From contig NZ_JAUSUJ010000002.1 of NCBI RefSeq assembly GCF_030813915.1, positions 124,001 through 188,000 on the forward strand: a DNA stretch of 64,000 bases, written 5' to 3'. This document shows positions 1-64,000 of the stretch, one piece after another. The DNA is from Rhodoplanes tepidamans. Lineage in GTDB: Bacteria; Pseudomonadota; Alphaproteobacteria; Rhizobiales; Xanthobacteraceae. Position 1 is the stretch's first letter, and every line of letters begins with the position of its first letter. Made by a program: the position numbers and the translations under genes. Below the pieces are notes generated by a model. It had not been told where the DNA came from. It saw only the letters and a list, made by a program, of their open reading frames with translations, and did not search any database.

Positions 1-2
1 TC

Positions 3-170
3 ACCCTGTTCGTGCTGCCGACCTTCTACACCCTGATCGCCGGCGACCATCGGGCCGAACGAGCGGCCGAACGGGCGGACCCGCCGACGACGCCGGCACC
101 CGGACGGGGATCGCATCCCCGGCCGGGGGTGCGGGACCACGAGGGCGCCGCCGTCCGTCACGGCGTCTGA
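3..170 (+). CDS. RND efflux pump permease, C-terminal fragment
   Basis: The first 55 codons read as the end of an AcrB/HAE1-type inner-membrane RND transporter. The segment TLFVLPTFYTLIAGDH is the classic end of the last transmembrane helix of these pumps, followed by a hydrophilic Pro/Arg-rich tail that stops at 168-170. The family exports drugs, solvents or metals by proton antiport in a tripartite complex with a periplasmic adaptor and an outer-membrane channel. Those partners would lie upstream, outside the window. The tail of about 35 residues after the DH motif is longer than usual and low in complexity. The fragment is too short to name a substrate or subfamily. Confidence 0.75.
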   Translation, partial: TLFVLPTFYTLIAGDHRAERAAERADPPTTPAPGRGSHPRPGVRDHEGAAVRHGV

Positions 171-297
171 CATGTCCCGCCGGGTCGGGGCGACGCGGGC
201 GGACCCGGTGCCCCCCGTCGTGCCCTGCACGCCCCGACCCGTTCCGGCCACCGCCACGATGCGCGGTGGCACGGCCGTGTGCTACGAGACCGGCTGC

Positions 298-1041
298 ATG
301 TCCGTGCTCGCCTACGCCCTGATCGGCGCCACCATCGTCGTCTCGTCCTTCGTGTCCGGTATCTTCGGGATGGCGGGCGGGATGATCCTGCTCGGCGTGC
401 TGCTGACGCTGTACGACGTCGCCACCGCGATGGTGCTGTTCTCGATCATCCAGTTCGCCGCGAACGGCTGGCGCGCCGTGATGTGGCGGGCGCATGTGCG
501 CTGGCCGATCTTCTGGTGGTACGCGGGCGGCGCGCTGGTCGCCTTCGTCGCGATGCGGCTCGTCGCCTTCATCCCGGACAAGGCGGCCGTCTATCTCGCG
601 CTCGGCGCCATCCCTTTCCTGGTCGAGCTGCTGCCCAGGAACGCGCGACCCAACATCGAGTGGCGCGGCATGCCGTTCGTGGCCGGCCTGATCACCACGG
701 TCGTCCAGTTCCTGTCCGGCGTCGGCGGCCTGTTCCTCGACATGTTCTTCCAGAAGAGCATGATCGACCGCCGGACCACGGTCGCGACCAAGGCCGTCAC
801 CCAGACCTTCAGCCACGTGCTGCGGGCGACCTATTTCGCCTCGTTCGCGGGCGAGGCCACCATCGAGCCGTGGTGGGCGATCGCGCCGGCGTTCTTGCTC
901 AGCATCACCGGCACGTCGCTCGCCGTGCGGGTGCTGGAGCGGATGACCGACCACGGGTTCCGCAACTGGACCCGCTGGATCATTCTCGCCATCGGCGTCG
1001 TCTATCTGTGGCGCGGTGCCGTGCTGGTCGCCGGCGGCTGA
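298..1041 (+). CDS. TSUP (TauE/SafE) family membrane permease
   Basis: This 247-residue, almost wholly hydrophobic protein has about eight predicted transmembrane segments. It has the glycine-rich start of TSUP proteins (GIFGMAGGMILLGVLL, about residues 20-35) and a related second-half segment (SGVGGLFLDMFF). TSUP permeases move organosulfur compounds, sulfite or other small anions across the inner membrane; no substrate can be read here. The ATG at 298 is chosen because the 42 codons in front of it (from 172) are Pro/Arg-rich and hydrophilic, and because the membrane domain begins right after 298. A 14-base stretch at 266-279, just upstream, matches a palindrome found at 42577. Confidence 0.8.
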   Translation: MSVLAYALIGATIVVSSFVSGIFGMAGGMILLGVLLTLYDVATAMVLFSIIQFAANGWRAVMWRAHVRWPIFWWYAGGALVAFVAMRLVAFIPDKAAVYLALGAIPFLVELLPRNARPNIEWRGMPFVAGLITTVVQFLSGVGGLFLDMFFQKSMIDRRTTVATKAVTQTFSHVLRATYFASFAGEATIEPWWAIAPAFLLSITGTSLAVRVLERMTDHGFRNWTRWIILAIGVVYLWRGAVLVAGG

Positions 1042-1191
1042 CCGGCTGACCGGTGAGGCCGTGTGCGGCGCGGCGGCAACACTCCGTAATCCGAATGTAA
1101 ACGCAACGTAAAGAGGATGGCGCGGGCGCGTGTGACGGGCCTATGACGGCTGCGGGGACGCGGATCGGGTTCGCAGGGAGTTGCGAGGTCT

Positions 1192-1311
1192 ATGCGTGCC
1201 GTGTTGCTCGTGCTGGTGGTCGGCCTGGGGCTGGGCCTCGCCGGCTGCTCGAAATGCGACATTCCCACCTGGGGCTATGCGGCCTGCCGCGCCGGCCCGC
1301 CGGTGCAGTGA
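1192..1311 (+). CDS. small lipoprotein, 39 residues
   Basis: ATG at 1192 is preceded by GAGG at 1184-1188 and GGAG at 1177-1180, plausible ribosome binding sites. The product has a basic N-terminus (MRAV), a Leu/Val/Gly hydrophobic core and a lipobox LAGC with the lipidated Cys at residue 19. The mature part has about 20 residues with two more Cys (C22, C32) and a PTWGY motif. It is therefore probably a lipid-anchored envelope micropeptide, possibly disulfide-bonded. I do not recognise a named family. It stands alone between the TSUP gene and a convergent regulator, from which a strong hairpin separates it. Confidence 0.6.
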   Translation: MRAVLLVLVVGLGLGLAGCSKCDIPTWGYAACRAGPPVQ

Positions 1312-1338
1312 GCAGGCAGGGGCGCCTGCCCGGGCCCT

Positions 1339-1379
1339 CGCCGCATCCGGCCCACGGCCGGCCACGGCCGGATGCGGCG
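1339..1379. terminator. perfect 14-bp inverted repeat between convergent genes
   Basis: The arms at 1339-1352 and 1366-1379 are exact reverse complements around a 13-base loop. The hairpin lies between the ends of the small lipoprotein gene and the S24 regulator gene. It has no T-run, so it would be a bidirectional stem terminator of the kind common in GC-rich genomes rather than a classic intrinsic terminator. Confidence 0.6.
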
Positions 1380-1412
1380 CGTCCGCCACAAGCGGCCCTG
1401 TGCCGCGGCGGG

Positions 1413-2042
1413 CTACTGGCTCGCCCAGACGATGCGGGCGACCCACAGCACGTCCTCGGCCGGCAGCACCCGGTCCGCGTGCTCGGGGTTGAGCGAGCGT
1501 AGCTCGAGCGTCTTGGCGGTCTTGCGGCGCAGCTCCTTGGCCAGCACCTCGCCCTCGCGGGTCTTCACCACGACGCGGTCGCCGCGCCGGATCGGCGCCG
1601 ATGGGGAGACGATGATGACGGTGCCGTCCCGGTAGGCCGGCTGCATCGAGTCGCCCGAGATTTCGAGCGCGTAGGCGTGCTCGTCCTCGACCGCCGGGAA
1701 GGCGATCTCGTCCCAGCCCTTGCCGACCGGAAAGCCGCCGTCGTCGAAATAGCCGCCCGAGCCGGCTTCGGCGAAGCCGATCAGCGGCACCGCCTGCTCG
1801 GCCGCCGAGTCGCCGTCGCCGAGGAGGCGGACGAACTCCTCCACCGTTGTGCCGGTCGCGGCGAGCGACTTCGCCACCGATTCGGTCGACGGCCAGCGGG
1901 CGCGGCCGTCCGGGGTGATGCGCTTCGACTTGTTGAAGGTGGTCGGGTCGAGTCCGGCCCGCTTGGCGAGTCCGGACGCCGACAGGCCGGCGCGCGCCGC
2001 CAGCCGGTCGAGCGCCGTCCAGATTTGGGCATGGGTCAGCAT
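1413..2042 (-). CDS. LexA/CI-like S24 family transcriptional regulator
   Basis: This 209-residue protein has an N-terminal helix-turn-helix region (about 1-75; ASGLAKRAGLDPTTFNKSKR around 22-41) and a C-terminal S24 peptidase fold. Catalytic Ser132 lies in GDSMQP, and the general-base Lys is probably K169 (EVLAKEL). An Ala-Gly pair at 93-94 (AEAGSGG) could be the self-cleavage site. Proteins with this layout repress DNA and are inactivated by RecA-stimulated autocleavage; many alphaproteobacteria carry a chromosomal copy outside prophage. No other phage genes are nearby. Its targets are unknown. The start is the ATG at 2042 with a purine-rich stretch upstream (aggaggtccc on the coding strand). 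Confidence 0.8.
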   Translation of the reverse strand: MLTHAQIWTALDRLAARAGLSASGLAKRAGLDPTTFNKSKRITPDGRARWPSTESVAKSLAATGTTVEEFVRLLGDGDSAAEQAVPLIGFAEAGSGGYFDDGGFPVGKGWDEIAFPAVEDEHAYALEISGDSMQPAYRDGTVIIVSPSAPIRRGDRVVVKTREGEVLAKELRRKTAKTLELRSLNPEHADRVLPAEDVLWVARIVWASQ

Positions 2043-2176
2043 GGGACCTCCTGCGGAACGCCGGGGCCACGTGGGAACAGCGCCAGTATAGGAATTTTAG
2101 CCTGGGTCTGCCAAGCGTTTCGACTGGCGCACCAGGGCCGCTCTCCGGGCCACCCTCCGGCGGCCCGCCGCCCGCG

Positions 2177-2506
2177 TCACCGGCCGCCCTTGGCGAGCCG
2201 CAGGACCAGCCAGATCGGGATCACCAGCACGGCGCCCAGCAGGAAGTAGCGCCACAGCCAGACCACGGCGTCGAAGCCCATGTCCCAGATGCTGCGCAGC
2301 AGGCGCTCGACGCTCTGGATGATGTTCCATGGGTCGAGCCCGATCGCCGACATGATGACGCCGACCAGGACCGACAGCAGGACGAGCCGCACCGCCACGG
2401 CGCCCGGCGAGCCGCCGAGGAACCGTTCGAGACTGCCGGAAGAGCGCTGCTGCATGCCGTCCCCGTAATCGATCGACGGCCGCCGCTCCGGATCCCGCAT
2501 CGCCAT
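2177..2506 (-). CDS. DUF6460 small inner-membrane protein
   Basis: This 109-residue protein has a polar N-terminal 35 residues and then two hydrophobic segments (AVAVRLVLLSVLVGVIMSAI and YFLLGAVLVIPIWLVLRLA). Between them is the stretch GLDPWNIIQSVERLLRSIWD. The sequence matches what I know as DUF6460 of Hyphomicrobiales, whose function is unknown. An ATG two codons in (2500) is an equally possible start. It is on the same strand as the S24 gene but separated by about 130 bases. Confidence 0.7.
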   Translation of the reverse strand: MAMRDPERRPSIDYGDGMQQRSSGSLERFLGGSPGAVAVRLVLLSVLVGVIMSAIGLDPWNIIQSVERLLRSIWDMGFDAVVWLWRYFLLGAVLVIPIWLVLRLAKGGR

Positions 2507-2580
2507 GGCCTGCTTTCCCCGGGCTGGTGCCGCGCCTGTTGCGACGGCAGCTTACCACAGGGGCGGGCCGGAGCGGGAAG

Positions 2581-2639
2581 GGGCCTTCACCTCGTCCCGT
2601 GGGCCTTCACCTCGTCCCGGGAACCGGGAGAGGTGAAGG
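2581..2639. repeat. REP-like element with an 18-bp tandem duplication
   Basis: An 18-base unit (2581-2598) is repeated exactly at 2601-2618. The second copy forms an inverted repeat with 2629-2638 (arms ccttcacctc/gaggtgaagg). It belongs to the same ccttcacctc-type palindromic family seen near 10.7, 17.0 and 26.1 kb and inside dnaE2. Confidence 0.6.
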
Positions 2640-2670
2640 ACGCAGGGCGGAGTCGCCCGACGCCGGCCGC

Positions 2671-3774
2671 TCAGCCGAACCGCACGGCGTAGACGGGCGG
2701 CAGCGTATGGCTGACGCAGGTCCAGCGGTCGCCCTGGTCCTCGCTCACCCACAGGCCGCCCGTGGTCGAGCCGAGCGCGAGCCGCTCGCCGCCGGGATCG
2801 AGCGCCAGGGCGTGGCGGTAGACGACGTCGTAGGCGTGCTTCTGGGGCAGGCCCTCGGTCAGCACGTCGAAGCTCCGGCCGCCGTCGCGGGTTCGCGTCA
2901 CCACCAGCCGCCCGTCGCGGGGGATGCGCTTCTCGTCCTTGATCTCCGGCACGAACCACGCCGTGTCGGGCTCGTCCGGGTGCACGGCGACCGGGAACCC
3001 GAAGGTCGACGGGCCGGCCGCGGTGATCTCGGTGAAGCTGTGGCCTTCGTCGGAGGAGACGAAGATTCCGTTGTGGTGCTGCACCCACATGCGCTCCGGC
3101 GCCGCGCGGCACTGCACCAGGCAGTGGACGTCCTGGGCGATCGGATCGCCCGCCTGCTCGGGCGGCATGTACTCGGCCCGCATGCCGGCGCCGCGCAGCG
3201 CCCAGCTCTCGCCGCCGTCCTCGGTGGCCCACACGCCGCCGGTCGACACCGCGATCGACACGCGCCGCGAATCGCGCGGATCGACGCAGATCGAGTGCAG
3301 GCCGGGCAGGTCGGCGCCGCCGCCGCCCCACTTCTGCCGCAGCGGATGGTCCCACAGCGCCCGCACCAGCGACCAGCTCGCGCCGTGATCGTTCGACTTG
3401 AACAGCCCGCCCGGCAGCGTGCCGCACCAGATGGTGCCGGGCTCGTCGGCGCCACCCGGCACCAGCGCCCAGACCCGCACCGTGCTCCACGGCAGCGGTC
3501 GGCCCCACATGTCGAGCTCCTCGTGACCCTCCGGCTTCTCGGGATAGGTCGGCGTCGCGATCTCCTCGAAGCCGCCGGCGGCCGTGGAGCGGTGCAGCTT
3601 GACGCCGAAATGGCCGTGGTCGAGCGCGGCGTAACGCCGGCCGTCGCGCGGGTCCGTCATCGTGAGCGTGACGTTGTCGCCGAGGAACGCCACGTCGGCG
3701 ACGTCCCATCCCTGCACCGTGCGGGCGACCGTGAACAGCCCCTTGCGGGTGGAAACGAGAAGCGTGTCGCTCAT
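2671..3774 (-). CDS. BNR/Asp-box repeat beta-propeller protein
   Basis: This 367-residue protein has at least five Asp-boxes (S/T-x-D-x-G-x-x-W/F): SNDHGASW, TEDGGESW, SSDEGHSF, TRDGGRSF and SEDQGDRW, spaced along the chain as in sialidase-type six-bladed propellers. No signal peptide is visible (MSDTLLVSTRKGLF), so it is probably cytoplasmic. Bacterial proteins of this type are often labelled exo-alpha-sialidase, but I see no sialidase catalytic Arg triad, so an enzymatic role is not supported. A MoaD/ThiS-like gene lies directly upstream on the same strand, across a palindromic element, and the two may form a functional pair. Confidence 0.75.
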   Translation of the reverse strand: MSDTLLVSTRKGLFTVARTVQGWDVADVAFLGDNVTLTMTDPRDGRRYAALDHGHFGVKLHRSTAAGGFEEIATPTYPEKPEGHEELDMWGRPLPWSTVRVWALVPGGADEPGTIWCGTLPGGLFKSNDHGASWSLVRALWDHPLRQKWGGGGADLPGLHSICVDPRDSRRVSIAVSTGGVWATEDGGESWALRGAGMRAEYMPPEQAGDPIAQDVHCLVQCRAAPERMWVQHHNGIFVSSDEGHSFTEITAAGPSTFGFPVAVHPDEPDTAWFVPEIKDEKRIPRDGRLVVTRTRDGGRSFDVLTEGLPQKHAYDVVYRHALALDPGGERLALGSTTGGLWVSEDQGDRWTCVSHTLPPVYAVRFG

Positions 3775-3802
3775 GTCACCAAATCCCCCTGATCAGTTGG
3801 TG

Positions 3803-3905
3803 GTCATTCCGGGGCGGGTCGCAGACCCGAACCCGGAATCCAGCGGCGAAATCGGTCGGTGTGGCTGGATTCCGGGTCCGGCGCTGCGCGCCGTCCCGGA
3901 ATGAC
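3803..3905. repeat. nested palindromic intergenic element
   Basis: Two nested perfect inverted repeats are present: an outer pair 3803-3813/3895-3905 (gtcattccggg/cccggaatgac) and an inner pair 3832-3844/3864-3876 (cccggaatccagc/gctggattccggg). It is a typical rhizobial mosaic palindrome and could fold as a long cruciform or RNA hairpin between two co-directional genes. Confidence 0.75.
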
Positions 3906-3934
3906 AGCCAGGGGCGTCCGCGGAACCTCGTCGA

Positions 3935-4204
3935 TCAGCCTCCGGAGAGCGCCTGGAAGACGTGAATCGTGCCGGCCGGGCCGACCGGCTCGGCGAGCGT
4001 CTGGCGGTCGCGCACCATGGTGCCGTCGACGAACACGGTCATGTGGCGGCGCAGCGCCCCCTGGTCGTCGAGCACGTAGCCGCGCGCCTGCGGGTTCTCG
4101 GCGAACACCGCCTCCAGCACCTCGCGCACCGTCCGCCCCGGAACCTCCGTCTCGGGGCAGGCGACATGGCGCTGGATGTTCTGCGTGAAGACCACGCGGG
4201 GCAT
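3935..4204 (-). CDS. MoaD/ThiS-like beta-grasp protein
   Basis: This 89-residue protein begins MPRVVFTQNIQRHV and ends ALSGG. The beta-grasp pattern (TVREVLEAVFAENP, then HMTVFVDGTMV, then TIHVFQALSGG) and the C-terminal di-glycine are those of ubiquitin-like sulfur carriers. Such proteins are adenylated at the terminal Gly by a MoeB/ThiF-type enzyme and turned into a thiocarboxylate for molybdopterin, thiamin or thiolation chemistry. No MoaE, ThiG or E1-like partner is nearby. It starts 5 bases after the VOC gene ends and precedes the BNR protein, so the real partner may be the propeller protein. The ATG at 4204 gives the usual family length. Confidence 0.75.
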   Translation of the reverse strand: MPRVVFTQNIQRHVACPETEVPGRTVREVLEAVFAENPQARGYVLDDQGALRRHMTVFVDGTMVRDRQTLAEPVGPAGTIHVFQALSGG

Positions 4205-4209
4205 GCGGA

Positions 4210-4644
4210 TCAGGCGGCCGCGGCGGCGGCGTCGGCCGGCGCCTGCTGCAGGTGCGCCGGATCCATCCACATGATCTCCCAGGTGTGGCCGTCGAGATCG
4301 TCGAAGGCGCGGTAGTACATGAAACCGTAGTCGGCGGCGGGACGCGGCTCCCCGGCGCCGGCCGTCACGGCGGTGTCGACCAGCGCGTCGACCGCGGTGC
4401 GGCTCTCCGCCGACAGTGCGATCAGCACCTCCTTGGACTTGTGGCCGTCGGCGATCTCCTTGTCGGTGAACTGCTTGAACTTGTCGTGGGTGAGCAGCAT
4501 CGCGTGGATGGTGTCGGAGATCACCAGGCAGGCCGCCGTGTCGTCGGTGAACTGCCTGTTGAACGTGTAGCCGAGCGTCTCGAAGAAGCGTATCGACCGC
4601 GGCAGGTCGGCGACCGGCAGGTTGACGAAGATCATGGTGCTCAT
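4210..4644 (-). CDS. VOC (glyoxalase/bleomycin resistance) family protein
   Basis: This protein of about 144 residues has the VOC beta-alpha-beta-beta-beta start (MIFVNLPVADLPRSIRFFETLGY) and the closing strand with a metal-site Glu (DDLDGHTWEIMWMDP). The family binds a divalent metal in a paired fold and includes glyoxalases, dioxygenases and antibiotic-binding proteins; this is the generic PhnB/YaeR-like kind. The ATG at 4644 is chosen over 4677 because GGAG sits 9 bases upstream. The C-terminus ends in an Ala-rich run. It lies in the ECF42/DGPF gene set, where such proteins often accompany the sigma factor. Confidence 0.8.
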   Translation of the reverse strand: MSTMIFVNLPVADLPRSIRFFETLGYTFNRQFTDDTAACLVISDTIHAMLLTHDKFKQFTDKEIADGHKSKEVLIALSAESRTAVDALVDTAVTAGAGEPRPAADYGFMYYRAFDDLDGHTWEIMWMDPAHLQQAPADAAAAAA

Positions 4645-4711
4645 CGGGGGTGCTCCAGCTTTGCGATTTCTGATCATTCACGCGAGACAGGTATCCGCCG
4701 CATGGTCCGTC

Positions 4712-4900
4712 ATGGCCGGGCTCGTCCCGGCCATCCACGTCCTTCGCAGCCGACCTTCGGCAAGGCCGTGGATGCCCGCGACAAGCGCGGGCATGACGAG
4801 GGTGGAGTGAAGCGCGCCTTCGTTTCTCCGCTCGTCCCCGCGAAGGCGGGGACCTAGGGCGACGCGGCGAGACGTCCTGGATTCCCGCTTTCGCGGGAAT
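4712..4900. repeat. array of four different REP-like hairpins
   Basis: Four perfect short hairpins lie in series between two co-directional genes: 4712-4734 (9-bp arms), 4772-4794 (9-bp arms), 4834-4853 (8-bp arms, loop gaag) and 4881-4900 (8-bp arms, loop tttc). Each has a different core but the same style, as in rhizobial mosaic elements. They fill the 287-base gap that holds no gene. Confidence 0.75.
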
Positions 4901-4931
4901 GAGCGGAGTGTGGAGTGGTCTCTGCGGCCCC

Positions 4932-5351
4932 TCACCCGCCCAGCTTCTCGCGCAGGCGCTCCTCCTGGGCGCGCAGCTCCGGCGTGAAGGCCTCGCCGAA
5001 ATCCTCGGCCTCGAACACCGGCCGGATCTCGACCTCTGTGACCTCGTCGTGCGGGTTGGGGCAGCGCTTCAGCCAGTCGACCGCCTCCTCCATCGAGGCG
5101 ACGTTCCACAGCCAGTAGCCGGCGATCAGCTCCTTGGTCTCGGCGAACGGGCCGTCGATCACGGTGCGGGTGGCCCCGTCGAAGCGCACGCGCTTGCCCT
5201 TCGCGGTCGGATGCAGGCCCTCGCCGGCCAGCATGATGCCGGCCTCGACCAGCGCCTCGTTGTACTGTCCCATCGCTGCGAGCAGCTCGGTCGACGGCAT
5301 CTCGCCGGCTTCCGACGCCTTGCTCGCCTTGACGATGACCATCACCTTCAT
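4932..5351 (-). CDS. YCII/DGPF domain protein (YciI family)
   Basis: This 139-residue protein (MKVMVIVKASKASEAGEM...) carries the motif IDGPFAETKELIAGYWLW that gives the DGPF name, at about residues 65-82. YciI-like proteins adopt a ferredoxin-like fold; their biochemical role is unsettled. In many genomes several DGPF genes are linked to an ECF42 sigma factor, as here, and are thought to be its target genes. It lies 52 bases downstream of the DUF1428 gene and is probably in the same transcript. Confidence 0.88.
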   Translation of the reverse strand: MKVMVIVKASKASEAGEMPSTELLAAMGQYNEALVEAGIMLAGEGLHPTAKGKRVRFDGATRTVIDGPFAETKELIAGYWLWNVASMEEAVDWLKRCPNPHDEVTEVEIRPVFEAEDFGEAFTPELRAQEERLREKLGG

Positions 5352-5403
5352 GGCAGTCTCCCGTCGGTGGATTGTGTGAGGCCCGCGGGGGCCGAATGCC
5401 GCA

Positions 5404-5772
5404 TCACGCCTCGACCAGCACGTCGAAGCCGCCCCAGAACATCCGCTTGCCGTCGAACGGCATGCCGTCCTTCGGCATGTCGGCGAGGCGCGGATCGCTC
5501 ATCACGGCCGCGTTGATGCGATCGCGCTCGGCCCGCGACGCGTAGACGATCCAGGAGAACACCACGGTCTCGTCCGGCCCGAGCTTCACGGCCTGCGGAA
5601 ACGAGGTGTGGGTGCCGGGCTTCACGTCTTCGGCGATGCATTCGACATAGGCGAGCGCGCCGTGCTCGCGCCAGATCGCGCCGGCCTTGGCCGCGAGGGC
5701 GCGATAGTCGTCGATCTTCGCCTTCGGAACCGGCAGCACGTAGCTGTCGACATACTTGCCCATCATGTCCAT
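5404..5772 (-). CDS. DUF1428 domain protein
   Basis: This 122-residue protein reads YVDSYVLPVPKAKIDDYRALAAKAGAIWREHGAL near the start and MPFDGKRMFWGGFDVLVEA at the end. Both are hallmarks of DUF1428, a small dimeric alpha-beta barrel (ABM-like) family of unknown function often found with ECF42 and DGPF genes. The start at 5772 is supported by a strong ribosome binding site (aaagggagga on the coding strand). It follows the sigma factor gene after about 100 bases. Confidence 0.85.
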   Translation of the reverse strand: MDMMGKYVDSYVLPVPKAKIDDYRALAAKAGAIWREHGALAYVECIAEDVKPGTHTSFPQAVKLGPDETVVFSWIVYASRAERDRINAAVMSDPRLADMPKDGMPFDGKRMFWGGFDVLVEA

Positions 5773-5876
5773 CGGGGTCCTCCCTTTCGTCGCTCGCCGT
5801 CCGTTGCTCGCCATGAAGACGGACGGCGAGCCGCGGTCCCGACACTGACTCCGAAATTTTTCGACGAGAGGTATTT

Positions 5877-7145
5877 TCAGTGGGGCGGCGCGGCCGGCGT
5901 CGTCGCGGCCGGCGCGTTCAGCCGGTCGAGCTGGCGGCGGATGTGCGCCGCCTCGGCCGGCGAATGGGCGAGCGCGATGGCGCGGTCGAAGGCGACGCGC
6001 GCCTCGGCGGTCCGCCCGAGCTTGTCCAGCAGCGCGCCTTCCAGTCCGTGGAAGTAGAAGTAGCCGGAGAGTGCGCCGCGCAGCGGGCCGATCAGATCGA
6101 GCGCGGGCTGCGGTCCGCGCACCTTCCAGGTGGCCACCGCGCGGTTCAATGACACCACGGGCGAGGGCTGCAGCCGCTCCAGTGCGCCGTAGAGGAGCTC
6201 GATCTGGGCCCAGTCGGTGTCCTCCGGCCGGGCCGCGCGCGCATGCAGCGCCGCGACCGCGGCCTGGAGCTGGTAGGCGCCGGGGCGGCGATGCCGCATC
6301 GCCTTGTCGAGCAAAGCGAGTCCCTCGGCGATCAGCCGACGATCCCAGCGGCCGCGGTCCTGTTCGTCGAGCAGCACGATGTCGCCGGCCGCGTCGAGCC
6401 TCGCGGCGGCGCGCGAGTGCTGGAGCAGCAGCAGCGCCGTCAGGCCCATGATCTCGGGCTCGGTCGGGAACAGGCGCAGCAGCAGCCGCGCCAGCCGGAT
6501 CGCCTCGTCGCACAGCGGCAGCCGCAGATGGGCGTCGCCGCCGCTCGCCGCATAGCCCTCGTTGAACAGCAGATAGATCGCCGCCGCGACGGTGGCCACG
6601 CGGGCGGCGCGGTCCGGCGGGCTCGGCGCCTCGAACGGCACGTCGGCGCTCGCCACCTTGCGCTTGGCGCGGGTGATGCGCTGCTCCATGGCGGCCTCGG
6701 TGGTGAGGAACGCGCGGGCGATCTCCTTCACCGACAGGCCGGAGACGATGCGCAGCGCCAGCGCGATCTGCTGGGCATTGGGCAGATCGGGATGGCAACA
6801 GACGAACAGCAGACGAAGAATGTCGTCCCGGTAGTGACTCTCGTCGAGCTCCTCGGCGAGCACCGCCTCGGCGTCGTCGCGCTCGGACAGCACCTCCTCG
6901 TCGGGCAGCGGGGCCTCGCGCCTCCGGCGCCGCACCGTGTCGATCGCGACGTTGCGGCCGACCATGATCAGCCAGGCGGCGGCGTCGCGCGGCGGGCCGT
7001 TCTGCGGCCACGTCTTCAGGGCACGCAGGCAGGCCTCCTGCAGCGCCTCCTCGGCCGTGTCGAGATCCCGGAACGCGCGCAGCAGAGCAGCCAGCGCCTG
7101 CGGTCGCGCCGCCTGGAGAGTCGCGCCGAGCCAGTCGACGTCCAT
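5877..7145 (-). CDS. ECF42-type RNA polymerase sigma factor with DUF6596/TPR-like C-terminus
   Basis: This protein of about 422 residues has sigma region 2 (LDTAEEALQEACLRALKTWP...AAWLIMVGRNVAIDTVRRR, about 28-80) and region 4 (LPNAQQIALALRIVSGLSVKEIARAFLTTEAAMEQRITRAKRKV, about 128-171). A long helical extension follows, with the AAIYLLFNEGY motif of the DUF6596 domain. That extension defines ECF42 factors, which lack an anti-sigma factor and are regulated through the C-terminal domain. Linked DGPF, DUF1428 and VOC genes are the usual partners and targets. The ATG at 7145 overlaps the TGA of the upstream YCII gene by one base, implying translational coupling. Confidence 0.9.
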   Translation of the reverse strand: MDVDWLGATLQAARPQALAALLRAFRDLDTAEEALQEACLRALKTWPQNGPPRDAAAWLIMVGRNVAIDTVRRRRREAPLPDEEVLSERDDAEAVLAEELDESHYRDDILRLLFVCCHPDLPNAQQIALALRIVSGLSVKEIARAFLTTEAAMEQRITRAKRKVASADVPFEAPSPPDRAARVATVAAAIYLLFNEGYAASGGDAHLRLPLCDEAIRLARLLLRLFPTEPEIMGLTALLLLQHSRAAARLDAAGDIVLLDEQDRGRWDRRLIAEGLALLDKAMRHRRPGAYQLQAAVAALHARAARPEDTDWAQIELLYGALERLQPSPVVSLNRAVATWKVRGPQPALDLIGPLRGALSGYFYFHGLEGALLDKLGRTAEARVAFDRAIALAHSPAEAAHIRRQLDRLNAPAATTPAAPPH

Positions 7146-7531
7146 CAGGCGCTCGCTTTCGCAGGGGGCGACGTCGCCGGGTTGAAGAAGGCGACCGGGC
7201 GCAGCTCGTAGGAGCCGCCCGGATTGGCCTCGCCGAGCTCTTTCGCGATGGCGAGCGCCTCGTCGAGCGAGTCGCAGTCGACCAGATAGAAGCCGAGGAG
7301 CTGCTCCTTGGTCTCGGCGAACGGCCCGTCGATGACCAGCGGCGGATCGCGGTCCTTGCGCAGCGTGGTGGCCGCCGTGGTCGGCATCAGCCGCGCCACC
7401 GGCCCGAGCTTGCCCTGGCGGGCGAGCCGCTCCTGGATCGGCGCCAGCCGCGCCATCACGGCGTCGTCCTCCTCCTTGCTCCAGGAGCAGACGATGTCTT
7501 CCTGGTGGTAGCACAGGATGGCGTACAGCAT
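7145..7531 (-). CDS. YCII/DGPF domain protein, upstream copy
   Basis: This 128-residue protein starts MLYAILCYHQEDIVCSWSKEED and contains VIDGPFAETKEQLLGFYLVDC, the DGPF signature. The ATG at 7531 is chosen over the longer 7582 start because of a strong GGAGGG ribosome binding site just upstream. It is the first gene of the ECF42 transcription unit, and its stop overlaps the sigma factor start. It is distinct in sequence from the second YCII protein downstream. Confidence 0.88.
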   Translation of the reverse strand: MLYAILCYHQEDIVCSWSKEEDDAVMARLAPIQERLARQGKLGPVARLMPTTAATTLRKDRDPPLVIDGPFAETKEQLLGFYLVDCDSLDEALAIAKELGEANPGGSYELRPVAFFNPATSPPAKASA

Positions 7532-7647
7532 CGGGGATCCCTCCGTGGCCCAAGGACGCCGGAGCCTAGCCGAATCCGACACGGGGGCGGAAATTTCGAT
7601 CCGTCATCCCGGAACGCTCCGCCGAGACCCGCAGCCTTTCGGTGGTC

Positions 7648-7740
7648 GTGCTCCGCGAAGGCGGAGCACCCAGCACGCCGCAGCGCCTCGGGTCCGTCTC
7701 GAAAGCCGGTGACTACTGGATCGTCCGCCTTCGCGGACGA
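7648..7740. repeat. pair of REP-like hairpins
   Basis: Two perfect hairpins occur: 7648-7669 (gtgctccgc, loop gaag, gcggagcac) and 7721-7740 (tcgtccgc, loop cttc, gcggacga). They sit in the 250-base gap between the ligase 3' end and the ECF42 unit, on which no gene is seen. The second may help stop or process the transcripts around it. Confidence 0.7.
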
Positions 7741-7781
7741 TGACCATCGAGAGACCGTGCGCGCCAACGGCGCGCCTGCTC

Positions 7782-9557
7782 TCATCCCCCCTTGCGTTTC
7801 CCGGTTCGTGCCAAGCCGGGATCCAGCACGCGGCCGCCGGAGGAGGGGGTCTGCTCGGCGGCGTCGAGCATCGTCGTCAGGGTGTCGAGCCGGTCGGCTT
7901 CGCCGGGGGGCTTGTCGAAGCGCAGCCGGCTGATGCGGGGGAAGCGCATCGCCACGCCGGAGCGGTGCCGGGTCGAGCGCTGCAGCCCCTCGAACGCCAC
8001 CTCGAATACGAGGCCGGTCTCCGCGTCGTGCGTCACCTCGCGCACCGGGCCGAAGCGGTTCACGGTGTTCTGCCGCACGAACCGGTCGATCTTCAAGAGC
8101 TCCTCGTCGGTGAAGCCGAAATAGGCCTTGCCCACCGGCACCAGCTCCTCGCCGTCCTCGCCCGTGCGCCACAGGCCGAACGTGTAGTCGGAATAGTAGG
8201 AGGAGCGCTTGCCGTGGCCGCGCTGCGCATACATCAGAACGGCGTCGACGATGAACGGGTCGCGCTTCCACTTCCACCAGAGTCCCTTGGGGCGGCCCGG
8301 CAGATAGGGCGCGTCGCGGCGCTTCAGCATCACGCCCTCGATCGCCTCGGCGTCCGGTCCGGCCCCGATTGTGGTCGGGTTGGCGCGCGCATGGGCGAGC
8401 GCGTCCCAGTCGGCGAACGGGATTTCTGCGGAGAGATCGATGCGCGGCTCGGACAGCTTTTCGACCAGCGCGGCGAGGCGTGCGCGGCGCGCCGCGAGCG
8501 GTTTCTCGCGGAGATCCTCGTCGCCCTCGACCAGCAGATCGTAGGCGCGCAGGTGGGCCGGAAACGCGGCGATCAGTTTCGCCGTCACGGCCTTGCGGTT
8601 GAGCCGCTGCTGCAGCACGTTGAACGATTGGACGCGCCCGTCGCGCACGACCAGCAGCTCGCCGTCGATGGCGCCGTCGAAGCTCAGGACCTCGATCAGA
8701 TCCGGGAACGATGCCGAGATGTCCTCCCCGGTGCGCGAATAGAGTCGCGCCACACGCCGCCCGTCGGGACAGACGCCGGCCGCGGCCTGCACCCGGATGC
8801 CGTCCCATTTCCATTCGGCGACGAAGTCGGCCGGGTCGAGGATCTTGAAGTCGTCGGCCCCGATGGCGTGCGACAGCATCGGCGGCCGGAAGCTCGCCGG
8901 ATCCTCGGCCGCCGGCTTGTCCGCGCGACCCTCGATCCAGGCGAACAGGTCTTCGTAGGGCGGCGCGAGACCCGGCCAGAGAATCTCGATCTCGTCCGGC
9001 TCCTTGTCGCCGAGCGCCGCGACCGCGGTCTTGGCCAGCCGCGCCGAGACGCCGATGCGCAAGGATCCGGTGACGAGCTTCAGCAGCGCCCACCGCCCGG
9101 TCTCGTCGAGCCCGTCGAGCCAGCGGGCGAGCGTCCTCGGCAGCTCCGTCTTGCCGAGCGTCTGCAGCGTCGTGATCACGTCGGCGAGGGAAGGCGTGAG
9201 ATGTGCGCTGTCGTGGCCGATGGATGGAGGTGCGGCGGCCTCCTCTCCACCCTTCCCCGGAGGGGGAGGGTCGGGCGGGGAGGGCGGAGCGGGCCACATC
9301 AGCGCGACCGTCTCGGAGAGGTCGCCGACATAGTCGTAGGACATCTCGAACAGCACCGGGTCGGTGCGCTCGGCGATCAGGGTCCTGATCAGGCCCGGCT
9401 TGGCGTGCTGGAACGACAGCGCGCCGGTGAGCGCGGCGAGCGCGAAGCCGCGCTCGGGATCCGGCGTGGTGCGGAAGTAGTCCGTCATCTGCCGCAGCTT
9501 GGCGGTGCGGCCGGGCTCGTAGGCGAGGCGGTCGAGCAGGGCGGCGAAGCGGTTCAT
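7782..9557 (-). CDS. ATP-dependent DNA ligase (ligase-associated repair cluster)
   Basis: This 591-residue single-chain ATP-dependent ligase has an N-terminal helical DNA-binding region, then the adenylation motif I EWKWDGIRV (active Lys in KWDG), LYSRTGEDI, DGELLV, GVMLKRRDAPYLPGRPKGLWWKWKRD and an OB-fold domain. It belongs to the bacterial clade found with an exonuclease, a DEXH helicase and a PdeM-like phosphoesterase. Its role is DNA nick sealing in repair. ATG overlaps the exonuclease stop by 4 bases (ATGA). A 30-residue Pro/Gly-rich stretch (about residues 90-120) interrupts the N-terminal domain and looks like an in-frame repeat insertion. Confidence 0.92.
   Translation of the reverse strand: MNRFAALLDRLAYEPGRTAKLRQMTDYFRTTPDPERGFALAALTGALSFQHAKPGLIRTLIAERTDPVLFEMSYDYVGDLSETVALMWPAPPSPPDPPPPGKGGEEAAAPPSIGHDSAHLTPSLADVITTLQTLGKTELPRTLARWLDGLDETGRWALLKLVTGSLRIGVSARLAKTAVAALGDKEPDEIEILWPGLAPPYEDLFAWIEGRADKPAAEDPASFRPPMLSHAIGADDFKILDPADFVAEWKWDGIRVQAAAGVCPDGRRVARLYSRTGEDISASFPDLIEVLSFDGAIDGELLVVRDGRVQSFNVLQQRLNRKAVTAKLIAAFPAHLRAYDLLVEGDEDLREKPLAARRARLAALVEKLSEPRIDLSAEIPFADWDALAHARANPTTIGAGPDAEAIEGVMLKRRDAPYLPGRPKGLWWKWKRDPFIVDAVLMYAQRGHGKRSSYYSDYTFGLWRTGEDGEELVPVGKAYFGFTDEELLKIDRFVRQNTVNRFGPVREVTHDAETGLVFEVAFEGLQRSTRHRSGVAMRFPRISRLRFDKPPGEADRLDTLTTMLDAAEQTPSSGGRVLDPGLARTGKRKGG
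9236..9297. repeat. low-complexity insertion inside the ligase gene
   Basis: A C/G-rich stretch with imperfect cccttcccc/gggggaggg symmetry encodes PSPPDPPPPGKGGEEAA between two conserved ligase segments (VALMWPA and LADVITTLQTLG). It resembles the REP-like elements found elsewhere in the window and keeps the frame open. Confidence 0.45.
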
Positions 9558-10636
9558 GCGGGCTCGCCCGCCGCGGACTCGTCCGTAGCGGACGCGTCCT
9601 GATCAGAACTCGCCGTCGCCGCCTCCAGGACCTCGACCTCCTCCTCGTCGCCGTAGCCGACCAGATGCAGCGGCTTCGCCCGCAGGCCTCGCGTCGCGCA
9701 CCAGTGCACCAGCGCCTCCTCGGCCCCGTGCGTCAGCCAGATCTCGCGCGCGCCGGTCGCCGGGATGACGCGGGTCAGCCCGTCCCAGTCGCAATGGTCG
9801 GAGACGACCAGCGGCAGCTCGACGCCGCGCTGGCGGGCCCGCGCCCGGATGCGCATCCAGCCCGAGGCGAAGCACGCGATGGGATCGGGGAAGCGCCGCG
9901 TCCAGCGGTCGCCGAGCGCGGAGGGCGGGCACAGCACCACGGCGCCGGCGAACTCCGCCTTCTGCCCGTCGCGCACCGCCCGCAGATCGCCCAGATCCAT
10001 GCGAACCGCATAGTAGCCGGTGATCGCCTCCATGGCGCCGTGCAGGAAGATCGGCCGGTCGTATCCGGCGGCGCGCAGGAGCGCGATCAGCCGCTGCGCC
10101 TTGCCGAGCGAATAGGCGCCGACCAGATGCGCGCGGTCCGGAAACAGCGCCAGCGAGCGCATCAGCTTGCCGATCTCGGTCGCGATGTCGCCGTGGCGGA
10201 ACACCGGCAGGCCGAACGTCGCTTCGCTGATGAACACGTCGCACGGCACCAGCTCGAACGGCGCGCAGGTCGGGTCCGGCACGTCCTTGTAGTCGCCCGA
10301 GGCGACGATCACGAGCCCGTTCCGCTCGACGCGGATCTGGGCCGAGCCCAGCACGTGGCCGGCCGGGTGGAAGCTCACCGTCGTGCCGTCGATCGTGAGG
10401 CGCTCGCCGTAGGCGACCGCCTGGGTCGTGCCGGCGAAGCCCTCGCCGTAGCGCAGCCGCATCAGGTCGAGCGTTTCGGCGGTCGCCAGCACGGCGCCGT
10501 GCCCGGCCCGCGCGTGGTCGGAATGCGCATGCGTGATCAGGGCCCGCTTGACCGGCCGCACGGGATCGATGTGGAAGGCGCCCTCGGGACAGCACAGGCC
10601 GGCGGGCGTCGGGACGAGCAGGTTTTCGGGACGCAT
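9554..10636 (-). CDS. ligase-associated DNA exonuclease (metallo-beta-lactamase fold)
   Basis: This 360-residue protein has the metallo-beta-lactamase/beta-CASP metal motif THAHSDHARAG near residue 35, HPAGHVLGSAQ, GDYKD and VVSDHCDWDGL. It matches the family called ligase-associated DNA damage response exonuclease, related to SNM1/Artemis and CPSF73. It probably trims DNA ends before the adjacent ligase acts. The ATG at 10636 (MRPENLLVPTPAGLCCPEG) gives the family length; the longer reading to 10687 adds only 17 unlike residues. It overlaps the ligase gene by 4 bases, and the two are surely co-translated. Confidence 0.9.
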   Translation of the reverse strand: MRPENLLVPTPAGLCCPEGAFHIDPVRPVKRALITHAHSDHARAGHGAVLATAETLDLMRLRYGEGFAGTTQAVAYGERLTIDGTTVSFHPAGHVLGSAQIRVERNGLVIVASGDYKDVPDPTCAPFELVPCDVFISEATFGLPVFRHGDIATEIGKLMRSLALFPDRAHLVGAYSLGKAQRLIALLRAAGYDRPIFLHGAMEAITGYYAVRMDLGDLRAVRDGQKAEFAGAVVLCPPSALGDRWTRRFPDPIACFASGWMRIRARARQRGVELPLVVSDHCDWDGLTRVIPATGAREIWLTHGAEEALVHWCATRGLRAKPLHLVGYGDEEEVEVLEAATASSDQDASATDESAAGEPA

Positions 10637-10695
10637 GTTCGCAAGATAGGCATTGCGGCGAACGATGCGAGAGGAGGACGGCACCACCTCGCTTC

Positions 10696-10736
10696 ACCTC
10701 TCCCCTGCGGGGAGAGGTCGGATCGCGAAGCGATCC
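10696..10736. repeat. REP-like double hairpin
   Basis: Two adjacent perfect hairpins occur, 10696-10718 (acctctcccc/ggggagaggt) and 10720-10736 (ggatcgc/gcgatcc), followed by the gggtgaggggg tail typical of this family. It lies upstream of the exonuclease start and downstream of the dihydroorotate dehydrogenase-like gene. Confidence 0.75.
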
Positions 10737-10821
10737 GGGTGAGGGGGTGCCGAGCCATCCAGCCGGCGCCGTAAACCCTCACCCCGGGCGCGTCGCCACG
10801 CTCGTTCCGTCACCCGCCGGG

Positions 10822-11916
10822 CTACCGCACGTCGACGCCCACCGCCTCGGAGACGTGCTTCACGCCGTCGCGGTCCAGCAGGTCGAGGAGCCCGCGGGTG
10901 ATGCGCCGCACCACGCCCGGGCCCTCGTAGATCAGCGCGGTCAGCAGCGCGACCAGCGAGGCGCCCTTGCGGATCTTGGCATAGGCGTCCGCGGCCGAGG
11001 ACACGCCGCCCGAGGCGAACAGCACGAAGCGGTTCCGGTCCATGCGCCGCCAGCATTCGACGAGGCAGTGGTCGAGCAGCGCGGCGCTGGGCGGCCCCGA
11101 GACGGCGCCGGGCCAGCTCTTCCACACCGCCTCGGGCGTGACGAGGCCGGCCGGCTTGACGCTCGGCAGGTTGAACATGAGGCCGGAGATTTTCGTGTGC
11201 CGCCCGACGATCTCCAGGAGCTGCTCGATCATCGCGACGCCGCCGAGCGGCGACACCTTGAGGAACGACGGCCGCGGCGCGTAGGGCGTCGCGTCGAGCG
11301 CCGTCAGCCAGGCGTCGAGCCGGCCCGGGTCGGCGAAAAAGTCGCAGCCGTCGGTGGTGTTCGGGCAGCTCAGGTTGAACATCAGGTAGTCGGCGGCCGG
11401 GGCCAGCACGGTCGCGGCCCGCATGTACTCGGCGATCAGTGCGTCGTCGCCGATCGGCGGTGCGCCGCGGCCCCGGTTGGTGGCGACGATGTTGATGCCG
11501 AGCGGCACCGGCAGGCGGGTGCCGGCGAGCCGGTGCGCCACCGCCTCGGCGCCCTCGTTGGGCACCCCGTAGGCGACGACGAGCGCGCGGTCCGCCGGCA
11601 GGCGGAACAGCCGGGGCGGCGGGTTGCCGGCGGAGGGCTCGGCCGACACCGAGCCGATCTCGACGAAGCCGAAGCCGAGCCCGGCCAGCGCGCTCACCGC
11701 CTCGCCGTTCTTGTCGAAGCCGGCCGAGAGGCCGATCGGGCTCGGAAAGCGCAGGCCGTCGATCGTCACCGCGAGCCGCGGATCCGTCACGGCCGTGACG
11801 GCGCGCATCAGCGGAGCCGCGGCGCCGGCGCGGGCGCCGGCCGCCATGGCGAGATGGTGGGCCCGCTCGGGATCGAGCCGGAACAGGGCCGGACGCAGCA
11901 GCGTGTAGAGGGACAT
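10822..11916 (-). CDS. dihydroorotate dehydrogenase-like flavoprotein
   Basis: This 364-residue protein has the layout of quinone-dependent (class 2) dihydroorotate dehydrogenase: N-terminal helices (MSLYTLLRPALFRLDPERAHHLAM) followed by an FMN barrel (GLSAGFDKNGEAV, GFGFVEIGSV, SFLKVSPLG, FASGGVSSAADAYAKIRKGASLV). PyrD oxidises dihydroorotate in pyrimidine synthesis. Two features are odd. The catalytic loop reads NLSCPNTTDG, with Cys where class 2 enzymes have Ser, and the usual NRMGFNN segment reads VAYGVPNEGA. It may be a divergent paralogue rather than the housekeeping PyrD. It lies inside the ligase-associated repair gene set. Confidence 0.75.
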   Translation of the reverse strand: MSLYTLLRPALFRLDPERAHHLAMAAGARAGAAAPLMRAVTAVTDPRLAVTIDGLRFPSPIGLSAGFDKNGEAVSALAGLGFGFVEIGSVSAEPSAGNPPPRLFRLPADRALVVAYGVPNEGAEAVAHRLAGTRLPVPLGINIVATNRGRGAPPIGDDALIAEYMRAATVLAPAADYLMFNLSCPNTTDGCDFFADPGRLDAWLTALDATPYAPRPSFLKVSPLGGVAMIEQLLEIVGRHTKISGLMFNLPSVKPAGLVTPEAVWKSWPGAVSGPPSAALLDHCLVECWRRMDRNRFVLFASGGVSSAADAYAKIRKGASLVALLTALIYEGPGVVRRITRGLLDLLDRDGVKHVSEAVGVDVR

Positions 11917-11995
11917 GACGGACCGCCCATGGTGAGGGGCGAACCGTAGCGCCGCGCGTCGCGGCCGGGAACGGGCCGGCCCGCAAGGCTGCCGG

Positions 11996-13351
11996 TCAGC
12001 TGTCGCGTGAACGGCGTCGCAGCCCGACGACCAGCGCGGTGCGGTCGCGACCGGCCTGGTGCTCGTGCACGGCCTCCTCCAGGATCTCGACCGCGAAGCC
12101 GGCCGCGGCAGCGGTCCGTTCCACATAGGCGCGGCCGTGCACGAAGCAGCCGCCCTGGGCGAGGCCGTCGAGGCTGCCGACCGCGACCGCGTCCGGATCG
12201 TCGGCGTTCGGGAACAGCGTCGCGACCACCACGCCGCCGTCGCGCAGCGCGGTCGCGGCGGCGGCGAGCGCGGGGGCGAGGTCGCCGAAATGGATCAGGG
12301 TGGCGGCACAGGTGACCGCGTCGAACGCGGCCGGCCGCGCCAGCAGGAAGGCGACCAGGTCGCCCTGGTGCAGCGTGTCGTAGAGAGCCTTGGCGCGCGC
12401 CTGCGCGATCATCGGGGCGGAGAGGTCGACGCCGTCGAGCCGCCGCGCCCGGTGCTTCACCAGCACGCCGACCAGGCCGGTGCCGCAGCCCGTGTCGGCG
12501 ATGTCGAGCAGGCCCTCCGGGCTCGTGCGGGCGAGCGCGTCGGCGACCAGCGCCGCGCCCCGGTAGGCGTGTGGTCCGGCCCCGGCGTCCCAGCCCGCCG
12601 CCCGGGCGGCGTAGAGCGACTCGATCTGGCGGTCGCTCGCCCGCTCGGGGAGGGGGACCGCGCCCAGCCGGGCCAGCAGCAGGCGGGTGCCATCGCGATC
12701 CTCCGGGTCTCGCGCCAGCACGGCCTCCAGGCAGGCGCGGGCCGGCTCGGTGGCGCCGCAGCGGGCGAGCAGGAGGCCGAGCAGGCGCAGCGGAAAGCCG
12801 GGCTCCTGCGCGGTGCGCGCCGCGACCTCGGCGCAGCCGAGCGCCGCCGCGGTGTCGCCGGCCTCGACGAGCGCGAGGCCGAGCCGGATCCGGCTCTCGG
12901 CATGGAACGGCCGCAGAGCCACGGCCCGGTCGAGATGGGCGAGCGCCGCGGCGGTGTCGCCGAGGGCCGCGAGTGTCGAGCCGAGATTGAGGTGCGCCTC
13001 GGCGAAGTCCGGCTTGTGGGCGATCGCCTGCCGGTAGTAGGCGACCGCCGCGGCGGTGTCGCCCTGGCGCCTGAGCGCATTGCCGAGATTGTTGTGCACC
13101 TGGACCGCGGCCGGTGCCGCGGCGAGAGCGGCGCGCAGATGCGCCACCGCCTCGTCGGTGCGGCCGAGCTCGGTCAGGACATTGGCGAGGTTGTTGTGGG
13201 CGACCACCGACTGCGGCGCCACCTCGATCGCTTCGCGGTACCGCTTGACCGCGGCCTCCAACCGACCCTGGGCCTTGAGCGCCGCGGCGGCGGCGCAGAT
13301 CGCCTCGGCATTGCCCTGCTTGGCCGCCGCCCGGCGGTCGCGACGATTCAT
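11996..13351 (-). CDS. TPR-repeat SAM-dependent methyltransferase
   Basis: This 451-residue protein has a basic N-terminus (MNRRDRRAAAKQGN). About seven tetratricopeptide repeats follow (roughly 20-255; e.g. AVKRYREAIEVAPQSVVAHNNLANVL and AAVAYYRQAIAHKPDFAEAHLNLGS). A class I methyltransferase domain follows, with motif I LLDIADTGCGTGLVGVLV, LDGVDLSAPMIAQARAK and FDAVTCAATLIHFGDL. Proteins of this type methylate unknown partners held by the TPR array. The ATG at 13351 is chosen because upstream reading is Arg/Pro-rich and unlike TPR. It is on the minus strand, divergent from the DEXH helicase with 123 bases between. Confidence 0.85.
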   Translation of the reverse strand: MNRRDRRAAAKQGNAEAICAAAAALKAQGRLEAAVKRYREAIEVAPQSVVAHNNLANVLTELGRTDEAVAHLRAALAAAPAAVQVHNNLGNALRRQGDTAAAVAYYRQAIAHKPDFAEAHLNLGSTLAALGDTAAALAHLDRAVALRPFHAESRIRLGLALVEAGDTAAALGCAEVAARTAQEPGFPLRLLGLLLARCGATEPARACLEAVLARDPEDRDGTRLLLARLGAVPLPERASDRQIESLYAARAAGWDAGAGPHAYRGAALVADALARTSPEGLLDIADTGCGTGLVGVLVKHRARRLDGVDLSAPMIAQARAKALYDTLHQGDLVAFLLARPAAFDAVTCAATLIHFGDLAPALAAAATALRDGGVVVATLFPNADDPDAVAVGSLDGLAQGGCFVHGRAYVERTAAAAGFAVEILEEAVHEHQAGRDRTALVVGLRRRSRDS

Positions 13352-13474
13352 GGCCGGCTCCGGTTCCGGGTGTCGTCGGCAAGCCGTAGCGGAAAGTCGT
13401 TTACCGTCCGTTAACCATGATCCGAGGTTTTCGGCCGGCTTGGATCGGCCGCCCCGGCGCGCTACCACGGCGGG

Positions 13475-16045
13475 GTGAGCGAGCCCGCGCCCCTCGAAAC
13501 GCCCGCGCCGGACCTGCCGGAGCCCTTCGCCCGCTGGTTCGCGGGACGCGGCTGGGCGCCGCGGCCGCACCAGCTCGCCCTCCTGGCCGCCGCGCAGGCC
13601 GGCCGCTCGGCCCTGCTGATCGCCCCCACCGGCGCCGGCAAGACGCTGGCCGGTTTCCTGCCGACCCTGGTGGAGCTGTTCGAGACGCGTCGCCGCGGGG
13701 CGAAGCCGCCCGCCGGGGGTGGGGGGCTCTTCGGAGCGGCGCACCGCCGCCCCGGCGGCCTCCACACGCTCTACATCTCACCCCTCAAGGCGCTGGCCGT
13801 CGACATCGCCCGCAACCTCGAGCGGCCCGTGGCCGAGATGGGGCTGCCGGTCCGCATCGAGACGCGCACCGGCGACACGCCGCAGAGCCGGCGGTCCCGC
13901 CAGCGCCGCGATCCGCCCGACATCCTGCTCACCACGCCGGAGCAGCTCGCGCTGCTGCTCGCCAGCGCCGACGCGCCCTATCTGTTCGGCAGCCTGCGCC
14001 GCGTCGTGCTCGACGAGCTGCATGCGCTGGTCACGTCCAAGCGCGGCGATCTCCTGTCGCTCGGCCTGTCGCGATTGTTCGCCGCGGCGCCGGGTCTCAC
14101 GACGGTCGGTCTCTCGGCCACGGTCGCGGACCCCGAAGAGCTGGCGCGCTTCCTGGTGCCGCAGCGGGACGGCGTGGCGCAGGCCGAGATCGTGCAGGCG
14201 GCGGCCGGTGCGGCGCCGATCGTCGAGATGCTGGACACGGCCGAGCACCTGCCGTGGGCGGGGCATTCGGCCGCCCATGCGCTCGCCGAGATCTACGGCC
14301 TGATCGGCCGCCACAGGACCACGCTGGTGTTCGTCAACACGCGCAGCCAGGCCGAATTCCTGTTCCAGGCGCTGTGGCGCATCAACGAGGACGGCCACGC
14401 CATCGCGCTCCATCACGGCTCGCTCGACGTCGCCCAGCGCCGCAAGGTCGAGGCCGCGATGGGCGAGGGCCGGCTGCGCGCCGTGGTGTGCACCTCGTCG
14501 CTCGATCTCGGCATCGACTGGGGCGACGTCGATCTGGTGATCAATGTCGGCGCGCCCAAGGGCGCGTCGCGGCTGACCCAGCGCATCGGCCGCGCCAACC
14601 ACCGGCTCGACGAGCCGTCGCGCGCCGTGCTGGTGCCGGCCAACCGCTTCGAGGTCCTGGAGTGCCGCGCCGCCATCGACGCGGTCGCGGAGAATGCGCA
14701 GGACACGCCGCCCCTGCGCACCGGCGCGCTCGACGTGCTGGCCCAGCACGTGCTCGGCTGCGCCTGCGGGGCGCCGTTCCTCGCCGACGATCTGTTCGAC
14801 GAGGTGCGGGCGGCCGCGCCCTATGCCGCGCTGACGCGCCGGGACTTCGACAGCGCGCTCGACTTCGTCGCCACCGGCGGCTACGCGCTGAAGGCCTACG
14901 AGCGCTTCGCCAAGATCCGGAAGGGTGCCGACGGGTGCTGGCGCGTCACCCATCCGCGCGTCGCGCAGCGCTATCGGCTCAATGTCGGCACCATCGTCGA
15001 GGAGCCGATGATCAAGATCCGGCTCGTGAAGGCCCGCGGTGCAGCGACGCGCGGACCGGCCGGCGCGATCGGGCGCGGCGGAAAACTGCTCGGCGAGGTG
15101 GAGGAGTATTTCGTCGAGGGGCTGGTGCCGGGCGACACCTTCCTGTTCGCCGGCGAGGTGCTGCGCTACGAGGCCCTGGCCGAGGACTCCGCCTACGTGT
15201 CGCGCGCGACTGCGGAGGATCCGAAGGTCCCGATCTATGCGGGCGGCAAGTTTCCGCTGTCGACCTATCTGGCGGCGCGGGTGCGCGACATGCTGGCGTC
15301 CCCGTCGACATGGCGGCGGCTTCCTGATCAGGTGCACGGCTGGCTCGACCTGCAGCGGGCGCGCTCGCGCCTGCCGAAGCCCGGCGAGCTGCTGGTCGAG
15401 ACCTTTCCGCGCTCCGACAAGCATTATCTGGTCTGCTATCCGTTCGAGGGGCGGCTCGCGCATCAGACGCTCGGCATGCTGCTGACGCGGCGCCTGGAGC
15501 GGGCGCGGCAGAGGCCGCTCGGCTTCGTCGCCAACGAGTATGCGCTCGCCGTGTGGGGGCTGGGCGACCTCTCCTTCGCCGTGAAGCGTGGGGCGTTGCG
15601 CCTGTCGGAACTGTTCGACGAGGACATGCTGGGCGACGATCTCGAGGCGTGGCTCGCCGAATCGGCGCTGATGAAACGCACGTTTCGCCAGTGCGCCGTG
15701 ATCGCCGGCCTGATCGAGCGACGCAGCGGCGGCGAGGAAAAGAGCCGGCGCCAGGTGACGATCTCGACCGATCTGGTCTACGACGTGCTGCGAAGACATC
15801 AGCCCGATCACATGCTGTTGCGCGCCGCGCGGGCCGAGGCCGCGACCGGGCTGCTTGACATCCGGCGGCTCGGTTTGCTGCTCTCGCGGGTGAGGGGGCG
15901 AATCGTCCACGAACCGCTGTCGCGCGTCTCTCCGCTCGCTGTTCCGGTGATGCTGGAGATCGGCCGCGAACGGGTCGCCGGCGAAGCGTCCGAGGCGCTG
16001 CTGGCGGAAGCCGAGGCGGATCTGGTCAGGGAGGCGATGGGGTGA
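13475..16045 (+). CDS. ligase-associated DEXH-box DNA helicase (Lhr-like)
   Basis: This 856-residue superfamily 2 helicase starts at a GTG. Motifs run in order: Q-like HQLALLAAAQ, Walker A APTGAGKT (about residue 50), TTPEQL, DELHAL (motif II, DEVH-type), SATV, FVNTRSQAEF, TSSLDLGIDWGDVDLVINVGAPKGASR and QRIGRANHR (motif VI). The long C-terminal winged-helix region matches the Lhr family, specifically the ligase-associated branch. It is expected to unwind or translocate on damaged DNA for the exonuclease and ligase encoded 3-4 kb upstream on the other strand. A Gly/Pro-rich loop around residues 70-90 precedes LYISPLKALAVD. Confidence 0.92.
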   Translation: MSEPAPLETPAPDLPEPFARWFAGRGWAPRPHQLALLAAAQAGRSALLIAPTGAGKTLAGFLPTLVELFETRRRGAKPPAGGGGLFGAAHRRPGGLHTLYISPLKALAVDIARNLERPVAEMGLPVRIETRTGDTPQSRRSRQRRDPPDILLTTPEQLALLLASADAPYLFGSLRRVVLDELHALVTSKRGDLLSLGLSRLFAAAPGLTTVGLSATVADPEELARFLVPQRDGVAQAEIVQAAAGAAPIVEMLDTAEHLPWAGHSAAHALAEIYGLIGRHRTTLVFVNTRSQAEFLFQALWRINEDGHAIALHHGSLDVAQRRKVEAAMGEGRLRAVVCTSSLDLGIDWGDVDLVINVGAPKGASRLTQRIGRANHRLDEPSRAVLVPANRFEVLECRAAIDAVAENAQDTPPLRTGALDVLAQHVLGCACGAPFLADDLFDEVRAAAPYAALTRRDFDSALDFVATGGYALKAYERFAKIRKGADGCWRVTHPRVAQRYRLNVGTIVEEPMIKIRLVKARGAATRGPAGAIGRGGKLLGEVEEYFVEGLVPGDTFLFAGEVLRYEALAEDSAYVSRATAEDPKVPIYAGGKFPLSTYLAARVRDMLASPSTWRRLPDQVHGWLDLQRARSRLPKPGELLVETFPRSDKHYLVCYPFEGRLAHQTLGMLLTRRLERARQRPLGFVANEYALAVWGLGDLSFAVKRGALRLSELFDEDMLGDDLEAWLAESALMKRTFRQCAVIAGLIERRSGGEEKSRRQVTISTDLVYDVLRRHQPDHMLLRAARAEAATGLLDIRRLGLLLSRVRGRIVHEPLSRVSPLAVPVMLEIGRERVAGEASEALLAEAEADLVREAMG

Positions 16046-16121
16046 GGGCAGGGGACGTCGCGTACGCAAGGCCGTCACCTCGATCGCGAGACTGGACTGC
16101 GGCGGTGCCGGAGCCGTTCCG

Positions 16122-16865
16122 ATGATGGACGTCCGTGCGGCCGGGTGGGGCGTCGCGGGCGACGATGCGTCGGCGGGGCGTGCGGTCGCCGGCGCCGTGC
16201 TGGTGGTCGCCGGTGTCGAGCTCGTCGCCGATCTGTCGGGCGCGCTGTGGTGGCCGGAGCGGCGCATGCTGCTGGTCGCCGACCTGCATCTGGAAAAGGG
16301 CTCGGCCTGCGCGGCGCGGGGATCGCTGCTGCCGCCGTTCGACACCGCCGACACGCTGGAGCGCCTCGCCTGGGTGGTCGCCTATTACGGCCCCTCCGTC
16401 GTCGTCGCGCTCGGCGACAGCTTTCACGACACCGCCGGCACCGAGCGCCTCGCGCCGGAGGACCGCGCGCATCTCGCCTCGCTCCAGCGCGGGCGCGACT
16501 GGGTGTGGATCGCCGGCAATCACGATCCCGAGCCGGGGCGCGACGTCGGCGGCGCGTTCGCCCGCGTGCTGCGGTTCGGTCCGCTGGTGCTGCGGCACGA
16601 GCCGGCCGGCCTCGGCACGGTCGGCGAGATCGCCGGTCATCTGCACCCCTGCGCCCGCGTCGTCCAGCGCGGCCGCAGCCTGACGCGGCGCTGCTTCGCC
16701 ACCGACGGCCACCGTTTGGTGATGCCGGCCTTCGGGGCCTACACGGGCGGGCTCAACGTGCGCCACGCGGCGTTCGACACCGTGTTCGACGGCACGGGCT
16801 TCACGGCCCATCTGATCGGCGACAACCGGCTCTACGCCTTCCCGGCCTCGCGCTGCGTGGGGTGA
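16122..16865 (+). CDS. pdeM: PdeM-like ligase-associated metallophosphoesterase
   Basis: This 247-residue calcineurin-type phosphoesterase has the expected metal motifs: VADLHLEKG (D-x-H), GDSFHD, GNHD and GHLHP, then the family-specific CFATDGHRLVMPAFGAYTGGLNV. PdeM proteins are Mn-dependent phosphodiesterases encoded with the ligase-associated exonuclease, ligase and helicase. Two tandem ATG codons (16122, 16125) follow a GGAG, and either may start the protein. It lies 76 bases after the helicase gene and is probably co-transcribed with it. Confidence 0.9.
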   Translation: MMDVRAAGWGVAGDDASAGRAVAGAVLVVAGVELVADLSGALWWPERRMLLVADLHLEKGSACAARGSLLPPFDTADTLERLAWVVAYYGPSVVVALGDSFHDTAGTERLAPEDRAHLASLQRGRDWVWIAGNHDPEPGRDVGGAFARVLRFGPLVLRHEPAGLGTVGEIAGHLHPCARVVQRGRSLTRRCFATDGHRLVMPAFGAYTGGLNVRHAAFDTVFDGTGFTAHLIGDNRLYAFPASRCVG

Positions 16866-16945
16866 GCCTCATTCGGGCTCTCAATTTCTCTGTCATGACC
16901 GGGCTCCTCTGACGGATCGCTGTCAGTTTCGGCGGAGCCACCATC

Positions 16946-17079
16946 TCTCACCCTATCCCGTGGGGAGAGGGTCGGTCGCGAGCGCAGCTCGTGACCGGGG
17001 TGAGGGGCGTATGCCTCGACGATGGGCCTCGGCACCCCCTCACCCGCCGCGCGTCGACCTCTCCCCGTCGGGGAGAGGT
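16946..17079. repeat. inverted pair of REP-like elements
   Basis: One copy (about 16946-17016) contains ctcaccctatcccg/tggggagagggt and a ggtgagggg tail; the other, in opposite orientation, ends in the perfect hairpin 17057-17079 (acctctcccc/ggggagaggt). They fill the 233 bases between the convergent pdeM and dnaE2 genes, where they may act as a bidirectional terminator. Confidence 0.75.
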
Positions 17080-17098
17080 GAAAGGAAGGCGCCGCGGC

Positions 17099-20000
17099 TC
17101 ACCGGAAATTCCGTCCCTTCGGCATCACGCTGCGGACCCGGGCGGCGGGGGACAGCTCGTCGCCGAGATCCGGCGTCTCGCGCAGGAGGGCGACCAGCGA
17201 GGTGCCGGCGCGCACCGGCTGGCGGTTCTCCGGGATCGGCCGCTTGAACTCGTCGCAGCGCGCCAGCGTCTCGATGCAGCCAGCCTCCTCGGCGAGCGTC
17301 TTCAAGAGCGGCGTGAGGTCGTCGAGCCGCTCCGCGACCACGTGGATCACCCCCTGCTCGTTCTGCAGCCGGCCCGTGACGGCGACGAGGCGCGCGCCCA
17401 GCACGATCGGCCGGAACATCTCGAACATCTGCGGCCAGACGATGATGTTGGCGACGGCGGTCTCGTCCTCGATGGTCGCGAAGATCACGCCCTTCGCGGT
17501 GCCGGGGCGCTGACGCACCAGCACGAGCCCGGCGACGCTGACGCGCCGGCCCGACGGCAGCGTCGCGAGGCGCTCGTTCCGGAGAATGCGGCGGCGGTCG
17601 AGATCGCCGCGCAGGAACGCCACCGGATGCGCCTTCAGCGACAGATGCAGGTGGCGATAGTCGGCCACCACGTGCTCGCCGAGCCGCATCGGCGGCAGCG
17701 CCACGTCGGGCTCCCGCTCGGGCGTCGCCACGCGGGCGAACAGCGGCAGGTCGTCCTTGTCGCCGGCGCGGCGCAGCGCCCGCACGGCCCACAGCGCCTG
17801 CCGCCGGTCGAGCCCGAGCGAGCGGAACGCGTCCGCCTCGGCGAGCCGTTCCAGCACGGCCGGCGAGAGCTTCGTGCGCAGCCACAGATCCCGGATCGAG
17901 TCGAAGCCCTCGCCGCGGACCGCTTCGATGAGCCGTCCGTCGTTCTCCTTCAGGCCGGCGATCTGACGAAACCCGAGCCGCACCGCATGGGTGGAGCGGA
18001 TGTCGCCCGCCATGTCGGCGTGGCGGGGGTGGACGTGTCTCACGGTCGCTGCCGCACACGCGGCTGTCTCATCGGGCAACGCCTCCAGCCCGTTGTACCA
18101 GCCGGAAAAGCTCACGTCGATCGGCTGCACCGTGATGCCGTGCTCCTGCGCGTCGCGGACGATCTGGGCCGGTGCGTAGAAGCCCATCGGCTGGCTGTTC
18201 AGCAGCGCCGCCGCGAACACGTCCGGATACCGGCACTTGATCCACGCCGAGGCATAGACGAGGAGTGCGAAGCTCGCCGCGTGGCTCTCCGGGAAGCCGT
18301 ACTCGCCGAAGCCCTCGATCTGATCGAAGCAGCGCTCGGCGAAGTCGCGCGGATAGCCGCGCGCCGCCATGCCGTCGATCAGCTTCGCCCGGAAGTATTT
18401 GATGGTGCCGACCCGCCGGAACGTCGCCATGGCGCGGCGGAGCCGGTCGGCCTCCGAGGGCGTGAAGCCGGCCGCCACGATGGCGATGCGCATCGCCTGC
18501 TCCTGGAACAGCGGCACGCCGAGCGTCTTGCCCAGCACCTGCGCCAGCTCGTCGGCGGGCCCGTGCTCCGGGGCCGGCGACGGGAATCTCACCGGCTCCA
18601 GGCCCTGCCGGCGGCGCAGATACGGATGCACCATGTCGCCCTGGATCGGCCCGGGCCGCACGATCGCCACCTCGATGACGAGGTCGTAGAACGTCTTCGG
18701 CTTCAGCCGCGGCAGCATGGTCATCTGGGCGCGGCTCTCGACCTGGAACACGCCGATCGAATCCGCCCGCGACAGCATGCGATAGACGGCCTCCTCCTCG
18801 GCCGGAATGACGGAGAGGTCGAGGGTGTCGTTCGGCGGCTCCTCGAAGCACGGCGCTTCTTCCCTCTCCCCTCGCGGGAGAGGGTGGATCGCCGCAAAGC
18901 GGCGAGACGGGTGAGGGGGCGTCCCGCAGACTCGGAGCTCGTGGAGGCCCCCCTCACCCGTCTCGGACCTTCGGTCCGAGCCACCCTCTCCCGCGAGGGG
19001 AGAGGGTGTCGGAGGTCGGGGCCGCGTCCGTGCCTGCGGATAATGCCGCTGCAGCAGATCCAGTCCCCGCCGCAGGCAGGTCAGCATGCCGAGCGCCAGC
19101 ACGTCGATCTTGAGAATCCGCAGCGTGTCGAGGTCGTCCTTGTCCCATTCGATGACGGTGCGGTCCGCCATGGCGGCGTTCTCGATCGGCACCAGCTCGT
19201 CGAGCCGGCCGCGTGTGATCACGAAGCCGCCGACGTGCTGGGAGAGGTGGCGCGGAAAGCCGACCAGCTCGCGCGCCAGCGCGAGCACCGTCGCGAGCCG
19301 GGTGTCGGCGGGATCGAGCCCGGTGCGGCGGGCATGCTGGTCCGAGATCGATTCGCGCGAAAAGCCCCACAGCGTGCCGGCGAGCGACCCGATCACGTCC
19401 TCGGTGAGCCCGAACACCTTGCCGACGTCGCGGATGGCGCTGCGGCCGCGATAGCAGATCACCGTGGCGGCGAGGCCGGCGCGCGCGCGGCCGTAGCGGC
19501 CGTAGATGTACTGAATCACCTCCTCGCGACGTTCGTGCTCGAAGTCGACGTCGATGTCGGGCGGCTCGCGCCGCTCGGCCGAGACGAAGCGCTCGAACAG
19601 GAGATCGTTGCGCTCCGGGTCGACCTCGGTGATGCCGAGACACCAGCAGACCGCCGAGTTCGCCGCCGAGCCGCGGCCCTGGCAGAGAATCCCGCGCGAG
19701 CGAGCGAAGCGGACGATGTCGTGTACGGTGAGAAAGTACGGCGCATAGCGGAGCTCGCCGATCAGCGCGTATTCGTGGTCGAGCGCGTGCCGCACTTTCG
19801 CGGGCACGCCGTCGGGATAACGGCGCGCCGCGCCTTCCTCCGCGAAGGCGACCAGCGCCTCCTGCGGGGTCGAAAAACCCTCGCGCACTTCGTCGGGGTA
19901 GTCGTAGGCGAGCTCGTCGAGCGAGAAGCGGCAGTTCTCCAGGAACATCAGCGTCTGCGCCACCGCCTCGGGCGCGGCGCGGAACAGGCGGGCCATCTCG

Positions 20001-20887
20001 TCCGGCGCTTTCAGATGGCGCTCGGCGTTCGCCTCCAGCAGGCGGCCGGCGGCGTCGAGGGTCGTGTGCTCGCGCACGCAGGTGATCACGTCCTGCAAAG
20101 CGCGCCGCTCCGGCGCGTGGAACAGCACGTCGCCGACCGCGATCAGCGGCGTCCTGGTCTCGGCGCCGAGTGCGGCGAGCCGCGCCAGCCGTCGCGCGTC
20201 GTCGCCGCGATAGAGCATCCGCGCTCCGAGCCAGACGCGGGCGCCGGCGTCGCGGAGGAGGAGAGGAATGGCTTTCCGTAGCTCCGAGGTCGTGCCGACC
20301 CTCTCCCCTCGTGGGAGAGGGTGCCGAGCGAAGCGAGGCGGGTGAGGGGGCGTCCCGCGAATTCGGAGATTGTGGAGGGCCCCCTCACCCGTCTCGGACC
20401 TTCGGTCCGAGCCACCCTCTCCCACGAGGGGAGAGGGTGAGGACCGTGCTTGGCGGGCGCGTCTTTCCTCTTTGGAGTCGGCGGGTGGAGTCATCCTCCG
20501 CCGCCCGTCCGCCAGGACGATCAGGTTGAACCCCTCCGCATGGGCGCAGAGATCGGCGAAGACCAGCGTGCACTGCCCCTTTTCGGCGCGACGCTTGCCG
20601 AGCGTCAGCAGCCGGGTCAGCCGGGTCCAGGCGGCGTGGTCCTTCGGATAGGCCAGGATGTCGGGCGTGCCGTCGGCGAAGGCCAGACGCGCCCCGACCG
20701 CGAGCCGCACGCCGTGCTCCTTCGCCGCCTCGTGCGCCCGCACCACACCGGCGACCGAGTTGCGGTCGGCGACCCCGAGCGCCGCGAGCCCGAGCGCCTT
20801 CGCCTGCTGCACCAGCTCCTCCGGATGCGACGCCCCGCGCAGGAACGAGAAGTTGGTGGTCGCGGCGAACTCGGCATAGGCGGTCAT
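17099..20887 (-). CDS. dnaE2: error-prone DNA polymerase DnaE2, with two REP-encoded insertions
   Basis: This 1,262-residue protein is a C-family polymerase III alpha subunit of the DnaE2/ImuC type. It has an N-terminal PHP domain ([26 protein letters not shown]), the catalytic [41 protein letters not shown], and a C-terminal OB region ([27 protein letters not shown]). It is the translesion polymerase of the ImuA-ImuB-DnaE2 mutasome and acts in SOS mutagenesis. It is about 100 residues longer than is usual. The excess is explained by two insertions of about 47-49 residues (near 148-199 and 620-678), encoded by near-identical repeats and in frame. Conserved domains continue normally on both sides. 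Confidence 0.93.
18862..19008. repeat. REP-like element B inserted in frame in dnaE2
   Basis: This 147-bp element is bounded by ccctctcccc-type palindromes (left end at 18862, right end at 19008) and contains the hairpin ctcggaccttcggtccgag. On the dnaE2 strand it encodes [20 protein letters not shown] and HPLPRGER. It is nearly identical to element A at 20298-20438. Its length is a multiple of three. Confidence 0.9.
20298..20438. repeat. REP-like element A inserted in frame in dnaE2
   Basis: This 141-bp element has the same structure as element B: terminal ccctctcccc/gggagaggg palindromes, a gtgagggggcgtcccgc core and the ctcggaccttcggtccgag hairpin. On the dnaE2 strand it encodes [20 protein letters not shown] and HPLPRGER. 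Its length is a multiple of three, so the polymerase frame stays open. Confidence 0.9.
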
Positions 20888-20991
20888 GGGCGTTGCCGGG
20901 CTTGGATCGTGTGTATATATTTGTGCGGCCGCCCCTCGCTCCGGATGCGTGTAGACCGATACTCGGTCGGCTCGTCGTGAAGCGTGGTCCG

Positions 20992-21183
20992 ATGGAGAAA
21001 GACAGCCGCAAGCTGATCAGGATGCTGGAGAAGGACGGCTGGGTTCTCGAGCGTGTGAATGGTGACCATCACACCTTCAAGCATCCGCAGCGACCGGTTC
21101 TCGTCACGGTCACGCACCCGCGCCGGGATCTGCCGGTCGGTCTGGTGCGGCGGATCTACAAGCTGGCCGGATGGCGACCCTAG
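20992..21183 (+). CDS. hicA: HicA family toxin
   Basis: This 63-residue protein ([20 protein letters not shown]...GDHHTFKHP...) has the double-stranded RNA-binding-like HicA fold and its signature GDHH (catalytic His probably H26), ending [10 protein letters not shown]. HicA is a ribosome-independent mRNA endonuclease neutralised by HicB. The ATG at 20992 gives the canonical size; an in-frame opening from 20893 adds an unrelated N-terminus. It lies on the plus strand between the minus-strand dnaE2 and imuB genes, breaking the usual mutasome cassette. Confidence 0.88.
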
Positions 21184-21192
21184 AGGCGCAGT

Positions 21193-21609
21193 ATGACTCC
21201 CCAGTATGTCGCGATCGTCGAGAAAGATCCGGACAGCGCCTTCGGTGTCTGGTTCCCTGATGTCGAAGGCTGCTTCTCGGCCGGCGACACGCTGGCCGAG
21301 GCCGCCGCCAACGCGGCCGCGGCCTTGCGTCAGCACGTGGAGGCGCTGGAAAGCGCGGGCCGACCTGTGCCTTCTGCGCGTGCGCTTGACGAGGTGCGAG
21401 AGGATGCGGACGTGAGCGAGGCGCTCGCCGCCGGCGCGCTGCTGATCGCCGTGCCGCTTTTGAGTGATGCCGGCCGGACCGTGCGCATCAACGTGTCGCT
21501 GGATAAAGGCTTGGTCGATCAGATCGACGATGCGGCATCCGCGCGCGGGTTGACTCGCTCGGCCTTCCTGGCGCAGGCGGCGCGCGAAAAGATCGCCGGC
21601 GCCGCATAG
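21193..21609 (+). CDS. hicB: HicB family antitoxin with ribbon-helix-helix domain
   Basis: This 138-residue protein has the degenerate RNase H-like HicB fold (MTPQYVAIVEKDPDSAFGVWFPDVEGCFSAGDTLAEAAANA, residues 1-41). Its C-terminal DNA-binding region is of the ribbon-helix-helix type (VRINVSLDKGLVDQIDDAASARGLTRSAFLAQAAREKI). It binds and blocks HicA and probably represses the hicAB promoter. It starts 9 bases after hicA and ends 25 bases before the convergent imuB gene. Confidence 0.88.
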   Translation: MTPQYVAIVEKDPDSAFGVWFPDVEGCFSAGDTLAEAAANAAAALRQHVEALESAGRPVPSARALDEVREDADVSEALAAGALLIAVPLLSDAGRTVRINVSLDKGLVDQIDDAASARGLTRSAFLAQAAREKIAGAA

Positions 21610-21634
21610 CCTCGGTGACGAGCGGCTCATCGTC

Positions 21635-23278
21635 TCACCCGAACAGGCCGTGCAGGAACCAGCGCGGGCGCGGCGTCTCGCGGCCGAACAGCCCCTCGCG
21701 GAACAGCCAGGCGCGAAAGCCGTCGCGGCACTCGACCCGGAAGTAGTCGCGGGTCAGCGCGGTGCCGTCGGCGTCGCGCCACCAGGCGAGCGCGATGCGC
21801 TCCGGCCCTTCGGCGGCCGCCACGGCGTGCAGCACGCGGCGCCAGCGGAACCGCACCGGCGGCCCGTCCGGCACCTCGGCCATCGCCTCGACGGGCTCGG
21901 GCCTTTCCAGCAGCCGCAGCGGGCGGCAGGGCACGAGGGTGTCGGGCGGATCGGTGAAAGCCGCGGGCTCCGAAACCCTCTCCCGGCGCGTGGAGGGAGC
22001 GGTGAAGGCGCCGGGCCGCCCCCCCGCGACGCGAAGCACCTGGGCCGGCAGGGCGGCGGCGGCGAATTCGGGGACGTGCGCGTCGTGCAGCACCTGGCGG
22101 GTGACGCGGCGGGCGCCGAAGCGGGTCGAGAGCCGGTCGACCAGATGGGTGAGCTCGGCCGTGCCGTCGGAGGCGTCGAGCCCGCCCTGCACCGGGTCGC
22201 AGCGCTCGGTGGCGAGCGCCGAGAGCCGCACCAGGTCGAAGCCGAAGCCCGGATCCCACGGATCGCCGACGGCGAGCCGGTCGGCGAACAGCCGCGCCAT
22301 GCGTTCGGGATCGGTCAGCGGCGCACCGGTGCCGACCGCGATCCGCACCACCCGGCCGTCGGTACGGAACAGCGCCGCCTCGAGGATGCGGGCGCCGTCG
22401 CCGCGCGTCTCCAGCAGGCGGGCGAGCCGGCCGGCGAGGCGCAGGAGGGTGCCGAGCACGTCGCGCTCCAGCAGCACGGGCTCGGCGAAGCGCCGCTCGG
22501 CGACGCAGGCCGGCATCGGCCGGCGCGGCGAGATCGGCGCGTCGGCGAGCCCGCGCGCCGCGTCGAGCTTCTCCAGCAGCCCGTCGAAGCGCGCCGCGAG
22601 GGTCGCACGCGGAATGTTCAGGACGTCGGCGATGCGCTTCAGCCCGACCTCGGCGAGCGACACGACCATGGCCCGGGGCAGCCGCAGCGCCGCGAGCGGC
22701 CGCGGCGCGAGGGCCGCGTCCTGGGCGCCGGGCGGGACGACGACGATGTGATCAGCTCCGTGCCGCGCCACCGCGGCGGCGCAGCCCGGCGTGTCGGCGA
22801 CGGCGATGCGGGCCACCAGGCCGCCGGCGGCGAGGCGGCCGTGCAGGTCGGCGGCGAGCGCTGCCTCTCCGCCGAACAGATGGGCGCAGCCGGTGATGTC
22901 GAGCAGAAGCCCGTCGGGCGGATCGAGCGCCACCAGGGGCGTGAAGCGGTCGCACGCCTCGGCGACGGCCTCGAGCAGCGCGGCGTCGGCGGCCGGGTCG
23001 TGCTCCACCACGGCGAGGCCGGGATGGCGGGCGCGGGCGTCCGCAACGGTGGTGCCGATCGTCAGCCCGAGCCGCGCCGCCGCGTCGTCGAGGGCGGCGA
23101 TGCGCTGCGCCGACTTGATCGTCTCGGCGGTGACGAGAGGCTCATCCGGCCCGGCGCCGGTCCCGGCGCGTCCGGGCGGCCGCGTCGTCCGGAGAATGCG
23201 GTCGGTCGACAGGCGCCTCAGCCACAGGGAGAGGAACCGGCGCTTCGCGCAGGGCGGGCTCGCGGAAGACGTGCTCAT
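21635..23278 (-). CDS. imuB: ImuB, inactive Y-family polymerase of the mutasome
   Basis: This protein of about 547 residues begins MSTSSASPPCAKRRFLSLWLRRLSTDRI, typical of ImuB. It has Y-family features (ADARARHPGLAVVEHDPAADAALL, DPPDGLLLDITGCAHLFGGEAAL) without the catalytic acidic pair, as expected for ImuB. ImuB is a scaffold that links ImuA, DnaE2 and the beta clamp during SOS mutagenesis. The start at 23278 overlaps the 3' end of imuA by 137 bases in another frame, implying tight coupling. The C-terminal REL-like region (LTRDYFRVECRDGFRAWLFREGLFG) is present. A short Arg/Pro-rich stretch (TAPSTRRERVSEPAAF) interrupts the C-terminal domain. Confidence 0.88.
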   Translation of the reverse strand: MSTSSASPPCAKRRFLSLWLRRLSTDRILRTTRPPGRAGTGAGPDEPLVTAETIKSAQRIAALDDAAARLGLTIGTTVADARARHPGLAVVEHDPAADAALLEAVAEACDRFTPLVALDPPDGLLLDITGCAHLFGGEAALAADLHGRLAAGGLVARIAVADTPGCAAAVARHGADHIVVVPPGAQDAALAPRPLAALRLPRAMVVSLAEVGLKRIADVLNIPRATLAARFDGLLEKLDAARGLADAPISPRRPMPACVAERRFAEPVLLERDVLGTLLRLAGRLARLLETRGDGARILEAALFRTDGRVVRIAVGTGAPLTDPERMARLFADRLAVGDPWDPGFGFDLVRLSALATERCDPVQGGLDASDGTAELTHLVDRLSTRFGARRVTRQVLHDAHVPEFAAAALPAQVLRVAGGRPGAFTAPSTRRERVSEPAAFTDPPDTLVPCRPLRLLERPEPVEAMAEVPDGPPVRFRWRRVLHAVAAAEGPERIALAWWRDADGTALTRDYFRVECRDGFRAWLFREGLFGRETPRPRWFLHGLFG

Positions 23279-23990
23279 GGTGATCCCAGACGAGGAGCCA
23301 GCGGCCGGTCGGGCCGCGGCGGTTACGCAGGACGGAGAGGAGGATGGCCGGCTGGCCGAGGCCGCCGAGGCCGTCGGGCAGGCCCGGCGCAGCGGCGATC
23401 GCGAGGCGGGTCGCGGCCGGGCTCGCCAGCGCCGCGGCGCGATGGCGCAGCAGCAGGCCGAGCCCGCCGCCGGCCCCGGCGGCCAGCGACAGGCGGCGCA
23501 GCGCGACGAGATCGAGGACGCGGTCGTCGGAAAACTCGCCGACCACCACGGCGAGCGCCCGGCACTGCAGCGCCTCCTCCATGGCGAAGGCACCGTCGCG
23601 CTCGCTGGCGAGGCGCAGCTCGATCAGCCGGGCCGGCGACAGGCCGAGCGCCGCGACACCCGGCCCGTAGAGCCGCCCCGCCTCGCGGCCGGCGAGCTCC
23701 GGCTGGATCCACAGCACCTCGCGGCGGGCGAAGCGGTGCACGCGGCCGAGCGCGTGCACGGCGAGCGCCAGCACGGTCGCGGCCGCCGCGCCGAGGTCGC
23801 GCGGCGCCGCCGGCACGATCTCGTGCAGGGCGCCGAGGGCCAGCCCGCCGCCGAGCGCGCGGTCGAGCCCCGGCACCCCGAAGGCGAGCACCGATTCGGC
23901 GTCGGGCGCCGGCCGGTGCGCCTCGAGGGCGGCCACCCGGCTGCGGAGCGCACGCAGGATCTCGCCCGGATCGCGGGGCGGCACGGTCAC
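23142..23990 (-). CDS. imuA: ImuA, RecA-like accessory protein of the mutasome
   Basis: This 282-residue protein has a RecA/SulA-like fold (VLAFGVPGLDRALGGGLALGALHEIVPA near residues 38-65; REVLWIQPELAGREAGRLYGPGVAALGL). The family acts with ImuB and DnaE2 in translesion synthesis. A LexA box lies 14 bases upstream of its start, so imuA-imuB should be SOS induced. The last about 45 residues are read in a frame overlapping imuB; the RRDRRRAG tail is basic and less conserved. The hicAB pair now separates imuAB from dnaE2. Confidence 0.88.
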   Translation of the reverse strand: MTVPPRDPGEILRALRSRVAALEAHRPAPDAESVLAFGVPGLDRALGGGLALGALHEIVPAAPRDLGAAAATVLALAVHALGRVHRFARREVLWIQPELAGREAGRLYGPGVAALGLSPARLIELRLASERDGAFAMEEALQCRALAVVVGEFSDDRVLDLVALRRLSLAAGAGGGLGLLLRHRAAALASPAATRLAIAAAPGLPDGLGGLGQPAILLSVLRNRRGPTGRWLLVWDHHEHVFREPALREAPVPLPVAEAPVDRPHSPDDAAARTRRDRRRAG

Positions 23991-24004
23991 GATCGGCCCT
24001 CTGT

Positions 24005-24019
24005 GTTCTCTATTTGTTC
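24005..24019 (+). promoter_or_regulatory. LexA (SOS) box in front of imuA
   Basis: The sequence is GTTC, seven bases, GTTC (24005-24008 and 24016-24019), the direct-repeat LexA operator of alphaproteobacteria. It lies 14 bases before the imuA start on the other strand and so would cover the promoter region. No such box is visible in front of dnaE2. Confidence 0.9.
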
Positions 24020-24309
24020 TTATCGATTCCGGAAAGCCCGACGGGAGTCAAGGACGGTCGGGCACGGATGCCGGGAGGGCCGGAAAGGGTGAATGACTTA
24101 TTGAAAACGCGGCGAGCAGAGCGTCGCCGCTCCAGGGTGTCGTCGCCGGGCGCGACCCCATGGGCGCCGAGAGGCGCCTGGAGCCTCTCCGTCGTCGTGC
24201 TCCGCGAAGGCGCCATGGGATGCACCCATCGTGCGCCGCGCATGCAAACCGTCATGCGCGGGGGCGACGACGATCGAGAGGCTGTGCCTTCGCCAGGCAC
24301 GCGGTGGCC
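24020..24309. other. gene-free stretch with REP-like inverted repeats
   Basis: Downstream of the DUF2865 gene this region holds imperfect inverted repeats (for example gagcctctccgtcgtcgtgc near 24180 against gcgacgacgatcgagaggct near 24263). Both belong to the mosaic palindrome family also seen around 7.6 kb. No coding pattern is convincing on either strand. Confidence 0.5.
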
Positions 24310-25068
24310 TCACAGCCCCCGCTTCGGGGCGCCGAGATCCTTGGCGACCCGCAGGCCGCGCAGCTTGCGGCGGAGGTCGTCGGAGACGAGCGGCGAGCGG
24401 CGGATCGGCGTGAAGTCGGCGGCTCGGTGCCGGGTGCCGCCGGCGCCCTGGAAGACCTTCAGGCCGTCGCGGGTGGCGACCACGTCGCCGGCCCGCAGGG
24501 TGGGATCGTTCGCAATGTCCACCTTGGCGAGGCCGAAGGCGTCGCGGCCGTTGCAGGTGCAGCCGGCGACCAGCTCCTTGCGATAGAGATGCGCGGTCGC
24601 CAGCGACGCGTAGCGGCTGCCGTCCGGCGCCGTCGCCTGGTCGATGCCGGCGCCCTCGAACACCTTCGTTCGGCTCGCCGGACAGAAGGCGCTGCACAGC
24701 TTCGCCGGCGAGATCGCGGCCGGCGCGGAGAGCGGGAAGAAGCGGCCGTCGCACAGCCGCACGCAGTAGGCCGTGGCGGCCGGCGGCGCCTCGGGCGGCG
24801 TCACCCCCGGCGGCAGCGTGCCCGGAAGGCCCGGGACTCCCGGCGAGCCCGGCGGTGCATAGGCCATCACCGGGACCGCACGGGCGTCGCGCGGCGCGAA
24901 CGGGCCGGCGCTTCCGAAGATGGTGGCGAAGACGCCGCCCGGTGACGCCGGCGTCCAGGACTGCGCGGCGGCGGCCATCGGCCAGGCGAGGGCGGTCGCC
25001 AGGACCGCGACTGCCAGGACCGTGTGTGCCGGCACCGCGCGTGCCGGAGGGGAAAGCCTGGAGATCAT
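24310..25068 (-). CDS. DUF2865 exported protein
   Basis: This 252-residue protein starts with a signal peptide (hydrophobic TVLAVAVLATALAWPMAAAAQS, cleavage near residue 36). A Pro/Gly-rich linker follows, then the DUF2865 core: AYCVRLCDGRFFPL, CSAFCPAS, HLYRKELVAGCTCNG and DPTLRAGDVVATRDGLKVFQG. The six conserved Cys suggest periplasmic disulfides. DUF2865 proteins are widespread in Hyphomicrobiales and of unknown function. It lies 115 bases downstream of the L,D-transpeptidase gene on the same strand and may share its transcript, which hints at a cell-envelope role. Confidence 0.82.
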   Translation of the reverse strand: MISRLSPPARAVPAHTVLAVAVLATALAWPMAAAAQSWTPASPGGVFATIFGSAGPFAPRDARAVPVMAYAPPGSPGVPGLPGTLPPGVTPPEAPPAATAYCVRLCDGRFFPLSAPAAISPAKLCSAFCPASRTKVFEGAGIDQATAPDGSRYASLATAHLYRKELVAGCTCNGRDAFGLAKVDIANDPTLRAGDVVATRDGLKVFQGAGGTRHRAADFTPIRRSPLVSDDLRRKLRGLRVAKDLGAPKRGL

Positions 25069-25183
25069 CGCTGTCGCCGCGGCCTGCGGACCCGAAACCG
25101 GGCGGGCCGAAAGGGGCTGATCGAAATCGGCAGTCGAAACGAAGAGCGGCGGGGTCCGAAGATCCCGCCGCCGTGGAAACGCG

Positions 25184-25894
25184 TCAGTTGATGCGGCCGC
25201 CGAGCCGGCTGTCCGCCGTGCGGGCCGGCGGGGCCGAGATGCCGGCGACGCCGCGCGAGCTCATCGGCATGACCACCACCTTGGCGCCGGTCTTCACCCG
25301 GCCGTAGAGGTCGATCACGTCCTCGTTGGCGAGCCGGATGCAGCCGGACGACACGCGCTGGCCGATCGTCTCGGGGGCGTTGGTGCCGTGGATGCGATAC
25401 ACCGAGCTGCCCAGATACATGGCGCGGGCGCCGAGCGGATTGCCGGGGCCGCCGGCCATGAAGCGCGGCAGGTAGGGCTGGCGGCGCAGCATGTCGGCCG
25501 GCGGATGCCAGTCCGGCCACTCGGCCATGCGGGTGACGTGCTCGACGCCCGACCAGGTGAAGCCCTCGCGGCCGACGCCGATGCCGTAGCGCATCGCCTT
25601 GCCGCCCGGCATCACCAGGTAGAGATAGGTGTTGGGCGTGTCGATGATGATGGTGCCGGGCGCCTCGGGGCCCGAATAGGCGACGACCTGACGGCGCAGA
25701 TGCGCCGGCACGCCGGCGCGCGGCGCCGGGTCGACGCGGTCGTCGCGGATGTAGCGGTCGATCGACGACGAGCGGTAGCCGTCCGGCGCGAACAGCGAGA
25801 GCGGCTCGGCCCTGGCGGCCGTGAGAGAGGCCCCGGCCAGAACCGCGACCGCGCCGATGACGAGAGAAAGCTTCGCGGAGCGAGCCATGTCCAT
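25184..25894 (-). CDS. L,D-transpeptidase (YkuD/ErfK family)
   Basis: This 236-residue protein has a signal peptide (LSLVIGAVAVLAGASLTAARA, cleavage near residue 29) and a YkuD domain. The active-site motif is His169 in IHGTN and Cys185 in SSGCIRL. The family makes 3-3 crosslinks in peptidoglycan or links outer-membrane proteins to it in the periplasm. A consensus EcfG promoter about 40 bases upstream indicates general stress control, consistent with wall remodelling in stress. The first ATG (25894) and the third codon ATG (25888) are both possible starts. Confidence 0.92.
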   Translation of the reverse strand: MDMARSAKLSLVIGAVAVLAGASLTAARAEPLSLFAPDGYRSSSIDRYIRDDRVDPAPRAGVPAHLRRQVVAYSGPEAPGTIIIDTPNTYLYLVMPGGKAMRYGIGVGREGFTWSGVEHVTRMAEWPDWHPPADMLRRQPYLPRFMAGGPGNPLGARAMYLGSSVYRIHGTNAPETIGQRVSSGCIRLANEDVIDLYGRVKTGAKVVVMPMSSRGVAGISAPPARTADSRLGGRIN

Positions 25895-25935
25895 CCCCCC
25901 TGCTTGTTCCCCGGCAGTCCGACTGCCGCATCTAC

Positions 25936-25960
25936 AACGGACGACTCGCGAAAGAGTTCC
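25936..25960 (-). promoter_or_regulatory. EcfG-type promoter for the L,D-transpeptidase gene
   Basis: On the minus strand GGAAC (25960-25956), a 16-base spacer and CGTT (25939-25936) exactly match the EcfG consensus GGAAC-N16/17-CGTT. Transcription would begin near 25929, giving a leader of about 35 bases. The ecfG gene is 5 kb away. Confidence 0.85.
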
Positions 25961-25979
25961 GTGCCGTTAACGACGAAAA

Positions 25980-25994
25980 TTAAGCATGCGTTAA
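25980..25994. promoter_or_regulatory. CtrA-like site upstream of the L,D-transpeptidase gene
   Basis: TTAA, seven bases, TTAA (25980-25983 and 25991-25994) fits the CtrA consensus core. It lies just upstream of the EcfG promoter. Short AT motifs arise by chance, so this is only a candidate cell-cycle input. Confidence 0.35.
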
Positions 25995-26098
25995 AGCGAT
26001 CGCAGAAAGTCGGAACCACGACGTGATCAGACGACCTGATCAGGAGGCGTAATCCGGTTTGGTGATCAGTTCTGAGACTCGCCCGTGGCACGGCCTTC

Positions 26099-26119
26099 AC
26101 CTCTCCCCAGCGGGGAGAG
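26099..26119. repeat. REP-like hairpin
   Basis: Perfect 9-bp arms (cctctcccc/ggggagagg) around agc, the same core as the elements at 10.7 and 17.0 kb. It lies in the 380-base gene-free gap between the L,D-transpeptidase gene and the exported-protein gene, together with the EcfG promoter and a terminator. Confidence 0.7.
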
Positions 26120-26204
26120 GCCGGGACCGCGCGATCTGCCGGACAGCGTAGGAGGAGGACTCCCGATCGCCCGTGCGCGGATCATCGGGCACGTCGAAAC
26201 GCGA

Positions 26205-26230
26205 GACAGCCGGGCTTTCGCCCGGCTGTC
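26205..26230 (-). terminator. hairpin terminator after the exported-protein gene
   Basis: An 11-bp perfect stem (gacagccgggc/gcccggctgtc) around a 4-base loop lies about 45 bases after the stop codon of the minus-strand gene. There is no strong T-run, so termination efficiency is uncertain. Confidence 0.6.
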
Positions 26231-26274
26231 TTCAGATCAGATCCGTCCGGCACGAACCGTGAGGTGCCTCACGC

Positions 26275-26877
26275 TCACATCAGCGCGGCGAGCTTCACGT
26301 TGGTGGCGGTCGGCGCCTCGACCAGGCACTTGCTGAGGATGTGGGCGAGCTGCGGCGCGGCGATCGGGCTCGCGGCCGGGTCGCAGCCTTCCGGGATGCG
26401 CGGCCGGCCGGCCGGCGCGGCGGCAGGCTTCGCCGGCGCGTTCGAGCTGGCGGCCGGCTGGTTCGGCAGGGCCGGACGCGGCGGGATCGCGTCGGTCGCC
26501 ACCGGGCGGACCGGGCTCTGCTGGGTCTCGCGCACCGTCACCTCGGGCAGCACCACGCCCTTGGTCACCACGGTGGCGTTGGTCAGCGGGTCGCTCTTGT
26601 AGAGGACGCGGCCGTCGCGGTCGCGATAGACGATGGCGGCGTCACGCACGCCCACCACCTCGACGGTCGAGATGATCTTGGCCTCCGGGCGCGTGGTCGC
26701 GGCCGTCGGGAGGCGATCACTTTTCCGTGTGCGATCGATGGGCGCCGCCAGCGCGGCCGTGCGGGCCTGCGCCTCGGCGCTGGTTCCGCCGAACACCGGC
26801 TCCCCTCCGACCGTCACGACGGCCCAGGCGATGATCGCGGAAACACCGACAACAGAAAGGATTTTCGTCTTGCACAT
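26275..26877 (-). CDS. exported protein of unknown function, EcfG-controlled
   Basis: This 200-residue protein has a signal-like N-terminus (MCKTKILSVVGVSAIIAWAVVTV). A compact central domain follows (STVEVVGVRDAAIVYRDRDGRVLYKSDPLTNATVVTKGVVLPEVTVRE, about 70-117), then a Pro/Ala-rich linker and a C-terminal piece with two Cys (EGCDPAASP...ILSKCLVEAP). I do not recognise a characterised family, though the VYRDRDG-SDPL core looks conserved-protein-like and not random. A consensus EcfG promoter upstream places it in the general stress regulon encoded next door. Probably periplasmic. Confidence 0.75.
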   Translation of the reverse strand: MCKTKILSVVGVSAIIAWAVVTVGGEPVFGGTSAEAQARTAALAAPIDRTRKSDRLPTAATTRPEAKIISTVEVVGVRDAAIVYRDRDGRVLYKSDPLTNATVVTKGVVLPEVTVRETQQSPVRPVATDAIPPRPALPNQPAASSNAPAKPAAAPAGRPRIPEGCDPAASPIAAPQLAHILSKCLVEAPTATNVKLAALM

Positions 26878-26944
26878 GGGTTTGCCCCAATATGCCGAGA
26901 AGGCCCCGTGCGACAGACCGCCCCCGTGAACGGTCCGACCTGAT

Positions 26945-26969
26945 AACGACTTCTTAACTCCTTGGTTCC
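26945..26969 (-). promoter_or_regulatory. EcfG-type promoter for the exported-protein gene
   Basis: On the minus strand GGAAC (26969-26965), 16 bases, CGTT (26948-26945) is an exact EcfG consensus. The predicted start near 26938 gives a leader of about 60 bases before the ATG at 26877. Confidence 0.85.
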
Positions 26970-27100
26970 TTCACGCCCGCGTGAGGTTCAACGGGGCGAT
27001 TCGTGAAGGTTGCGGCAGGGAGCCCTGCGGCAGGGAGTCCTGCGGCGGCGCGCCCGGGGCGGGGCGTCGGGCCGGGAGGGATGCTCCGCCGGCGGCGCGG

Positions 27101-28960
27101 TCAGCGCGCCGCCAGAAGATGCGTGGCCGGGATCACCATGCGGCAGCGCACTCCGCCGGGATCGAAGTCGAGCTCCACCTCGGCGTCGAGCGCCCGGGCC
27201 AGGTTCTTCTCGACCACCAGGCTGCCGAAGCCGCGGCTCGCCGGCGCCGTCACGTCCGGCCCGCCGGTCTCGGCCCACAGGATCTCGACCGCCTCCTCGG
27301 TCTCGGCGGTGGCGGGGCGCATGTGCCATTCGACGTCGACGCGGCCGCTCGGCACCGAGAGGGCGCCGTAGCGCTCGGCGTTCATGGCGAGCTCGTGCAG
27401 GGCGAGGCCGTAGCTCTGGGCGGCGGCGGGCTTGAGATGGATGGCCGGCCCCTGCACCGAGACGCGGCTGGCGGCGCCGTCGAGATACTTGGAGAGCTGC
27501 CGCCGCGTCAGGTCGCCGAGCGAGGCGCCGTACCAGCCCTCCTGGACCAGCAGGTCGTGCGAGGTGGCGAGCGCCTGCAGGCGGGCCCCGAAGCCGTCCA
27601 GGAAGGCCTCGATGCTGCCGGCGTGGCGGGCGGTCTGCCGCGCCATCGCCTGGATCACGGCCAGCAGGTTCTTGGAGCGATGCGTCAGTTCGCGCATCAG
27701 CAGGCGCAGATGGCTTTCGCCGGTCTTGCGCTCGGTGATGTCGAACAGCGCGCAGGCGACCCCCGTGATGGCGCCGTCGGCGTCCGGCAGCGGCTCGACG
27801 TGCAGCTCGTACCAGCGGGTGTCGCCGCCCTCCTTGACGCTGACCTCGCCGCCCTGCGCCTTGCCGGTGGCGAGCGCGTTGCGGGCCAGCGCGCCGAACT
27901 GGGCGAGGCTCTCGGCCGGCAGGATCTCCTCGTCGGTGCGTCCGACGATCTCGGAAACATCGCGTCCGAACAACGGGTTGCTGATCGATGTGAAGCGCAG
28001 CTCGCGGTCCTGGGTGAACAGCGTCATGTGCGAGCCGCGCAGCGCGATCTCGTAGCGCTGCAGGGCGGTGCGCAGCTCGTCGGCGAGGCGGCGCTGCTCG
28101 CTCTCCAGCGAGCGCAGCCGCGAGATGTCGATCGCCGCCCCGGTCAGCCCCTCGATCCGGCCGTCGAGCCCGACCGACGGCTCCAGGTGCACGGTATAGA
28201 GAGCGCGCTCGTGCGGCGTCACCGCGGAGAGCTCGCAGGTCTCGGCCGTTCCGGTGTCGAGCACCCGCCGCTTGACCGCGGCCATCACCTCGCGCTCGCC
28301 GGCCGGGAAGATCTCCTCGTCGGTGTGGCCGATCATGGCGTCGACGGCGTGGCCGCCGGGATCGTAGACCCAGACGTAGCGGAGCTCGCGGTCCTGGGAG
28401 AAGGCGTGCACATAGGCCCCCCGCAGGGCGGTCTCCAGCCGCGCCTTGACGGTGGAGAGCTCGCGGGTGCGATCGTGCACCCGGGTCTCCAGCTCGCGCT
28501 GGACGGTCTCCAGCTCGCGCAGCGTCACCTCGTGGCCGGCGACCTCGCGGCGCAGGCTGTCGTTGGCCTGGGCGAGCTGGGCCGTGGAGGGCGCGCGGGC
28601 CAGTCGCGGCAGCAGCGGCAGCAGCAGCACCACGGTGGCGGAGGCCAGAACCGCCACGGCGCCGCTGGCGATCCGGGCCGGCCACGCCCAGGGCAGGACC
28701 GCCGAGATGGCGGCCAGCAGATGGGCGGCGCTCGACGCGAGCAGGAACAGGCCACCGGCCCAGATCAGCGCCCGATACTCCCGGCCGAGGTCCGGCCGGC
28801 GCCGCACGATCCACACAAGGCCGAACAGAATCCCGAGAAAGCTGAAGGCGATGAACGCCTCGGTCGTGAGCTGCAGGGCGCCGAGAGCGGTCGGCCCGCC
28901 GTCGGCCGCAGCCGGCAGCCCCTCCGGCCCGACGCCGAGCCGTTCGACGATGCCGCTCAT
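27101..28960 (-). CDS. membrane-bound PAS/HWE-family sensor histidine kinase of the general stress locus
   Basis: This 619-residue protein has an N-terminal membrane part of about three helices (LTTEAFIAFSFLGILFGLVWIV, LIWAGGLFLLASSAAHLLAAI, IASGAVAVLASATVVLLLPLL), a coiled coil (about 130-175) and two PAS domains. An HWE kinase module follows, with ELTHRSKNLLAVIQAMARQTARH as the phospho-acceptor region, HELAMNAERYGALS, and the defining WAE (ILWAETGG). HWE/HisKA2 kinases feed PhyR in the alphaproteobacterial general stress response, and its position beside phyR suggests this is the PhyK-like kinase. The ATG at 28960 follows a strong GGAGGGAG. Transcription runs away from phyR on the same strand, with a 690-base gap between. 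Confidence 0.88.
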   Translation of the reverse strand: MSGIVERLGVGPEGLPAAADGGPTALGALQLTTEAFIAFSFLGILFGLVWIVRRRPDLGREYRALIWAGGLFLLASSAAHLLAAISAVLPWAWPARIASGAVAVLASATVVLLLPLLPRLARAPSTAQLAQANDSLRREVAGHEVTLRELETVQRELETRVHDRTRELSTVKARLETALRGAYVHAFSQDRELRYVWVYDPGGHAVDAMIGHTDEEIFPAGEREVMAAVKRRVLDTGTAETCELSAVTPHERALYTVHLEPSVGLDGRIEGLTGAAIDISRLRSLESEQRRLADELRTALQRYEIALRGSHMTLFTQDRELRFTSISNPLFGRDVSEIVGRTDEEILPAESLAQFGALARNALATGKAQGGEVSVKEGGDTRWYELHVEPLPDADGAITGVACALFDITERKTGESHLRLLMRELTHRSKNLLAVIQAMARQTARHAGSIEAFLDGFGARLQALATSHDLLVQEGWYGASLGDLTRRQLSKYLDGAASRVSVQGPAIHLKPAAAQSYGLALHELAMNAERYGALSVPSGRVDVEWHMRPATAETEEAVEILWAETGGPDVTAPASRGFGSLVVEKNLARALDAEVELDFDPGGVRCRMVIPATHLLAAR

Positions 28961-29226
28961 TACCTGCACTCCCTCCGGGGCCTCGGGCCGATGCGATCCT
29001 GCCGGTCCGCGCCGCCGCCGCCTTGATATCCGGCAAGCGCCTGGCGGCGGCGGAGGCCCTGGGGGCCGGACGGAGCCGCAACAGGCGTGATCGGCCAAAA
29101 TGTCCCGTGGAGGCGGAACGCGGTCGCGCGGCCGTTGGTTTCTCCTGCAAAAGGCCGGGTGGCATCACCCGACGGCAGCCTCCGAAACCGGGCCCAAAAA
29201 GAATTCAAAAAAAATCGACGGAGCCT

Positions 29227-29251
29227 GGAACCAAACGCTCCGTCGCCGGTT
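29227..29251 (+). promoter_or_regulatory. EcfG-like promoter for a candidate sRNA
   Basis: GGAAC (29227-29231), 16-base spacer, GGTT (29248-29251), one base off the CGTT consensus. It points to the plus strand, where there is no gene but there is an intrinsic terminator about 55-90 bases on. The -35 box overlaps the loop of a 9-bp hairpin (29216-29224/29237-29245). Confidence 0.55.
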
Positions 29252-29258
29252 TCCCCTG

Positions 29259-29340
29259 TGACCGGCCGCCATTCCCCCTCCCCCCCCGTGCTCGGCCGGC
29301 CATTTAAGGCGTGGTTGACTCCGTCAACCACGCCTTTTCT
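29259..29340 (+). ncRNA. candidate GsrN-like small RNA with C-rich loop
   Basis: An RNA of about 80 nt is predicted from an EcfG-like promoter to an intrinsic terminator. Its 5' part folds by a perfect 7-bp stem (29262-29268 ccggccg with 29293-29299 cggccgg) around a 24-base loop that is almost all C and T (29269-29292). The 3' part is a 13-bp terminator hairpin followed by TTTTCT. The order (sigma-dependent promoter, stem with exposed C-rich loop, terminator) matches what is known of GsrN, the stress sRNA of Caulobacter. The C-rich loop could pair with Shine-Dalgarno sequences. No gene lies on the plus strand here. Confidence 0.55.
29306..29340 (+). terminator. intrinsic terminator (plus strand)
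   Basis: A perfect 13-bp stem (29306-29318 with 29324-29336), 5-base loop and following TTTTCT. The T-run is only on the plus strand, so it must end a plus-strand transcript, though both flanking genes are on the minus strand. This is the main reason to postulate the sRNA. Confidence 0.9.
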
Positions 29341-29594
29341 CTGTCCGGCGGTCGGGGCCGGCGCGCAGGAGGCGGTGAGGGGCGTCTTCATCGAATCCGG
29401 ACGGGATGCCTAGCCGCGGACCATACCGCGGCCCTGTTCGTGGCGGCCGGGGCCCCGGAGGGTTCATTCCGGGAGTCCCGACGGCGCCGGCCGCCCACTC
29501 GCACGCGCCACCGAGCAGCGCCGCCAGCAGCGGATGCGCCAGCGGAGCACGGTCGCCCCGCCGGACGCAAGCCTCGGGGCCGGCGTTCCGCGCG

Positions 29595-29627
29595 CCGGGG
29601 GACGGCCGTGGTCACGGCCACCCCCGG
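29595..29627 (-). terminator. strong hairpin after phyR
   Basis: Nested arms ccggggg/cccccgg (29595-29601/29621-29627) and ggccgtg/cacggcc (29604-29610/29613-29619), with one small internal asymmetry. It begins 24 bases past the phyR stop and probably ends the phyR transcript. The rest of 29341-29650 shows no convincing gene. Confidence 0.65.
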
Positions 29628-29650
29628 GCGGAACGGGAACGGGCTCTGGA

Positions 29651-30454
29651 TCAGGCCGGGATGCGGCGCTCGCGCCGGGTGGCGTTGCGCTCGAAGAACA
29701 GCGCCTGGCTGACCACGGCCGAGACGGTGGCGGGCTGGAACGGCTTGGCGATCAGGAAGGCGGGCTCCGGCCGCTGGCCGGTGAGGAAGCGCTCCGGATA
29801 CGCGGTGATGAAGATCACCGGCACCTCGAAGGTGTCGAGCAGCTCGTTGACGGCGTCGAGCCCGGAGCTGCCGTCGGCGAGCTGGATGTCGGCCAGGATC
29901 AGGCCGGGGCGCTTCTTCTGGGCGATCTGCACCGCCTCGCTGTGGGTGCGGGCGATGCCGACGACATGGTGGCCGAGGCTCTCGACCAGCCCCTCGAGGT
30001 CGAGGGCGATGAAGGTCTCGTCCTCGATGATGAGGACGTCGGTGGCGATCTCGGCGGCGAGCTCGCGGCCGGCCTCCTCGACCAGGGCGCGCAGGCGCGG
30101 CAGGTCGATGTCGAGGATCGCGGCGGCGTCCTCCTCCGAGAAGCCTTCCAGCGACACCAGCAGGAAGGCCTGCCGGGCCTTGGGGGTGAGCTGGCCGAGC
30201 CGCCGCTCGGCCGGGCTGTCCGGCTCGGCGAGGTCGGAGGTCCCGTTCACCGGAAGCGAGTTCCAGATCGCCGTGAAGCAGCGGAACAGGGCGACCTTCG
30301 GCCTGTCGCCGTCGCCCATGATCGACGGCTCCTTGATCATGGCCTCGAGCGTGGCGGCGACGTAGGCGTCTCCCGAGGTTTGGCTGCCGGTGAGCGCGCG
30401 CGCATACCGGCGCAGATACGGAAGATGGTGAGCAACCATTTGCGCCGACGACAA
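29651..30454 (-). CDS. phyR: PhyR, anti-anti-sigma response regulator of the general stress response
   Basis: This protein of about 267 residues has an N-terminal sigma-like domain (HLPYLRRYARALTGSQTSGDAYV...QLTPKARQAFLLVSLEGFSEEDAAAIL) and a C-terminal receiver domain (DVLIIEDETFIALDLEGLVES, phospho-acceptor Asp in LADIQLADG, VIFITAYPERF, AKPF). When phosphorylated, PhyR binds NepR and frees EcfG. A TTG start at 30454 (MSSAQMVAHHLPY) is preferred over the ATG at 30439 because GGGAG sits 8 bases before TTG, while the ATG has no such site, and because it restores the usual N-terminal length. It is divergent from nepR-ecfG across a shared EcfG promoter. Confidence 0.93.
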   Translation of the reverse strand: MSSAQMVAHHLPYLRRYARALTGSQTSGDAYVAATLEAMIKEPSIMGDGDRPKVALFRCFTAIWNSLPVNGTSDLAEPDSPAERRLGQLTPKARQAFLLVSLEGFSEEDAAAILDIDLPRLRALVEEAGRELAAEIATDVLIIEDETFIALDLEGLVESLGHHVVGIARTHSEAVQIAQKKRPGLILADIQLADGSSGLDAVNELLDTFEVPVIFITAYPERFLTGQRPEPAFLIAKPFQPATVSAVVSQALFFERNATRRERRIPA

Positions 30455-30520
30455 AGCTGGAACTCCCGAATGTTGAAGTCGAGGGCCCGGCAGGGGCCGG
30501 GCCTGAGTGGCGAGACTGAG

Positions 30521-30548
30521 GGAACGCCTCGCGGATATAAAAGTTCCG
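30521..30548. promoter_or_regulatory. palindromic, bidirectional EcfG promoter
   Basis: GGAAC at 30521-30525 and its reverse complement GTTCC at 30544-30548 are spaced so that both strands carry an EcfG promoter: plus strand GGAAC-N17-GTT (toward nepR-ecfG) and minus strand GGAAC-N16-CGTT (toward phyR). One 28-bp site would therefore autoactivate both sides of the regulatory switch. Confidence 0.88.
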
Positions 30549-30638
30549 TAGCCCGGAACTATGGCAGGTTTCCGGAGTTGGTTCAAAAGTTCGCGGGGTC
30601 CGGCAGTCCCGGTCGCGGGGCGCCGGTGTGAGGAAGTG

Positions 30639-30872
30639 ATGAAAGAAAGAAAGTCTTTGCGGCCGGAATCGGCGGTCCAGGTGAGGTCTTCCTCGGCGAG
30701 GCCGGATCCGGCGTTGAATCGGGAAATCCAGACCAAGATCGGGCAGCAGCTCCGGGCCATCTACGACGATGTCGTCGACCAGGGAGTGCCCGACCGCTTC
30801 GCCGAGCTCTTGCGGAATCTCGACAGCCAGGCCGCGCGGGCCAAGATCGCCGACAAGGACGCCGGCGAATGA
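30639..30872 (+). CDS. nepR: NepR anti-sigma factor
   Basis: This 77-residue protein has a variable N-terminus and the conserved NepR helices NREIQTKIGQQLRAIYDDVVDQGVPDRFAELLRNLD. NepR holds EcfG inactive until phosphorylated PhyR takes it away. The ATG at 30639 is preceded by AGGAAG. The gene overlaps ecfG by 4 bases (ATGA) and so is translationally coupled to it, which keeps the two in balance. Confidence 0.93.
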   Translation: MKERKSLRPESAVQVRSSSARPDPALNREIQTKIGQQLRAIYDDVVDQGVPDRFAELLRNLDSQAARAKIADKDAGE

Positions 30873-31447
30873 GTCGGAGCGCCCCCGGAAGCGTCACGTC
30901 GCGTGACGACGCGTCGGTGCGCGAGGCGATGCTCGCGGCGGTGCCGTCACTGCGCGCCTTCGCCATCTCGCTCTCGGCGAATGTCGACCGCGCCGACGAC
31001 CTGGTGCAGGAGACGCTGCTGCGCGCCTGGGCCAATCTCGATTCGTTCGAGCCCGGCACCAACATGTCGGCGTGGCTGTTCACCATCCTGCGCAACCTGT
31101 TCCGCTCGGAATACCGCAAGCGGCGCCGCGAGGTGCCGGATTCGGACGGTGCCTATGCCGACTCGATGAAGACCCAGCCCGAGCAGGCGAGCCGCGTCGA
31201 GTTCGAGGAGTTCCGCGAGGCCCTCAACAAGCTGCCGGCCGATCAGCGCGAGGCGCTGGTGCTGGTCGGCGCCTCCGGCTTCTCCTACGAGGAGGCGGCC
31301 GAGATCTGCGGCTGCGCCGTCGGCACCATCAAGAGCCGCGTCAACCGGGCCCGCACCCGGCTGGCCGAGCTGCTCGCCATCGAGAGCATCGAGGACCTCG
31401 GTCCCGACCGCGAGCTGCGCGCCGTCTTCTCCGGCGGCGGCAACTGA
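30869..31447 (+). CDS. ecfG: EcfG-type general stress sigma factor
   Basis: This 192-residue ECF sigma factor has region 2 (LRAFAISLSANVDRADDLVQETLLRAWANLDSFEPGTNMSAWLFTILRNLFRSEYRKRRRE) and region 4 (LNKLPADQREALVLVGASGFSYEEAAEICGCAVGTIKSRVNRARTRLAELL), which are strongly EcfG-like. It recognises GGAAC-N16/17-CGTT promoters, of which at least four sites are visible in this window. It forms an operon with nepR. Confidence 0.95.
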   Translation: MSRSAPGSVTSRDDASVREAMLAAVPSLRAFAISLSANVDRADDLVQETLLRAWANLDSFEPGTNMSAWLFTILRNLFRSEYRKRRREVPDSDGAYADSMKTQPEQASRVEFEEFREALNKLPADQREALVLVGASGFSYEEAAEICGCAVGTIKSRVNRARTRLAELLAIESIEDLGPDRELRAVFSGGGN

Positions 31448-31557
31448 CCGCGTCCGCGGGCCGGCACGCGCTCTCCCCTCCTTCACGACCCCTCCGCGAC
31501 GTCTCCCGGACCCCGTGCCCTCCGGCCGCATGGCCGGGCGGACGCGGCTCGGCGCGT

Positions 31558-31582
31558 GCCCGGCCGGCGTCCCCGGCCGGGC
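31558..31582. terminator. hairpin after ecfG
   Basis: Perfect 10-bp arms (gcccggccgg/ccggccgggc) with a 5-base loop, about 110 bases past the ecfG stop. There is no T-run. The rest of 31448-31713 has no convincing gene. Confidence 0.5.
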
Positions 31583-31713
31583 GCCGCCCGGCCGCCTCCT
31601 TGGTTTGGCCGCGAATCCGGTCCACCCGGACGGGCGGCTCGACACGGCTTTCCGGGTTGGGCCATAAGGAACCGGGGCCCGCCGGCGCGGGCCGCCGGCG
31701 GAGGACCCCCACG

Positions 31714-32091
31714 ATGGCCCTGCATTCCACCCCGACCATGCCCGTGCGTTCCGAGCGGCACATCGTCCGGCTGCTGCGGCAGCCCTTGCTGCGCCTGCTC
31801 GCGATCAACCTCGCGATCGGCCTCGTGATCGCCGTCCTGGCGGTCGCCGGCCTGCTGGCGCTCGACGCCCACCGGCTGCGCTCGCTGATTCTCGGCGACC
31901 AGTCGCCCGTGGTGGCGGTCGGGCTGCTGCTGTTCGGCTTCGCCATCACGCTGGGCAGCTGGGTGATGGGCTCGGCGATCATGCGGCTCGGCGACGGCGA
32001 GGGCGGCCCCGGCCGCGCGGCTGCGGCGCCGGTGACGGACACGGCGGAGCCGGTGCCGGTCCGGATCGGGGCACGGGCGCGGCGTCGCTGA
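31714..32091 (+). CDS. small integral membrane protein of unknown function
   Basis: This 125-residue protein has two transmembrane helices (LLAINLAIGLVIAVLAVAGLLAL and VAVGLLLFGFAITLGSWVMGSAIM). A basic N-terminus (VRSERHIVRLLRQPLLR) would sit in the cytoplasm, and an Ala/Pro-rich tail ends in RARRR. The start at 31714 follows GGAGG by 9 bases. It lies between ecfG and a mechanosensitive channel gene, co-directional with both. I know of no characterised family; the GSWVMGSAIMRLG motif appears conserved-like. Confidence 0.7.
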   Translation: MALHSTPTMPVRSERHIVRLLRQPLLRLLAINLAIGLVIAVLAVAGLLALDAHRLRSLILGDQSPVVAVGLLLFGFAITLGSWVMGSAIMRLGDGEGGPGRAAAAPVTDTAEPVPVRIGARARRR

Positions 32092-32117
32092 ACGAACGGG
32101 ACGAACGGGGGCGGGGA

Positions 32118-34673
32118 ATGCGATCGACGGAACGGCCGGGGCGCCGGACACTCGGCGTCGGCCGGGCGATGACGGCGGCGTGGCTGATGCTCGCCGCCGT
32201 GCTGATGGGCGCCCTCGCGGCCGGCCCCGACGCGGCAGCCCAGACGGCCGCGCAACCGCAGCAGCAGCAATCCCAGCCGCAGCCACAGCAGCCGACCCGC
32301 ACGGCGCCGCCCGCGGCGGCGAAGAAACCGGCCGGCGCGGAGAAGACCGCGCCGACGCCACCGCCCGCCGCCAAGCCCGACACGCCGGCCGCCGCCAGCC
32401 TGGAGACGAACCGGGCCGCGCTCGACGAGATCGAGAAGGCGCTCGCCGCCGAGAGCCATTTCGAGGACACGCTCGCCGAGATGCGCCGGCGGCTGACCCC
32501 GATGCGCTCCGACCTGCGCGACGCCGCCCAGGCCCTCGAGGACGAGCTCAACCAGGTCACGGCCCAGCTCAAGCAGCTCGGCGACGCGCCCGAGGGCGAC
32601 GAGCCCAAGGAGGACGCCGGCCTCGCCGCCGAGCGCGCGAAGCTGCAGAAGCGCCAGAGCGAGGTCGACGCCGCGCTCAAGCAGGCCCGCCTGCTGATCC
32701 AGCGCGCCGACGACGCCTCGACCAAGGTGACGGATCTGCGCCGCGGCCTGTTCACCAAGGAGCTGCTCGCCCGCAGCCCCGGCCTGTTCAACCGCACCTT
32801 CTGGTCGGACCTCTCGGACGGCATCCCGTCCGAGACCGGGCGCGTCGTCCAGCTCGTCCGCGCCTGGTGGCTCTATGCCAGCAATGCGGCCAGCGCCGCC
32901 AACGTGGTCGGCGCGCTCCTGACGCTCGCCGGGTTCGCACTCGCCGCCGTGCTGCTGATCCGCTGGCTGCGCCACCGCCTGGTCGAGGAAGGCCTGGCGG
33001 CATCGTTCGGCCGCGCCTTCCAGGCCCTGCTGGTGCTCGTCGTGCATGCCGCGGCGATGCCGGCCGCCGTGCTGGTCACCGTGCTGGTGCTGGAGAATTT
33101 CGGCCTGATGCCGGCCTGGATCAAGGCGATCGGAGTCGGCCTCGCGCTCGCGGTGCTGGCGGCCAGCACCGGCCGCGCCGTCGCCCTGGCGCTGTTCGCG
33201 CCCGGCGAGCCGGGGCGGCGCCTGTTCGCCTGGTCGGACGCCGAGGCGGCGCGCGCCACCAGCCATCTCACCTGGGCGGCCCGCATGCTCGGCCTCGCCG
33301 CCTTCCTCAATCTGCTGCACAGGACGACGACGGCGCCGATCGCCCTGACGGTCGCGACCAGCGCCCTGCTGGCGCTCGTCACCGCGGCGATCGCCTTCCA
33401 CTTCATGTGGCGCACCGCCCGCAGCAGCGTCGTCGCCGACGCGCAGCCCGGCCCCGGCCAGGGCGGCATCCGGATCCGGGTCGTGCTCGCCGTCTTCGTC
33501 GCCGGCATGCTGATTCCGCTGGCCACGGGCTACATCGCGCTCTCCGCTTTCGTGGCGAGCCGGCTGGTGATCGTGCTGACGCTCACCGGTGCGCTGATCG
33601 TGCTCGACGCCTTCGTCGACGCGCTGTTCGGGCAAGTGCTGTCGAGCACCAGCGAGCGCGGCCGCGCCGTCGCGGCGCTGCTCGGCCTGTCGCATCGCGG
33701 CCTCGATCTCATCTCGACGCTGCTCTCCGGCATCATCCGGGTCGCGCTGCTGCTCCTCGTCATCCTGGCCGTGCTCGGTCCGTGGGGCGTGTTCGCCGAC
33801 GACGTGCTGAGCCGCGTCGCCGAAGCGGCCTTCGGCTGGCAGGTCGGCGGCGTCACCATCTCGATCCAGACCATCCTGGGCGCCATCGCGATCCTGTTGA
33901 TCGGCGTGCTGGCGGTGCGCGGCGCGCAGCGCTGGCTGCAGACGAGCTTCCTGCCCCGCACCGCGCTCGATCCCGGCCTGCAGCATTCGATCGCGGCGCT
34001 GTTCGGATATGCCGGCCTGATCGGCGTGCTCGCCGCGGTGCTCGGCGCGATCGGCATCGACCTGCAGAAGATCGCCCTGATCGCCGGCGCGCTGTCGGTC
34101 GGCATCGGCTTCGGCCTGCAGTCGATCGTGCAGAACTTCGTCTCCGGCCTGATCCTGCTCGCCGAGCGGCCGATCCGGGTCGGCGACTGGGTGGTGGTCA
34201 AGAACGAGGAGGGCTTCGTGCGCAAGATCAGCGTGCGAGCCACCGAGATCGAGACCTTCGACCGCGCCAGCGTGATCATCCCGAACGCCGAGTTCATCAC
34301 CTCCTCGGTGAAGAACTGGACGCACGCCAACACGCTCGGCCGCGTCACGCTGAAGGTGCGGGTCGCCTACGACAGCGACGTCGCGCAGGTGCGCGAGATC
34401 CTCGCCGGCTGCGCCCGCGCCCACCCGCTGGTGCTGAAGGCGCCGCCGCCCGGCGTCTTCCTGCTCGGCTTCGGCGAGATCGGCCTCGACTTCGAGTTGC
34501 GCTGCATCCTCTCCAATGTCGAGAACGGCCTCTCGGTGAAGAGCGACCTGCACGTCGCGGTGCTGCAGAAGTTCCGCGAGGCCGGCATCAAGATCCCCTA
34601 TCCGATCCACGAGGAGCGCGTGCCGGGTCCACCCCTGCTCGAAGAGCCCGCGCTCGAGGAAGCGAAGCGATGA
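32118..34673 (+). CDS. mechanosensitive ion channel with DUF3772 domain
   Basis: This 851-residue inner-membrane protein has a signal segment (MTAAWLMLAAVLMGALAAGPDAAAQ) and a Gln/Pro/Ala-rich linker. A periplasmic helical DUF3772-type domain follows (about 95-250, with a coiled coil), then about ten transmembrane helices. It closes with a C-terminal MscS domain (IALIAGALSVGIGFGLQSIVQNFVSGLILLAERPIRVGDWV, then VIIPNAEFITSSVKNWT). Such large MscS homologues open on membrane tension and protect against hypo-osmotic shock. Its last 4 bases overlap the CAP gene. Confidence 0.9.
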   Translation: MRSTERPGRRTLGVGRAMTAAWLMLAAVLMGALAAGPDAAAQTAAQPQQQQSQPQPQQPTRTAPPAAAKKPAGAEKTAPTPPPAAKPDTPAAASLETNRAALDEIEKALAAESHFEDTLAEMRRRLTPMRSDLRDAAQALEDELNQVTAQLKQLGDAPEGDEPKEDAGLAAERAKLQKRQSEVDAALKQARLLIQRADDASTKVTDLRRGLFTKELLARSPGLFNRTFWSDLSDGIPSETGRVVQLVRAWWLYASNAASAANVVGALLTLAGFALAAVLLIRWLRHRLVEEGLAASFGRAFQALLVLVVHAAAMPAAVLVTVLVLENFGLMPAWIKAIGVGLALAVLAASTGRAVALALFAPGEPGRRLFAWSDAEAARATSHLTWAARMLGLAAFLNLLHRTTTAPIALTVATSALLALVTAAIAFHFMWRTARSSVVADAQPGPGQGGIRIRVVLAVFVAGMLIPLATGYIALSAFVASRLVIVLTLTGALIVLDAFVDALFGQVLSSTSERGRAVAALLGLSHRGLDLISTLLSGIIRVALLLLVILAVLGPWGVFADDVLSRVAEAAFGWQVGGVTISIQTILGAIAILLIGVLAVRGAQRWLQTSFLPRTALDPGLQHSIAALFGYAGLIGVLAAVLGAIGIDLQKIALIAGALSVGIGFGLQSIVQNFVSGLILLAERPIRVGDWVVVKNEEGFVRKISVRATEIETFDRASVIIPNAEFITSSVKNWTHANTLGRVTLKVRVAYDSDVAQVREILAGCARAHPLVLKAPPPGVFLLGFGEIGLDFELRCILSNVENGLSVKSDLHVAVLQKFREAGIKIPYPIHEERVPGPPLLEEPALEEAKR

Positions 34674-35329
34674 CGTCCGCCTGTCCGTTCCCCGCCTCCG
34701 CCCGCCCGCACCGGCGCGCCGTCCTGCGGCTCGCCGCGCTCGGCGCCGGCGCCGGTGCGCTCCTGCTCGCCGGCTGCGCCGGCGATCGCGATCCGCCGGC
34801 GGGCGAGCCGAGTTTCTACCAGAACCTCGCCAAGGGCGGTCAGCTCGATCCGGCCGCCGCGGCCTCGATGATCTCGGGCTATCGCCGCAACAACGGGCTC
34901 GGCGCCGTGTCGCTCGACCCGACCCTGATGCGGCTCGCCGAGGAGCAGGCGCAGGCGATGGCGGCGAAGAACAAGCTCGACCACAATGTCGGGCGCGACT
35001 TCAAGACCCGGATCTCGACCTCGGGATTCGACGCCAGCATGGCGGTCGAGAACGTGTCGGCCGGCTATCACACGCTGGCCGAGGCGTTCTCGGGCTGGCG
35101 CGACTCGCCGCCCCACCGCGCCAACATGCTGGCCAAGGGCGCGACCCACATGGGCATCGGCGCCGTCTACGCCCCCGGCACCAAGTACAAGGTGTTCTGG
35201 GCCCTGATCATGGCGGCGCCCGACAAGCGCGCCGACGCGGGTCCGGGCCCGGCCGGAGGTCCGGCTGCGGCCGGTCCGGGCCAGCCGCACCGCTGGGGCA
35301 TGCCGATGCCGCAGCTGTCGATCCGCTGA
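34670..35329 (+). CDS. CAP (SCP/PR-1) domain lipoprotein
   Basis: This 219-residue protein has a twin-arginine-like signal (RRAVLRLAALGAGAGALLLAGC) ending in a lipobox LAGC with Cys near residue 36. It has a CAP domain with conserved LAEEQAQAMAAKNKLDHN, AVENVSAGYHTLAEAFSGWRDSPPHRANML and MGIGAVYAPG. The His and Glu residues of the CAP cavity are present. Bacterial CAP proteins are envelope proteins of largely unknown role. It overlaps the channel gene by 4 bases and shares its transcript. Confidence 0.88.
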   Translation: MTSACPFPASARPHRRAVLRLAALGAGAGALLLAGCAGDRDPPAGEPSFYQNLAKGGQLDPAAAASMISGYRRNNGLGAVSLDPTLMRLAEEQAQAMAAKNKLDHNVGRDFKTRISTSGFDASMAVENVSAGYHTLAEAFSGWRDSPPHRANMLAKGATHMGIGAVYAPGTKYKVFWALIMAAPDKRADAGPGPAGGPAAAGPGQPHRWGMPMPQLSIR

Positions 35330-35338
35330 GGGGGTTCT

Positions 35339-36472
35339 TCACCGTCCCCGCAGCCGGTCGCGGGCCTGCCTGGCTGTCGTGATCAGCCTGCGCCGCAGCG
35401 TCTCCAGCCGGCAGGCGAGAGCGAAGCCGGGGCCGGTCGACTGGCCGATCAGCCGGTCCGACAGGGCCCGCCGCCCGGGCCACAGGCGGTCGATCATCGG
35501 ATGGTTCTCGACCGCGCAGGAATCGACCACGTCGATGTCGGGTTCGCGCAGCAGCGCCGCCGAGAGGTCGAGCGTCAGCAGGACGCCGGGGGAGAACTTC
35601 GCCAGCGTCTCGTCGTAGGCGGTCTTCCAGAACCACGCCGCGCGGCCGCTGGTCAGCACGACGCCGGCGGCGATCGGCCGGCCGTCGAGCCGCAGCCGCG
35701 CCACCAGGGCGCCGGCGCCGGGCGTCTCGGCGAGCCCCGTCACCGCCTCGGTCATCATGGCCAGCTCGGCGGGCCGCGACGCGGCGGCCGTGCCGGCCCG
35801 CCCCTTCCAGCCCTGCGCCTCCAGGGCGAAGAAGTCGGCCAAGGCCTCGCGCGCCGCCGGGCCGCGGGCGAGATCGAAGGTCGGCGCGCCGCGCTCGGCG
35901 AGGCGGCGGCGCTGGCGGGCGTGCTCCTTGGCACGGGGATCGAGGATCGCGGGCGGCGCGTCCGGCCCGGACGGCGACCTCAGCTCGGCCCGCGCATGGA
36001 CGCCGAACGCCGCCTGGCGGCCGCCGCGCCGGGCGATCGCCGCGTCGAGCGCGGCGGCGACCGGGCCGTCGGCCGGACAGCAGGGAAGCAGCAGCGGCAC
36101 GCCGGGATGTGCCCGGGCCAGGTGGTCGACCGCCGCGCCGACGACGCCGGCCGGGTCGCCCGGATCGAGCAGCGGGGTGCCGAGCGGCGCGAACGGATGC
36201 GTCCAGCCGACCATCAGAGGAAGCGGCACGCCCCAGCGGGTCCGCGACAGCCGCATCGGGAACAGGCCGACGAGGCGGTCTTCGGCGTCGCGTATCACGA
36301 TGGCGCCCACCCCGCGGCCGTGGAGCGGCGTGGCCGCGAGAGCGAAGGCGGGTGCATAGAAGACGTTCGGAACGATGGCGCCGGCGGCCAGCGCCGCCCA
36401 TGCATCGCGGCGCGCCGCGAGATCGGCGAGCGGCACCCATGCGGTCCGGTACGGGCTGCCGTCCGGTCCCAT
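35339..36472 (-). CDS. GNAT/FemAB-like acyltransferase linked to polysaccharide export
   Basis: This 377-residue protein has the tandem GNAT fold of the CelD/BcsL group: LRSPSG...KEHARQRRRLAERGAPTFDLARG, FFALEAQGWKGRAGTA, then LDGRPIAAGVVLTSGRAAWFWKTAYDETLAKFSPGVLLTLDLSAALL. Proteins of this kind acylate or aminoacylate envelope glycans. It follows the flippase gene by 2 bases (TGACCATG), so it probably decorates the polysaccharide or lipid-linked sugar that the flippase moves. It ends 10 bases from the convergent CAP gene. Confidence 0.8.
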   Translation of the reverse strand: MGPDGSPYRTAWVPLADLAARRDAWAALAAGAIVPNVFYAPAFALAATPLHGRGVGAIVIRDAEDRLVGLFPMRLSRTRWGVPLPLMVGWTHPFAPLGTPLLDPGDPAGVVGAAVDHLARAHPGVPLLLPCCPADGPVAAALDAAIARRGGRQAAFGVHARAELRSPSGPDAPPAILDPRAKEHARQRRRLAERGAPTFDLARGPAAREALADFFALEAQGWKGRAGTAAASRPAELAMMTEAVTGLAETPGAGALVARLRLDGRPIAAGVVLTSGRAAWFWKTAYDETLAKFSPGVLLTLDLSAALLREPDIDVVDSCAVENHPMIDRLWPGRRALSDRLIGQSTGPGFALACRLETLRRRLITTARQARDRLRGR

Positions 36473-36474
36473 GG

Positions 36475-37863
36475 TCAGCCGCGCCGCCGCGGGCGCCAGA
36501 CGAAGGCGTGCAGGCCGAGGCGCCACTTCACCACCGTGAACAGCAGGACCGACTCGACCATCACGGCGGTCGCGGTCGCCCAGGCGGCGCCGAGAATGCC
36601 GAGCCGCGGGATGAGGATCACGCACAGCGTGACGTTGACGACGAGTGCGGCCGCGTAGACGGCGGCGCACAGCGGCTGCTGCCCGGTCATGTTGAGGAGC
36701 CGCTCCGCCGGGCCGACGGCGCTGCGGGCCACGAGCCCGGTCACGATGATCCAGATCAGCGGATAGCCGGCGTCGAAGCCGGGACCGAACAGCATCAGGA
36801 TCGGCTTGCCGAGCGCCACCAGCACGGCCCCGAAGGCGAGCGTCGGCCAGAACGTCCAGCGCACCGCGTCGCCGATGAAGCTCTCCAGCTTCTCGCGCTC
36901 GCCGGCGACGTGATAGGCGCTGAAGCGGTGCGCCACCGCGGCGCCCACCGCGAACGACACGAAATGGACGAGCGACAGCGTCTTGCTGGCGGCGTAGTAG
37001 ACGGCGATCTCCTGCGGGCCGACATAGAGCTGCAGCATCAACATGTCGACGTAGAACAGGATCAGGAAGAAGCTGTCGGCCAGGAAGATCGGCAGCGCGG
37101 TCCTCAGCCAGACGCCGATCTCGTAGCGGCGCGGCCCGGACGGTACCGCACGGCGCAGCCGCCGGTTCATCACCGCGGCCTGCACCAGGGTCACCAGCCA
37201 CATGGCCGCGCAGGCGGTGGCGAGCGCCGCCACCGCGTCCATCGGGCCGCCGGAGGCGTACAGCCCCCCCATGACGGCGAGGATCAGCACCGGCTGCAGG
37301 ATGTAGACCGGCACCAGCGCGAGGTCGATCCAGTCGAACGAGCGGGCGATGCCGTCCTGGGCGGAGCCGAGCGTGAACACCGGCAGGATCAGGGCGGCGA
37401 TCAGGAACGGCACGACGTGGTCGGCCGGCACCCGGCCGGCGAGCAGCCAGACGCCGCCGGCGAGCAGGCCGCCGATCACGGTGCCGAAGGCGAGGCAGAG
37501 CCAGCGGCTGCCGCGCAGGAAGCCGCGCAGGCCGGCGCCGTCCTCGCGCATGCGGTATTGCGGGATGAAGCGCTGGGCCGAATAGGCGATGCCGAGCGGG
37601 CCGATCGGCCCGAGCACGCTGACCCAGGCCCACACGGCGACATAGATGCCGAACTCGTAGCGGCCCATCCAGCGGGCCAGCAGGATCTGGGTGACGAACA
37701 CGATGCCGGCGCTGGCGACGCGGATCAGGAACGCCGCGCCGGCCGAGCGCTGCGCCACCGAGCGGTCGCTGTCGTCGTTCCGCCACGCCATCAGCCGCGC
37801 GACGAGGCGCGCGGGGAGCCGGGCGACGGACGAGCCGCGGTGGTCGGTCTCGTTCGACGCCAC
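36475..37863 (-). CDS. oligosaccharide/lipid flippase (Wzx-like, MOP superfamily)
   Basis: This 462-residue protein has about 12-14 transmembrane helices and the Wzx/MviN-like start (SAGAAFLIRVASAGIVFVTQILLARWMGRYEFGIYVAVWAWVSVLGPIGPLGI). A second half resembles it (RTALPIFLADSFFLILFYVDMLMLQLYVGPQEIAVYYAASKTLSL). It would translocate lipid-linked glycans across the inner membrane. It is in an operon with the GNAT gene. No glycosyltransferases for its substrate lie nearby. The 294 bases upstream (37864-38157) show no gene. Confidence 0.85.
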   Translation of the reverse strand: MASNETDHRGSSVARLPARLVARLMAWRNDDSDRSVAQRSAGAAFLIRVASAGIVFVTQILLARWMGRYEFGIYVAVWAWVSVLGPIGPLGIAYSAQRFIPQYRMREDGAGLRGFLRGSRWLCLAFGTVIGGLLAGGVWLLAGRVPADHVVPFLIAALILPVFTLGSAQDGIARSFDWIDLALVPVYILQPVLILAVMGGLYASGGPMDAVAALATACAAMWLVTLVQAAVMNRRLRRAVPSGPRRYEIGVWLRTALPIFLADSFFLILFYVDMLMLQLYVGPQEIAVYYAASKTLSLVHFVSFAVGAAVAHRFSAYHVAGEREKLESFIGDAVRWTFWPTLAFGAVLVALGKPILMLFGPGFDAGYPLIWIIVTGLVARSAVGPAERLLNMTGQQPLCAAVYAAALVVNVTLCVILIPRLGILGAAWATATAVMVESVLLFTVVKWRLGLHAFVWRPRRRG

Positions 37864-38157
37864 GCCTTCCCTCCGCCGCCGCGATTGCCGGGCGGCCAGC
37901 CTAGCCCGCCGCCGTTAACGTTCGGTTGGCCGTCCGGGCCCGCGCCGGCCCGGCCGTGCGCGGATGGTGCGCACCGGCCGGCATCCGCGCAAGCGCGTCG
38001 GGTCGAAATGCCGCGCCGCGCGCCGCGCCGGCGATTCTTCCTCCTCTGCCGTCGCGGAGCGCGGCCGGCCGGGCGTGCCGACATGTCGTCGCGGCGCCGC
38101 TGCGCTCCGGCGTGACCTCGCGATCCACGGAACCCGGGTGTCGATGGGTGACGCGGC

Positions 38158-38574
38158 CTAGTTGTTCAGCGCGCCCTCGCGGATCCAGCGCCGGATCGCG
38201 TCGCGGTCGCAGGTCGAGAGCTTCTTCATGCCGTGCGGCATGCGGATCTCGGGCTTCACCCGCCAGTCGAGCAGCGCCATCAGGCTCGACGCTTCGGGAT
38301 CGCCGGCCACCACCATGGGGCCGAACTTGGTGCCCTTCATCACGCCGGCATGAGTGCGCAGGTCGAGGCCCGAGGTGTCGAAGCCGGCGCCGCCCGGCTG
38401 GTGGCAGTCGACGCAGCGCCCCTTCAGGATCGGGACGATGTCCTCCTGGAAGCTGATCGTCGGGGTGCGCTGCTTCTGCTTCGATTTCGCGCCCTGGGCG
38501 ACGGCGTCGAACGACAGCGTCCCGGCCGCCAGCACGGCGACGACGACGGTGAGGCCCCGCAGCCATCTCGTCAT
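38158..38574 (-). CDS. exported monoheme c-type cytochrome
   Basis: This 138-residue protein has a signal peptide (LRGLTVVVAVLAAGTLSFDAVAQG, cleavage near residue 27) and one heme c motif, C54-V-D-C57-H58. The following DTSGLDLRTHAGVMKGTKFGPMVVAGDPEASSLM resembles planctomycete-type cytochrome (PSCyt1) domains, with RMPHGMKKL offering distal Met ligands. It is a periplasmic electron-transfer protein of unknown partner. The gene is divergent from the membrane-protein gene at 38899. Confidence 0.85.
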   Translation of the reverse strand: MTRWLRGLTVVVAVLAAGTLSFDAVAQGAKSKQKQRTPTISFQEDIVPILKGRCVDCHQPGGAGFDTSGLDLRTHAGVMKGTKFGPMVVAGDPEASSLMALLDWRVKPEIRMPHGMKKLSTCDRDAIRRWIREGALNN

Positions 38575-38898
38575 GTTCCTCTCCTCATGTCCAACGTTGT
38601 GGAACGCCAGCGCTGTCGGTCGAGGATCCGGACGGGCGGGGGCTCGGTCGTACCGGACACAGCGGAGGCGACCCCCGCAGGAGGAATGCTAGAACTAGAA
38701 AAAACAAAAACAATCAGGGAGAGCGCGAAGCCCGTCCTGCGCTCGGCGGCGCGTTGGCCGGCTCCGCCGGGCCACGCCGGGGCGCGGCCTTATGGCCCAT
38801 GCCGGCGCGTGCAGGGACGCGTGCATGTGAGTTGCCTTCGCTCCAGCCGTGTGGTGCGCTGGCCGCGGACACCCGAGTCGAGACAGCGGGAGCGCAGC
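38575..38898. other. gene-free divergent region
   Basis: This 324-base intergenic stretch lies between the cytochrome gene (minus) and a membrane-protein gene (plus). It contains an A-rich tract at about 38688-38717 (gctagaactagaaaaaacaa), unusual in this GC-rich DNA, which may mark a promoter. No hairpin or recognised operator is evident. Confidence 0.4.
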
Positions 38899-39393
38899 AT
38901 GAGGTACTGGATCGGCGTCGTCTTCTTCGCTGCGGCCGCGGGCTTCGTGATCGCCGGGCTCGCCCACAAGCGCAGGGTCCTGGCGGCCCGCGCGGCCGCC
39001 GCGGCACGCGGCATCCTGCCGGCCGAGCCGGGCCTGCGCTCGGTCGCCGCCTTCGGCGAGATCATGCGGCCCGTCATCCTGTTCTTCCTCGCCTATGCGG
39101 CGGTGAAGACCTTGGTGCTTTTCGTCATGCTGGGCGGCGAGGAGCAGCTCTCGTATTTCGACCTCGCCGGCGTGCTGGCCGTGCTGGCCGGCTACGGGGC
39201 GTTCATGAGCTGGCGCATCGGCTACCGCACGAGCGATCTCGCCATCGCCGAAAGCGCCGCCGCCGCGGCAGCGGACACGGCACCGCCGCGCGAAGGCGCC
39301 GATGCGACGGCGCTGCCGGCATTCGTCGGGGCGCCCGCCAACGACAGCACGCCGCCCGACGGCGGTCTGGCGCCGATACGCGGCGCCCGCTGA
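38899..39393 (+). CDS. integral membrane protein of unknown function
   Basis: This 164-residue protein has three hydrophobic segments: an N-terminal WIGVVFFAAAAGFVIAGLA, IMRPVILFFLAYAAVKTLVLFVML and FDLAGVLAVLAGYGAFMSWRI. An Ala/Pro-rich hydrophilic tail of about 55 residues follows. The ATG at 38899 follows GGGAG. It is followed by two even smaller membrane-protein genes and probably forms one transcript with them. The family is not recognised. Confidence 0.7.
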   Translation: MRYWIGVVFFAAAAGFVIAGLAHKRRVLAARAAAAARGILPAEPGLRSVAAFGEIMRPVILFFLAYAAVKTLVLFVMLGGEEQLSYFDLAGVLAVLAGYGAFMSWRIGYRTSDLAIAESAAAAAADTAPPREGADATALPAFVGAPANDSTPPDGGLAPIRGAR

Positions 39394-39423
39394 GACGCCG
39401 GACGGAACGGAAGCGAGGCGGTC

Positions 39424-39573
39424 ATGGATGGCGACGGCGGGTCCGGCACGCTGGTGCTGATCGAGCTCGTGCTGGTGCTCGGTGTGGTGTTCTGGTTCGC
39501 GATTCGCGAGCTGCGCGGGGTGAAGCGGGACAGGCCGAAGCCCGAGGCCTCCGACCCGGCGCGCCGGGGCTGA
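39424..39573 (+). CDS. 49-residue single-span membrane protein
   Basis: MDGDGGSG is followed by a transmembrane helix (TLVLIELVLVLGVVFWFAI) and a positively charged C-terminus (RELRGVKRDRPK), an N-out/C-in arrangement. ATG at 39424 is preceded by GAGG about 7 bases upstream. The layout matches the next small gene (a helix then a basic LRRDR-like stretch), suggesting a related pair. The function is unknown. Confidence 0.6.
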   Translation: MDGDGGSGTLVLIELVLVLGVVFWFAIRELRGVKRDRPKPEASDPARRG

Positions 39574-39830
39574 GCCGCCGGCCCGATGGACTGGCCGCTC
39601 GTCGCCATCGAGGTGCTGTTCACCGGGACCGCGGTGGCGCTCGGCGTCTGGCAGCTCGTCGCGCTCCGCCGCGACCGGTCGAACCCCGGACAGCGGAGCG
39701 GCCGGCCCTCGGGCGAGGACCGGCCGGCGTCGGGGGTATCGTCGTCGAGAATGTCCTCACCGGAGAGGGCGCCGTCGGAGCCGCGCCGAACCGGCGCGGC
39801 CGGCGACGGCGGCCGGTCGGCGCCCGCCGG

Positions 39831-40820
<990 letters not shown>

Positions 40821-41088
40821 GGCATGTCTCCACTGAAGCGTTCGACCTGGACAATTCGACGGGCTCGCGGGCCCGGCAGGCGGGCCGGGCCGGCGGTTTC
40901 GTCCGCCTGCTTAGAAGATCCATTCTCTCTGGACAACTCACGGCGCGAAAAACGAAAAAACCTGCTCCGCCGGGCCGCCCGGAGGGCATTTCGGTCTCGC
41001 GGAGGGATCGTCCGCAGAGGATCTTCCCGGTGCCGTCAACGCGCCGACCCGGTCCTGCGATCCGTCGGCCGCGCGGATGGCGGCCGGA

Positions 41089-42510
41089 CTACTCGACGAC
41101 GATCTTGATCCTGTCGCCCGGCCGGACCGTGTCGGTCGGGCCGAGCCCGTTGAGGACCCGGAAGCGCTCGACCTGACGGTCGATCAGCGCCATCCGGCCG
41201 GCGAGCTTCTCCACCGTGTCGCCCGGCCGCACCGTGACGACGCGCAGCCGCAGCGGCTTGGCGTTCCTCGCCTCGGCGAGCGACAGCCGGCGGATCGAGC
41301 CGGCCGACTCGCGGAAGCCGCGGTCGATCTCGGCGTTGCGCGACCGGGTCGCGAAGACGAAGCGGTAGACCTCGGCGCCGTTCTTCACCAGCACGATCCG
41401 GAACCACCACGGATCGCCCTTGGCGGTCGCCGTCACGGCCGGAAATCCGCCGGCCGTCGTCTCCTCCACCGAGCCGGGCTCGATGTTCTCGATCCAGCCG
41501 GCGTTGAGATAGGCGGTGAGGCTCTGGTCCGCGGGCGGCCGCACGATGTCGAGCCGCAGCGCCTGGTCGCCGCCGTCGCGGCTGCCGATCACCGCCTGGG
41601 CCGTGTTCTCGAGCGTGTAGCCCTCCGGCGCCGTGAAGGTGAAGCCGAGCTTGGGATGCAGGAACCGGCGGCCGCGCACGAAGCCCTCGACCGGGTCCTC
41701 GCCGTAGACGAGCCCGTCGACGGCGGCCAGGAAGGCGGCGCGGTCGCGCTCGCCGGGATTGTGCTGGCGGGCGTTGGCGAGCGCGTTCTCGATGCGCTCC
41801 GGCGTCGCCGGATGCGACGACAGGAAGTCGAGCGAGCGCGGATCGGTGCCGCTCGCCGAGCGCAGCGCCGAGAACCGGCCCATGGCGGTGAGGATGCGGG
41901 GCGCGCCGTGCGGGTCGTAGCCGGAGCGCGACGCGATCCCCACCCCGATGCCGTCCGCCTCGAACTCCTGGGCGCGCGAGAAGCTCGCCAGCGCGAGCTT
42001 GGTCTTGGCCAGCGCCAGCGCGCCGGTGGTGTCGGTCGGGTCGGCCGCGGCGGCGCTCGCCATGGCGACGCGGCGGGCCTGGTCCTCGCGGATGGCCGCG
42101 TGGCGGGCCAGCACGTGCGCCATCTCGTGCGCCAGCACGGCGGCGAGCTCGGCCGAATCGTTGGCGAGGCCGATCAGGCCGCGGGTGACGTAGAGGTCGC
42201 CGGTCGGCAGCGCGAAGGCGTTGATCGACGGCGAGTTGAGGATCGTCACCCGGTAGCGGAGATCGGGCCGCTCGGAGGCGGCGACCAGCTTCTCAACCAT
42301 GCCGGCGATCATCGCCTCCAGCCGGGCGTCGTGATAGGCGCCGCCATAGGAGGCGAGGATGCGCCGGTGCTCGCGCTGCGCCGGGGTGAGCGGCGCGGCG
42401 GTCTCGCGCCGCGGCGCCGCGACGCTGCCGGTCTGGTCGTCGAGCGTCGCGACCCAGGAGGAGCAGCCGGGCAGCGCCAGCGCGAACAGCAGCACGGCGG
42501 CGAGACGCAC
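41089..42510 (-). CDS. M48 family metalloprotease lipoprotein with LysM domain
   Basis: This protein of about 473 residues starts at GTG 42510 (MRLAAVLLFALALPGC) with AGGA 7 bases upstream. The lipobox LPGC places lipidated Cys at residue 16. The M48 zinc motif HEMAH is at 128-132, with the third ligand Glu in FEADGIGV. A middle domain (GFTFTAPEGYTLENTAQAVIG) precedes a C-terminal LysM (RVVTVRPGDTVEKLAGRM...NGLGPTDTVRPGDRIKIVV) that binds peptidoglycan. This is a BepA/YfgC-like envelope quality-control protease with an added wall anchor. A perfect 18-bp palindrome lies 67 bases upstream. Confidence 0.9.
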   Translation of the reverse strand: MRLAAVLLFALALPGCSSWVATLDDQTGSVAAPRRETAAPLTPAQREHRRILASYGGAYHDARLEAMIAGMVEKLVAASERPDLRYRVTILNSPSINAFALPTGDLYVTRGLIGLANDSAELAAVLAHEMAHVLARHAAIREDQARRVAMASAAAADPTDTTGALALAKTKLALASFSRAQEFEADGIGVGIASRSGYDPHGAPRILTAMGRFSALRSASGTDPRSLDFLSSHPATPERIENALANARQHNPGERDRAAFLAAVDGLVYGEDPVEGFVRGRRFLHPKLGFTFTAPEGYTLENTAQAVIGSRDGGDQALRLDIVRPPADQSLTAYLNAGWIENIEPGSVEETTAGGFPAVTATAKGDPWWFRIVLVKNGAEVYRFVFATRSRNAEIDRGFRESAGSIRRLSLAEARNAKPLRLRVVTVRPGDTVEKLAGRMALIDRQVERFRVLNGLGPTDTVRPGDRIKIVVE

Positions 42511-42576
42511 CCTGGCGTCCTGCCACCGAAGCCGCTTCCCGTCGCGCCCCTCGACCGCTCCCACCGTCCCGTCCCT

Positions 42577-42594
42577 GTGGCACGGCCGTGCCAC
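42577..42594. promoter_or_regulatory. perfect 18-bp palindrome upstream of the M48 protease gene
   Basis: GTGGCACGG/CCGTGCCAC is fully symmetric and lies 67 bases before the GTG start, in the spacer after the nuclease-like gene. Fourteen bases of it recur at 266-279 upstream of the TSUP gene. It could be an operator or a small terminator for the upstream gene. Confidence 0.4.
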
Positions 42595-42683
42595 GCTCGT
42601 CGGTCCCCGGCGCGCGCTGCCGCGCCCGTCGCAGGACCATGCGGCGATGCCGCGTCCGTCGTCGACACGCGGCGCTGCCGCGC

Positions 42684-43589
42684 TCAGCGGGTCTCGTCCG
42701 GCCGTCCCCCGACCGTGAGCTGCTCGGCCCGCAGGATCTCGATCCGCGGCCCACCCCGCTGCTCGACCACTCCCCTCACCTCGATCCGGCGGCCGGCGAG
42801 CCGCCCGGGATCGAGCCCGGCCGCGGCGAGCGCCCGCTCGATCCTCTTGGGGATCGTGGCGGCGAACGCCTCGGACCAGCGGCGGCCGAAGTTCACGTAG
42901 ATGGTGGCGCCGCTCTCGCGCACCGAATCGACGCGGCCGGCCACCACGGCGAACTCTCCGCGCCGCTTCAGGATCTCGGCCGGCCGCTCGGCCGCGAGCA
43001 CAGCATAGACGGGGTCCGACCACAGGCCAAGAAGGGCGGCGCGGGCGGCCCGCTCGGCCGCCCGCAGGGCGGGCATGCAGGCCTGGTCCTCGACCCGGGC
43101 CGCCACCCGGGCGTGTCCCTGCGCCAGCAGGACGAGCTGGAGCGAGCGGGCGCCCTCCTCGACGCTCGCCCAGGCGGCGAGGCGGCCCCAGCGGTCGGGC
43201 AGGGGCACGCCCTGCCGCAGGTCGACCTCGCGTCCGGCGACCAGCGCGGCGAGCGCGTCGCGGGACGCCGCCCCGGCGGCCGAGGCGGCCGGCGCCACCT
43301 CGATCCCGGCCAGCACGGCCTCGCGGCCGTCGGCGAGCCGCAGCGTCCGGCCGTCCGGCACCGCGGCGACCAGAGCGGTCGCGACGGTGCGGAGCGGGCA
43401 GGACAGGGCGGCGGGTGCGGGCGGCCCGGGCGCAGCGGTGGCGGAGCGTGCGATGGAGGCCCCGGGCGGTGGCGTCCCGCCGGCCGGCTGTGCCGCCGCG
43501 GGGCCGGGCGATCCGGGCAGGGCCGTCACGGCGAGCAGCGCGGCCGTCAGGACGGCGCGCCGTCGGGAGCGGGACCGGAGAGGTGCCAT
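42684..43589 (-). CDS. staphylococcal nuclease-like exported protein, probably inactive
   Basis: This protein of about 301 residues has a twin-arginine-like or Sec signal (RSRSRRRAVLTAALLAVTALPGSPGPAAAQ) and an SNase-like OB fold (DGRTLRLADGREAVLAGIEVAP, then PDRWGRLAAW, then QGHARVAA...ACMPALRAAERAARAALLGLW). The GxYGR-type Arg is present (DRWGR). The catalytic Arg35, Asp40 and Glu43 positions of nuclease read Val/Leu, Glu and Ala, so it is probably non-catalytic. A C-terminal part (about 205-290) is unrelated to the nuclease and may bind a ligand. The M48 protease gene follows on the same strand. Confidence 0.75.
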   Translation of the reverse strand: MAPLRSRSRRRAVLTAALLAVTALPGSPGPAAAQPAGGTPPPGASIARSATAAPGPPAPAALSCPLRTVATALVAAVPDGRTLRLADGREAVLAGIEVAPAASAAGAASRDALAALVAGREVDLRQGVPLPDRWGRLAAWASVEEGARSLQLVLLAQGHARVAARVEDQACMPALRAAERAARAALLGLWSDPVYAVLAAERPAEILKRRGEFAVVAGRVDSVRESGATIYVNFGRRWSEAFAATIPKRIERALAAAGLDPGRLAGRRIEVRGVVEQRGGPRIEILRAEQLTVGGRPDETR

Positions 43590-43691
43590 GGCCGCAGCGG
43601 GAGCGGACGGCGGCACCGGACGGGCATCGCCGGTCTGCCGCCCCGCCGACAGGATGCACGTCGCCGAGGATTATGCTAGTCGGGTCCCGTC

Positions 43692-43768
43692 GGTCCCGTA
43701 GCTCAGCCGGATAGAGCAGCGGTTTCCTAAACCGAAGGTCACAGGTTCGAGTCCTGTCGGGACCGCCA
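43692..43768 (+). tRNA. tRNA-Arg (anticodon CCT)
   Basis: This 77-nt cloverleaf has acceptor ggtcccg/cgggacc, D arm gctc/gagc, anticodon loop ttCCTaa, T arm with ggttcgagtcc, discriminator G and encoded CCA. It decodes AGG. A TATGCT hexamer at 43672-43677 may be its -10 box. Confidence 0.95.
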
Positions 43769-43870
43769 TTCCTCTAAAATTTCGGCGTGGGACACGAAGT
43801 CCGGGCGGCGCAGACGCCGGGGCCGGGGGGCGGCGGCATCCAGCATGCCGGCCCGCGCCGTTCGATTCGG

Positions 43871-44620
43871 TCACGAGTCGCCGAGGCGGCGGTCGCAGAT
43901 GCGGGCGCCGATCGCGATCGCCTGCATCCGGTTTCCGAGGTCGAGCCGGCGGAGAATCGCGGAGACGTGGAGCTTGACCGTGTTCATCGAGATGCCGAGC
44001 TCGGCGGCGATCTCGGCATTGGACCGTCCGATCCCCATGAGGCGGAGAATCTCGCGCTGACGCGGGGTCAGGAACCGCAGGATCGCCGTGTGGGCGTCGT
44101 CGACCGCGGTGCCGTCCGCGACACCGGACGAGACGCGGTCCTCCGCCACGGCCGGACGGGACGAGATGGCGGTCCGGATCGTCTGCTCGATGGTCCGGAC
44201 GATCAGGTCCATCACGAACCGCGGCTCCGGGATGCTCGCCGTCGCCGATTCGGCGCCGATCGGATCGATCGGGAGCAGGCCCGCCATGCTCAGCCGGAGC
44301 AGGGTCAGCGGGTGGGGGGGCTCCGCTCCGCGGGGCATCGCGACGAGCAGGGTCCGGCCCTCCGAGGTCCGATCCTCCGCCAGGCAGGTGAACAGCTTGC
44401 ATCGACCGGCGATCACCTCGTGGAAGTGCCGCGCCTGGTCGATCCAGACGGTCCGCAGGAACTCGGAGTCGCGGTCGATCGCCGGATCGCCGCGATCGCG
44501 CGGGCGGTCCATCGATCGCCACGCCGCGTTCTGGTCGCGCAGCGTCCCGTCGGGCATCACCACGGCGATGCCGACGATCAGCGTTTCTGGAGTCCACCGG
44601 ACTCGCGCGACCCCACCCAT
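43871..44620 (-). CDS. LuxR-type transcriptional regulator
   Basis: This 249-residue protein has a C-terminal LuxR/GerE helix-turn-helix (LTPRQREILRLMGIGRSNAEIAAELGISMNTVKLHVSAILRRL, about 189-231). The N-terminal region begins VGIAVVMPDGTLRDQNAAW, which resembles a degenerate PAS core; there is no receiver domain. It may sense a small ligand or partner. The ATG at 44620 follows a GGAG. It is the last gene of the bacteriophytochrome block, on the same strand but 171 bases on, with a strong palindrome between. Confidence 0.82.
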   Translation of the reverse strand: MGGVARVRWTPETLIVGIAVVMPDGTLRDQNAAWRSMDRPRDRGDPAIDRDSEFLRTVWIDQARHFHEVIAGRCKLFTCLAEDRTSEGRTLLVAMPRGAEPPHPLTLLRLSMAGLLPIDPIGAESATASIPEPRFVMDLIVRTIEQTIRTAISSRPAVAEDRVSSGVADGTAVDDAHTAILRFLTPRQREILRLMGIGRSNAEIAAELGISMNTVKLHVSAILRRLDLGNRMQAIAIGARICDRRLGDS

Positions 44621-44712
44621 GTCCTGCTCCGGGAGACGCCGGAGCGGGTACCGGAACGCGAGACCGGCACCTGCATCCGCGTGTCGGACGACCATAGGGA
44701 CACGGGGCAGAC

Positions 44713-44740
44713 GGATGTAGGGGCTTTGGCCCCTACATCC
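44713..44740. promoter_or_regulatory. perfect 12-bp inverted repeat between the kinase and LuxR genes
   Basis: Arms ggatgtaggggc/gcccctacatcc around a 4-base loop. It stands 93 bases before the LuxR gene start and 52 bases after the end of the receiver-kinase gene. It is either a terminator for the phytochrome operon (no T-run) or an operator for the LuxR protein. Confidence 0.55.
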
Positions 44741-44791
44741 CGGGGATGAGGATCCTGTCCCGAAGGACTATGCCGGGCCCGATGCGGCCGG

Positions 44792-45922
44792 TCAGGTCCG
44801 GAGCGGGACGCGGGCGAACAGCGTGGTGCCGCGGCCGCGGCTCGATTCGATCTCCAGCGACCCGCCGACCGAGGACAGGCGCTCGCGCATCCCGAGCAGG
44901 CCGAGGCGCCGCGACGGCGCGTCCGCCGCCGCCGCGTCGTCGGCCGGGAATCCGCATCCGTCGTCCTCGACGATCAGGCGGACCGCGTCGGCGGCCCCGT
45001 CGAGGATGATCCCGATCCGGCTGGCGCCGGCATGGCGGACGACGTTGGTGATCGCCTCCTGCAGGACGCGGTAGAGGGCGCTCTCCACCTCGGGCGGAAG
45101 CCGCCGGTCGAGCGCGAGATGCGTCTCGAAGGCGAGCGAGCAGCGCGACTGCCAGTCGGCCGGCACCTGCCGGATCGCCTCCTGCAGGCCGAGATCGTCG
45201 AGCGCCGTCGGCCGGAGCTCCCAGGCGAGCCGGTTCACCTCCTCGCTGATGCGGACGCTGAGATCCTTGAGCGAGCCGATCTCGCGGCGCACGTCGCCGC
45301 CGCCGGCGAGCGTCCGCGCCATCGCGTCGAGGCCGAGCTGCAGCAGCGTGAGCGACTGGCCGAGACTGTCGTGCAGCTCGCGCGCGACGCGCCGCCGCTC
45401 GGTCTCCTGGTCGCCGACGATCCGGCGCAGGACCTCGGACAGCTCGGCCTCGGCGCGCGCCCGGCGCTCGGTCTGGATCTTCAGCTCGCGCCGGGCCGCC
45501 TCGCTCTCCGCCAGGCGGCGGTCGAGCTCGACGAGGTCGCGGGCGTTGCGCTCGGCGTAGCGGATCGTACGCTCCAGCAGCACGTGGTCGAACTCGCCCT
45601 TGACCAGATAGTCGTTGGCGCCCGCTTCGGTGGCGGCGCGATCCACCTCGTCGCTGCCGAAGCCGGTCATGACGATCATCGGCGTCAGGACGCCGCGCCT
45701 GCGGGCCTCGCGAATGAGGCCGAGGCCGCTGTCCGGTCCGAGCCGGATGTCGACGAAATAGATGTCGTGCTCGCCCCGCTCCATGGCGGCGAGCCCGGCC
45801 GTGTAGTTCGGAACCCAGTCGAGCTCGCGCTTCGGCCCCGGCAGCCGGCGCAGCATGCGTTCGAGCGTCAGGAACTCGATCTCGGCGTCGTCGACCAGCA
45901 TGGCCCGCGTCGAGACGCTCAC
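44792..45922 (-). CDS. receiver-HisKA_3 histidine kinase (NarX-like output kinase)
   Basis: This 376-residue protein starts at GTG 45922, which overlaps the upstream stop (GTGA) and has GGAGG in front. The N-terminal receiver domain (MLVDDAEIEFLTLERML, phospho-acceptor in YFVDIRLGPDSG, MTGFGSDE, LVKGEF) is followed by a coiled coil. Then comes a HisKA_3 dimerisation/phospho-acceptor domain (ETERRRVARELHDSLGQSLTLLQLGL) and an HATPase_c (EAITNVVRHAGAS, VEDDGCGFP, LGLLGMRERL). HisKA_3 kinases phosphorylate NarL/FixJ regulators; the NarL-type gene at 51162 is the obvious partner. The receiver suggests it is itself controlled by a bacteriophytochrome. Confidence 0.88.
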   Translation of the reverse strand: MSVSTRAMLVDDAEIEFLTLERMLRRLPGPKRELDWVPNYTAGLAAMERGEHDIYFVDIRLGPDSGLGLIREARRRGVLTPMIVMTGFGSDEVDRAATEAGANDYLVKGEFDHVLLERTIRYAERNARDLVELDRRLAESEAARRELKIQTERRARAEAELSEVLRRIVGDQETERRRVARELHDSLGQSLTLLQLGLDAMARTLAGGGDVRREIGSLKDLSVRISEEVNRLAWELRPTALDDLGLQEAIRQVPADWQSRCSLAFETHLALDRRLPPEVESALYRVLQEAITNVVRHAGASRIGIILDGAADAVRLIVEDDGCGFPADDAAAADAPSRRLGLLGMRERLSSVGGSLEIESSRGRGTTLFARVPLRT

Positions 45923-46383
45923 GGCCGGACCTCCATGGACGGGAGCGACGCGGCCGACATCCAGAAGTCCCAGAGCGAGGAGATCTTGGCGACGTAGTCG
46001 GGGATGTTGGCGGGCTTGATCAGATAGGCGTTGATGCCGATCGCGTAGGCTTCGGTGATGTGCTTCGGGCTTTCCGAGGTCGACAGCGCGATCACCGGCA
46101 GGTGCCGGAGAGTCTCGTCGGCCCGCACGAAGCGGATCACCTTGCGGCCGTCGAGCCGCGGCATGTTGAGGTCGAGCAGGACCAGGCTCGGCGGCGGAGC
46201 GGTACCGGGCGCCGCGAAGGCGCCGCGCCGGTAGAGATAGTCGAGCATCTGCTCGCCGTCGCTGACGAAGCGTAGATCGGCCCGGATGCCGGCGCGCGAG
46301 AAGACCTCCTGCAGGATGAACTTGTCGTGGTTGTGGTCCTCGGCGACCAGCACGGTCGGGGATGCGGCCTCGCGGGTCGTCAC
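45919..46383 (-). CDS. Rcp1-like single-domain response regulator
   Basis: This 154-residue receiver-only protein (VLVAEDHNHDKFILQEVFSRAG..., acceptor Asp in LVLLDLNMPRLDG, ALSTSESPKHITEAYAIGINAYLIKPAN) ends in a helix SSLWDFWMSAASLP. The form is that of Rcp1, the partner of cyanobacterial phytochrome. GTG at 46383 overlaps the phytochrome stop by 4 bases and its own stop overlaps the next gene by 4, so the three genes are translationally coupled. It would carry phosphate from phytochrome to another element. Confidence 0.88.
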   Translation of the reverse strand: MTTREAASPTVLVAEDHNHDKFILQEVFSRAGIRADLRFVSDGEQMLDYLYRRGAFAAPGTAPPPSLVLLDLNMPRLDGRKVIRFVRADETLRHLPVIALSTSESPKHITEAYAIGINAYLIKPANIPDYVAKISSLWDFWMSAASLPSMEVRP

Positions 46384-48698
46384 GCTCGGTCTCCGTCGTC
46401 GAGGCTGCGCATCGGCAGCGTGAAGGTGAACGTCGCGCCGGTGTCGGCGGTGCTGGTGGCCGAGATCGATCCGCCGTGGCGCTGCACGATCTTGCGGCAG
46501 ATGGCGAGCCCGATGCCGGTGCCCTCGTATTCGTCGGGGCCGTGCAGCCGCTGGAACGGCTCGAAGATCTGCTCGCGATACTTCTCGTCGAAGCCGATGC
46601 CGTTGTCCGCGATGGTGATCCGCACGTGGCGGCCGGGCTCGGCGCCCGCCGGCCGCTCCGCCTCGCCGGTCGGGCCGGTCTCCACCGTGCCACGCACCGC
46701 GACCGCCGGCGTGCGGTCCGGGTGGCGATACTTGACGGCGTTGGAGATCAGGTTCTGCAGCACCTGCCGGATCTGGCTGCGATCGCACATCACCACCGGC
46801 AGGCTCACCGCCGAGACGCTCGCCCCGGTCTCCTCCAGCACCGGCCGCAGGTCGGCCAGCACGTCGGCCAGCACCTCGTCGAGCGGCACGGCGGCCAGCG
46901 GCCGCGCCTGCCGTCCGACCCGGGAGTACTCGGCGAGGTCGTTGATGAGCGCCCGCAGCCGCCGCGACGAGGTCTCGATGCCGCCCACCATGGCGCCGAG
47001 CCGTCCGTCCGGATCCTTCGGCAGCGACTCCTTCAGCAGCCCGGCGAAGGCCTCGATGTGGCGCAGCGGCTCCTTGAGGTCGTGCGACGCGACATAGGCG
47101 AACGACTCGAGCTCGTCGTTGCTGCGGGCGAGCTGGCGGTTCACCCCCTCGAGCTCCTCGGCCTTGCTGAGGATGACGTCGACGACGAGATCGCGGATGT
47201 CGATCGCGGCGACGATCTCGTGCGGCTGCCACGGACGCGACCGGCCGCGCACCACCTCGCGCCAGGCGTCGAACGAGGCGCGCGTCTGCAGCCGCTCTCC
47301 GAGCGGCCCGATGCGCACCGGCTTGTGCGGATCGCCGCCCCAGGTGACCGTCTCCGCCACCTCCGGCCGGAACCAGAGCATGTAGTAGGTCGAGGCGCGG
47401 CCGAGCGGGACGGCCAGGACGCCGCTCACCCGCGCGGGATCGGCGGCGATGGCCGGGACGGCGGCGCCGAGGCAGTCGGTCTGGAACACGTCGCGCGAGT
47501 CGCTGCGCGACAGCCAGCCCACCAGCGCCGTGATCTCCGGCTCGGAGAGCGTGCGGCCATAGGTGGTGACGCCGTCGAAGCCCGACAGCGCGAACCCGGC
47601 CGCGTCCATCAGCGACAGCATCTCGTCGCCGCCGCGGACGAGACCGGCATTCACGTCCCGCCTGCTGCCGAGCCCGTGCAGGAGGCGCTGCTGGACGGCC
47701 CGCACCCGCACGCTGTGGCGGACGATCGCCGCCTCCTCGAGCACCGCGATCTGCCAGGTCAGCACCTGGGCGATCAGCTCGCAGGCCTGCCGGACCTCGT
47801 AGGCGACGAAGCGCGGCAGCGTGTGGTGGCACGAGATCAGGCCCCACAGCCGCCCCTCGCGCACGATCGACACCGACATGGCGCCGTGCACCGCCATGTT
47901 GACCATGTACTCGACATGGACCGGCGAGACGCTGCGGAGCACCGAGAAGCTGAGATCGATCGGTCCGCCGGTGAGCGGGTTGCGGTCGGGCACCAGCGGC
48001 GCCGGCGTGTAACCGATGTCGGGGATGATCCGCACCGGGTTGACCGTGTACAGCGCCCGCGACTGGGCCGGGATGTCGGACGCCGGGAAGTGGAAGTCGT
48101 AGAGCGACGGGATGCCGCCGCCGCGATCCTCGGCGATCACCTGGCCGGTCCAGTCCGCGGCGAAGCGATAGATCTTCACCCGGTCGAATCCGGTGATCCG
48201 CCGCACCTCCTGGGCCGCGATGGCGCAGACCTGCGGAAGGTCGGCGGCGGTCTGCAGCCGCCGGATCGCCGCCCGGATGCCGCGGAAGAAGGCGCTCGAC
48301 GGGCGGGGGTCCTCGCCGCGCGGCTCGAGCTCCAGGATGGCGAGCCCGTCGTGGCGGTGCAGGATGCCGTCGACCTCGCGCGCGCCGTCCGCGGCGCGCA
48401 GCGTGATGGCGATCGGGTTCGCGGCGGCGGGATCGTCGCCGGCGAGCACGGCCTCCAGGCGGGCGATGCTCGGCCCGGTCATGCAGGCCGCGAGCGGCGC
48501 GCCGAGCACGGCGTTCACCGGCAGGCCGGCGAACGTCTCGACATTGGCGCTGACCGACACGGGGCGGAGCGCCGGCTCGACGAAGGCCAGCAGGACGCCG
48601 TGCGGCTGGATGCGGCCCGGGATGTGGATCGGCTCGCGGTCGCAGCTCGTCAGGTCGACGGCTGGCGCATCGTCGTCGGGAACAGCATGCTCGCCCAT
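46380..48698 (-). CDS. bphP: bacteriophytochrome histidine kinase, second copy
   Basis: This 772-residue protein has the PAS-GAF-PHY-HisKA-HATPase order. The biliverdin-binding Cys is C19 in LTSCDREPIHIPGRIQPHG; the GAF carries FHFPASDIPAQ and SVSPVHVEYM. The PHY domain lies around 320-500, and the kinase has YVASHDLKEPLRHIEAF and DNGIGFDEKYREQIFEPFQRLHG. Such proteins are red/far-red photoreceptors that autophosphorylate on His and signal to a response regulator. The stop overlaps the Rcp1-like regulator gene. The protein is clearly paralogous to the neighbour at 48707. Confidence 0.93.
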   Translation of the reverse strand: MGEHAVPDDDAPAVDLTSCDREPIHIPGRIQPHGVLLAFVEPALRPVSVSANVETFAGLPVNAVLGAPLAACMTGPSIARLEAVLAGDDPAAANPIAITLRAADGAREVDGILHRHDGLAILELEPRGEDPRPSSAFFRGIRAAIRRLQTAADLPQVCAIAAQEVRRITGFDRVKIYRFAADWTGQVIAEDRGGGIPSLYDFHFPASDIPAQSRALYTVNPVRIIPDIGYTPAPLVPDRNPLTGGPIDLSFSVLRSVSPVHVEYMVNMAVHGAMSVSIVREGRLWGLISCHHTLPRFVAYEVRQACELIAQVLTWQIAVLEEAAIVRHSVRVRAVQQRLLHGLGSRRDVNAGLVRGGDEMLSLMDAAGFALSGFDGVTTYGRTLSEPEITALVGWLSRSDSRDVFQTDCLGAAVPAIAADPARVSGVLAVPLGRASTYYMLWFRPEVAETVTWGGDPHKPVRIGPLGERLQTRASFDAWREVVRGRSRPWQPHEIVAAIDIRDLVVDVILSKAEELEGVNRQLARSNDELESFAYVASHDLKEPLRHIEAFAGLLKESLPKDPDGRLGAMVGGIETSSRRLRALINDLAEYSRVGRQARPLAAVPLDEVLADVLADLRPVLEETGASVSAVSLPVVMCDRSQIRQVLQNLISNAVKYRHPDRTPAVAVRGTVETGPTGEAERPAGAEPGRHVRITIADNGIGFDEKYREQIFEPFQRLHGPDEYEGTGIGLAICRKIVQRHGGSISATSTADTGATFTFTLPMRSLDDGDRA

Positions 48699-48706
48699 GG
48701 TCGCAC

Positions 48707-51043
48707 CTAGTCGACGCCTGACGTCATGGCCGGCGGGGCGGACGGTCCGTCCCGCCCGGCGGGCAGCGGCAGCGAGAACCAGAAGGTCGCGCCCTCGTCG
48801 GGGGCCGCCTCGACCCCGACCTTGCCGCCGTGCCGCTGGATGATCTTGCGGCAGATCGCGAGGCCGATGCCGCTGCCTTCGTACTCGTCGGGGCCGTGCA
48901 GGCGCTGGAACGGCTCGAACACCTGCTCGGCGTATTTCGGGTCGAATCCGATGCCGTTGTCGGCGACGAACACGCGGACGAAGGCGTCCGCGTCGGCATC
49001 GCGGTGCTCGCCGACCGTGTCGGTCCGGGCGAAGATCCGGATCTCGCAGGGGCGGCCCGGATGCCGGTACTTCAGGGCGTTCGACAGCAGGTTCTGCAGC
49101 ACCTGGCGCATCTGGTTGCGGTCGCATTCGACGGTGGGCAGGGGCTCGCAGGAGACCGTCGCCCGGGATTCCTCGATCCGCTGCCGCATGTCGTCCATCA
49201 CCTCGCGGACGATCTCGTCGAGGGCGGCCGGGGCGAGCGGCTGGGCGTGCCGGCCTAGCCGGGAGAACTCGGCGAGGTCGTTGATCAGGTTGCGCAGGCG
49301 CCGCGACGAGCTCTCGATCCCTCCGACCATGGCGCCGAGCCGCGCGTCCCCGGTTCCGCGGATCGTCTCGCCGAGCAGGCCGGCGAAGGCCTCGATGTGC
49401 CGCAGCGGCTCCTTGAGATCGTGCGACGCCACATAGGCGAAGGATTCGAGCTCCTCGTTGCTGCGGGCGAGCTGGACGTTGACGCTCTCCAGCTCCTCGG
49501 CCTTGCGCAGGATCACGTCGATGACGAGCTCGCGCAGCTCGACCGCGGCGACGATCTCGTGCGGCAGCCACGGGACGGCCCGTCCCCGCGACTCCTCGGT
49601 CCAGGCCGCGAAGGATTTCCGTGGCTGCAGGCGACCGCCGTCGGGGCCCGGCTCGACCGGCTTCTCCGGGTTGCCGCCCCACCGCACCGTCTGGGTGACC
49701 TCCGGGCGGAACCACAGCATCACCCGGCGCGGCGGCGAACGCGACAGCGGGACGGCGAGCACGCCCGAGGCGACGTCGGCGTACTCCGCGGCCTCGGGGA
49801 ACAGCAGCGGCAGGCGGTCGGTCTGGAACAGCTCGGCGCCGTCGGCCCGGATCGTCCAGTTGACGATCCGCTCGATCGCGGCGATCGGCGGCGTCCGGCC
49901 GATCGTCGTGACGCCGTCGCGCCCGTACAGGCAGAGGCCGGAGGCGCCCATCAGGTCGAGCAGCGCCTCGCTGTTGCCGATCAGTCCGGCCCGGTGGTCG
50001 CGCAGCTCCTCGATGTCGCTGAGCAGGCGGCGCTGGATCGCCTTTCCCTTGAGGCTGTGGCGGGTGACGGCGTCCTCCTCCATCACGCCGATCTGCCAGG
50101 CCAGCACCTGTGCGACCATCTCGCAGGCTTGGCGCGCGTCGTGTCCGACATGGCGCGGCAGCCGGTTGTGGCAGGCGATCAGGCCCCACAGCCGGTCGCC
50201 GCGCAGGATCGAGATCGACATGGTGCCGCGAATGCCCATGTTGCGCATGTATTCGAGATGGATCGGCGAGACGCTGCGCAGCACCGCGAAGCTCAGGTCG
50301 ATCGGCCGCCCGGTCGTGGGATGGCGGTTCGGTACCATCGGGGTGGGACGGTAGTCGATGTCCGGGATGATCCGGATCGGGTTGAGGGTGTAGAGCGCCC
50401 GCGCCTGGGCCGGGATGTCGGACGGCGGGAAGTGCAGCCCGAGGAAGGACTCGATTCCGTCGTCGCGGCTCTCCGCGATGACCTCGCCACTGAAGTCGGA
50501 GGCGAAGCGATAGACCTTCACGCGGTCGAAGCCGGTGATGTTGCGGACCTCGCGGGCCGCCGCCGCGCAGGCGTCGGCCAGCGTGCGGGCCGCCTGCAGG
50601 CGACGGATCGCCCCGCTGGTGCGGCGGAAGAAGGCGTGCGCGCCCTCGCTCTCGTCGCCGCGCGGCTCGAACTCCAGGAACACCAGGCCGTCGTGCCGGT
50701 GCACGACGCTGTCGAGGCCGGCACCGCCGCCGCCGCGGAACTGCATGAGGATCGGGACGCCGGACGGCCCCTCGCTCTGCCGCAGCGCGAGGCGGAAGCG
50801 CCCCAGGCTCGCCTCGTCGAAGGTCACCTCGATCGGCCGGTCGACCACGTCCTTCGGATCGAGGTCGAGCAGCGCCGGCAGGTTGGCGCTGACGCTGATG
50901 ATCCGGAAGTCGCCCTCGGCGCAGGCGAACAGCAGGCCGTGCGGCTGGATGGCGCCCGGAACGTGGATGGGCTCGCGGTCGCAACTCGTGAGGTCCACGA
51001 CGCCGGAGCCGTCCGGCTCGACCGGGACACGACCGTCCTGCAT
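48707..51043 (-). CDS. bphP: bacteriophytochrome histidine kinase, first copy
   Basis: This 778-residue PAS-GAF-PHY-HisKA-HATPase protein has biliverdin Cys C21 (LTSCDREPIHVPGAIQPHG), LHFPPSDIPAQ, SVSPIHLEYMRNMG, YVASHDLKEPLRHIEAF and ADNGIGFDPKYAEQVFEPFQRLHG. ATG at 51043 is preceded by AAGGAA. It ends 8 bases before the second phytochrome begins and is probably co-transcribed with it. The DIP motif reads PSDIP rather than PASDIP in its partner. Two different phytochromes in tandem may report different light ranges or form heterodimers. Confidence 0.93.
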   Translation of the reverse strand: MQDGRVPVEPDGSGVVDLTSCDREPIHVPGAIQPHGLLFACAEGDFRIISVSANLPALLDLDPKDVVDRPIEVTFDEASLGRFRLALRQSEGPSGVPILMQFRGGGGAGLDSVVHRHDGLVFLEFEPRGDESEGAHAFFRRTSGAIRRLQAARTLADACAAAAREVRNITGFDRVKVYRFASDFSGEVIAESRDDGIESFLGLHFPPSDIPAQARALYTLNPIRIIPDIDYRPTPMVPNRHPTTGRPIDLSFAVLRSVSPIHLEYMRNMGIRGTMSISILRGDRLWGLIACHNRLPRHVGHDARQACEMVAQVLAWQIGVMEEDAVTRHSLKGKAIQRRLLSDIEELRDHRAGLIGNSEALLDLMGASGLCLYGRDGVTTIGRTPPIAAIERIVNWTIRADGAELFQTDRLPLLFPEAAEYADVASGVLAVPLSRSPPRRVMLWFRPEVTQTVRWGGNPEKPVEPGPDGGRLQPRKSFAAWTEESRGRAVPWLPHEIVAAVELRELVIDVILRKAEELESVNVQLARSNEELESFAYVASHDLKEPLRHIEAFAGLLGETIRGTGDARLGAMVGGIESSSRRLRNLINDLAEFSRLGRHAQPLAPAALDEIVREVMDDMRQRIEESRATVSCEPLPTVECDRNQMRQVLQNLLSNALKYRHPGRPCEIRIFARTDTVGEHRDADADAFVRVFVADNGIGFDPKYAEQVFEPFQRLHGPDEYEGSGIGLAICRKIIQRHGGKVGVEAAPDEGATFWFSLPLPAGRDGPSAPPAMTSGVD

Positions 51044-51161
51044 GGGGTTCCTTCAGAGGGCCCGTTGCGACAACTGCGCCGCCATGATTATGCCGGCCCG
51101 GACGCCGCGTCCATCCGGCTGATGCCGCCCGGCCGCGGGGTCCGGCCGTGCCGCGCCCCGC

Positions 51162-51818
51162 TCACTCCTCGGCCAGCCAGTTCTTGCCGAGGGCGTACCG
51201 CACGATCTCGACCCGCGAGTGGAAGCCGAGCTTGCCCATGGCGCGGGCCTTGTAGGTCTCGACCGTCTTCACGGCGATCCGGAGCTTGTCGGCGATCGTC
51301 TTGTTGCTGTAGCCGGCCGCGGTCAGCCGGAGCACCCGGATTTCCCGCTCGCTCAGATCCGGCTCGGCGGGGCCCTCGGGGCTCGCCGGCCGCGCCACGC
51401 CCTGGCCGGCGAGGCGGGTGCGGATCGCCGGATCGAGGTAGACGCCGCCGTCCGCGGCGACCGAGATCGCCCGCAGCAGCTCCTCGCTGGCCGACCGCTT
51501 GAGCACGTACCCGACCCCGCCCACCTCGAGCAGCTGGCGCAGATAGGCTCCGTCTTCGTGCACCGTGAGGGCGAGGACCTTGCAGCTCGGACACGCGTCG
51601 TGGATGTCGCGTGCGACCTCGATGCCGGTGAGACCGGGCATCGACAGGTCGATGACGGCGATGTCGGGCGCGAGCTCGATCGCCAGCTTGACCGCCGTGC
51701 GGCCGTTGCGGGCCTCGCCGACGATCTCCAGGCCCGGCTCGGCGACGAGCAGCGCCTTGATGCCGGCGAGCACGACCGGGTGATCGTCGGCGAGCAGGAT
51801 GCGCAGCTTCGCGGACAC
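51162..51818 (-). CDS. NarL/FixJ-type response regulator
   Basis: This 218-residue protein has a receiver (RILLADDHPVVLAGIKALL, acceptor Asp in IAVIDLSMPGLTG, ALTVHEDGAYLRQ, YVLKRSA) and a LuxR helix-turn-helix (LSEREIRVLRLTAAGYSNKTIADKLRIAVKTVETYKARAMGKLG). It is the expected output of the HisKA_3 kinase at 44792. The gene lies upstream of the phytochrome pair by 118 bases on the same strand. It is divergent from the giant repeat-protein gene, so that promoter is a natural target. Confidence 0.92.
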   Translation of the reverse strand: MSAKLRILLADDHPVVLAGIKALLVAEPGLEIVGEARNGRTAVKLAIELAPDIAVIDLSMPGLTGIEVARDIHDACPSCKVLALTVHEDGAYLRQLLEVGGVGYVLKRSASEELLRAISVAADGGVYLDPAIRTRLAGQGVARPASPEGPAEPDLSEREIRVLRLTAAGYSNKTIADKLRIAVKTVETYKARAMGKLGFHSRVEIVRYALGKNWLAEE

Positions 51819-52124
51819 GCCGGACTCCTCGTGCAGGCCGCCCCTCGGGCGTTATAGGCCCGCGCCGGTGCCGGGCCAATCGTTCTGCGCCGCCGGCCGG
51901 CCCGGCCAGGGTCGGACGGCGGGGGACCCGACGCCGCGGCGGTCCGGGCGAGCGTCTCCGGGAGGCATGTTTTTCCTCCCAAGTCACAGAAATTACTTGT
52001 AAATCGGCAAAATTTGCCGATCCGGAGCGGCCGCGTCGCCCGTATAAGCCCAAGGGCAGACCTGGATCTTCGGTCAGGCGCGTCACGCGCCGGTCGGCCC
52101 TCCGCAGCGTCGTGGTGAGGGCAG
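51819..52124. promoter_or_regulatory. divergent regulatory region with an AT-rich dyad
   Basis: This 306-base gap lies between the NarL-type gene (minus) and the giant repeat gene (plus). An AT-rich island at about 51968-52021 interrupts GC-rich DNA. It contains a hairpin (51959-51980, gggagg/cctccc) and a perfect 9-bp dyad around one base (52003-52011/52013-52021, ATCGGCAAA/TTTGCCGAT). TATAAG at 52043-52048 might be a -10 box for the giant gene. The dyad is a good candidate for the NarL-type regulator binding site. Confidence 0.55.
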
Positions 52125-55100
52125 GTGAGCACGATTTCGTCCGTCTCGGGATACTCGTCCTACACGGTCACGCAGATCGCGAGCATGACCGAGTCCGAGG
52201 TCGAGTCGCTGACCGATGCCGACATCGACGGCCTGAGCGCGACCCAGATCGCCGCCTTCACGACCACCGAGATCACCTGGCTGAGCGAGACCCAGCTGGC
52301 CGGGCTCTCGACCACCCAGATGAAGGCGCTGACCACCTCGCAGATCACGGCGCTCGAGCCCGACCAGCTCTCCTTCTCGGTCACCCAGCTCGCGGTGCTG
52401 AGCGCCGCCCAGGTCCAGGCCTTCGACGACGAGGACGTCGCCGCGCTGACGACCACCCAGGTCGCCGGCCTGACCACCACCCAGATCGCCGCCCTCACCC
52501 TCGACCAGTTCGAGGACATGACCGAGGCGCAGATCGCCGCGCTGACCACCAAGCAGGTGGCGGCGCTGACCACCACGCTGATCGCCTCGCTCACCGGCAC
52601 CCAGCTCGCCTCGCTGAGCGCCACCCAGCTCGACGCGCTGACCAAGACCCAGCTCGCCGTCCTCTCCACGACCCAGATCGAGGAGCTGACGACGGCCCAG
52701 CTCTCGAAGCTGACCTCGACCGACATCTCCTGTCTCAAGACCACCCAGCTCGACGCGCTGACCACCGAGCAGCTCGCCAGCCTCTCGGCCACCCAGATCA
52801 AGGGCCTGACCTCGACCCAGGTCGCCTCGCTCGACCTCACCCAGATCGCCGCCCTGTCGGCGACCCAGGTCGCCGCCCTCACCTCGTCCGCCGTCAAAGG
52901 CTTCGACTCGACCCAGCTGGAGGCGCTCGACGCCACCCAGCTCGCCGGCCTGACGGCGGTCCAGCTCGCCGCCCTCACCACCACGGCACTCGACGGGCTG
53001 AGCCCGGACCAGCTCGCCGCCCTGACCACGACCCAGATCAAGGGCCTCTCCGCCACCGGCCTCGCCAGCCTGACCACCACCCAGCTGGCGGCGCTCGGCA
53101 CGACGCAGATCGAGGCGCTTACGGCGTCGCAGGTGAAGGGCCTCACGGTCGACCAGCTCGCGGCGCTGAGCGACGAGCAGTTCGCGGCGCTGACCTCGAC
53201 CCAGATCGCCGGCCTCACCCGCACCCAGATCGCCTCGCTGTCGACCGACCAGATCGCCGCCCTGACCACCACGCAGCTCGCCGGCCTGACGGCCGTCGGC
53301 ACCGCGGCGCTGACCGAGGAGCAGCTCGCGGCGCTGAGCACGACCCAGATCGCGAGCCTGACCGCGACGCAGCTCGGCGGACTGACCTCGACCCAGGCCG
53401 CCTCGCTGTCCGAATCCACGCTGGCCCTGCTGACCGCGACCCAGGTGGCGGCGCTTTCGGCCACGGCGATCGCGGCACTGAGCGCCGAGCAGGTGGCCGC
53501 GCTCGACAGCACCCAGATCGCCGCGATGACGGCGGCGCAGCTCAACGCCCTGACGGCGACGGCGCTCGGCGCCCTGACCACCACCGAGATCGCGTCGCTG
53601 ACGTCGACCCAGCTCGCCGGCCTGACCTCGACGGATCTCGGCTCGCTCAGCGTCGAGCAGTTCTCCGCCCTCACCACCACCCAGCTCGCCAGGCTGTCGT
53701 CGACCCAGGTGAAGGGGCTCACCGGCGACCAGCTGGAGACGCTGACCGGCGACCGGCTCGCGGCGCTGACGACCACCACGCTGGCCGGGATCACGGCGAC
53801 CCAGATCGCCTATCTCTCGACCGCGCAGATCGCCGCCCTCACCGCCACCCAGGCGGCGGGCCTGAGCGCCGCCGCCGTCGGCGCGCTGTCGGAGGACCAG
53901 ATCGCGGCCCTGTCGACCACCGTCCTGGCCGCCCTCACCACGACGCAGATCAAGGCCCTGACCAGCACCGAGGTCTCGGCGCTGACCGAGACCCAGGTCG
54001 CGTCGCTGTCAGCGGCCCAGATCGCGATGCTGACCAAGACGGCGATGGCCGGGCTGACCGACACCCAGATCGCTGGCCTGACCGCCACCCAGGTCGCGGC
54101 GCTGACCTCGACCCAGCTGTCCGGCCTGACCGCCGACCAGGTCGACGCGCTGACCGCGACCGAGATCGCGCTGCTCAACACCACGCAGCTCCGCGGGCTG
54201 ACCAGCACGGCGATCGGCGCGCTCACCACGACCCAGTTCGACTGGCTCGTCACCACCCAGCTCGCCGCCCTCACGGGCACCCAGATCAAGGGCCTCACCG
54301 GGGACCTGATCGCCGAGCTGACCGGCACGCGGCTCGCGGCGCTGACCCAGACCGAGCTCGCCGGCCTCACCACCACCCAGATCGGGCTGCTGGCGACCGA
54401 GCAGATCGCGGCGCTGACCACGACCCAGGTGAAGGGCCTCACCGCGACGGCGATCGCGGCGCTGTCGACCGAGCAGCTGCAGGCGCTCACCGGCACCCAG
54501 ATGAGCGCCCTCACCGCGACCCAGCTCCGGAGCTTCACCAGCACCGAGATCGCGGCGCTGACCAGCAGCCAGGTCGCCGCGCTCGCCACCACCCAGATCG
54601 CCGCCGTCACGGCGACCGCGATGGCCGGGCTGACCGAGGAGCAGATCGCGGCGCTGACCACCAAGCAGCTGCAGTCGCTGACCGCCGCCCAGGTCGCCAA
54701 GCTGACCACCACCACGGTCTCGGCGCTGTCGACCGACCAGATCGCCAGCCTGACCACGACCCAGGTCAAGGCGCTGTCGAGCACGACGATCGGCACGCTG
54801 GCCGAGACGCAGTTCGCGGCGCTCACCGCGACCCAGCTGGGGGTGCTGAGCACCGCCCAGGTGAAGGGGCTGACCGAGGAGCAGATCGATTCGCTCACCG
54901 GCACGCGGCTCGCCGCCCTGACCTCGACCGAGCTGACCGGGCTGACGACGACCCAGATCGACTGGCTGTCGGAGGAGCAGCTCGCGGCGCTGACGACGAC
55001 GCAGATCCGCGGCCTCACCAGCACCGGCATCGGGGCGCTCGACACCACCCAGATCGCGGCGCTGACCACCACCCAGCTCGCCGCGCTGACCACGACCCAG

Positions 55101-58100
55101 ATCAAGGGCTTCACCGGCACCGGCGTCGCCGCGCTCTCGCTGGAGCAGCTCGCCGCCTTCGCGACGACCCAGATTGCGGCGATCACCGCGACCGGCATCG
55201 CCGGCCTCACGCAGACCCAGATCGTCTCGCTGAGCAGCCGGCAGTTCGCGGCGCTCACCTCGGCCGAGATCGCGGCGCTCACGACCACCACGGTGGCGGC
55301 GCTCACCGAGACCCAGCTCGCCGCCCTCAGCACCACCCAGATGAGGGGGCTCACCAGCACGGCGATCGGCGCCCTGACGACGACGCAGCTCGCGGTGCTG
55401 TCGAGCACCCAGCTCGCCGCGCTCACCACCACCCAGGTGAAGGGGCTCGCGACCGAGCAGATCGTCGCCCTCTCCGAGACGCAGCTCGCCGGCCTGACCT
55501 CGACCGAGCTCGGCGCCCTGACGACCACCCAGGTCGCGGCGCTGACCACCACCCAGCTCGCCGCCCTGACCACGACGCAGCTCAGGGGGCTGACCTCGAC
55601 CGAGGTGGCGGCGCTCTCCTCGACCCAGCTCGCGGCGCTGTCGACCACCCAGATCGCGGCACTGACGTCGACCGCCGTCAAGGGACTGGAGACGGCCGAC
55701 GCCGCTTCCCTCACCACCACCCAGATCGCGGCGCTGACCACCACCCAGGTCGCCGCGCTGTCGACCACGGCGCTCGCCGCCCTGACCACCGAGGCGATCG
55801 CGGCGCTGACCACGACCCAGCTCGCCGCCCTCACCTCCACCCAGCTCGGCAGCCTCGAGGACACCCAGGTCGCGGCGCTGACCACCAGCCAGCTCGCCGC
55901 CCTGACCACGACCGCGCTCAAGGGGCTGACCTCGACCGAGGTCGCGGCCCTCGACGACACCCAGCTCGCCGTCCTCTCCAAGGCCCAGATCGCCGCGCTG
56001 TCGACCAAGGCGGTGACCGGCCTCAGCACGACCGATCTCGCCTCGCTGAGCGACACCCAGCTCGCCGCCCTGACCTCGACCCAGCTCGGGGCGATGAAGA
56101 CCACGCAGATCGCGGCGCTGTCCGAGACCCAGATCGCGTCGCTCACCACGACCCAGCTCAAGGGGCTGACCTCGACCGAGATCGGGGCCCTGACCGTCAC
56201 CCAGGTGGCCGCGCTGACCACGGCGCAGGTCGCCGCGCTGACCACCACGCAGATCAAGGGGCTCGACGCCGACCAGATCGCGGCGCTCACCGCGACCCAG
56301 CTCGCCGTGCTGTCGTCGACCCAGCTCGCCGCCTTCGCGACGACCAGCCTGGGCGATCTCGACGCCGACGCCTTCGCGTCGCTCACCACCACGCAGCTCG
56401 CGGCCCTGACCTCGACCCAGTTCGCGGCGCTGACCACGGCCCAGATCGGGGCGCTGTCGGCGACCCAGCTCGCCGCGCTGACCACCACCGAGCTGAAGGG
56501 CATGACGGCCGAGCAGGTCGCCGTCCTGACGACGACGCAGCTCGCGGCCCTGTCGTCGACCCAGATCGGCGCCCTGTCGTCCGACGCGGTGAGCGGCCTC
56601 ACCGCGACCGAGATCGCGGCGCTGAGCACGGCCCAGCTCCGCGCCATCACCGAGACCGCCATCGCCGGCCTGCTCGAATCCCAGATGGCGGCGTTCTCGA
56701 CCACCCAGATCGCCGCCCTGACGACCACCCAGGTGGCGGCGCTGGCGACCACGTCGCTCGACGGGCTCACGGCCGCCCAGGTCGCGGCGCTCGGCACCTC
56801 GCAGGTCGCGGTGCTGACCGCGACCCAGGTCGGCAGCCTCGCGTCCACCCAGGTGGCGGCGCTCACCACGGCGCAGATCGAGGCCCTGACGGCGACGACC
56901 ATCGCGGGCCTCGGGTCGGTCCAGGTCGAGGCGCTGACCGCGACCCAGGTCGCGAGCCTGAGCGCCTCGCAGGTGTCCGCCCTCACGACGACGGCTTTGG
57001 CGGGGATGACGGCGACCGGCGTCGCCACCCTGTCCACCACTCAGATCCAGGCGCTCACCAAGACCCAGATCGCCGCGCTCTCCGAGACCCAGGTGACGGC
57101 GCTGACCGTGACCCAGATCGCGGCGCTGAAGAGCAGCCAGCTCGCCGGCCTGACGGCGACCGAGGTCGGATATCTCTCCACGACTCAGCTCGCTGCCTTC
57201 TCGACCAGCCAGCTCGCCGCGCTCGCGTCCACCCAGATCGCCGGCCTGACCGCCACCCAGGCGAAGGCGCTGACCTCGACGCAGCTCGCCGCGTTCGACG
57301 AGACGCAGCTCGCGGCGCTGTCGACCTCGGCGGTCGCGGCGCTGACCACCACGGTGGTGGCGTCGCTCGGCACCGCCCAGGTCGCCGCCCTGACCGCGAC
57401 CCAGGTCGCCGCCCTGAAGGACACCCAGCTCGCGGCGCTGTCGACGGCCCAGCTCGCCGCCCTCACCACGACCGAGATCAAGGGCCTGACCGCGACCCAG
57501 GTCGCGGCGCTGACGACGACCCAGCTCGCCTCGCTGAGCACCACCCAGTTCTCGGCCCTGACCACCACGGCGATCGCCGGCCTGACCACCACCGAGATCG
57601 AGTCGCTGTCGGCGACCCAGCTGGCCGCGCTGACGACGACGCAGCTCGCCGGTCTGACCGACACCCAGGTCGAGGCGCTCACCGCCGACCAGTTCGCGCT
57701 CCTGACCGCCTCGCAGATCGCCGCGCTCGCGACCGACGGGCTCGACGGGCTGGAGACCGACGACCTCGCCGCGTTCACCACCACCCAGATCGCCGCGCTG
57801 ACCACCACGCAGGTGGCGTCGCTCGACGAGACCCAGATCGAGGCGCTGACCGGCGAGCAGATCGCCGCGCTGACCACCACCCAGGTGAAGGCGCTGTCGG
57901 CGACCCAGATCGCGGCGCTCGACACCACCCAGCTGGCGGCACTGACCACCACCCAGCTGGCGGCGCTCACCACCACGGCCGCGGCCGGCCTGACGACCAG
58001 CGAGATCCAGGCCCTCAGCGTCACCCAGCTCGCCAGCCTGACGGCGACCGCGCTCGGCGCGCTGTCGACCACCCAGGTCGCCGCCCTGACGGCGACCCAG

Positions 58101-60938
58101 CTGGCGGCGCTGACCACCACCCAGCTGCGCGGCCTCACCGCGACCGGGGTCTCGGCCCTGACCACGGCCCAGATCGCGGCGCTGTCGACGGCGCAGCTCT
58201 CGGCTCTCACCACCACCCAGGTCGGCGGGCTGACCGACACCCAGCTGGCGGCGCTGACCACGACCCAGCTCGCCGGCCTGACCACCACGCAGGTGGCGGC
58301 GCTGTCGACGACCGCGATCGACGGCCTGACCCAGGCCCAGATCGCCGCACTGTCGACCACCCAGGTCGCCGCCCTGACCTCGTCCGAGATCGCCGCCCTC
58401 GACGTCACCCAGATCGCCGCCCTGACGGTCGACCAGATCGCGGCGCTCGGCACCACGGCCGTGCAGGGCCTGACCGGCACCCAGATCGCGGCGCTGACGA
58501 CCACCCAGCTCGCCGTCCTCACCACGACGCAGATCGCGGCACTCACCACGACGGCCGTGCAGGGGCTGACCACCACCGAGATCGCCGCGCTCTCGACCAC
58601 CCAGCTCGGCGCCCTGACGGCGACCGAGATCGCCAACTTCACCACCACGCAGATCCGCAGCCTCTCCGAGACCCAGATCGCGTCGCTGACGACGACGCAG
58701 CTCAAGGGGCTGACCGCGACCGAGCTCGGCGCCCTGACCGTCACCCAGCTCGGCGCGCTGACCACCAGGCAGGTGGCGGGCCTGAGCGTGACGGCGATCG
58801 CCGGCCTCACCGAGACCCAGGTGGCGTCGCTGACCACGACGCAGCTCGGCGCCCTGACCACGACCCAGATCGCCGGCCTCTCGACCACCGGCATCCGCGG
58901 CCTCACCGCGGACGAGTTCGAGGTGCTGACCACCCGCCAGCTCGCCGCGCTGACCTCGACCCAGGTCGGCGCCCTGACGACGACCCAGCTCGCCTGGCTG
59001 ACCGAGACGCAGTTCGACCAGCTCGGCACCACGGCGGTCGCCGGGCTCACCTCGACCCAGGTGGCGGCGCTGTCGGCGACCCAGCTCGCCGGGCTCGACA
59101 CCACGCAGGTCGCCGCCCTGTCGACCTCGGCCATCGCCGGCCTGACCGCGACCGCGCTCGCCGGGCTGACCACCGGCCAGTTCGCCGCCCTCACCGCGAC
59201 CCAGATCGGCAGCCTGACCACCACCCAGGTGGCGGGCCTGTCGACCAGCCAGGTGGCGGCGCTGACCACGACCCAGCTCGCCGGCCTGACCCGGACCGAG
59301 GTCGGGGCCCTGACGGCGGACCAGATCGCCGCGCTCGGCACCAAGCAGATCGCGGCCCTCGGCACCACGGCGATCGCCGGCTTCGACTCGACCCAGGTCG
59401 CGAGCCTCTCGACCACCCAGATCGCGGCGCTGACCACCACCCAGATCGCCAACCTGACCACCACGGCCGTGAAGGGGCTGACGACCACCGAGATCGCCGC
59501 CTTCACCACCACGCAGCTCACCAGCCTGACGGCGACCCAGATCGGCGCGCTCACCACCGGCCAGGTCGCGGCGCTGACCACGGCCGAGCTCGGTACCCTG
59601 ACGACGACGCAGCTCGCCGGCCTCACCGACACCGGCGTCGCGGCGCTGAGCACGGCGCAGCTCGCCGCGCTGACGACGACCCAGCTCGCCAGCCTGTCGA
59701 AGACCGGCATCGGCGGCCTGACGGCGGAGCAGATCGCGGCGCTGACCACCACCCAGCTCGAGTCGCTGACCACCACCCAGATCGGCGCGCTCTCCACCAC
59801 GGCGATCACCAGCCTGACGGCGACCGAGCTCGCCGCGCTCACCGACACGCAGTTCAAGAGCCTGACCACCACCCAGGTCTCGGCCCTCACCGCGACCCAG
59901 GTCGCCGCCCTGTCCACCACCCAGATCGGCCTCCTGACGGCGACCGAGATGGCCGGCCTCACCTCGACCCAGGTCGGGGCCCTGACCGACACCCAGATCG
60001 CGGCGCTGACCACCACCCAGATCGCCAGCCTGTCGACCACCGGCATCGCCGGCCTCACCGCGACCCAGATCGCCGACCTGACGACCACCCAGCTCGGCGC
60101 CCTGACCGCGACCGAGGTGGCGTCGCTGACCAGCACGGCCATCGCCGGGCTCACCACGACGCAGTTCGCGGCGCTGACCACGACCCAGTTCTCCGCCATC
60201 TCGGCCTCCGGCATCGCCGGGCTCACCACCACCCAGGTCGCCGGCCTGACCACCACCCAGATCGACCAGCTCACCTCGACGGCGATCAGCGGCCTCACCG
60301 CCGCGCAGGTGTCGGCGCTCACCACCACCCAGATCGCCGAGCTCTCGGCGAGCGACATCGGCTGGCTGTCCGCCGTGGCGATCACGGGTCTCACCGAGGA
60401 GCAGATCGACGCGCTCACCGTGACCCAGATCAGCGGCCTGACCTCCACCCAGATCGGCTCGCTCACCACGACGGCGATCGGCTGGCTCGACACGACCGAC
60501 ATCGAGGCCCTGAGCGTGACCCAGCTCGCCGGCCTGGTGCGCATGCAGCTGCGGGTGCTCTCGGACGAGCAGCTCGCGGCGCTCTCCACCACCCAGATCG
60601 CCTCGCTGACCGAGACCCAGGTCGGCTCGCTGACCGTGACGGAGCTCGAGTCGCTGAGCGAGGCGCAGTTCGCGACGCTCACCTCGACCCAGATCGCCGG
60701 CATCTCGGCACTGGCCCTCACCAGCCTCGACCAGACGACGGTCTCGCAGCTCTCCGCCGTCCAGCTCAGCGGCCTGACCACGACGACGATGGCGCTGCTC
60801 GGCGAGACGTTCTTCGACCAGCTCTCGCTCGAGCAGATCGAGGCGTTCAACGCGACGCAAATTGACGCGCTGACCACGACTCAACTAGCGAGCATGTCCG
60901 AGGAGCAGCTCGCCGCCCTGAACGCCGCCCTGACCTGA
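52125..60938 (+). CDS. giant octapeptide-repeat protein, 2,937 residues
   Basis: After about 20 residues the whole protein is an unbroken array of octads, consensus L-[TS]-x-T-Q-[ILV]-A-[ASG]. Counting Leu-type anchors gives octads at 21-77, one 7-residue unit (77-84), then 355 in register to 2924. It is rich in Thr, Ser, Gln, Ala and Leu, with few charged, aromatic or Cys residues. Each unit has a helix N-cap-like T-x-x-Q box, so a solenoid of very short helices or a beta-solenoid is possible. There is no signal peptide, anchor or secretion signal at either end (MSTISSVSGYSSYTVTQ...; ...EEQLAALNAALT). GTG start at 52125, GAGG just upstream. The next gene is an OGT-like glycosyltransferase. 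Family and function are not recognised. Confidence 0.88.
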   Translation: MSTISSVSGYSSYTVTQIASMTESEVESLTDADIDGLSATQIAAFTTTEITWLSETQLAGLSTTQMKALTTSQITALEPDQLSFSVTQLAVLSAAQVQAFDDEDVAALTTTQVAGLTTTQIAALTLDQFEDMTEAQIAALTTKQVAALTTTLIASLTGTQLASLSATQLDALTKTQLAVLSTTQIEELTTAQLSKLTSTDISCLKTTQLDALTTEQLASLSATQIKGLTSTQVASLDLTQIAALSATQVAALTSSAVKGFDSTQLEALDATQLAGLTAVQLAALTTTALDGLSPDQLAALTTTQIKGLSATGLASLTTTQLAALGTTQIEALTASQVKGLTVDQLAALSDEQFAALTSTQIAGLTRTQIASLSTDQIAALTTTQLAGLTAVGTAALTEEQLAALSTTQIASLTATQLGGLTSTQAASLSESTLALLTATQVAALSATAIAALSAEQVAALDSTQIAAMTAAQLNALTATALGALTTTEIASLTSTQLAGLTSTDLGSLSVEQFSALTTTQLARLSSTQVKGLTGDQLETLTGDRLAALTTTTLAGITATQIAYLSTAQIAALTATQAAGLSAAAVGALSEDQIAALSTTVLAALTTTQIKALTSTEVSALTETQVASLSAAQIAMLTKTAMAGLTDTQIAGLTATQVAALTSTQLSGLTADQVDALTATEIALLNTTQLRGLTSTAIGALTTTQFDWLVTTQLAALTGTQIKGLTGDLIAELTGTRLAALTQTELAGLTTTQIGLLATEQIAALTTTQVKGLTATAIAALSTEQLQALTGTQMSALTATQLRSFTSTEIAALTSSQVAALATTQIAAVTATAMAGLTEEQIAALTTKQLQSLTAAQVAKLTTTTVSALSTDQIASLTTTQVKALSSTTIGTLAETQFAALTATQLGVLSTAQVKGLTEEQIDSLTGTRLAALTSTELTGLTTTQIDWLSEEQLAALTTTQIRGLTSTGIGALDTTQIAALTTTQLAALTTTQIKGFTGTGVAALSLEQLAAFATTQIAAITATGIAGLTQTQIVSLSSRQFAALTSAEIAALTTTTVAALTETQLAALSTTQMRGLTSTAIGALTTTQLAVLSSTQLAALTTTQVKGLATEQIVALSETQLAGLTSTELGALTTTQVAALTTTQLAALTTTQLRGLTSTEVAALSSTQLAALSTTQIAALTSTAVKGLETADAASLTTTQIAALTTTQVAALSTTALAALTTEAIAALTTTQLAALTSTQLGSLEDTQVAALTTSQLAALTTTALKGLTSTEVAALDDTQLAVLSKAQIAALSTKAVTGLSTTDLASLSDTQLAALTSTQLGAMKTTQIAALSETQIASLTTTQLKGLTSTEIGALTVTQVAALTTAQVAALTTTQIKGLDADQIAALTATQLAVLSSTQLAAFATTSLGDLDADAFASLTTTQLAALTSTQFAALTTAQIGALSATQLAALTTTELKGMTAEQVAVLTTTQLAALSSTQIGALSSDAVSGLTATEIAALSTAQLRAITETAIAGLLESQMAAFSTTQIAALTTTQVAALATTSLDGLTAAQVAALGTSQVAVLTATQVGSLASTQVAALTTAQIEALTATTIAGLGSVQVEALTATQVASLSASQVSALTTTALAGMTATGVATLSTTQIQALTKTQIAALSETQVTALTVTQIAALKSSQLAGLTATEVGYLSTTQLAAFSTSQLAALASTQIAGLTATQAKALTSTQLAAFDETQLAALSTSAVAALTTTVVASLGTAQVAALTATQVAALKDTQLAALSTAQLAALTTTEIKGLTATQVAALTTTQLASLSTTQFSALTTTAIAGLTTTEIESLSATQLAALTTTQLAGLTDTQVEALTADQFALLTASQIAALATDGLDGLETDDLAAFTTTQIAALTTTQVASLDETQIEALTGEQIAALTTTQVKALSATQIAALDTTQLAALTTTQLAALTTTAAAGLTTSEIQALSVTQLASLTATALGALSTTQVAALTATQLAALTTTQLRGLTATGVSALTTAQIAALSTAQLSALTTTQVGGLTDTQLAALTTTQLAGLTTTQVAALSTTAIDGLTQAQIAALSTTQVAALTSSEIAALDVTQIAALTVDQIAALGTTAVQGLTGTQIAALTTTQLAVLTTTQIAALTTTAVQGLTTTEIAALSTTQLGALTATEIANFTTTQIRSLSETQIASLTTTQLKGLTATELGALTVTQLGALTTRQVAGLSVTAIAGLTETQVASLTTTQLGALTTTQIAGLSTTGIRGLTADEFEVLTTRQLAALTSTQVGALTTTQLAWLTETQFDQLGTTAVAGLTSTQVAALSATQLAGLDTTQVAALSTSAIAGLTATALAGLTTGQFAALTATQIGSLTTTQVAGLSTSQVAALTTTQLAGLTRTEVGALTADQIAALGTKQIAALGTTAIAGFDSTQVASLSTTQIAALTTTQIANLTTTAVKGLTTTEIAAFTTTQLTSLTATQIGALTTGQVAALTTAELGTLTTTQLAGLTDTGVAALSTAQLAALTTTQLASLSKTGIGGLTAEQIAALTTTQLESLTTTQIGALSTTAITSLTATELAALTDTQFKSLTTTQVSALTATQVAALSTTQIGLLTATEMAGLTSTQVGALTDTQIAALTTTQIASLSTTGIAGLTATQIADLTTTQLGALTATEVASLTSTAIAGLTTTQFAALTTTQFSAISASGIAGLTTTQVAGLTTTQIDQLTSTAISGLTAAQVSALTTTQIAELSASDIGWLSAVAITGLTEEQIDALTVTQISGLTSTQIGSLTTTAIGWLDTTDIEALSVTQLAGLVRMQLRVLSDEQLAALSTTQIASLTETQVGSLTVTELESLSEAQFATLTSTQIAGISALALTSLDQTTVSQLSAVQLSGLTTTTMALLGETFFDQLSLEQIEAFNATQIDALTTTQLASMSEEQLAALNAALT
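52164..60920 (+). repeat. 24-bp tandem repeat array (about 363 units)
   Basis: The coding array has a 24-bp period (one octad). The third positions vary freely (acc/acg, ctg/ctc, cag fixed), while L, T, Q and A codons persist, showing selection on the protein rather than recent copying. A longer order is visible. Lys/Arg-Gly pairs (KGL, RGL) recur at 4 and 6 octads in alternation over much of the array, giving an 80-residue (240-bp) super-repeat. Because the repeat lacks stop triplets in other frames, all frames stay open over kilobases. Confidence 0.85.
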
Positions 60939-60983
60939 GAGACCCGATGCCTCCGCTCGCCGGATCCGCCGCCCGCCGGCCCG

Positions 60984-61003
60984 GTTTCCGACGCGACGGA
61001 AAC
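60984..61003. other. short hairpin between the repeat gene and the glycosyltransferase gene
   Basis: Arms gtttccg/cggaaac around a 6-base loop in the 168-base spacer. It may be a partial terminator or an RNA stabiliser lowering expression of the downstream enzyme relative to the giant protein. No separate promoter is obvious in the spacer. Confidence 0.4.
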
Positions 61004-61106
61004 TTCGCCGTCACGGTCCGAAACATCAGGCGTCCGAAATCGGTGATTTGTTTCCGCCCTGTGTCGACGCGCGGCCGGCGCCGCGTCCAGTCCGGAGAGA
61101 CATGAC

Positions 61107-63131
61107 ATGACCGACACGCTCGCCGCCGCTTCCGTCGTTCCCGTGCCCGGCGCGGCCTTCGGGGTGATGGACCTCATCCGGGCGGCCGAGACCCTCAAGC
61201 AGACCGGCCAGCATCGGGCCGCCGAGAGCCTCTACGCCGGCTGGATCCAGGACAATCCGGACGACACGCTGCTCTATGCCGTGCTGTTCAACTACTCGGT
61301 GCTGCTGACCGAGTCCGGCAATCTGGTCCAGGCCGGCGAGTGCCTGCGCCGGGCGATCTCGCTCAACCCGGACTTCATGCCGGCCTACATCAATTTCGGC
61401 CGCATCCACGAGCGTTCCGGCGCGATCGGCGACGCGGTCGGGCAGTGGCTCGCCGTCACCGAGAAGCTCGGCGTGATCACCGGCACCAACGTCTCCTACA
61501 AGACGACCGCGCTGAACCAGGCCGCGCGCGCCCTCGAGGCGGTCAATCAGGACGCGGCGGCCGAGGACGTGCTGCGGCAGAGCCTCGACATCGACCCGCA
61601 CCAGCGCGAGGTGGCGCAGCACTACGTCGCGGCGCGGCAGCGCCAGTGCGAGTGGCCCGTGATCGTGCCGTGGGAGCGGGTCGGCCGCGAGACGCTGGCG
61701 CGCGGCATGTCGCCACTGTCGGCGGCCGCCTACACGGACGACCCGATCTTCCATCTCGCCGGCGCCTGGCACTACAACAAGACCGACGTCGGCATGCCCC
61801 CGGTGGTGATCGAGGACTGGCCGCGCGCCCGCGCGGCGGAGGGCCCGCTGCGGATCGGCTACGTGTCCTCGGATCTGCGCGAGCACGCGGTCGGCCATCT
61901 GATGGCCGAGGTGTTCGGCCTGCACGACCGGTCCAGGGTCGAGGTGTTCGCCTATTACTGCGGCGTGCCGGCCGCCGATCCGCTGCACGAGCACTACAAG
62001 GCGACCGCCGACCAGTTCGTCTCGATCAGCCAGATGGACGACGCGAGCGCGGCCCGGCGGATCGCCGACGACGGCATCCAGATTCTGGTCGACGTCAACG
62101 GCTACACGCGGGACGCCCGCACCCGCCTGTTCGCGGCCCGGCCGGCACCCGTGATCGTCAACTGGCTCGGCTATCCCGGCACCATGGCGAGCCCGTATCA
62201 CCACTACATCGTCGCCGACGACTTCGTGATTCCGGAGAGTCACGAGCTCTACTACACGGAGAAGGTGCTGCGGCTGCCCTGCTATCAGCCGAACAACCGC
62301 AAGCGCGTGATCGCCGAGAAGACGCCGACGCGGGCCGAGATGGGCCTGCCCGGGGACGGCACGGTGTTCTGCTCGTTCAACGGCACCCACAAGCTGACGC
62401 GCTTCACCTTCGACCGCTGGTTGGCCATCCTCGGCGGCGTGCCGGGCAGCGTGCTGTGGCTGCTCAGCGGCAGCGAGGCCGTCCACGAGCGGCTGCGGTC
62501 CTACGCCAAGAGCCGCGGCATCGCGCCGGAGCGGCTCGTCTTCGCCGCCAAGATGGCCAATCCCGAGCACATGGCGCGCTACCCGCTCGCCGACCTGTTC
62601 CTCGACTCGACGCCCTACGGCGCCCACACGACGGCCTCCGACGCGCTGTGGATGGGCGTGCCGGTGCTGACCTGCGCGGGCCGGTCCTTCGCGTCGCGGG
62701 TCTGCGGCAGCCTGATCCGGGCCGCCGGGGTTCCGGAGCTCGTCTGCGAGTCGGCGGAGAGCTTCGTCGCGCAGGGCATCGCGCTCGGCCGCGACCGCGC
62801 CCGGCTGGCCGCCCTGCGCGAGCGCATCCTGGCCGGACGCGACACCTGCACGCTGTTCGACACGCCCGGGCTGGTGCGCGGGCTCGAGGATCTCTACGGC
62901 CGGATGTGGAACGACTACCGAAACGGAGCGCTGCCGCGGCCGGACCTCCTCAATCTGGACGCCTATTTCGAGGTCGGCGTCGGCGTCGACCACGAGGAGA
63001 CCGAGGTGCAGACCATCGCCGACTATCACGGCTGGTGGCTGGACAAGCTCGCCCGCCGCGACGCGGTGCGGCCGCTCCCCGACGACGCGCGGCTGATGGC
63101 GGTACGCGCGAGCCGCCGCGGCGCCGGCTGA
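61107..63131 (+). CDS. TPR-containing O-GlcNAc transferase-like glycosyltransferase (GT41, SPINDLY family)
   Basis: This 674-residue protein has TPR helices at about 20-180 (AAESLYAGWIQDNPDD, AGECLRRAISLNPDFMPAYINFGRI) and a GT41 catalytic region. Key matches to human OGT are GYVSSDLREHAVGHLM (H260 at the H498 position), VNWLGYPGTM, FCSFNGTHKL (K429 at the K842 position), and LDSTPYGAHTTASDALWMGVPVLT (H507, D512), then ASRV. The family transfers GlcNAc or other sugars to Ser/Thr of cytoplasmic proteins; TPRs select the substrate. GGAGAG precedes the ATG. The adjacent Thr/Ser-rich giant protein is the likely substrate, by position and composition only. Confidence 0.92.
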   Translation: MTDTLAAASVVPVPGAAFGVMDLIRAAETLKQTGQHRAAESLYAGWIQDNPDDTLLYAVLFNYSVLLTESGNLVQAGECLRRAISLNPDFMPAYINFGRIHERSGAIGDAVGQWLAVTEKLGVITGTNVSYKTTALNQAARALEAVNQDAAAEDVLRQSLDIDPHQREVAQHYVAARQRQCEWPVIVPWERVGRETLARGMSPLSAAAYTDDPIFHLAGAWHYNKTDVGMPPVVIEDWPRARAAEGPLRIGYVSSDLREHAVGHLMAEVFGLHDRSRVEVFAYYCGVPAADPLHEHYKATADQFVSISQMDDASAARRIADDGIQILVDVNGYTRDARTRLFAARPAPVIVNWLGYPGTMASPYHHYIVADDFVIPESHELYYTEKVLRLPCYQPNNRKRVIAEKTPTRAEMGLPGDGTVFCSFNGTHKLTRFTFDRWLAILGGVPGSVLWLLSGSEAVHERLRSYAKSRGIAPERLVFAAKMANPEHMARYPLADLFLDSTPYGAHTTASDALWMGVPVLTCAGRSFASRVCGSLIRAAGVPELVCESAESFVAQGIALGRDRARLAALRERILAGRDTCTLFDTPGLVRGLEDLYGRMWNDYRNGALPRPDLLNLDAYFEVGVGVDHEETEVQTIADYHGWWLDKLARRDAVRPLPDDARLMAVRASRRGAG

Positions 63132-63182
63132 ACGGGCCGGTCCGGCCGGCTCCGTCGACGGCGGATCCCGGCCGGACCGCCG

Positions 63183-63599
63183 TCACAGATGCATGACGCC
63201 GAGGCCGATCCGCTCGTGATTGGTGAGCTGGTGCATGGCGGAATCGCCGTAGGCGGCGATCGCCACCCACTTGCCGTCGGAGACGATCGCCACCTTGATC
63301 TTCAGGCTCGAGCTGTCGACGACCGCGTTCGTCAGCCCGTGCCACGCCTCCAGCCCGGCGTGGATCACCGCGTGGATGGCGCCGGCCCGCTCCTGGACGG
63401 TGTCGGCCTTGAGCGCGGCGCCGATCAGCGAGCGGACGAACACCCGCTCGATGTCGCCCTTGCGGCCGCTGACATAGGTCACGGTCAGCCTGACCCGGTG
63501 GTCCGCGGCGACCTGCTCCTTGATCCTGATTTCCTCGTCGTCGCTCGACATGGCCGCGATCATGGCCAGCTTGCCGATGCGGTTGGTGGCGATGTCCAT
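63183..63599 (-). CDS. HutP-family protein
   Basis: This 138-residue protein (MDIATNRIGKLAMIAAMSSDDEE...) resembles Bacillus HutP along its length: RIGKLA start, SLIGAALKADTVQ, HAVIHAGLEAWHGLTNAVVDSSSLKIKVAIV, WVAIAAYGD and the closing HERIGLGVMHL. HutP is an RNA-binding antiterminator that needs L-histidine and Mg, contacted by the conserved His residues near the C-terminus. No histidine-utilisation genes are in the window. GAGGTGA precedes the ATG at 63599. It is convergent with the glycosyltransferase gene (51-base gap). The role in this organism is unknown. Confidence 0.7.
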   Translation of the reverse strand: MDIATNRIGKLAMIAAMSSDDEEIRIKEQVAADHRVRLTVTYVSGRKGDIERVFVRSLIGAALKADTVQERAGAIHAVIHAGLEAWHGLTNAVVDSSSLKIKVAIVSDGKWVAIAAYGDSAMHQLTNHERIGLGVMHL

Positions 63600-64000
63600 G
63601 GAATCACCTCGGGACCGGGGGAACGGGGCGCCGTGTCCCGCGCCGGCGTCGAAGTCGAGAGATACCGCAGTGCCTCCCCACGTTGAAGCGGTCTTCGTTC
63701 TGATCATTTCCGCTGTGCGTTTTCGGAGGGGCTCCGCCGAACGTCCTGACAAATCAGGACCATCCCGAGCCCGGCATCCGGGATTCTGCTTGCATGGATG
63801 TCGATTGACACGGCCGGCGGGCGAGAACACAGTCGCGCCGCCTGAGACGGTGTGGCCGCCGTCGCCGGGCACGCGAGACGGAAGCGATCGGCCACAAGTC
63901 TCCCCGGGCCCCCGCGTCCCTGGACGCGAGAGCCGGTCCGGTTCCCACCGAGTGAACACGCGACCTTCGTGACGGTGCATCTCCAGCAGTGACGTGCCTC
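63600..64000. other. gene-free right end of the window with a short dyad
   Basis: About 400 bases with no convincing gene; open frames here are Arg/Pro-rich shadows. The stretch 63690-63820 is less GC-rich. It contains a perfect 7-bp inverted repeat (63743-63749/63754-63760, gtcctga/tcaggac, loop caaa), possibly an operator for the HutP-family gene or for a gene beyond the window. Confidence 0.4.

Follow-up and report, generated by a model that had tools for sequence, protein, structure and literature searches.

A giant octad-repeat protein and an adjacent OGT-like GT41 glycosyltransferase as a candidate substrate and enzyme pair

A gene for a giant repeat protein and a gene for a GT41 glycosyltransferase lie next to each other in a 64,000-nucleotide stretch of DNA from Rhodoplanes tepidamans (contig NZ_JAUSUJ010000002.1, positions 124,001–188,000; the whole stretch is referred to as the window), and the same pairing is found in many homologous loci. 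The first gene (positions 52125–60938, plus strand, GTG start, no internal stop) encodes 2937 residues, organized in eight-residue units (octads). The next gene, on the same strand and 169 bases on (61107–63131), encodes a TPR and GT41 protein of 674 residues, the proposed dedicated partner. In the reading that we favor, and hold to be rather probable, this OGT-like enzyme acts in the cytoplasm and coats the Ser/Thr-rich rod with sugar, and the rod is then exported as a fiber or coat. The broader proposal is of a widespread and apparently mobile two-gene system, in which a giant rod of short helices receives sugar at hundreds of Ser/Thr residues from OGT-like GT41 enzymes of a specialized clade. 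It is more tentative, and its chances are close to even. The pairing is what is new here; the repeat itself is already catalogued in Pfam.

The octads are in strict register over nearly the whole protein. Eight octads (residues 13–76, positions 52161–52352) are followed by a single 7-residue unit (residues 77–83, 52353–52373), and then by 356 octads (residues 84–2931, 52374–60917), for a total of 364, all on the plus strand. An earlier reading from the letters alone (the sequence-only reading) had described such in-register octads and a single 7-residue unit near residues 77–84. Both are borne out, and its figure of about 363 octads was right in size although not exact. The 7-residue unit, or one-residue gap, is common to 17 of the 27 aligned N-termini, the window included, and is therefore a conserved feature of part of the family. 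Position 1 is Leu, Phe, Ile, Met or Val, and position 6 is Ile, Leu, Val, Phe, Met, Ala or Thr, in all 356 octads. With Thr left out at position 6, the best phase contains 354 octads; in 500 shuffles of the residues, the count averages 52 and never exceeds 66.

The individual positions have distinct preferences (n = 356). Position 1 is Leu in 329 octads, position 2 is Thr or Ser in 308, and positions 3 and 4 are Thr in 157 and 256, respectively. Position 5 is Gln in 250, position 6 is Ile, Leu or Val in 325, position 7 is Ala in 218, and position 8 is Ala or Gly in 264. An N-cap box in every unit, as first claimed, is an overstatement for position 2 (308/356), but Ser or Thr is present somewhere in positions 2–4 in 352 of the octads. 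These three positions hold 787 Ser/Thr residues over the 356 octads, and the entire protein has 906. The protein has a mass of about 293 kDa, is almost cysteine-free, and is acidic, with 181 Asp and Glu versus 59 Lys and Arg and a computed pI of 4.05. Asn makes up 0.2% of its residues. No signal peptide or anchor was seen by eye, in agreement with the sequence-only reading.

Chance or a frame artefact as the source of the octads is ruled out by the phase test, by the GC content of 0.99 at third positions in this frame, and by homologs of the same make-up. Further long open frames that overlap the gene (for example 54009–60884 on the minus strand) are taken for side effects of codon bias. A fresh expansion or an assembly error is also ruled out, because the 356 octads include 309 different ones, and several DNA sequences encode each of the five most frequent. 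Among the 59 repeat ORFs that end inside their locus, the median length is 2272 residues and the maximum 4861, with starts and frameshifts uncurated.

The repeat ORF is a member of Pfam family PF20080 (ALTTAQ_rpt), with E = 0 and 1351.1 bits against the curated cut-off of 26.4, over 110 stretches, and the earlier statement that it has no known domain does not hold. PF20080 is the same repeat, given by Pfam without a role, and the GT41 partner is absent from the family description shown. NCBIfam has one weak match to the ORF, under its cut-off. In the PDB, the 120-residue chain of HeliScrew4 (entry 9zem) has the same octad with the same spacing, as 109 residues are aligned without a gap (E 2.9e-20). 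From this comparison, the fold of the repeat is probably already in the PDB. The protein had also been considered unassignable to a characterized family. This stands for the role but not for the family, and of a match to a family with known structure and role, the structure is probably covered by 9zem and the role is not. HeliScrew4 has mostly T/S-P-E/D-Q/K at positions 2–5, whereas the window protein has mostly T-T-T-Q, and its chain is just 120 residues long, compared to 2937.

An AlphaFold2 model of an internal 160-residue stretch, based on an alignment with 33 further stretches from this protein, shows one helix per octad, five or six residues long, at a mean pLDDT of 95.0. Its long last helix (residues 139–159) may be an end effect. 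The model of the first 200 residues, with 26 homologs, has a mean pLDDT of 95.9 and the same short-helix pattern from about residue 9, including all the octads ahead of the 7-residue unit; no other domain is present in this model. The repeat protein is predicted with high confidence to be an alpha solenoid in which each octad makes one very short helix, and these models back the solenoid or fiber suggested earlier.

A search of the PDB with Foldseek finds mesothelin as the best match of both models, with E 9.6e-3 and a probability of 0.97 for the top row of the internal stretch, and E 3.4e-4 and 1.00 for the N-terminus. The mesothelin rows (chains of 148–288 residues) have identities of 12–20% and TM-scores of 0.18–0.46, which are too low for the same fold. 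Entry 9zem is absent among the Foldseek matches listed for the two models. A leucine-rich repeat has by definition one strand per unit of 20–30 residues, and the models here contain only helices, in 8-residue units. The Pfam matches to LRR families (including PF23952, weak), CAAP1, sigma-70 and EndoS, as well as weak matches to LRR chains in the PDB, are attributed to chance resemblance of a periodic sequence rich in Leu, since the models are free of strands. There is no match of the repeat ORF to RTX nonapeptide repeats (PF00353) or to flagellin families up to E 1 in Pfam, and a 400-residue stretch has no match among 50,697 phage records. Some plasmid records annotate the repeat protein as a 'heme utilization protein'. 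The repeat proteins of a Pseudomonas plasmid (L024) and a Propionivibrio bin (L104) share a similar non-repeat tail at the end, and that of L104 matches no Pfam family at E ≤ 1e-5.

The downstream enzyme, which the sequence-only reading had missed, is placed in GT41 by its match to PF13844 (E 5.4e-82, 276.2 bits versus a cut-off of 25) and belongs to the O-GlcNAc transferase family. TPR profiles match residues 59–174 (61281–61628, plus strand), the proposed substrate-holding part. The catalytic part covers residues 243–610 (61833–62936, plus strand), with PF13844 beginning at 243 and human OGT aligned over 241–391 and 407–610. Human OGT, XcOGT and SPINDLY are among its solved relatives, and these enzymes and TtOGT have TPR, GT41 and a catalytic lysine, as in the window enzyme. 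Lys429 (codon 62391–62393, plus strand) is aligned with the catalytic lysine of OGT, which is Lys842 in the human enzyme according to PMC4683255; the match of the two numbers is our own count from the alignment. The lysine is invariant (1.00) in all 72 clade rows that have a residue at this site, and also in 27 other rows. Between 60900 and 63200, a scan for consensus signals detected neither a terminator nor a promoter. This genome has two more GT41 genes on another contig (G000 contig 22, 19180–24923, locus L032), one of them with an internal stop codon, and both group with unlinked enzymes in a quick tree.

The conservation of flanking genes, a check proposed in the sequence-only reading, supports the pairing. 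The 76 homologous loci come from an octad query on named genomes, through the best 80 of 317 confirmed candidates by likeness to the window octads; the sample is not random, and a few loci are from one genome. A GT41 gene is present in the fetched DNA of 59 of these 76 loci (best of 317 candidates). Where at least 2.5 kb is available on both sides, it is present in 36 of 43 loci and absent in 7. In the 17 loci without GT41, these 7 included, the DNA ends inside the repeat gene on the 3′ side in 8 and on the 5′ side in 2. For the 59 loci and the window, the best GT41 is downstream on the same strand in 44 of 60. It is upstream in the rest, on the opposite strand in 12 and on the same one in 4, and the gap to the repeat gene is under 1 kb in 55 of the 60. 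Seven of the eight plasmid regions picked from 56 matching records also have GT41. Chance adjacency is very unlikely, because 98 of the 198 genomes of the family have no match to the window GT41 at E ≤ 0.001. The system is seen in Pseudomonadota, Desulfovibrionaceae and one Verrucomicrobiota bin. A Candidatus Marinimicrobia bin (L085), outside Pseudomonadota, contains a 1701-residue octad gene with no GT41 in flanks of 6 kb and 8 kb.

The repeat-linked GT41s form a separate clade in the quick tree of 104 GT41 rows, which is midpoint-rooted, has some long branches and leaves out the solved OGTs. One group (SH-aLRT 97) contains 72 of the 77 linked rows and none of the 27 other rows (25 unlinked and 2 from the window genome). 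The linked GT41s outside this group are those of L065, L070, L096 and L114 and the second copy in L106. The window enzyme differs from the OGTs in belonging to a separate group of this tree, found beside one kind of gene. It groups with enzymes from Pleomorphomonadaceae, Rhodospirillales, Insolitispirillum and Desulfovibrionaceae, as well as from two bins, one delta-proteobacterial and one of Spartobacteria. This grouping suggests transfer across phyla, with binning errors possible. At seven loci (L023, L050, L051, L053, L054, L094 and L103), two GT41 genes are close by, each belonging to a different main branch of the linked group, as if two enzymes serve one rod. Conservation reaches 95% or more at 75 positions of the linked clade, Lys429 included. 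Fifteen of the 18 clade-specific positions fall ahead of residue 241, within the part made up of TPR and linker; for the TPR part, the alignment to unlinked enzymes is less sure than for the catalytic part. Examples are Glu102 and Pro184 (both 1.00) and Trp46 and Trp114 (both 0.96). We propose that the TPR and linker part would hold the substrate.

The repeat and this type of GT41 also occur together in genomes. PF20080 is found in 6 of the 198 family genomes, and a GT41 above 600 bits in 5, all among those six; the scores drop from 621.8 to 368.9 bits. In the 385 genomes of the class, PF20080 is found in 6 and GT41 at E ≤ 1e-130, a threshold chosen after seeing this gap, in 4, again all among the six. 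With both sets pooled (the window genome is in each), all 8 distinct genomes with window-type GT41 have the repeat, and 8 of the 11 repeat-bearing genomes have window-type GT41 while three do not. The PF20080 repeat was not found in the five other genomes of the genus that were searched. The control genome, that of Caulobacter vibrioides, has matches to both the repeat and the GT41 family.

In the window, genes for a phytochrome kinase and a response regulator are upstream of the repeat gene, and a gene with a match to HutP, followed by carboxyltransferase-type genes, is downstream of GT41. The HutP-match gene is a 265-residue ORF (63183–63980, minus strand) with E 1.8e-29 in Pfam and 37 bits in NCBIfam, against a cut-off of 155. 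Neighbor genes in the 76 loci were counted by protein clusters, with cluster representatives checked. An NAD-epimerase/dehydratase cluster is present in 13 loci and a UDP-galactopyranose mutase cluster in 10, and these neighbors fit a supply of sugar nucleotides. The pair is located beside flagellin and hook genes in Pseudorhizobium flavum (L030), and near a FliI/YscN ATPase in Rhodovastum (L025).

In the proposed mechanism, each octad of the rod would form one short helix, with the hydrophobic positions 1 and 6 making the core and the Ser/Thr residues of positions 2–4 at the start of the helix. The TPR domain of the GT41 would grip the nascent or unfolded chain in the cytoplasm, and the enzyme would add sugar to many of the Ser/Thr residues at positions 2–4, before or during folding. 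The glycosylated rod would then exit the cell, through a type I secretion system (T1SS) in those relatives whose loci include ABC and HlyD genes, and act as a surface or extracellular fiber or coat. If the chain folds before the GT41 acts, some Ser/Thr residues may be out of reach. We infer that the GT41 modifies the rod, and with this the residues and the sugar involved, the export and the final function. The enzyme–substrate reading is favored because the GT41 is directly downstream and has a lysine that is aligned with the catalytic one of OGT and never varies in the clade, and because of the linkage, the separate clade, the co-occurrence and the large number of Ser/Thr residues. It is weakened by the 7 of 43 loci without GT41, the 3 of 11 repeat genomes without the window type, and the five linked GT41s outside the main group. 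Helix capping prefers Asp, Asn, Ser and Thr, then Pro and Glu. Natural octads (n = 22,225) have 3% Asp at position 2, 3% Pro at position 3 and 3% Glu at position 4. As one argument for glycosylation, the T-T-T at positions 2–4 is not the choice that capping by itself would be expected to prefer: HeliScrew4 mostly has Pro and Glu/Asp at positions 3 and 4, and natural octads rarely do.

The GT41 might instead act on other proteins or build a glycan, with the rod as a scaffold, docking partner or regulator and not the acceptor, which we consider unlikely. The sugar-nucleotide genes near part of the loci agree with such an arrangement, and so does the Ser/Thr content of the rod. Its frequencies at positions 2, 3 and 4 are 0.77, 0.70 and 0.62 in loci with GT41 (70 sequences) and 0.72, 0.71 and 0.55 where no GT41 was found (22 sequences, several on cut contigs), about the same, a result against the glycosylation reading. 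However, Ser and Thr are very abundant at fixed positions of the rod, and the GT41s of known function (OGT, SPINDLY and HMW1C) are described as enzymes that modify proteins. A third view, in which the rod is unmodified, its Thr rows bind a surface (ice, mineral or polysaccharide) and the GT41 is a passenger of a mobile gene pair, is very improbable. Some antifreeze proteins bind ice by Thr ladders, a parallel to the regular Ser/Thr positions here, but a passenger would leave unexplained a pairing kept across distant taxa and a separate GT41 clade.

It is also quite improbable that the rod, glycosylated or bare, remains in the cytoplasm as a spacer or as a cytoskeletal or scaffold filament. This would be consistent with the lack of a signal peptide visible by eye, with 63 of 76 relatives having no HlyD in the DNA that was retrieved, some of which stops at a contig end, and with the window itself, where no exporter (ABC, HlyD) is present among the proteins scanned by Pfam, a part of the window ORFs. 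However, T1SS substrates as a rule carry no N-terminal signal, and proteins exported by T1SS are usually acidic and almost cysteine-free, as the rod is. HlyD-type genes are found in 13 of the 76 loci, 12 of these with GT41, and in Methylobacterium sp. Leaf118 (L047) the ABC, HlyD, rod and GT41 genes are consecutive on one strand. These loci suggest type I export in relatives with HlyD. The window locus lacks the linked ABC and HlyD genes. Its genome has four HlyD genes above the family cut-off, and on contig 4 a T1SS ABC gene 47% identical to that of Leaf118 (683 bits; the next has 237), which lies next to a protein of its own that carries RTX and serralysin-type domains. Export in the window organism is weakened by the lack of a linked exporter and by this ABC gene having an RTX-type protein of its own.

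If the GT41 modifies the rod and the rod is exported, the pair would work like FlmG and flagellin or HMW1C and HMW1, as a member of neither system. According to PMC7591256, FlmG of Caulobacter has TPR and a glycosyltransferase and modifies flagellins in the cytoplasm, a dedicated cytoplasmic enzyme for an exported protein, as proposed here. Its substrates are flagellins, whereas the rod is not a flagellin. HMW1C is likewise a glycosyltransferase of the cytoplasm that serves a single large protein destined for export (PMC3012730, PMC3983070). HMW1 is an Asn-linked two-partner adhesin, and the rod, with its low Asn content, is not of this type. In a literature search by title and start of abstract, with most subscription papers and bioRxiv preprints outside its reach, no paper among those listed was recognized as treating the repeat or a link to GT41. 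The words HeliScrew and ALTTAQ found no paper within this search, and HeliScrew is absent from the available passages of PMC12775518.

Bacterial OGT relatives are common (100 of the 198 family genomes match the window enzyme at E ≤ 0.001), yet finding their natural substrates is difficult. In the case of TtOGT, neither modified proteins nor in vitro activity could be identified (PMC4683255). A linked and co-occurring candidate substrate makes the question of bacterial GT41 substrates directly testable. If the broader proposal of a two-gene system is true, a bacterial GT41 clade would gain a dedicated natural substrate, and the rod a place as a new glycoprotein-fiber architecture. A rod of about 364 in-register steps of eight residues would be a very simple fiber, and its length could follow the number of steps added.

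The repeat also has a period of 16 residues, or two octads, with a score of 117.8 in the window compared to a maximum of 24.5 in 300 order shuffles. In positions 52374–60917, Gly is present at position 8 in 11% of the even octads against 35% of the odd ones, and Lys at position 7 is nearly confined to odd-numbered octads. The two-octad period exceeds all 60 shuffles in 36 of 83 sequences, the window included, and not in the rhizobial ones. It is read as a trace of duplication in even blocks and not as a structural unit, with other readings possible. In another genome (G372, contig 3, 856214–861604), the ALTTAQ profile matches at regular intervals of 576 bases, or 24 octads, a sign of recent duplication in large blocks.
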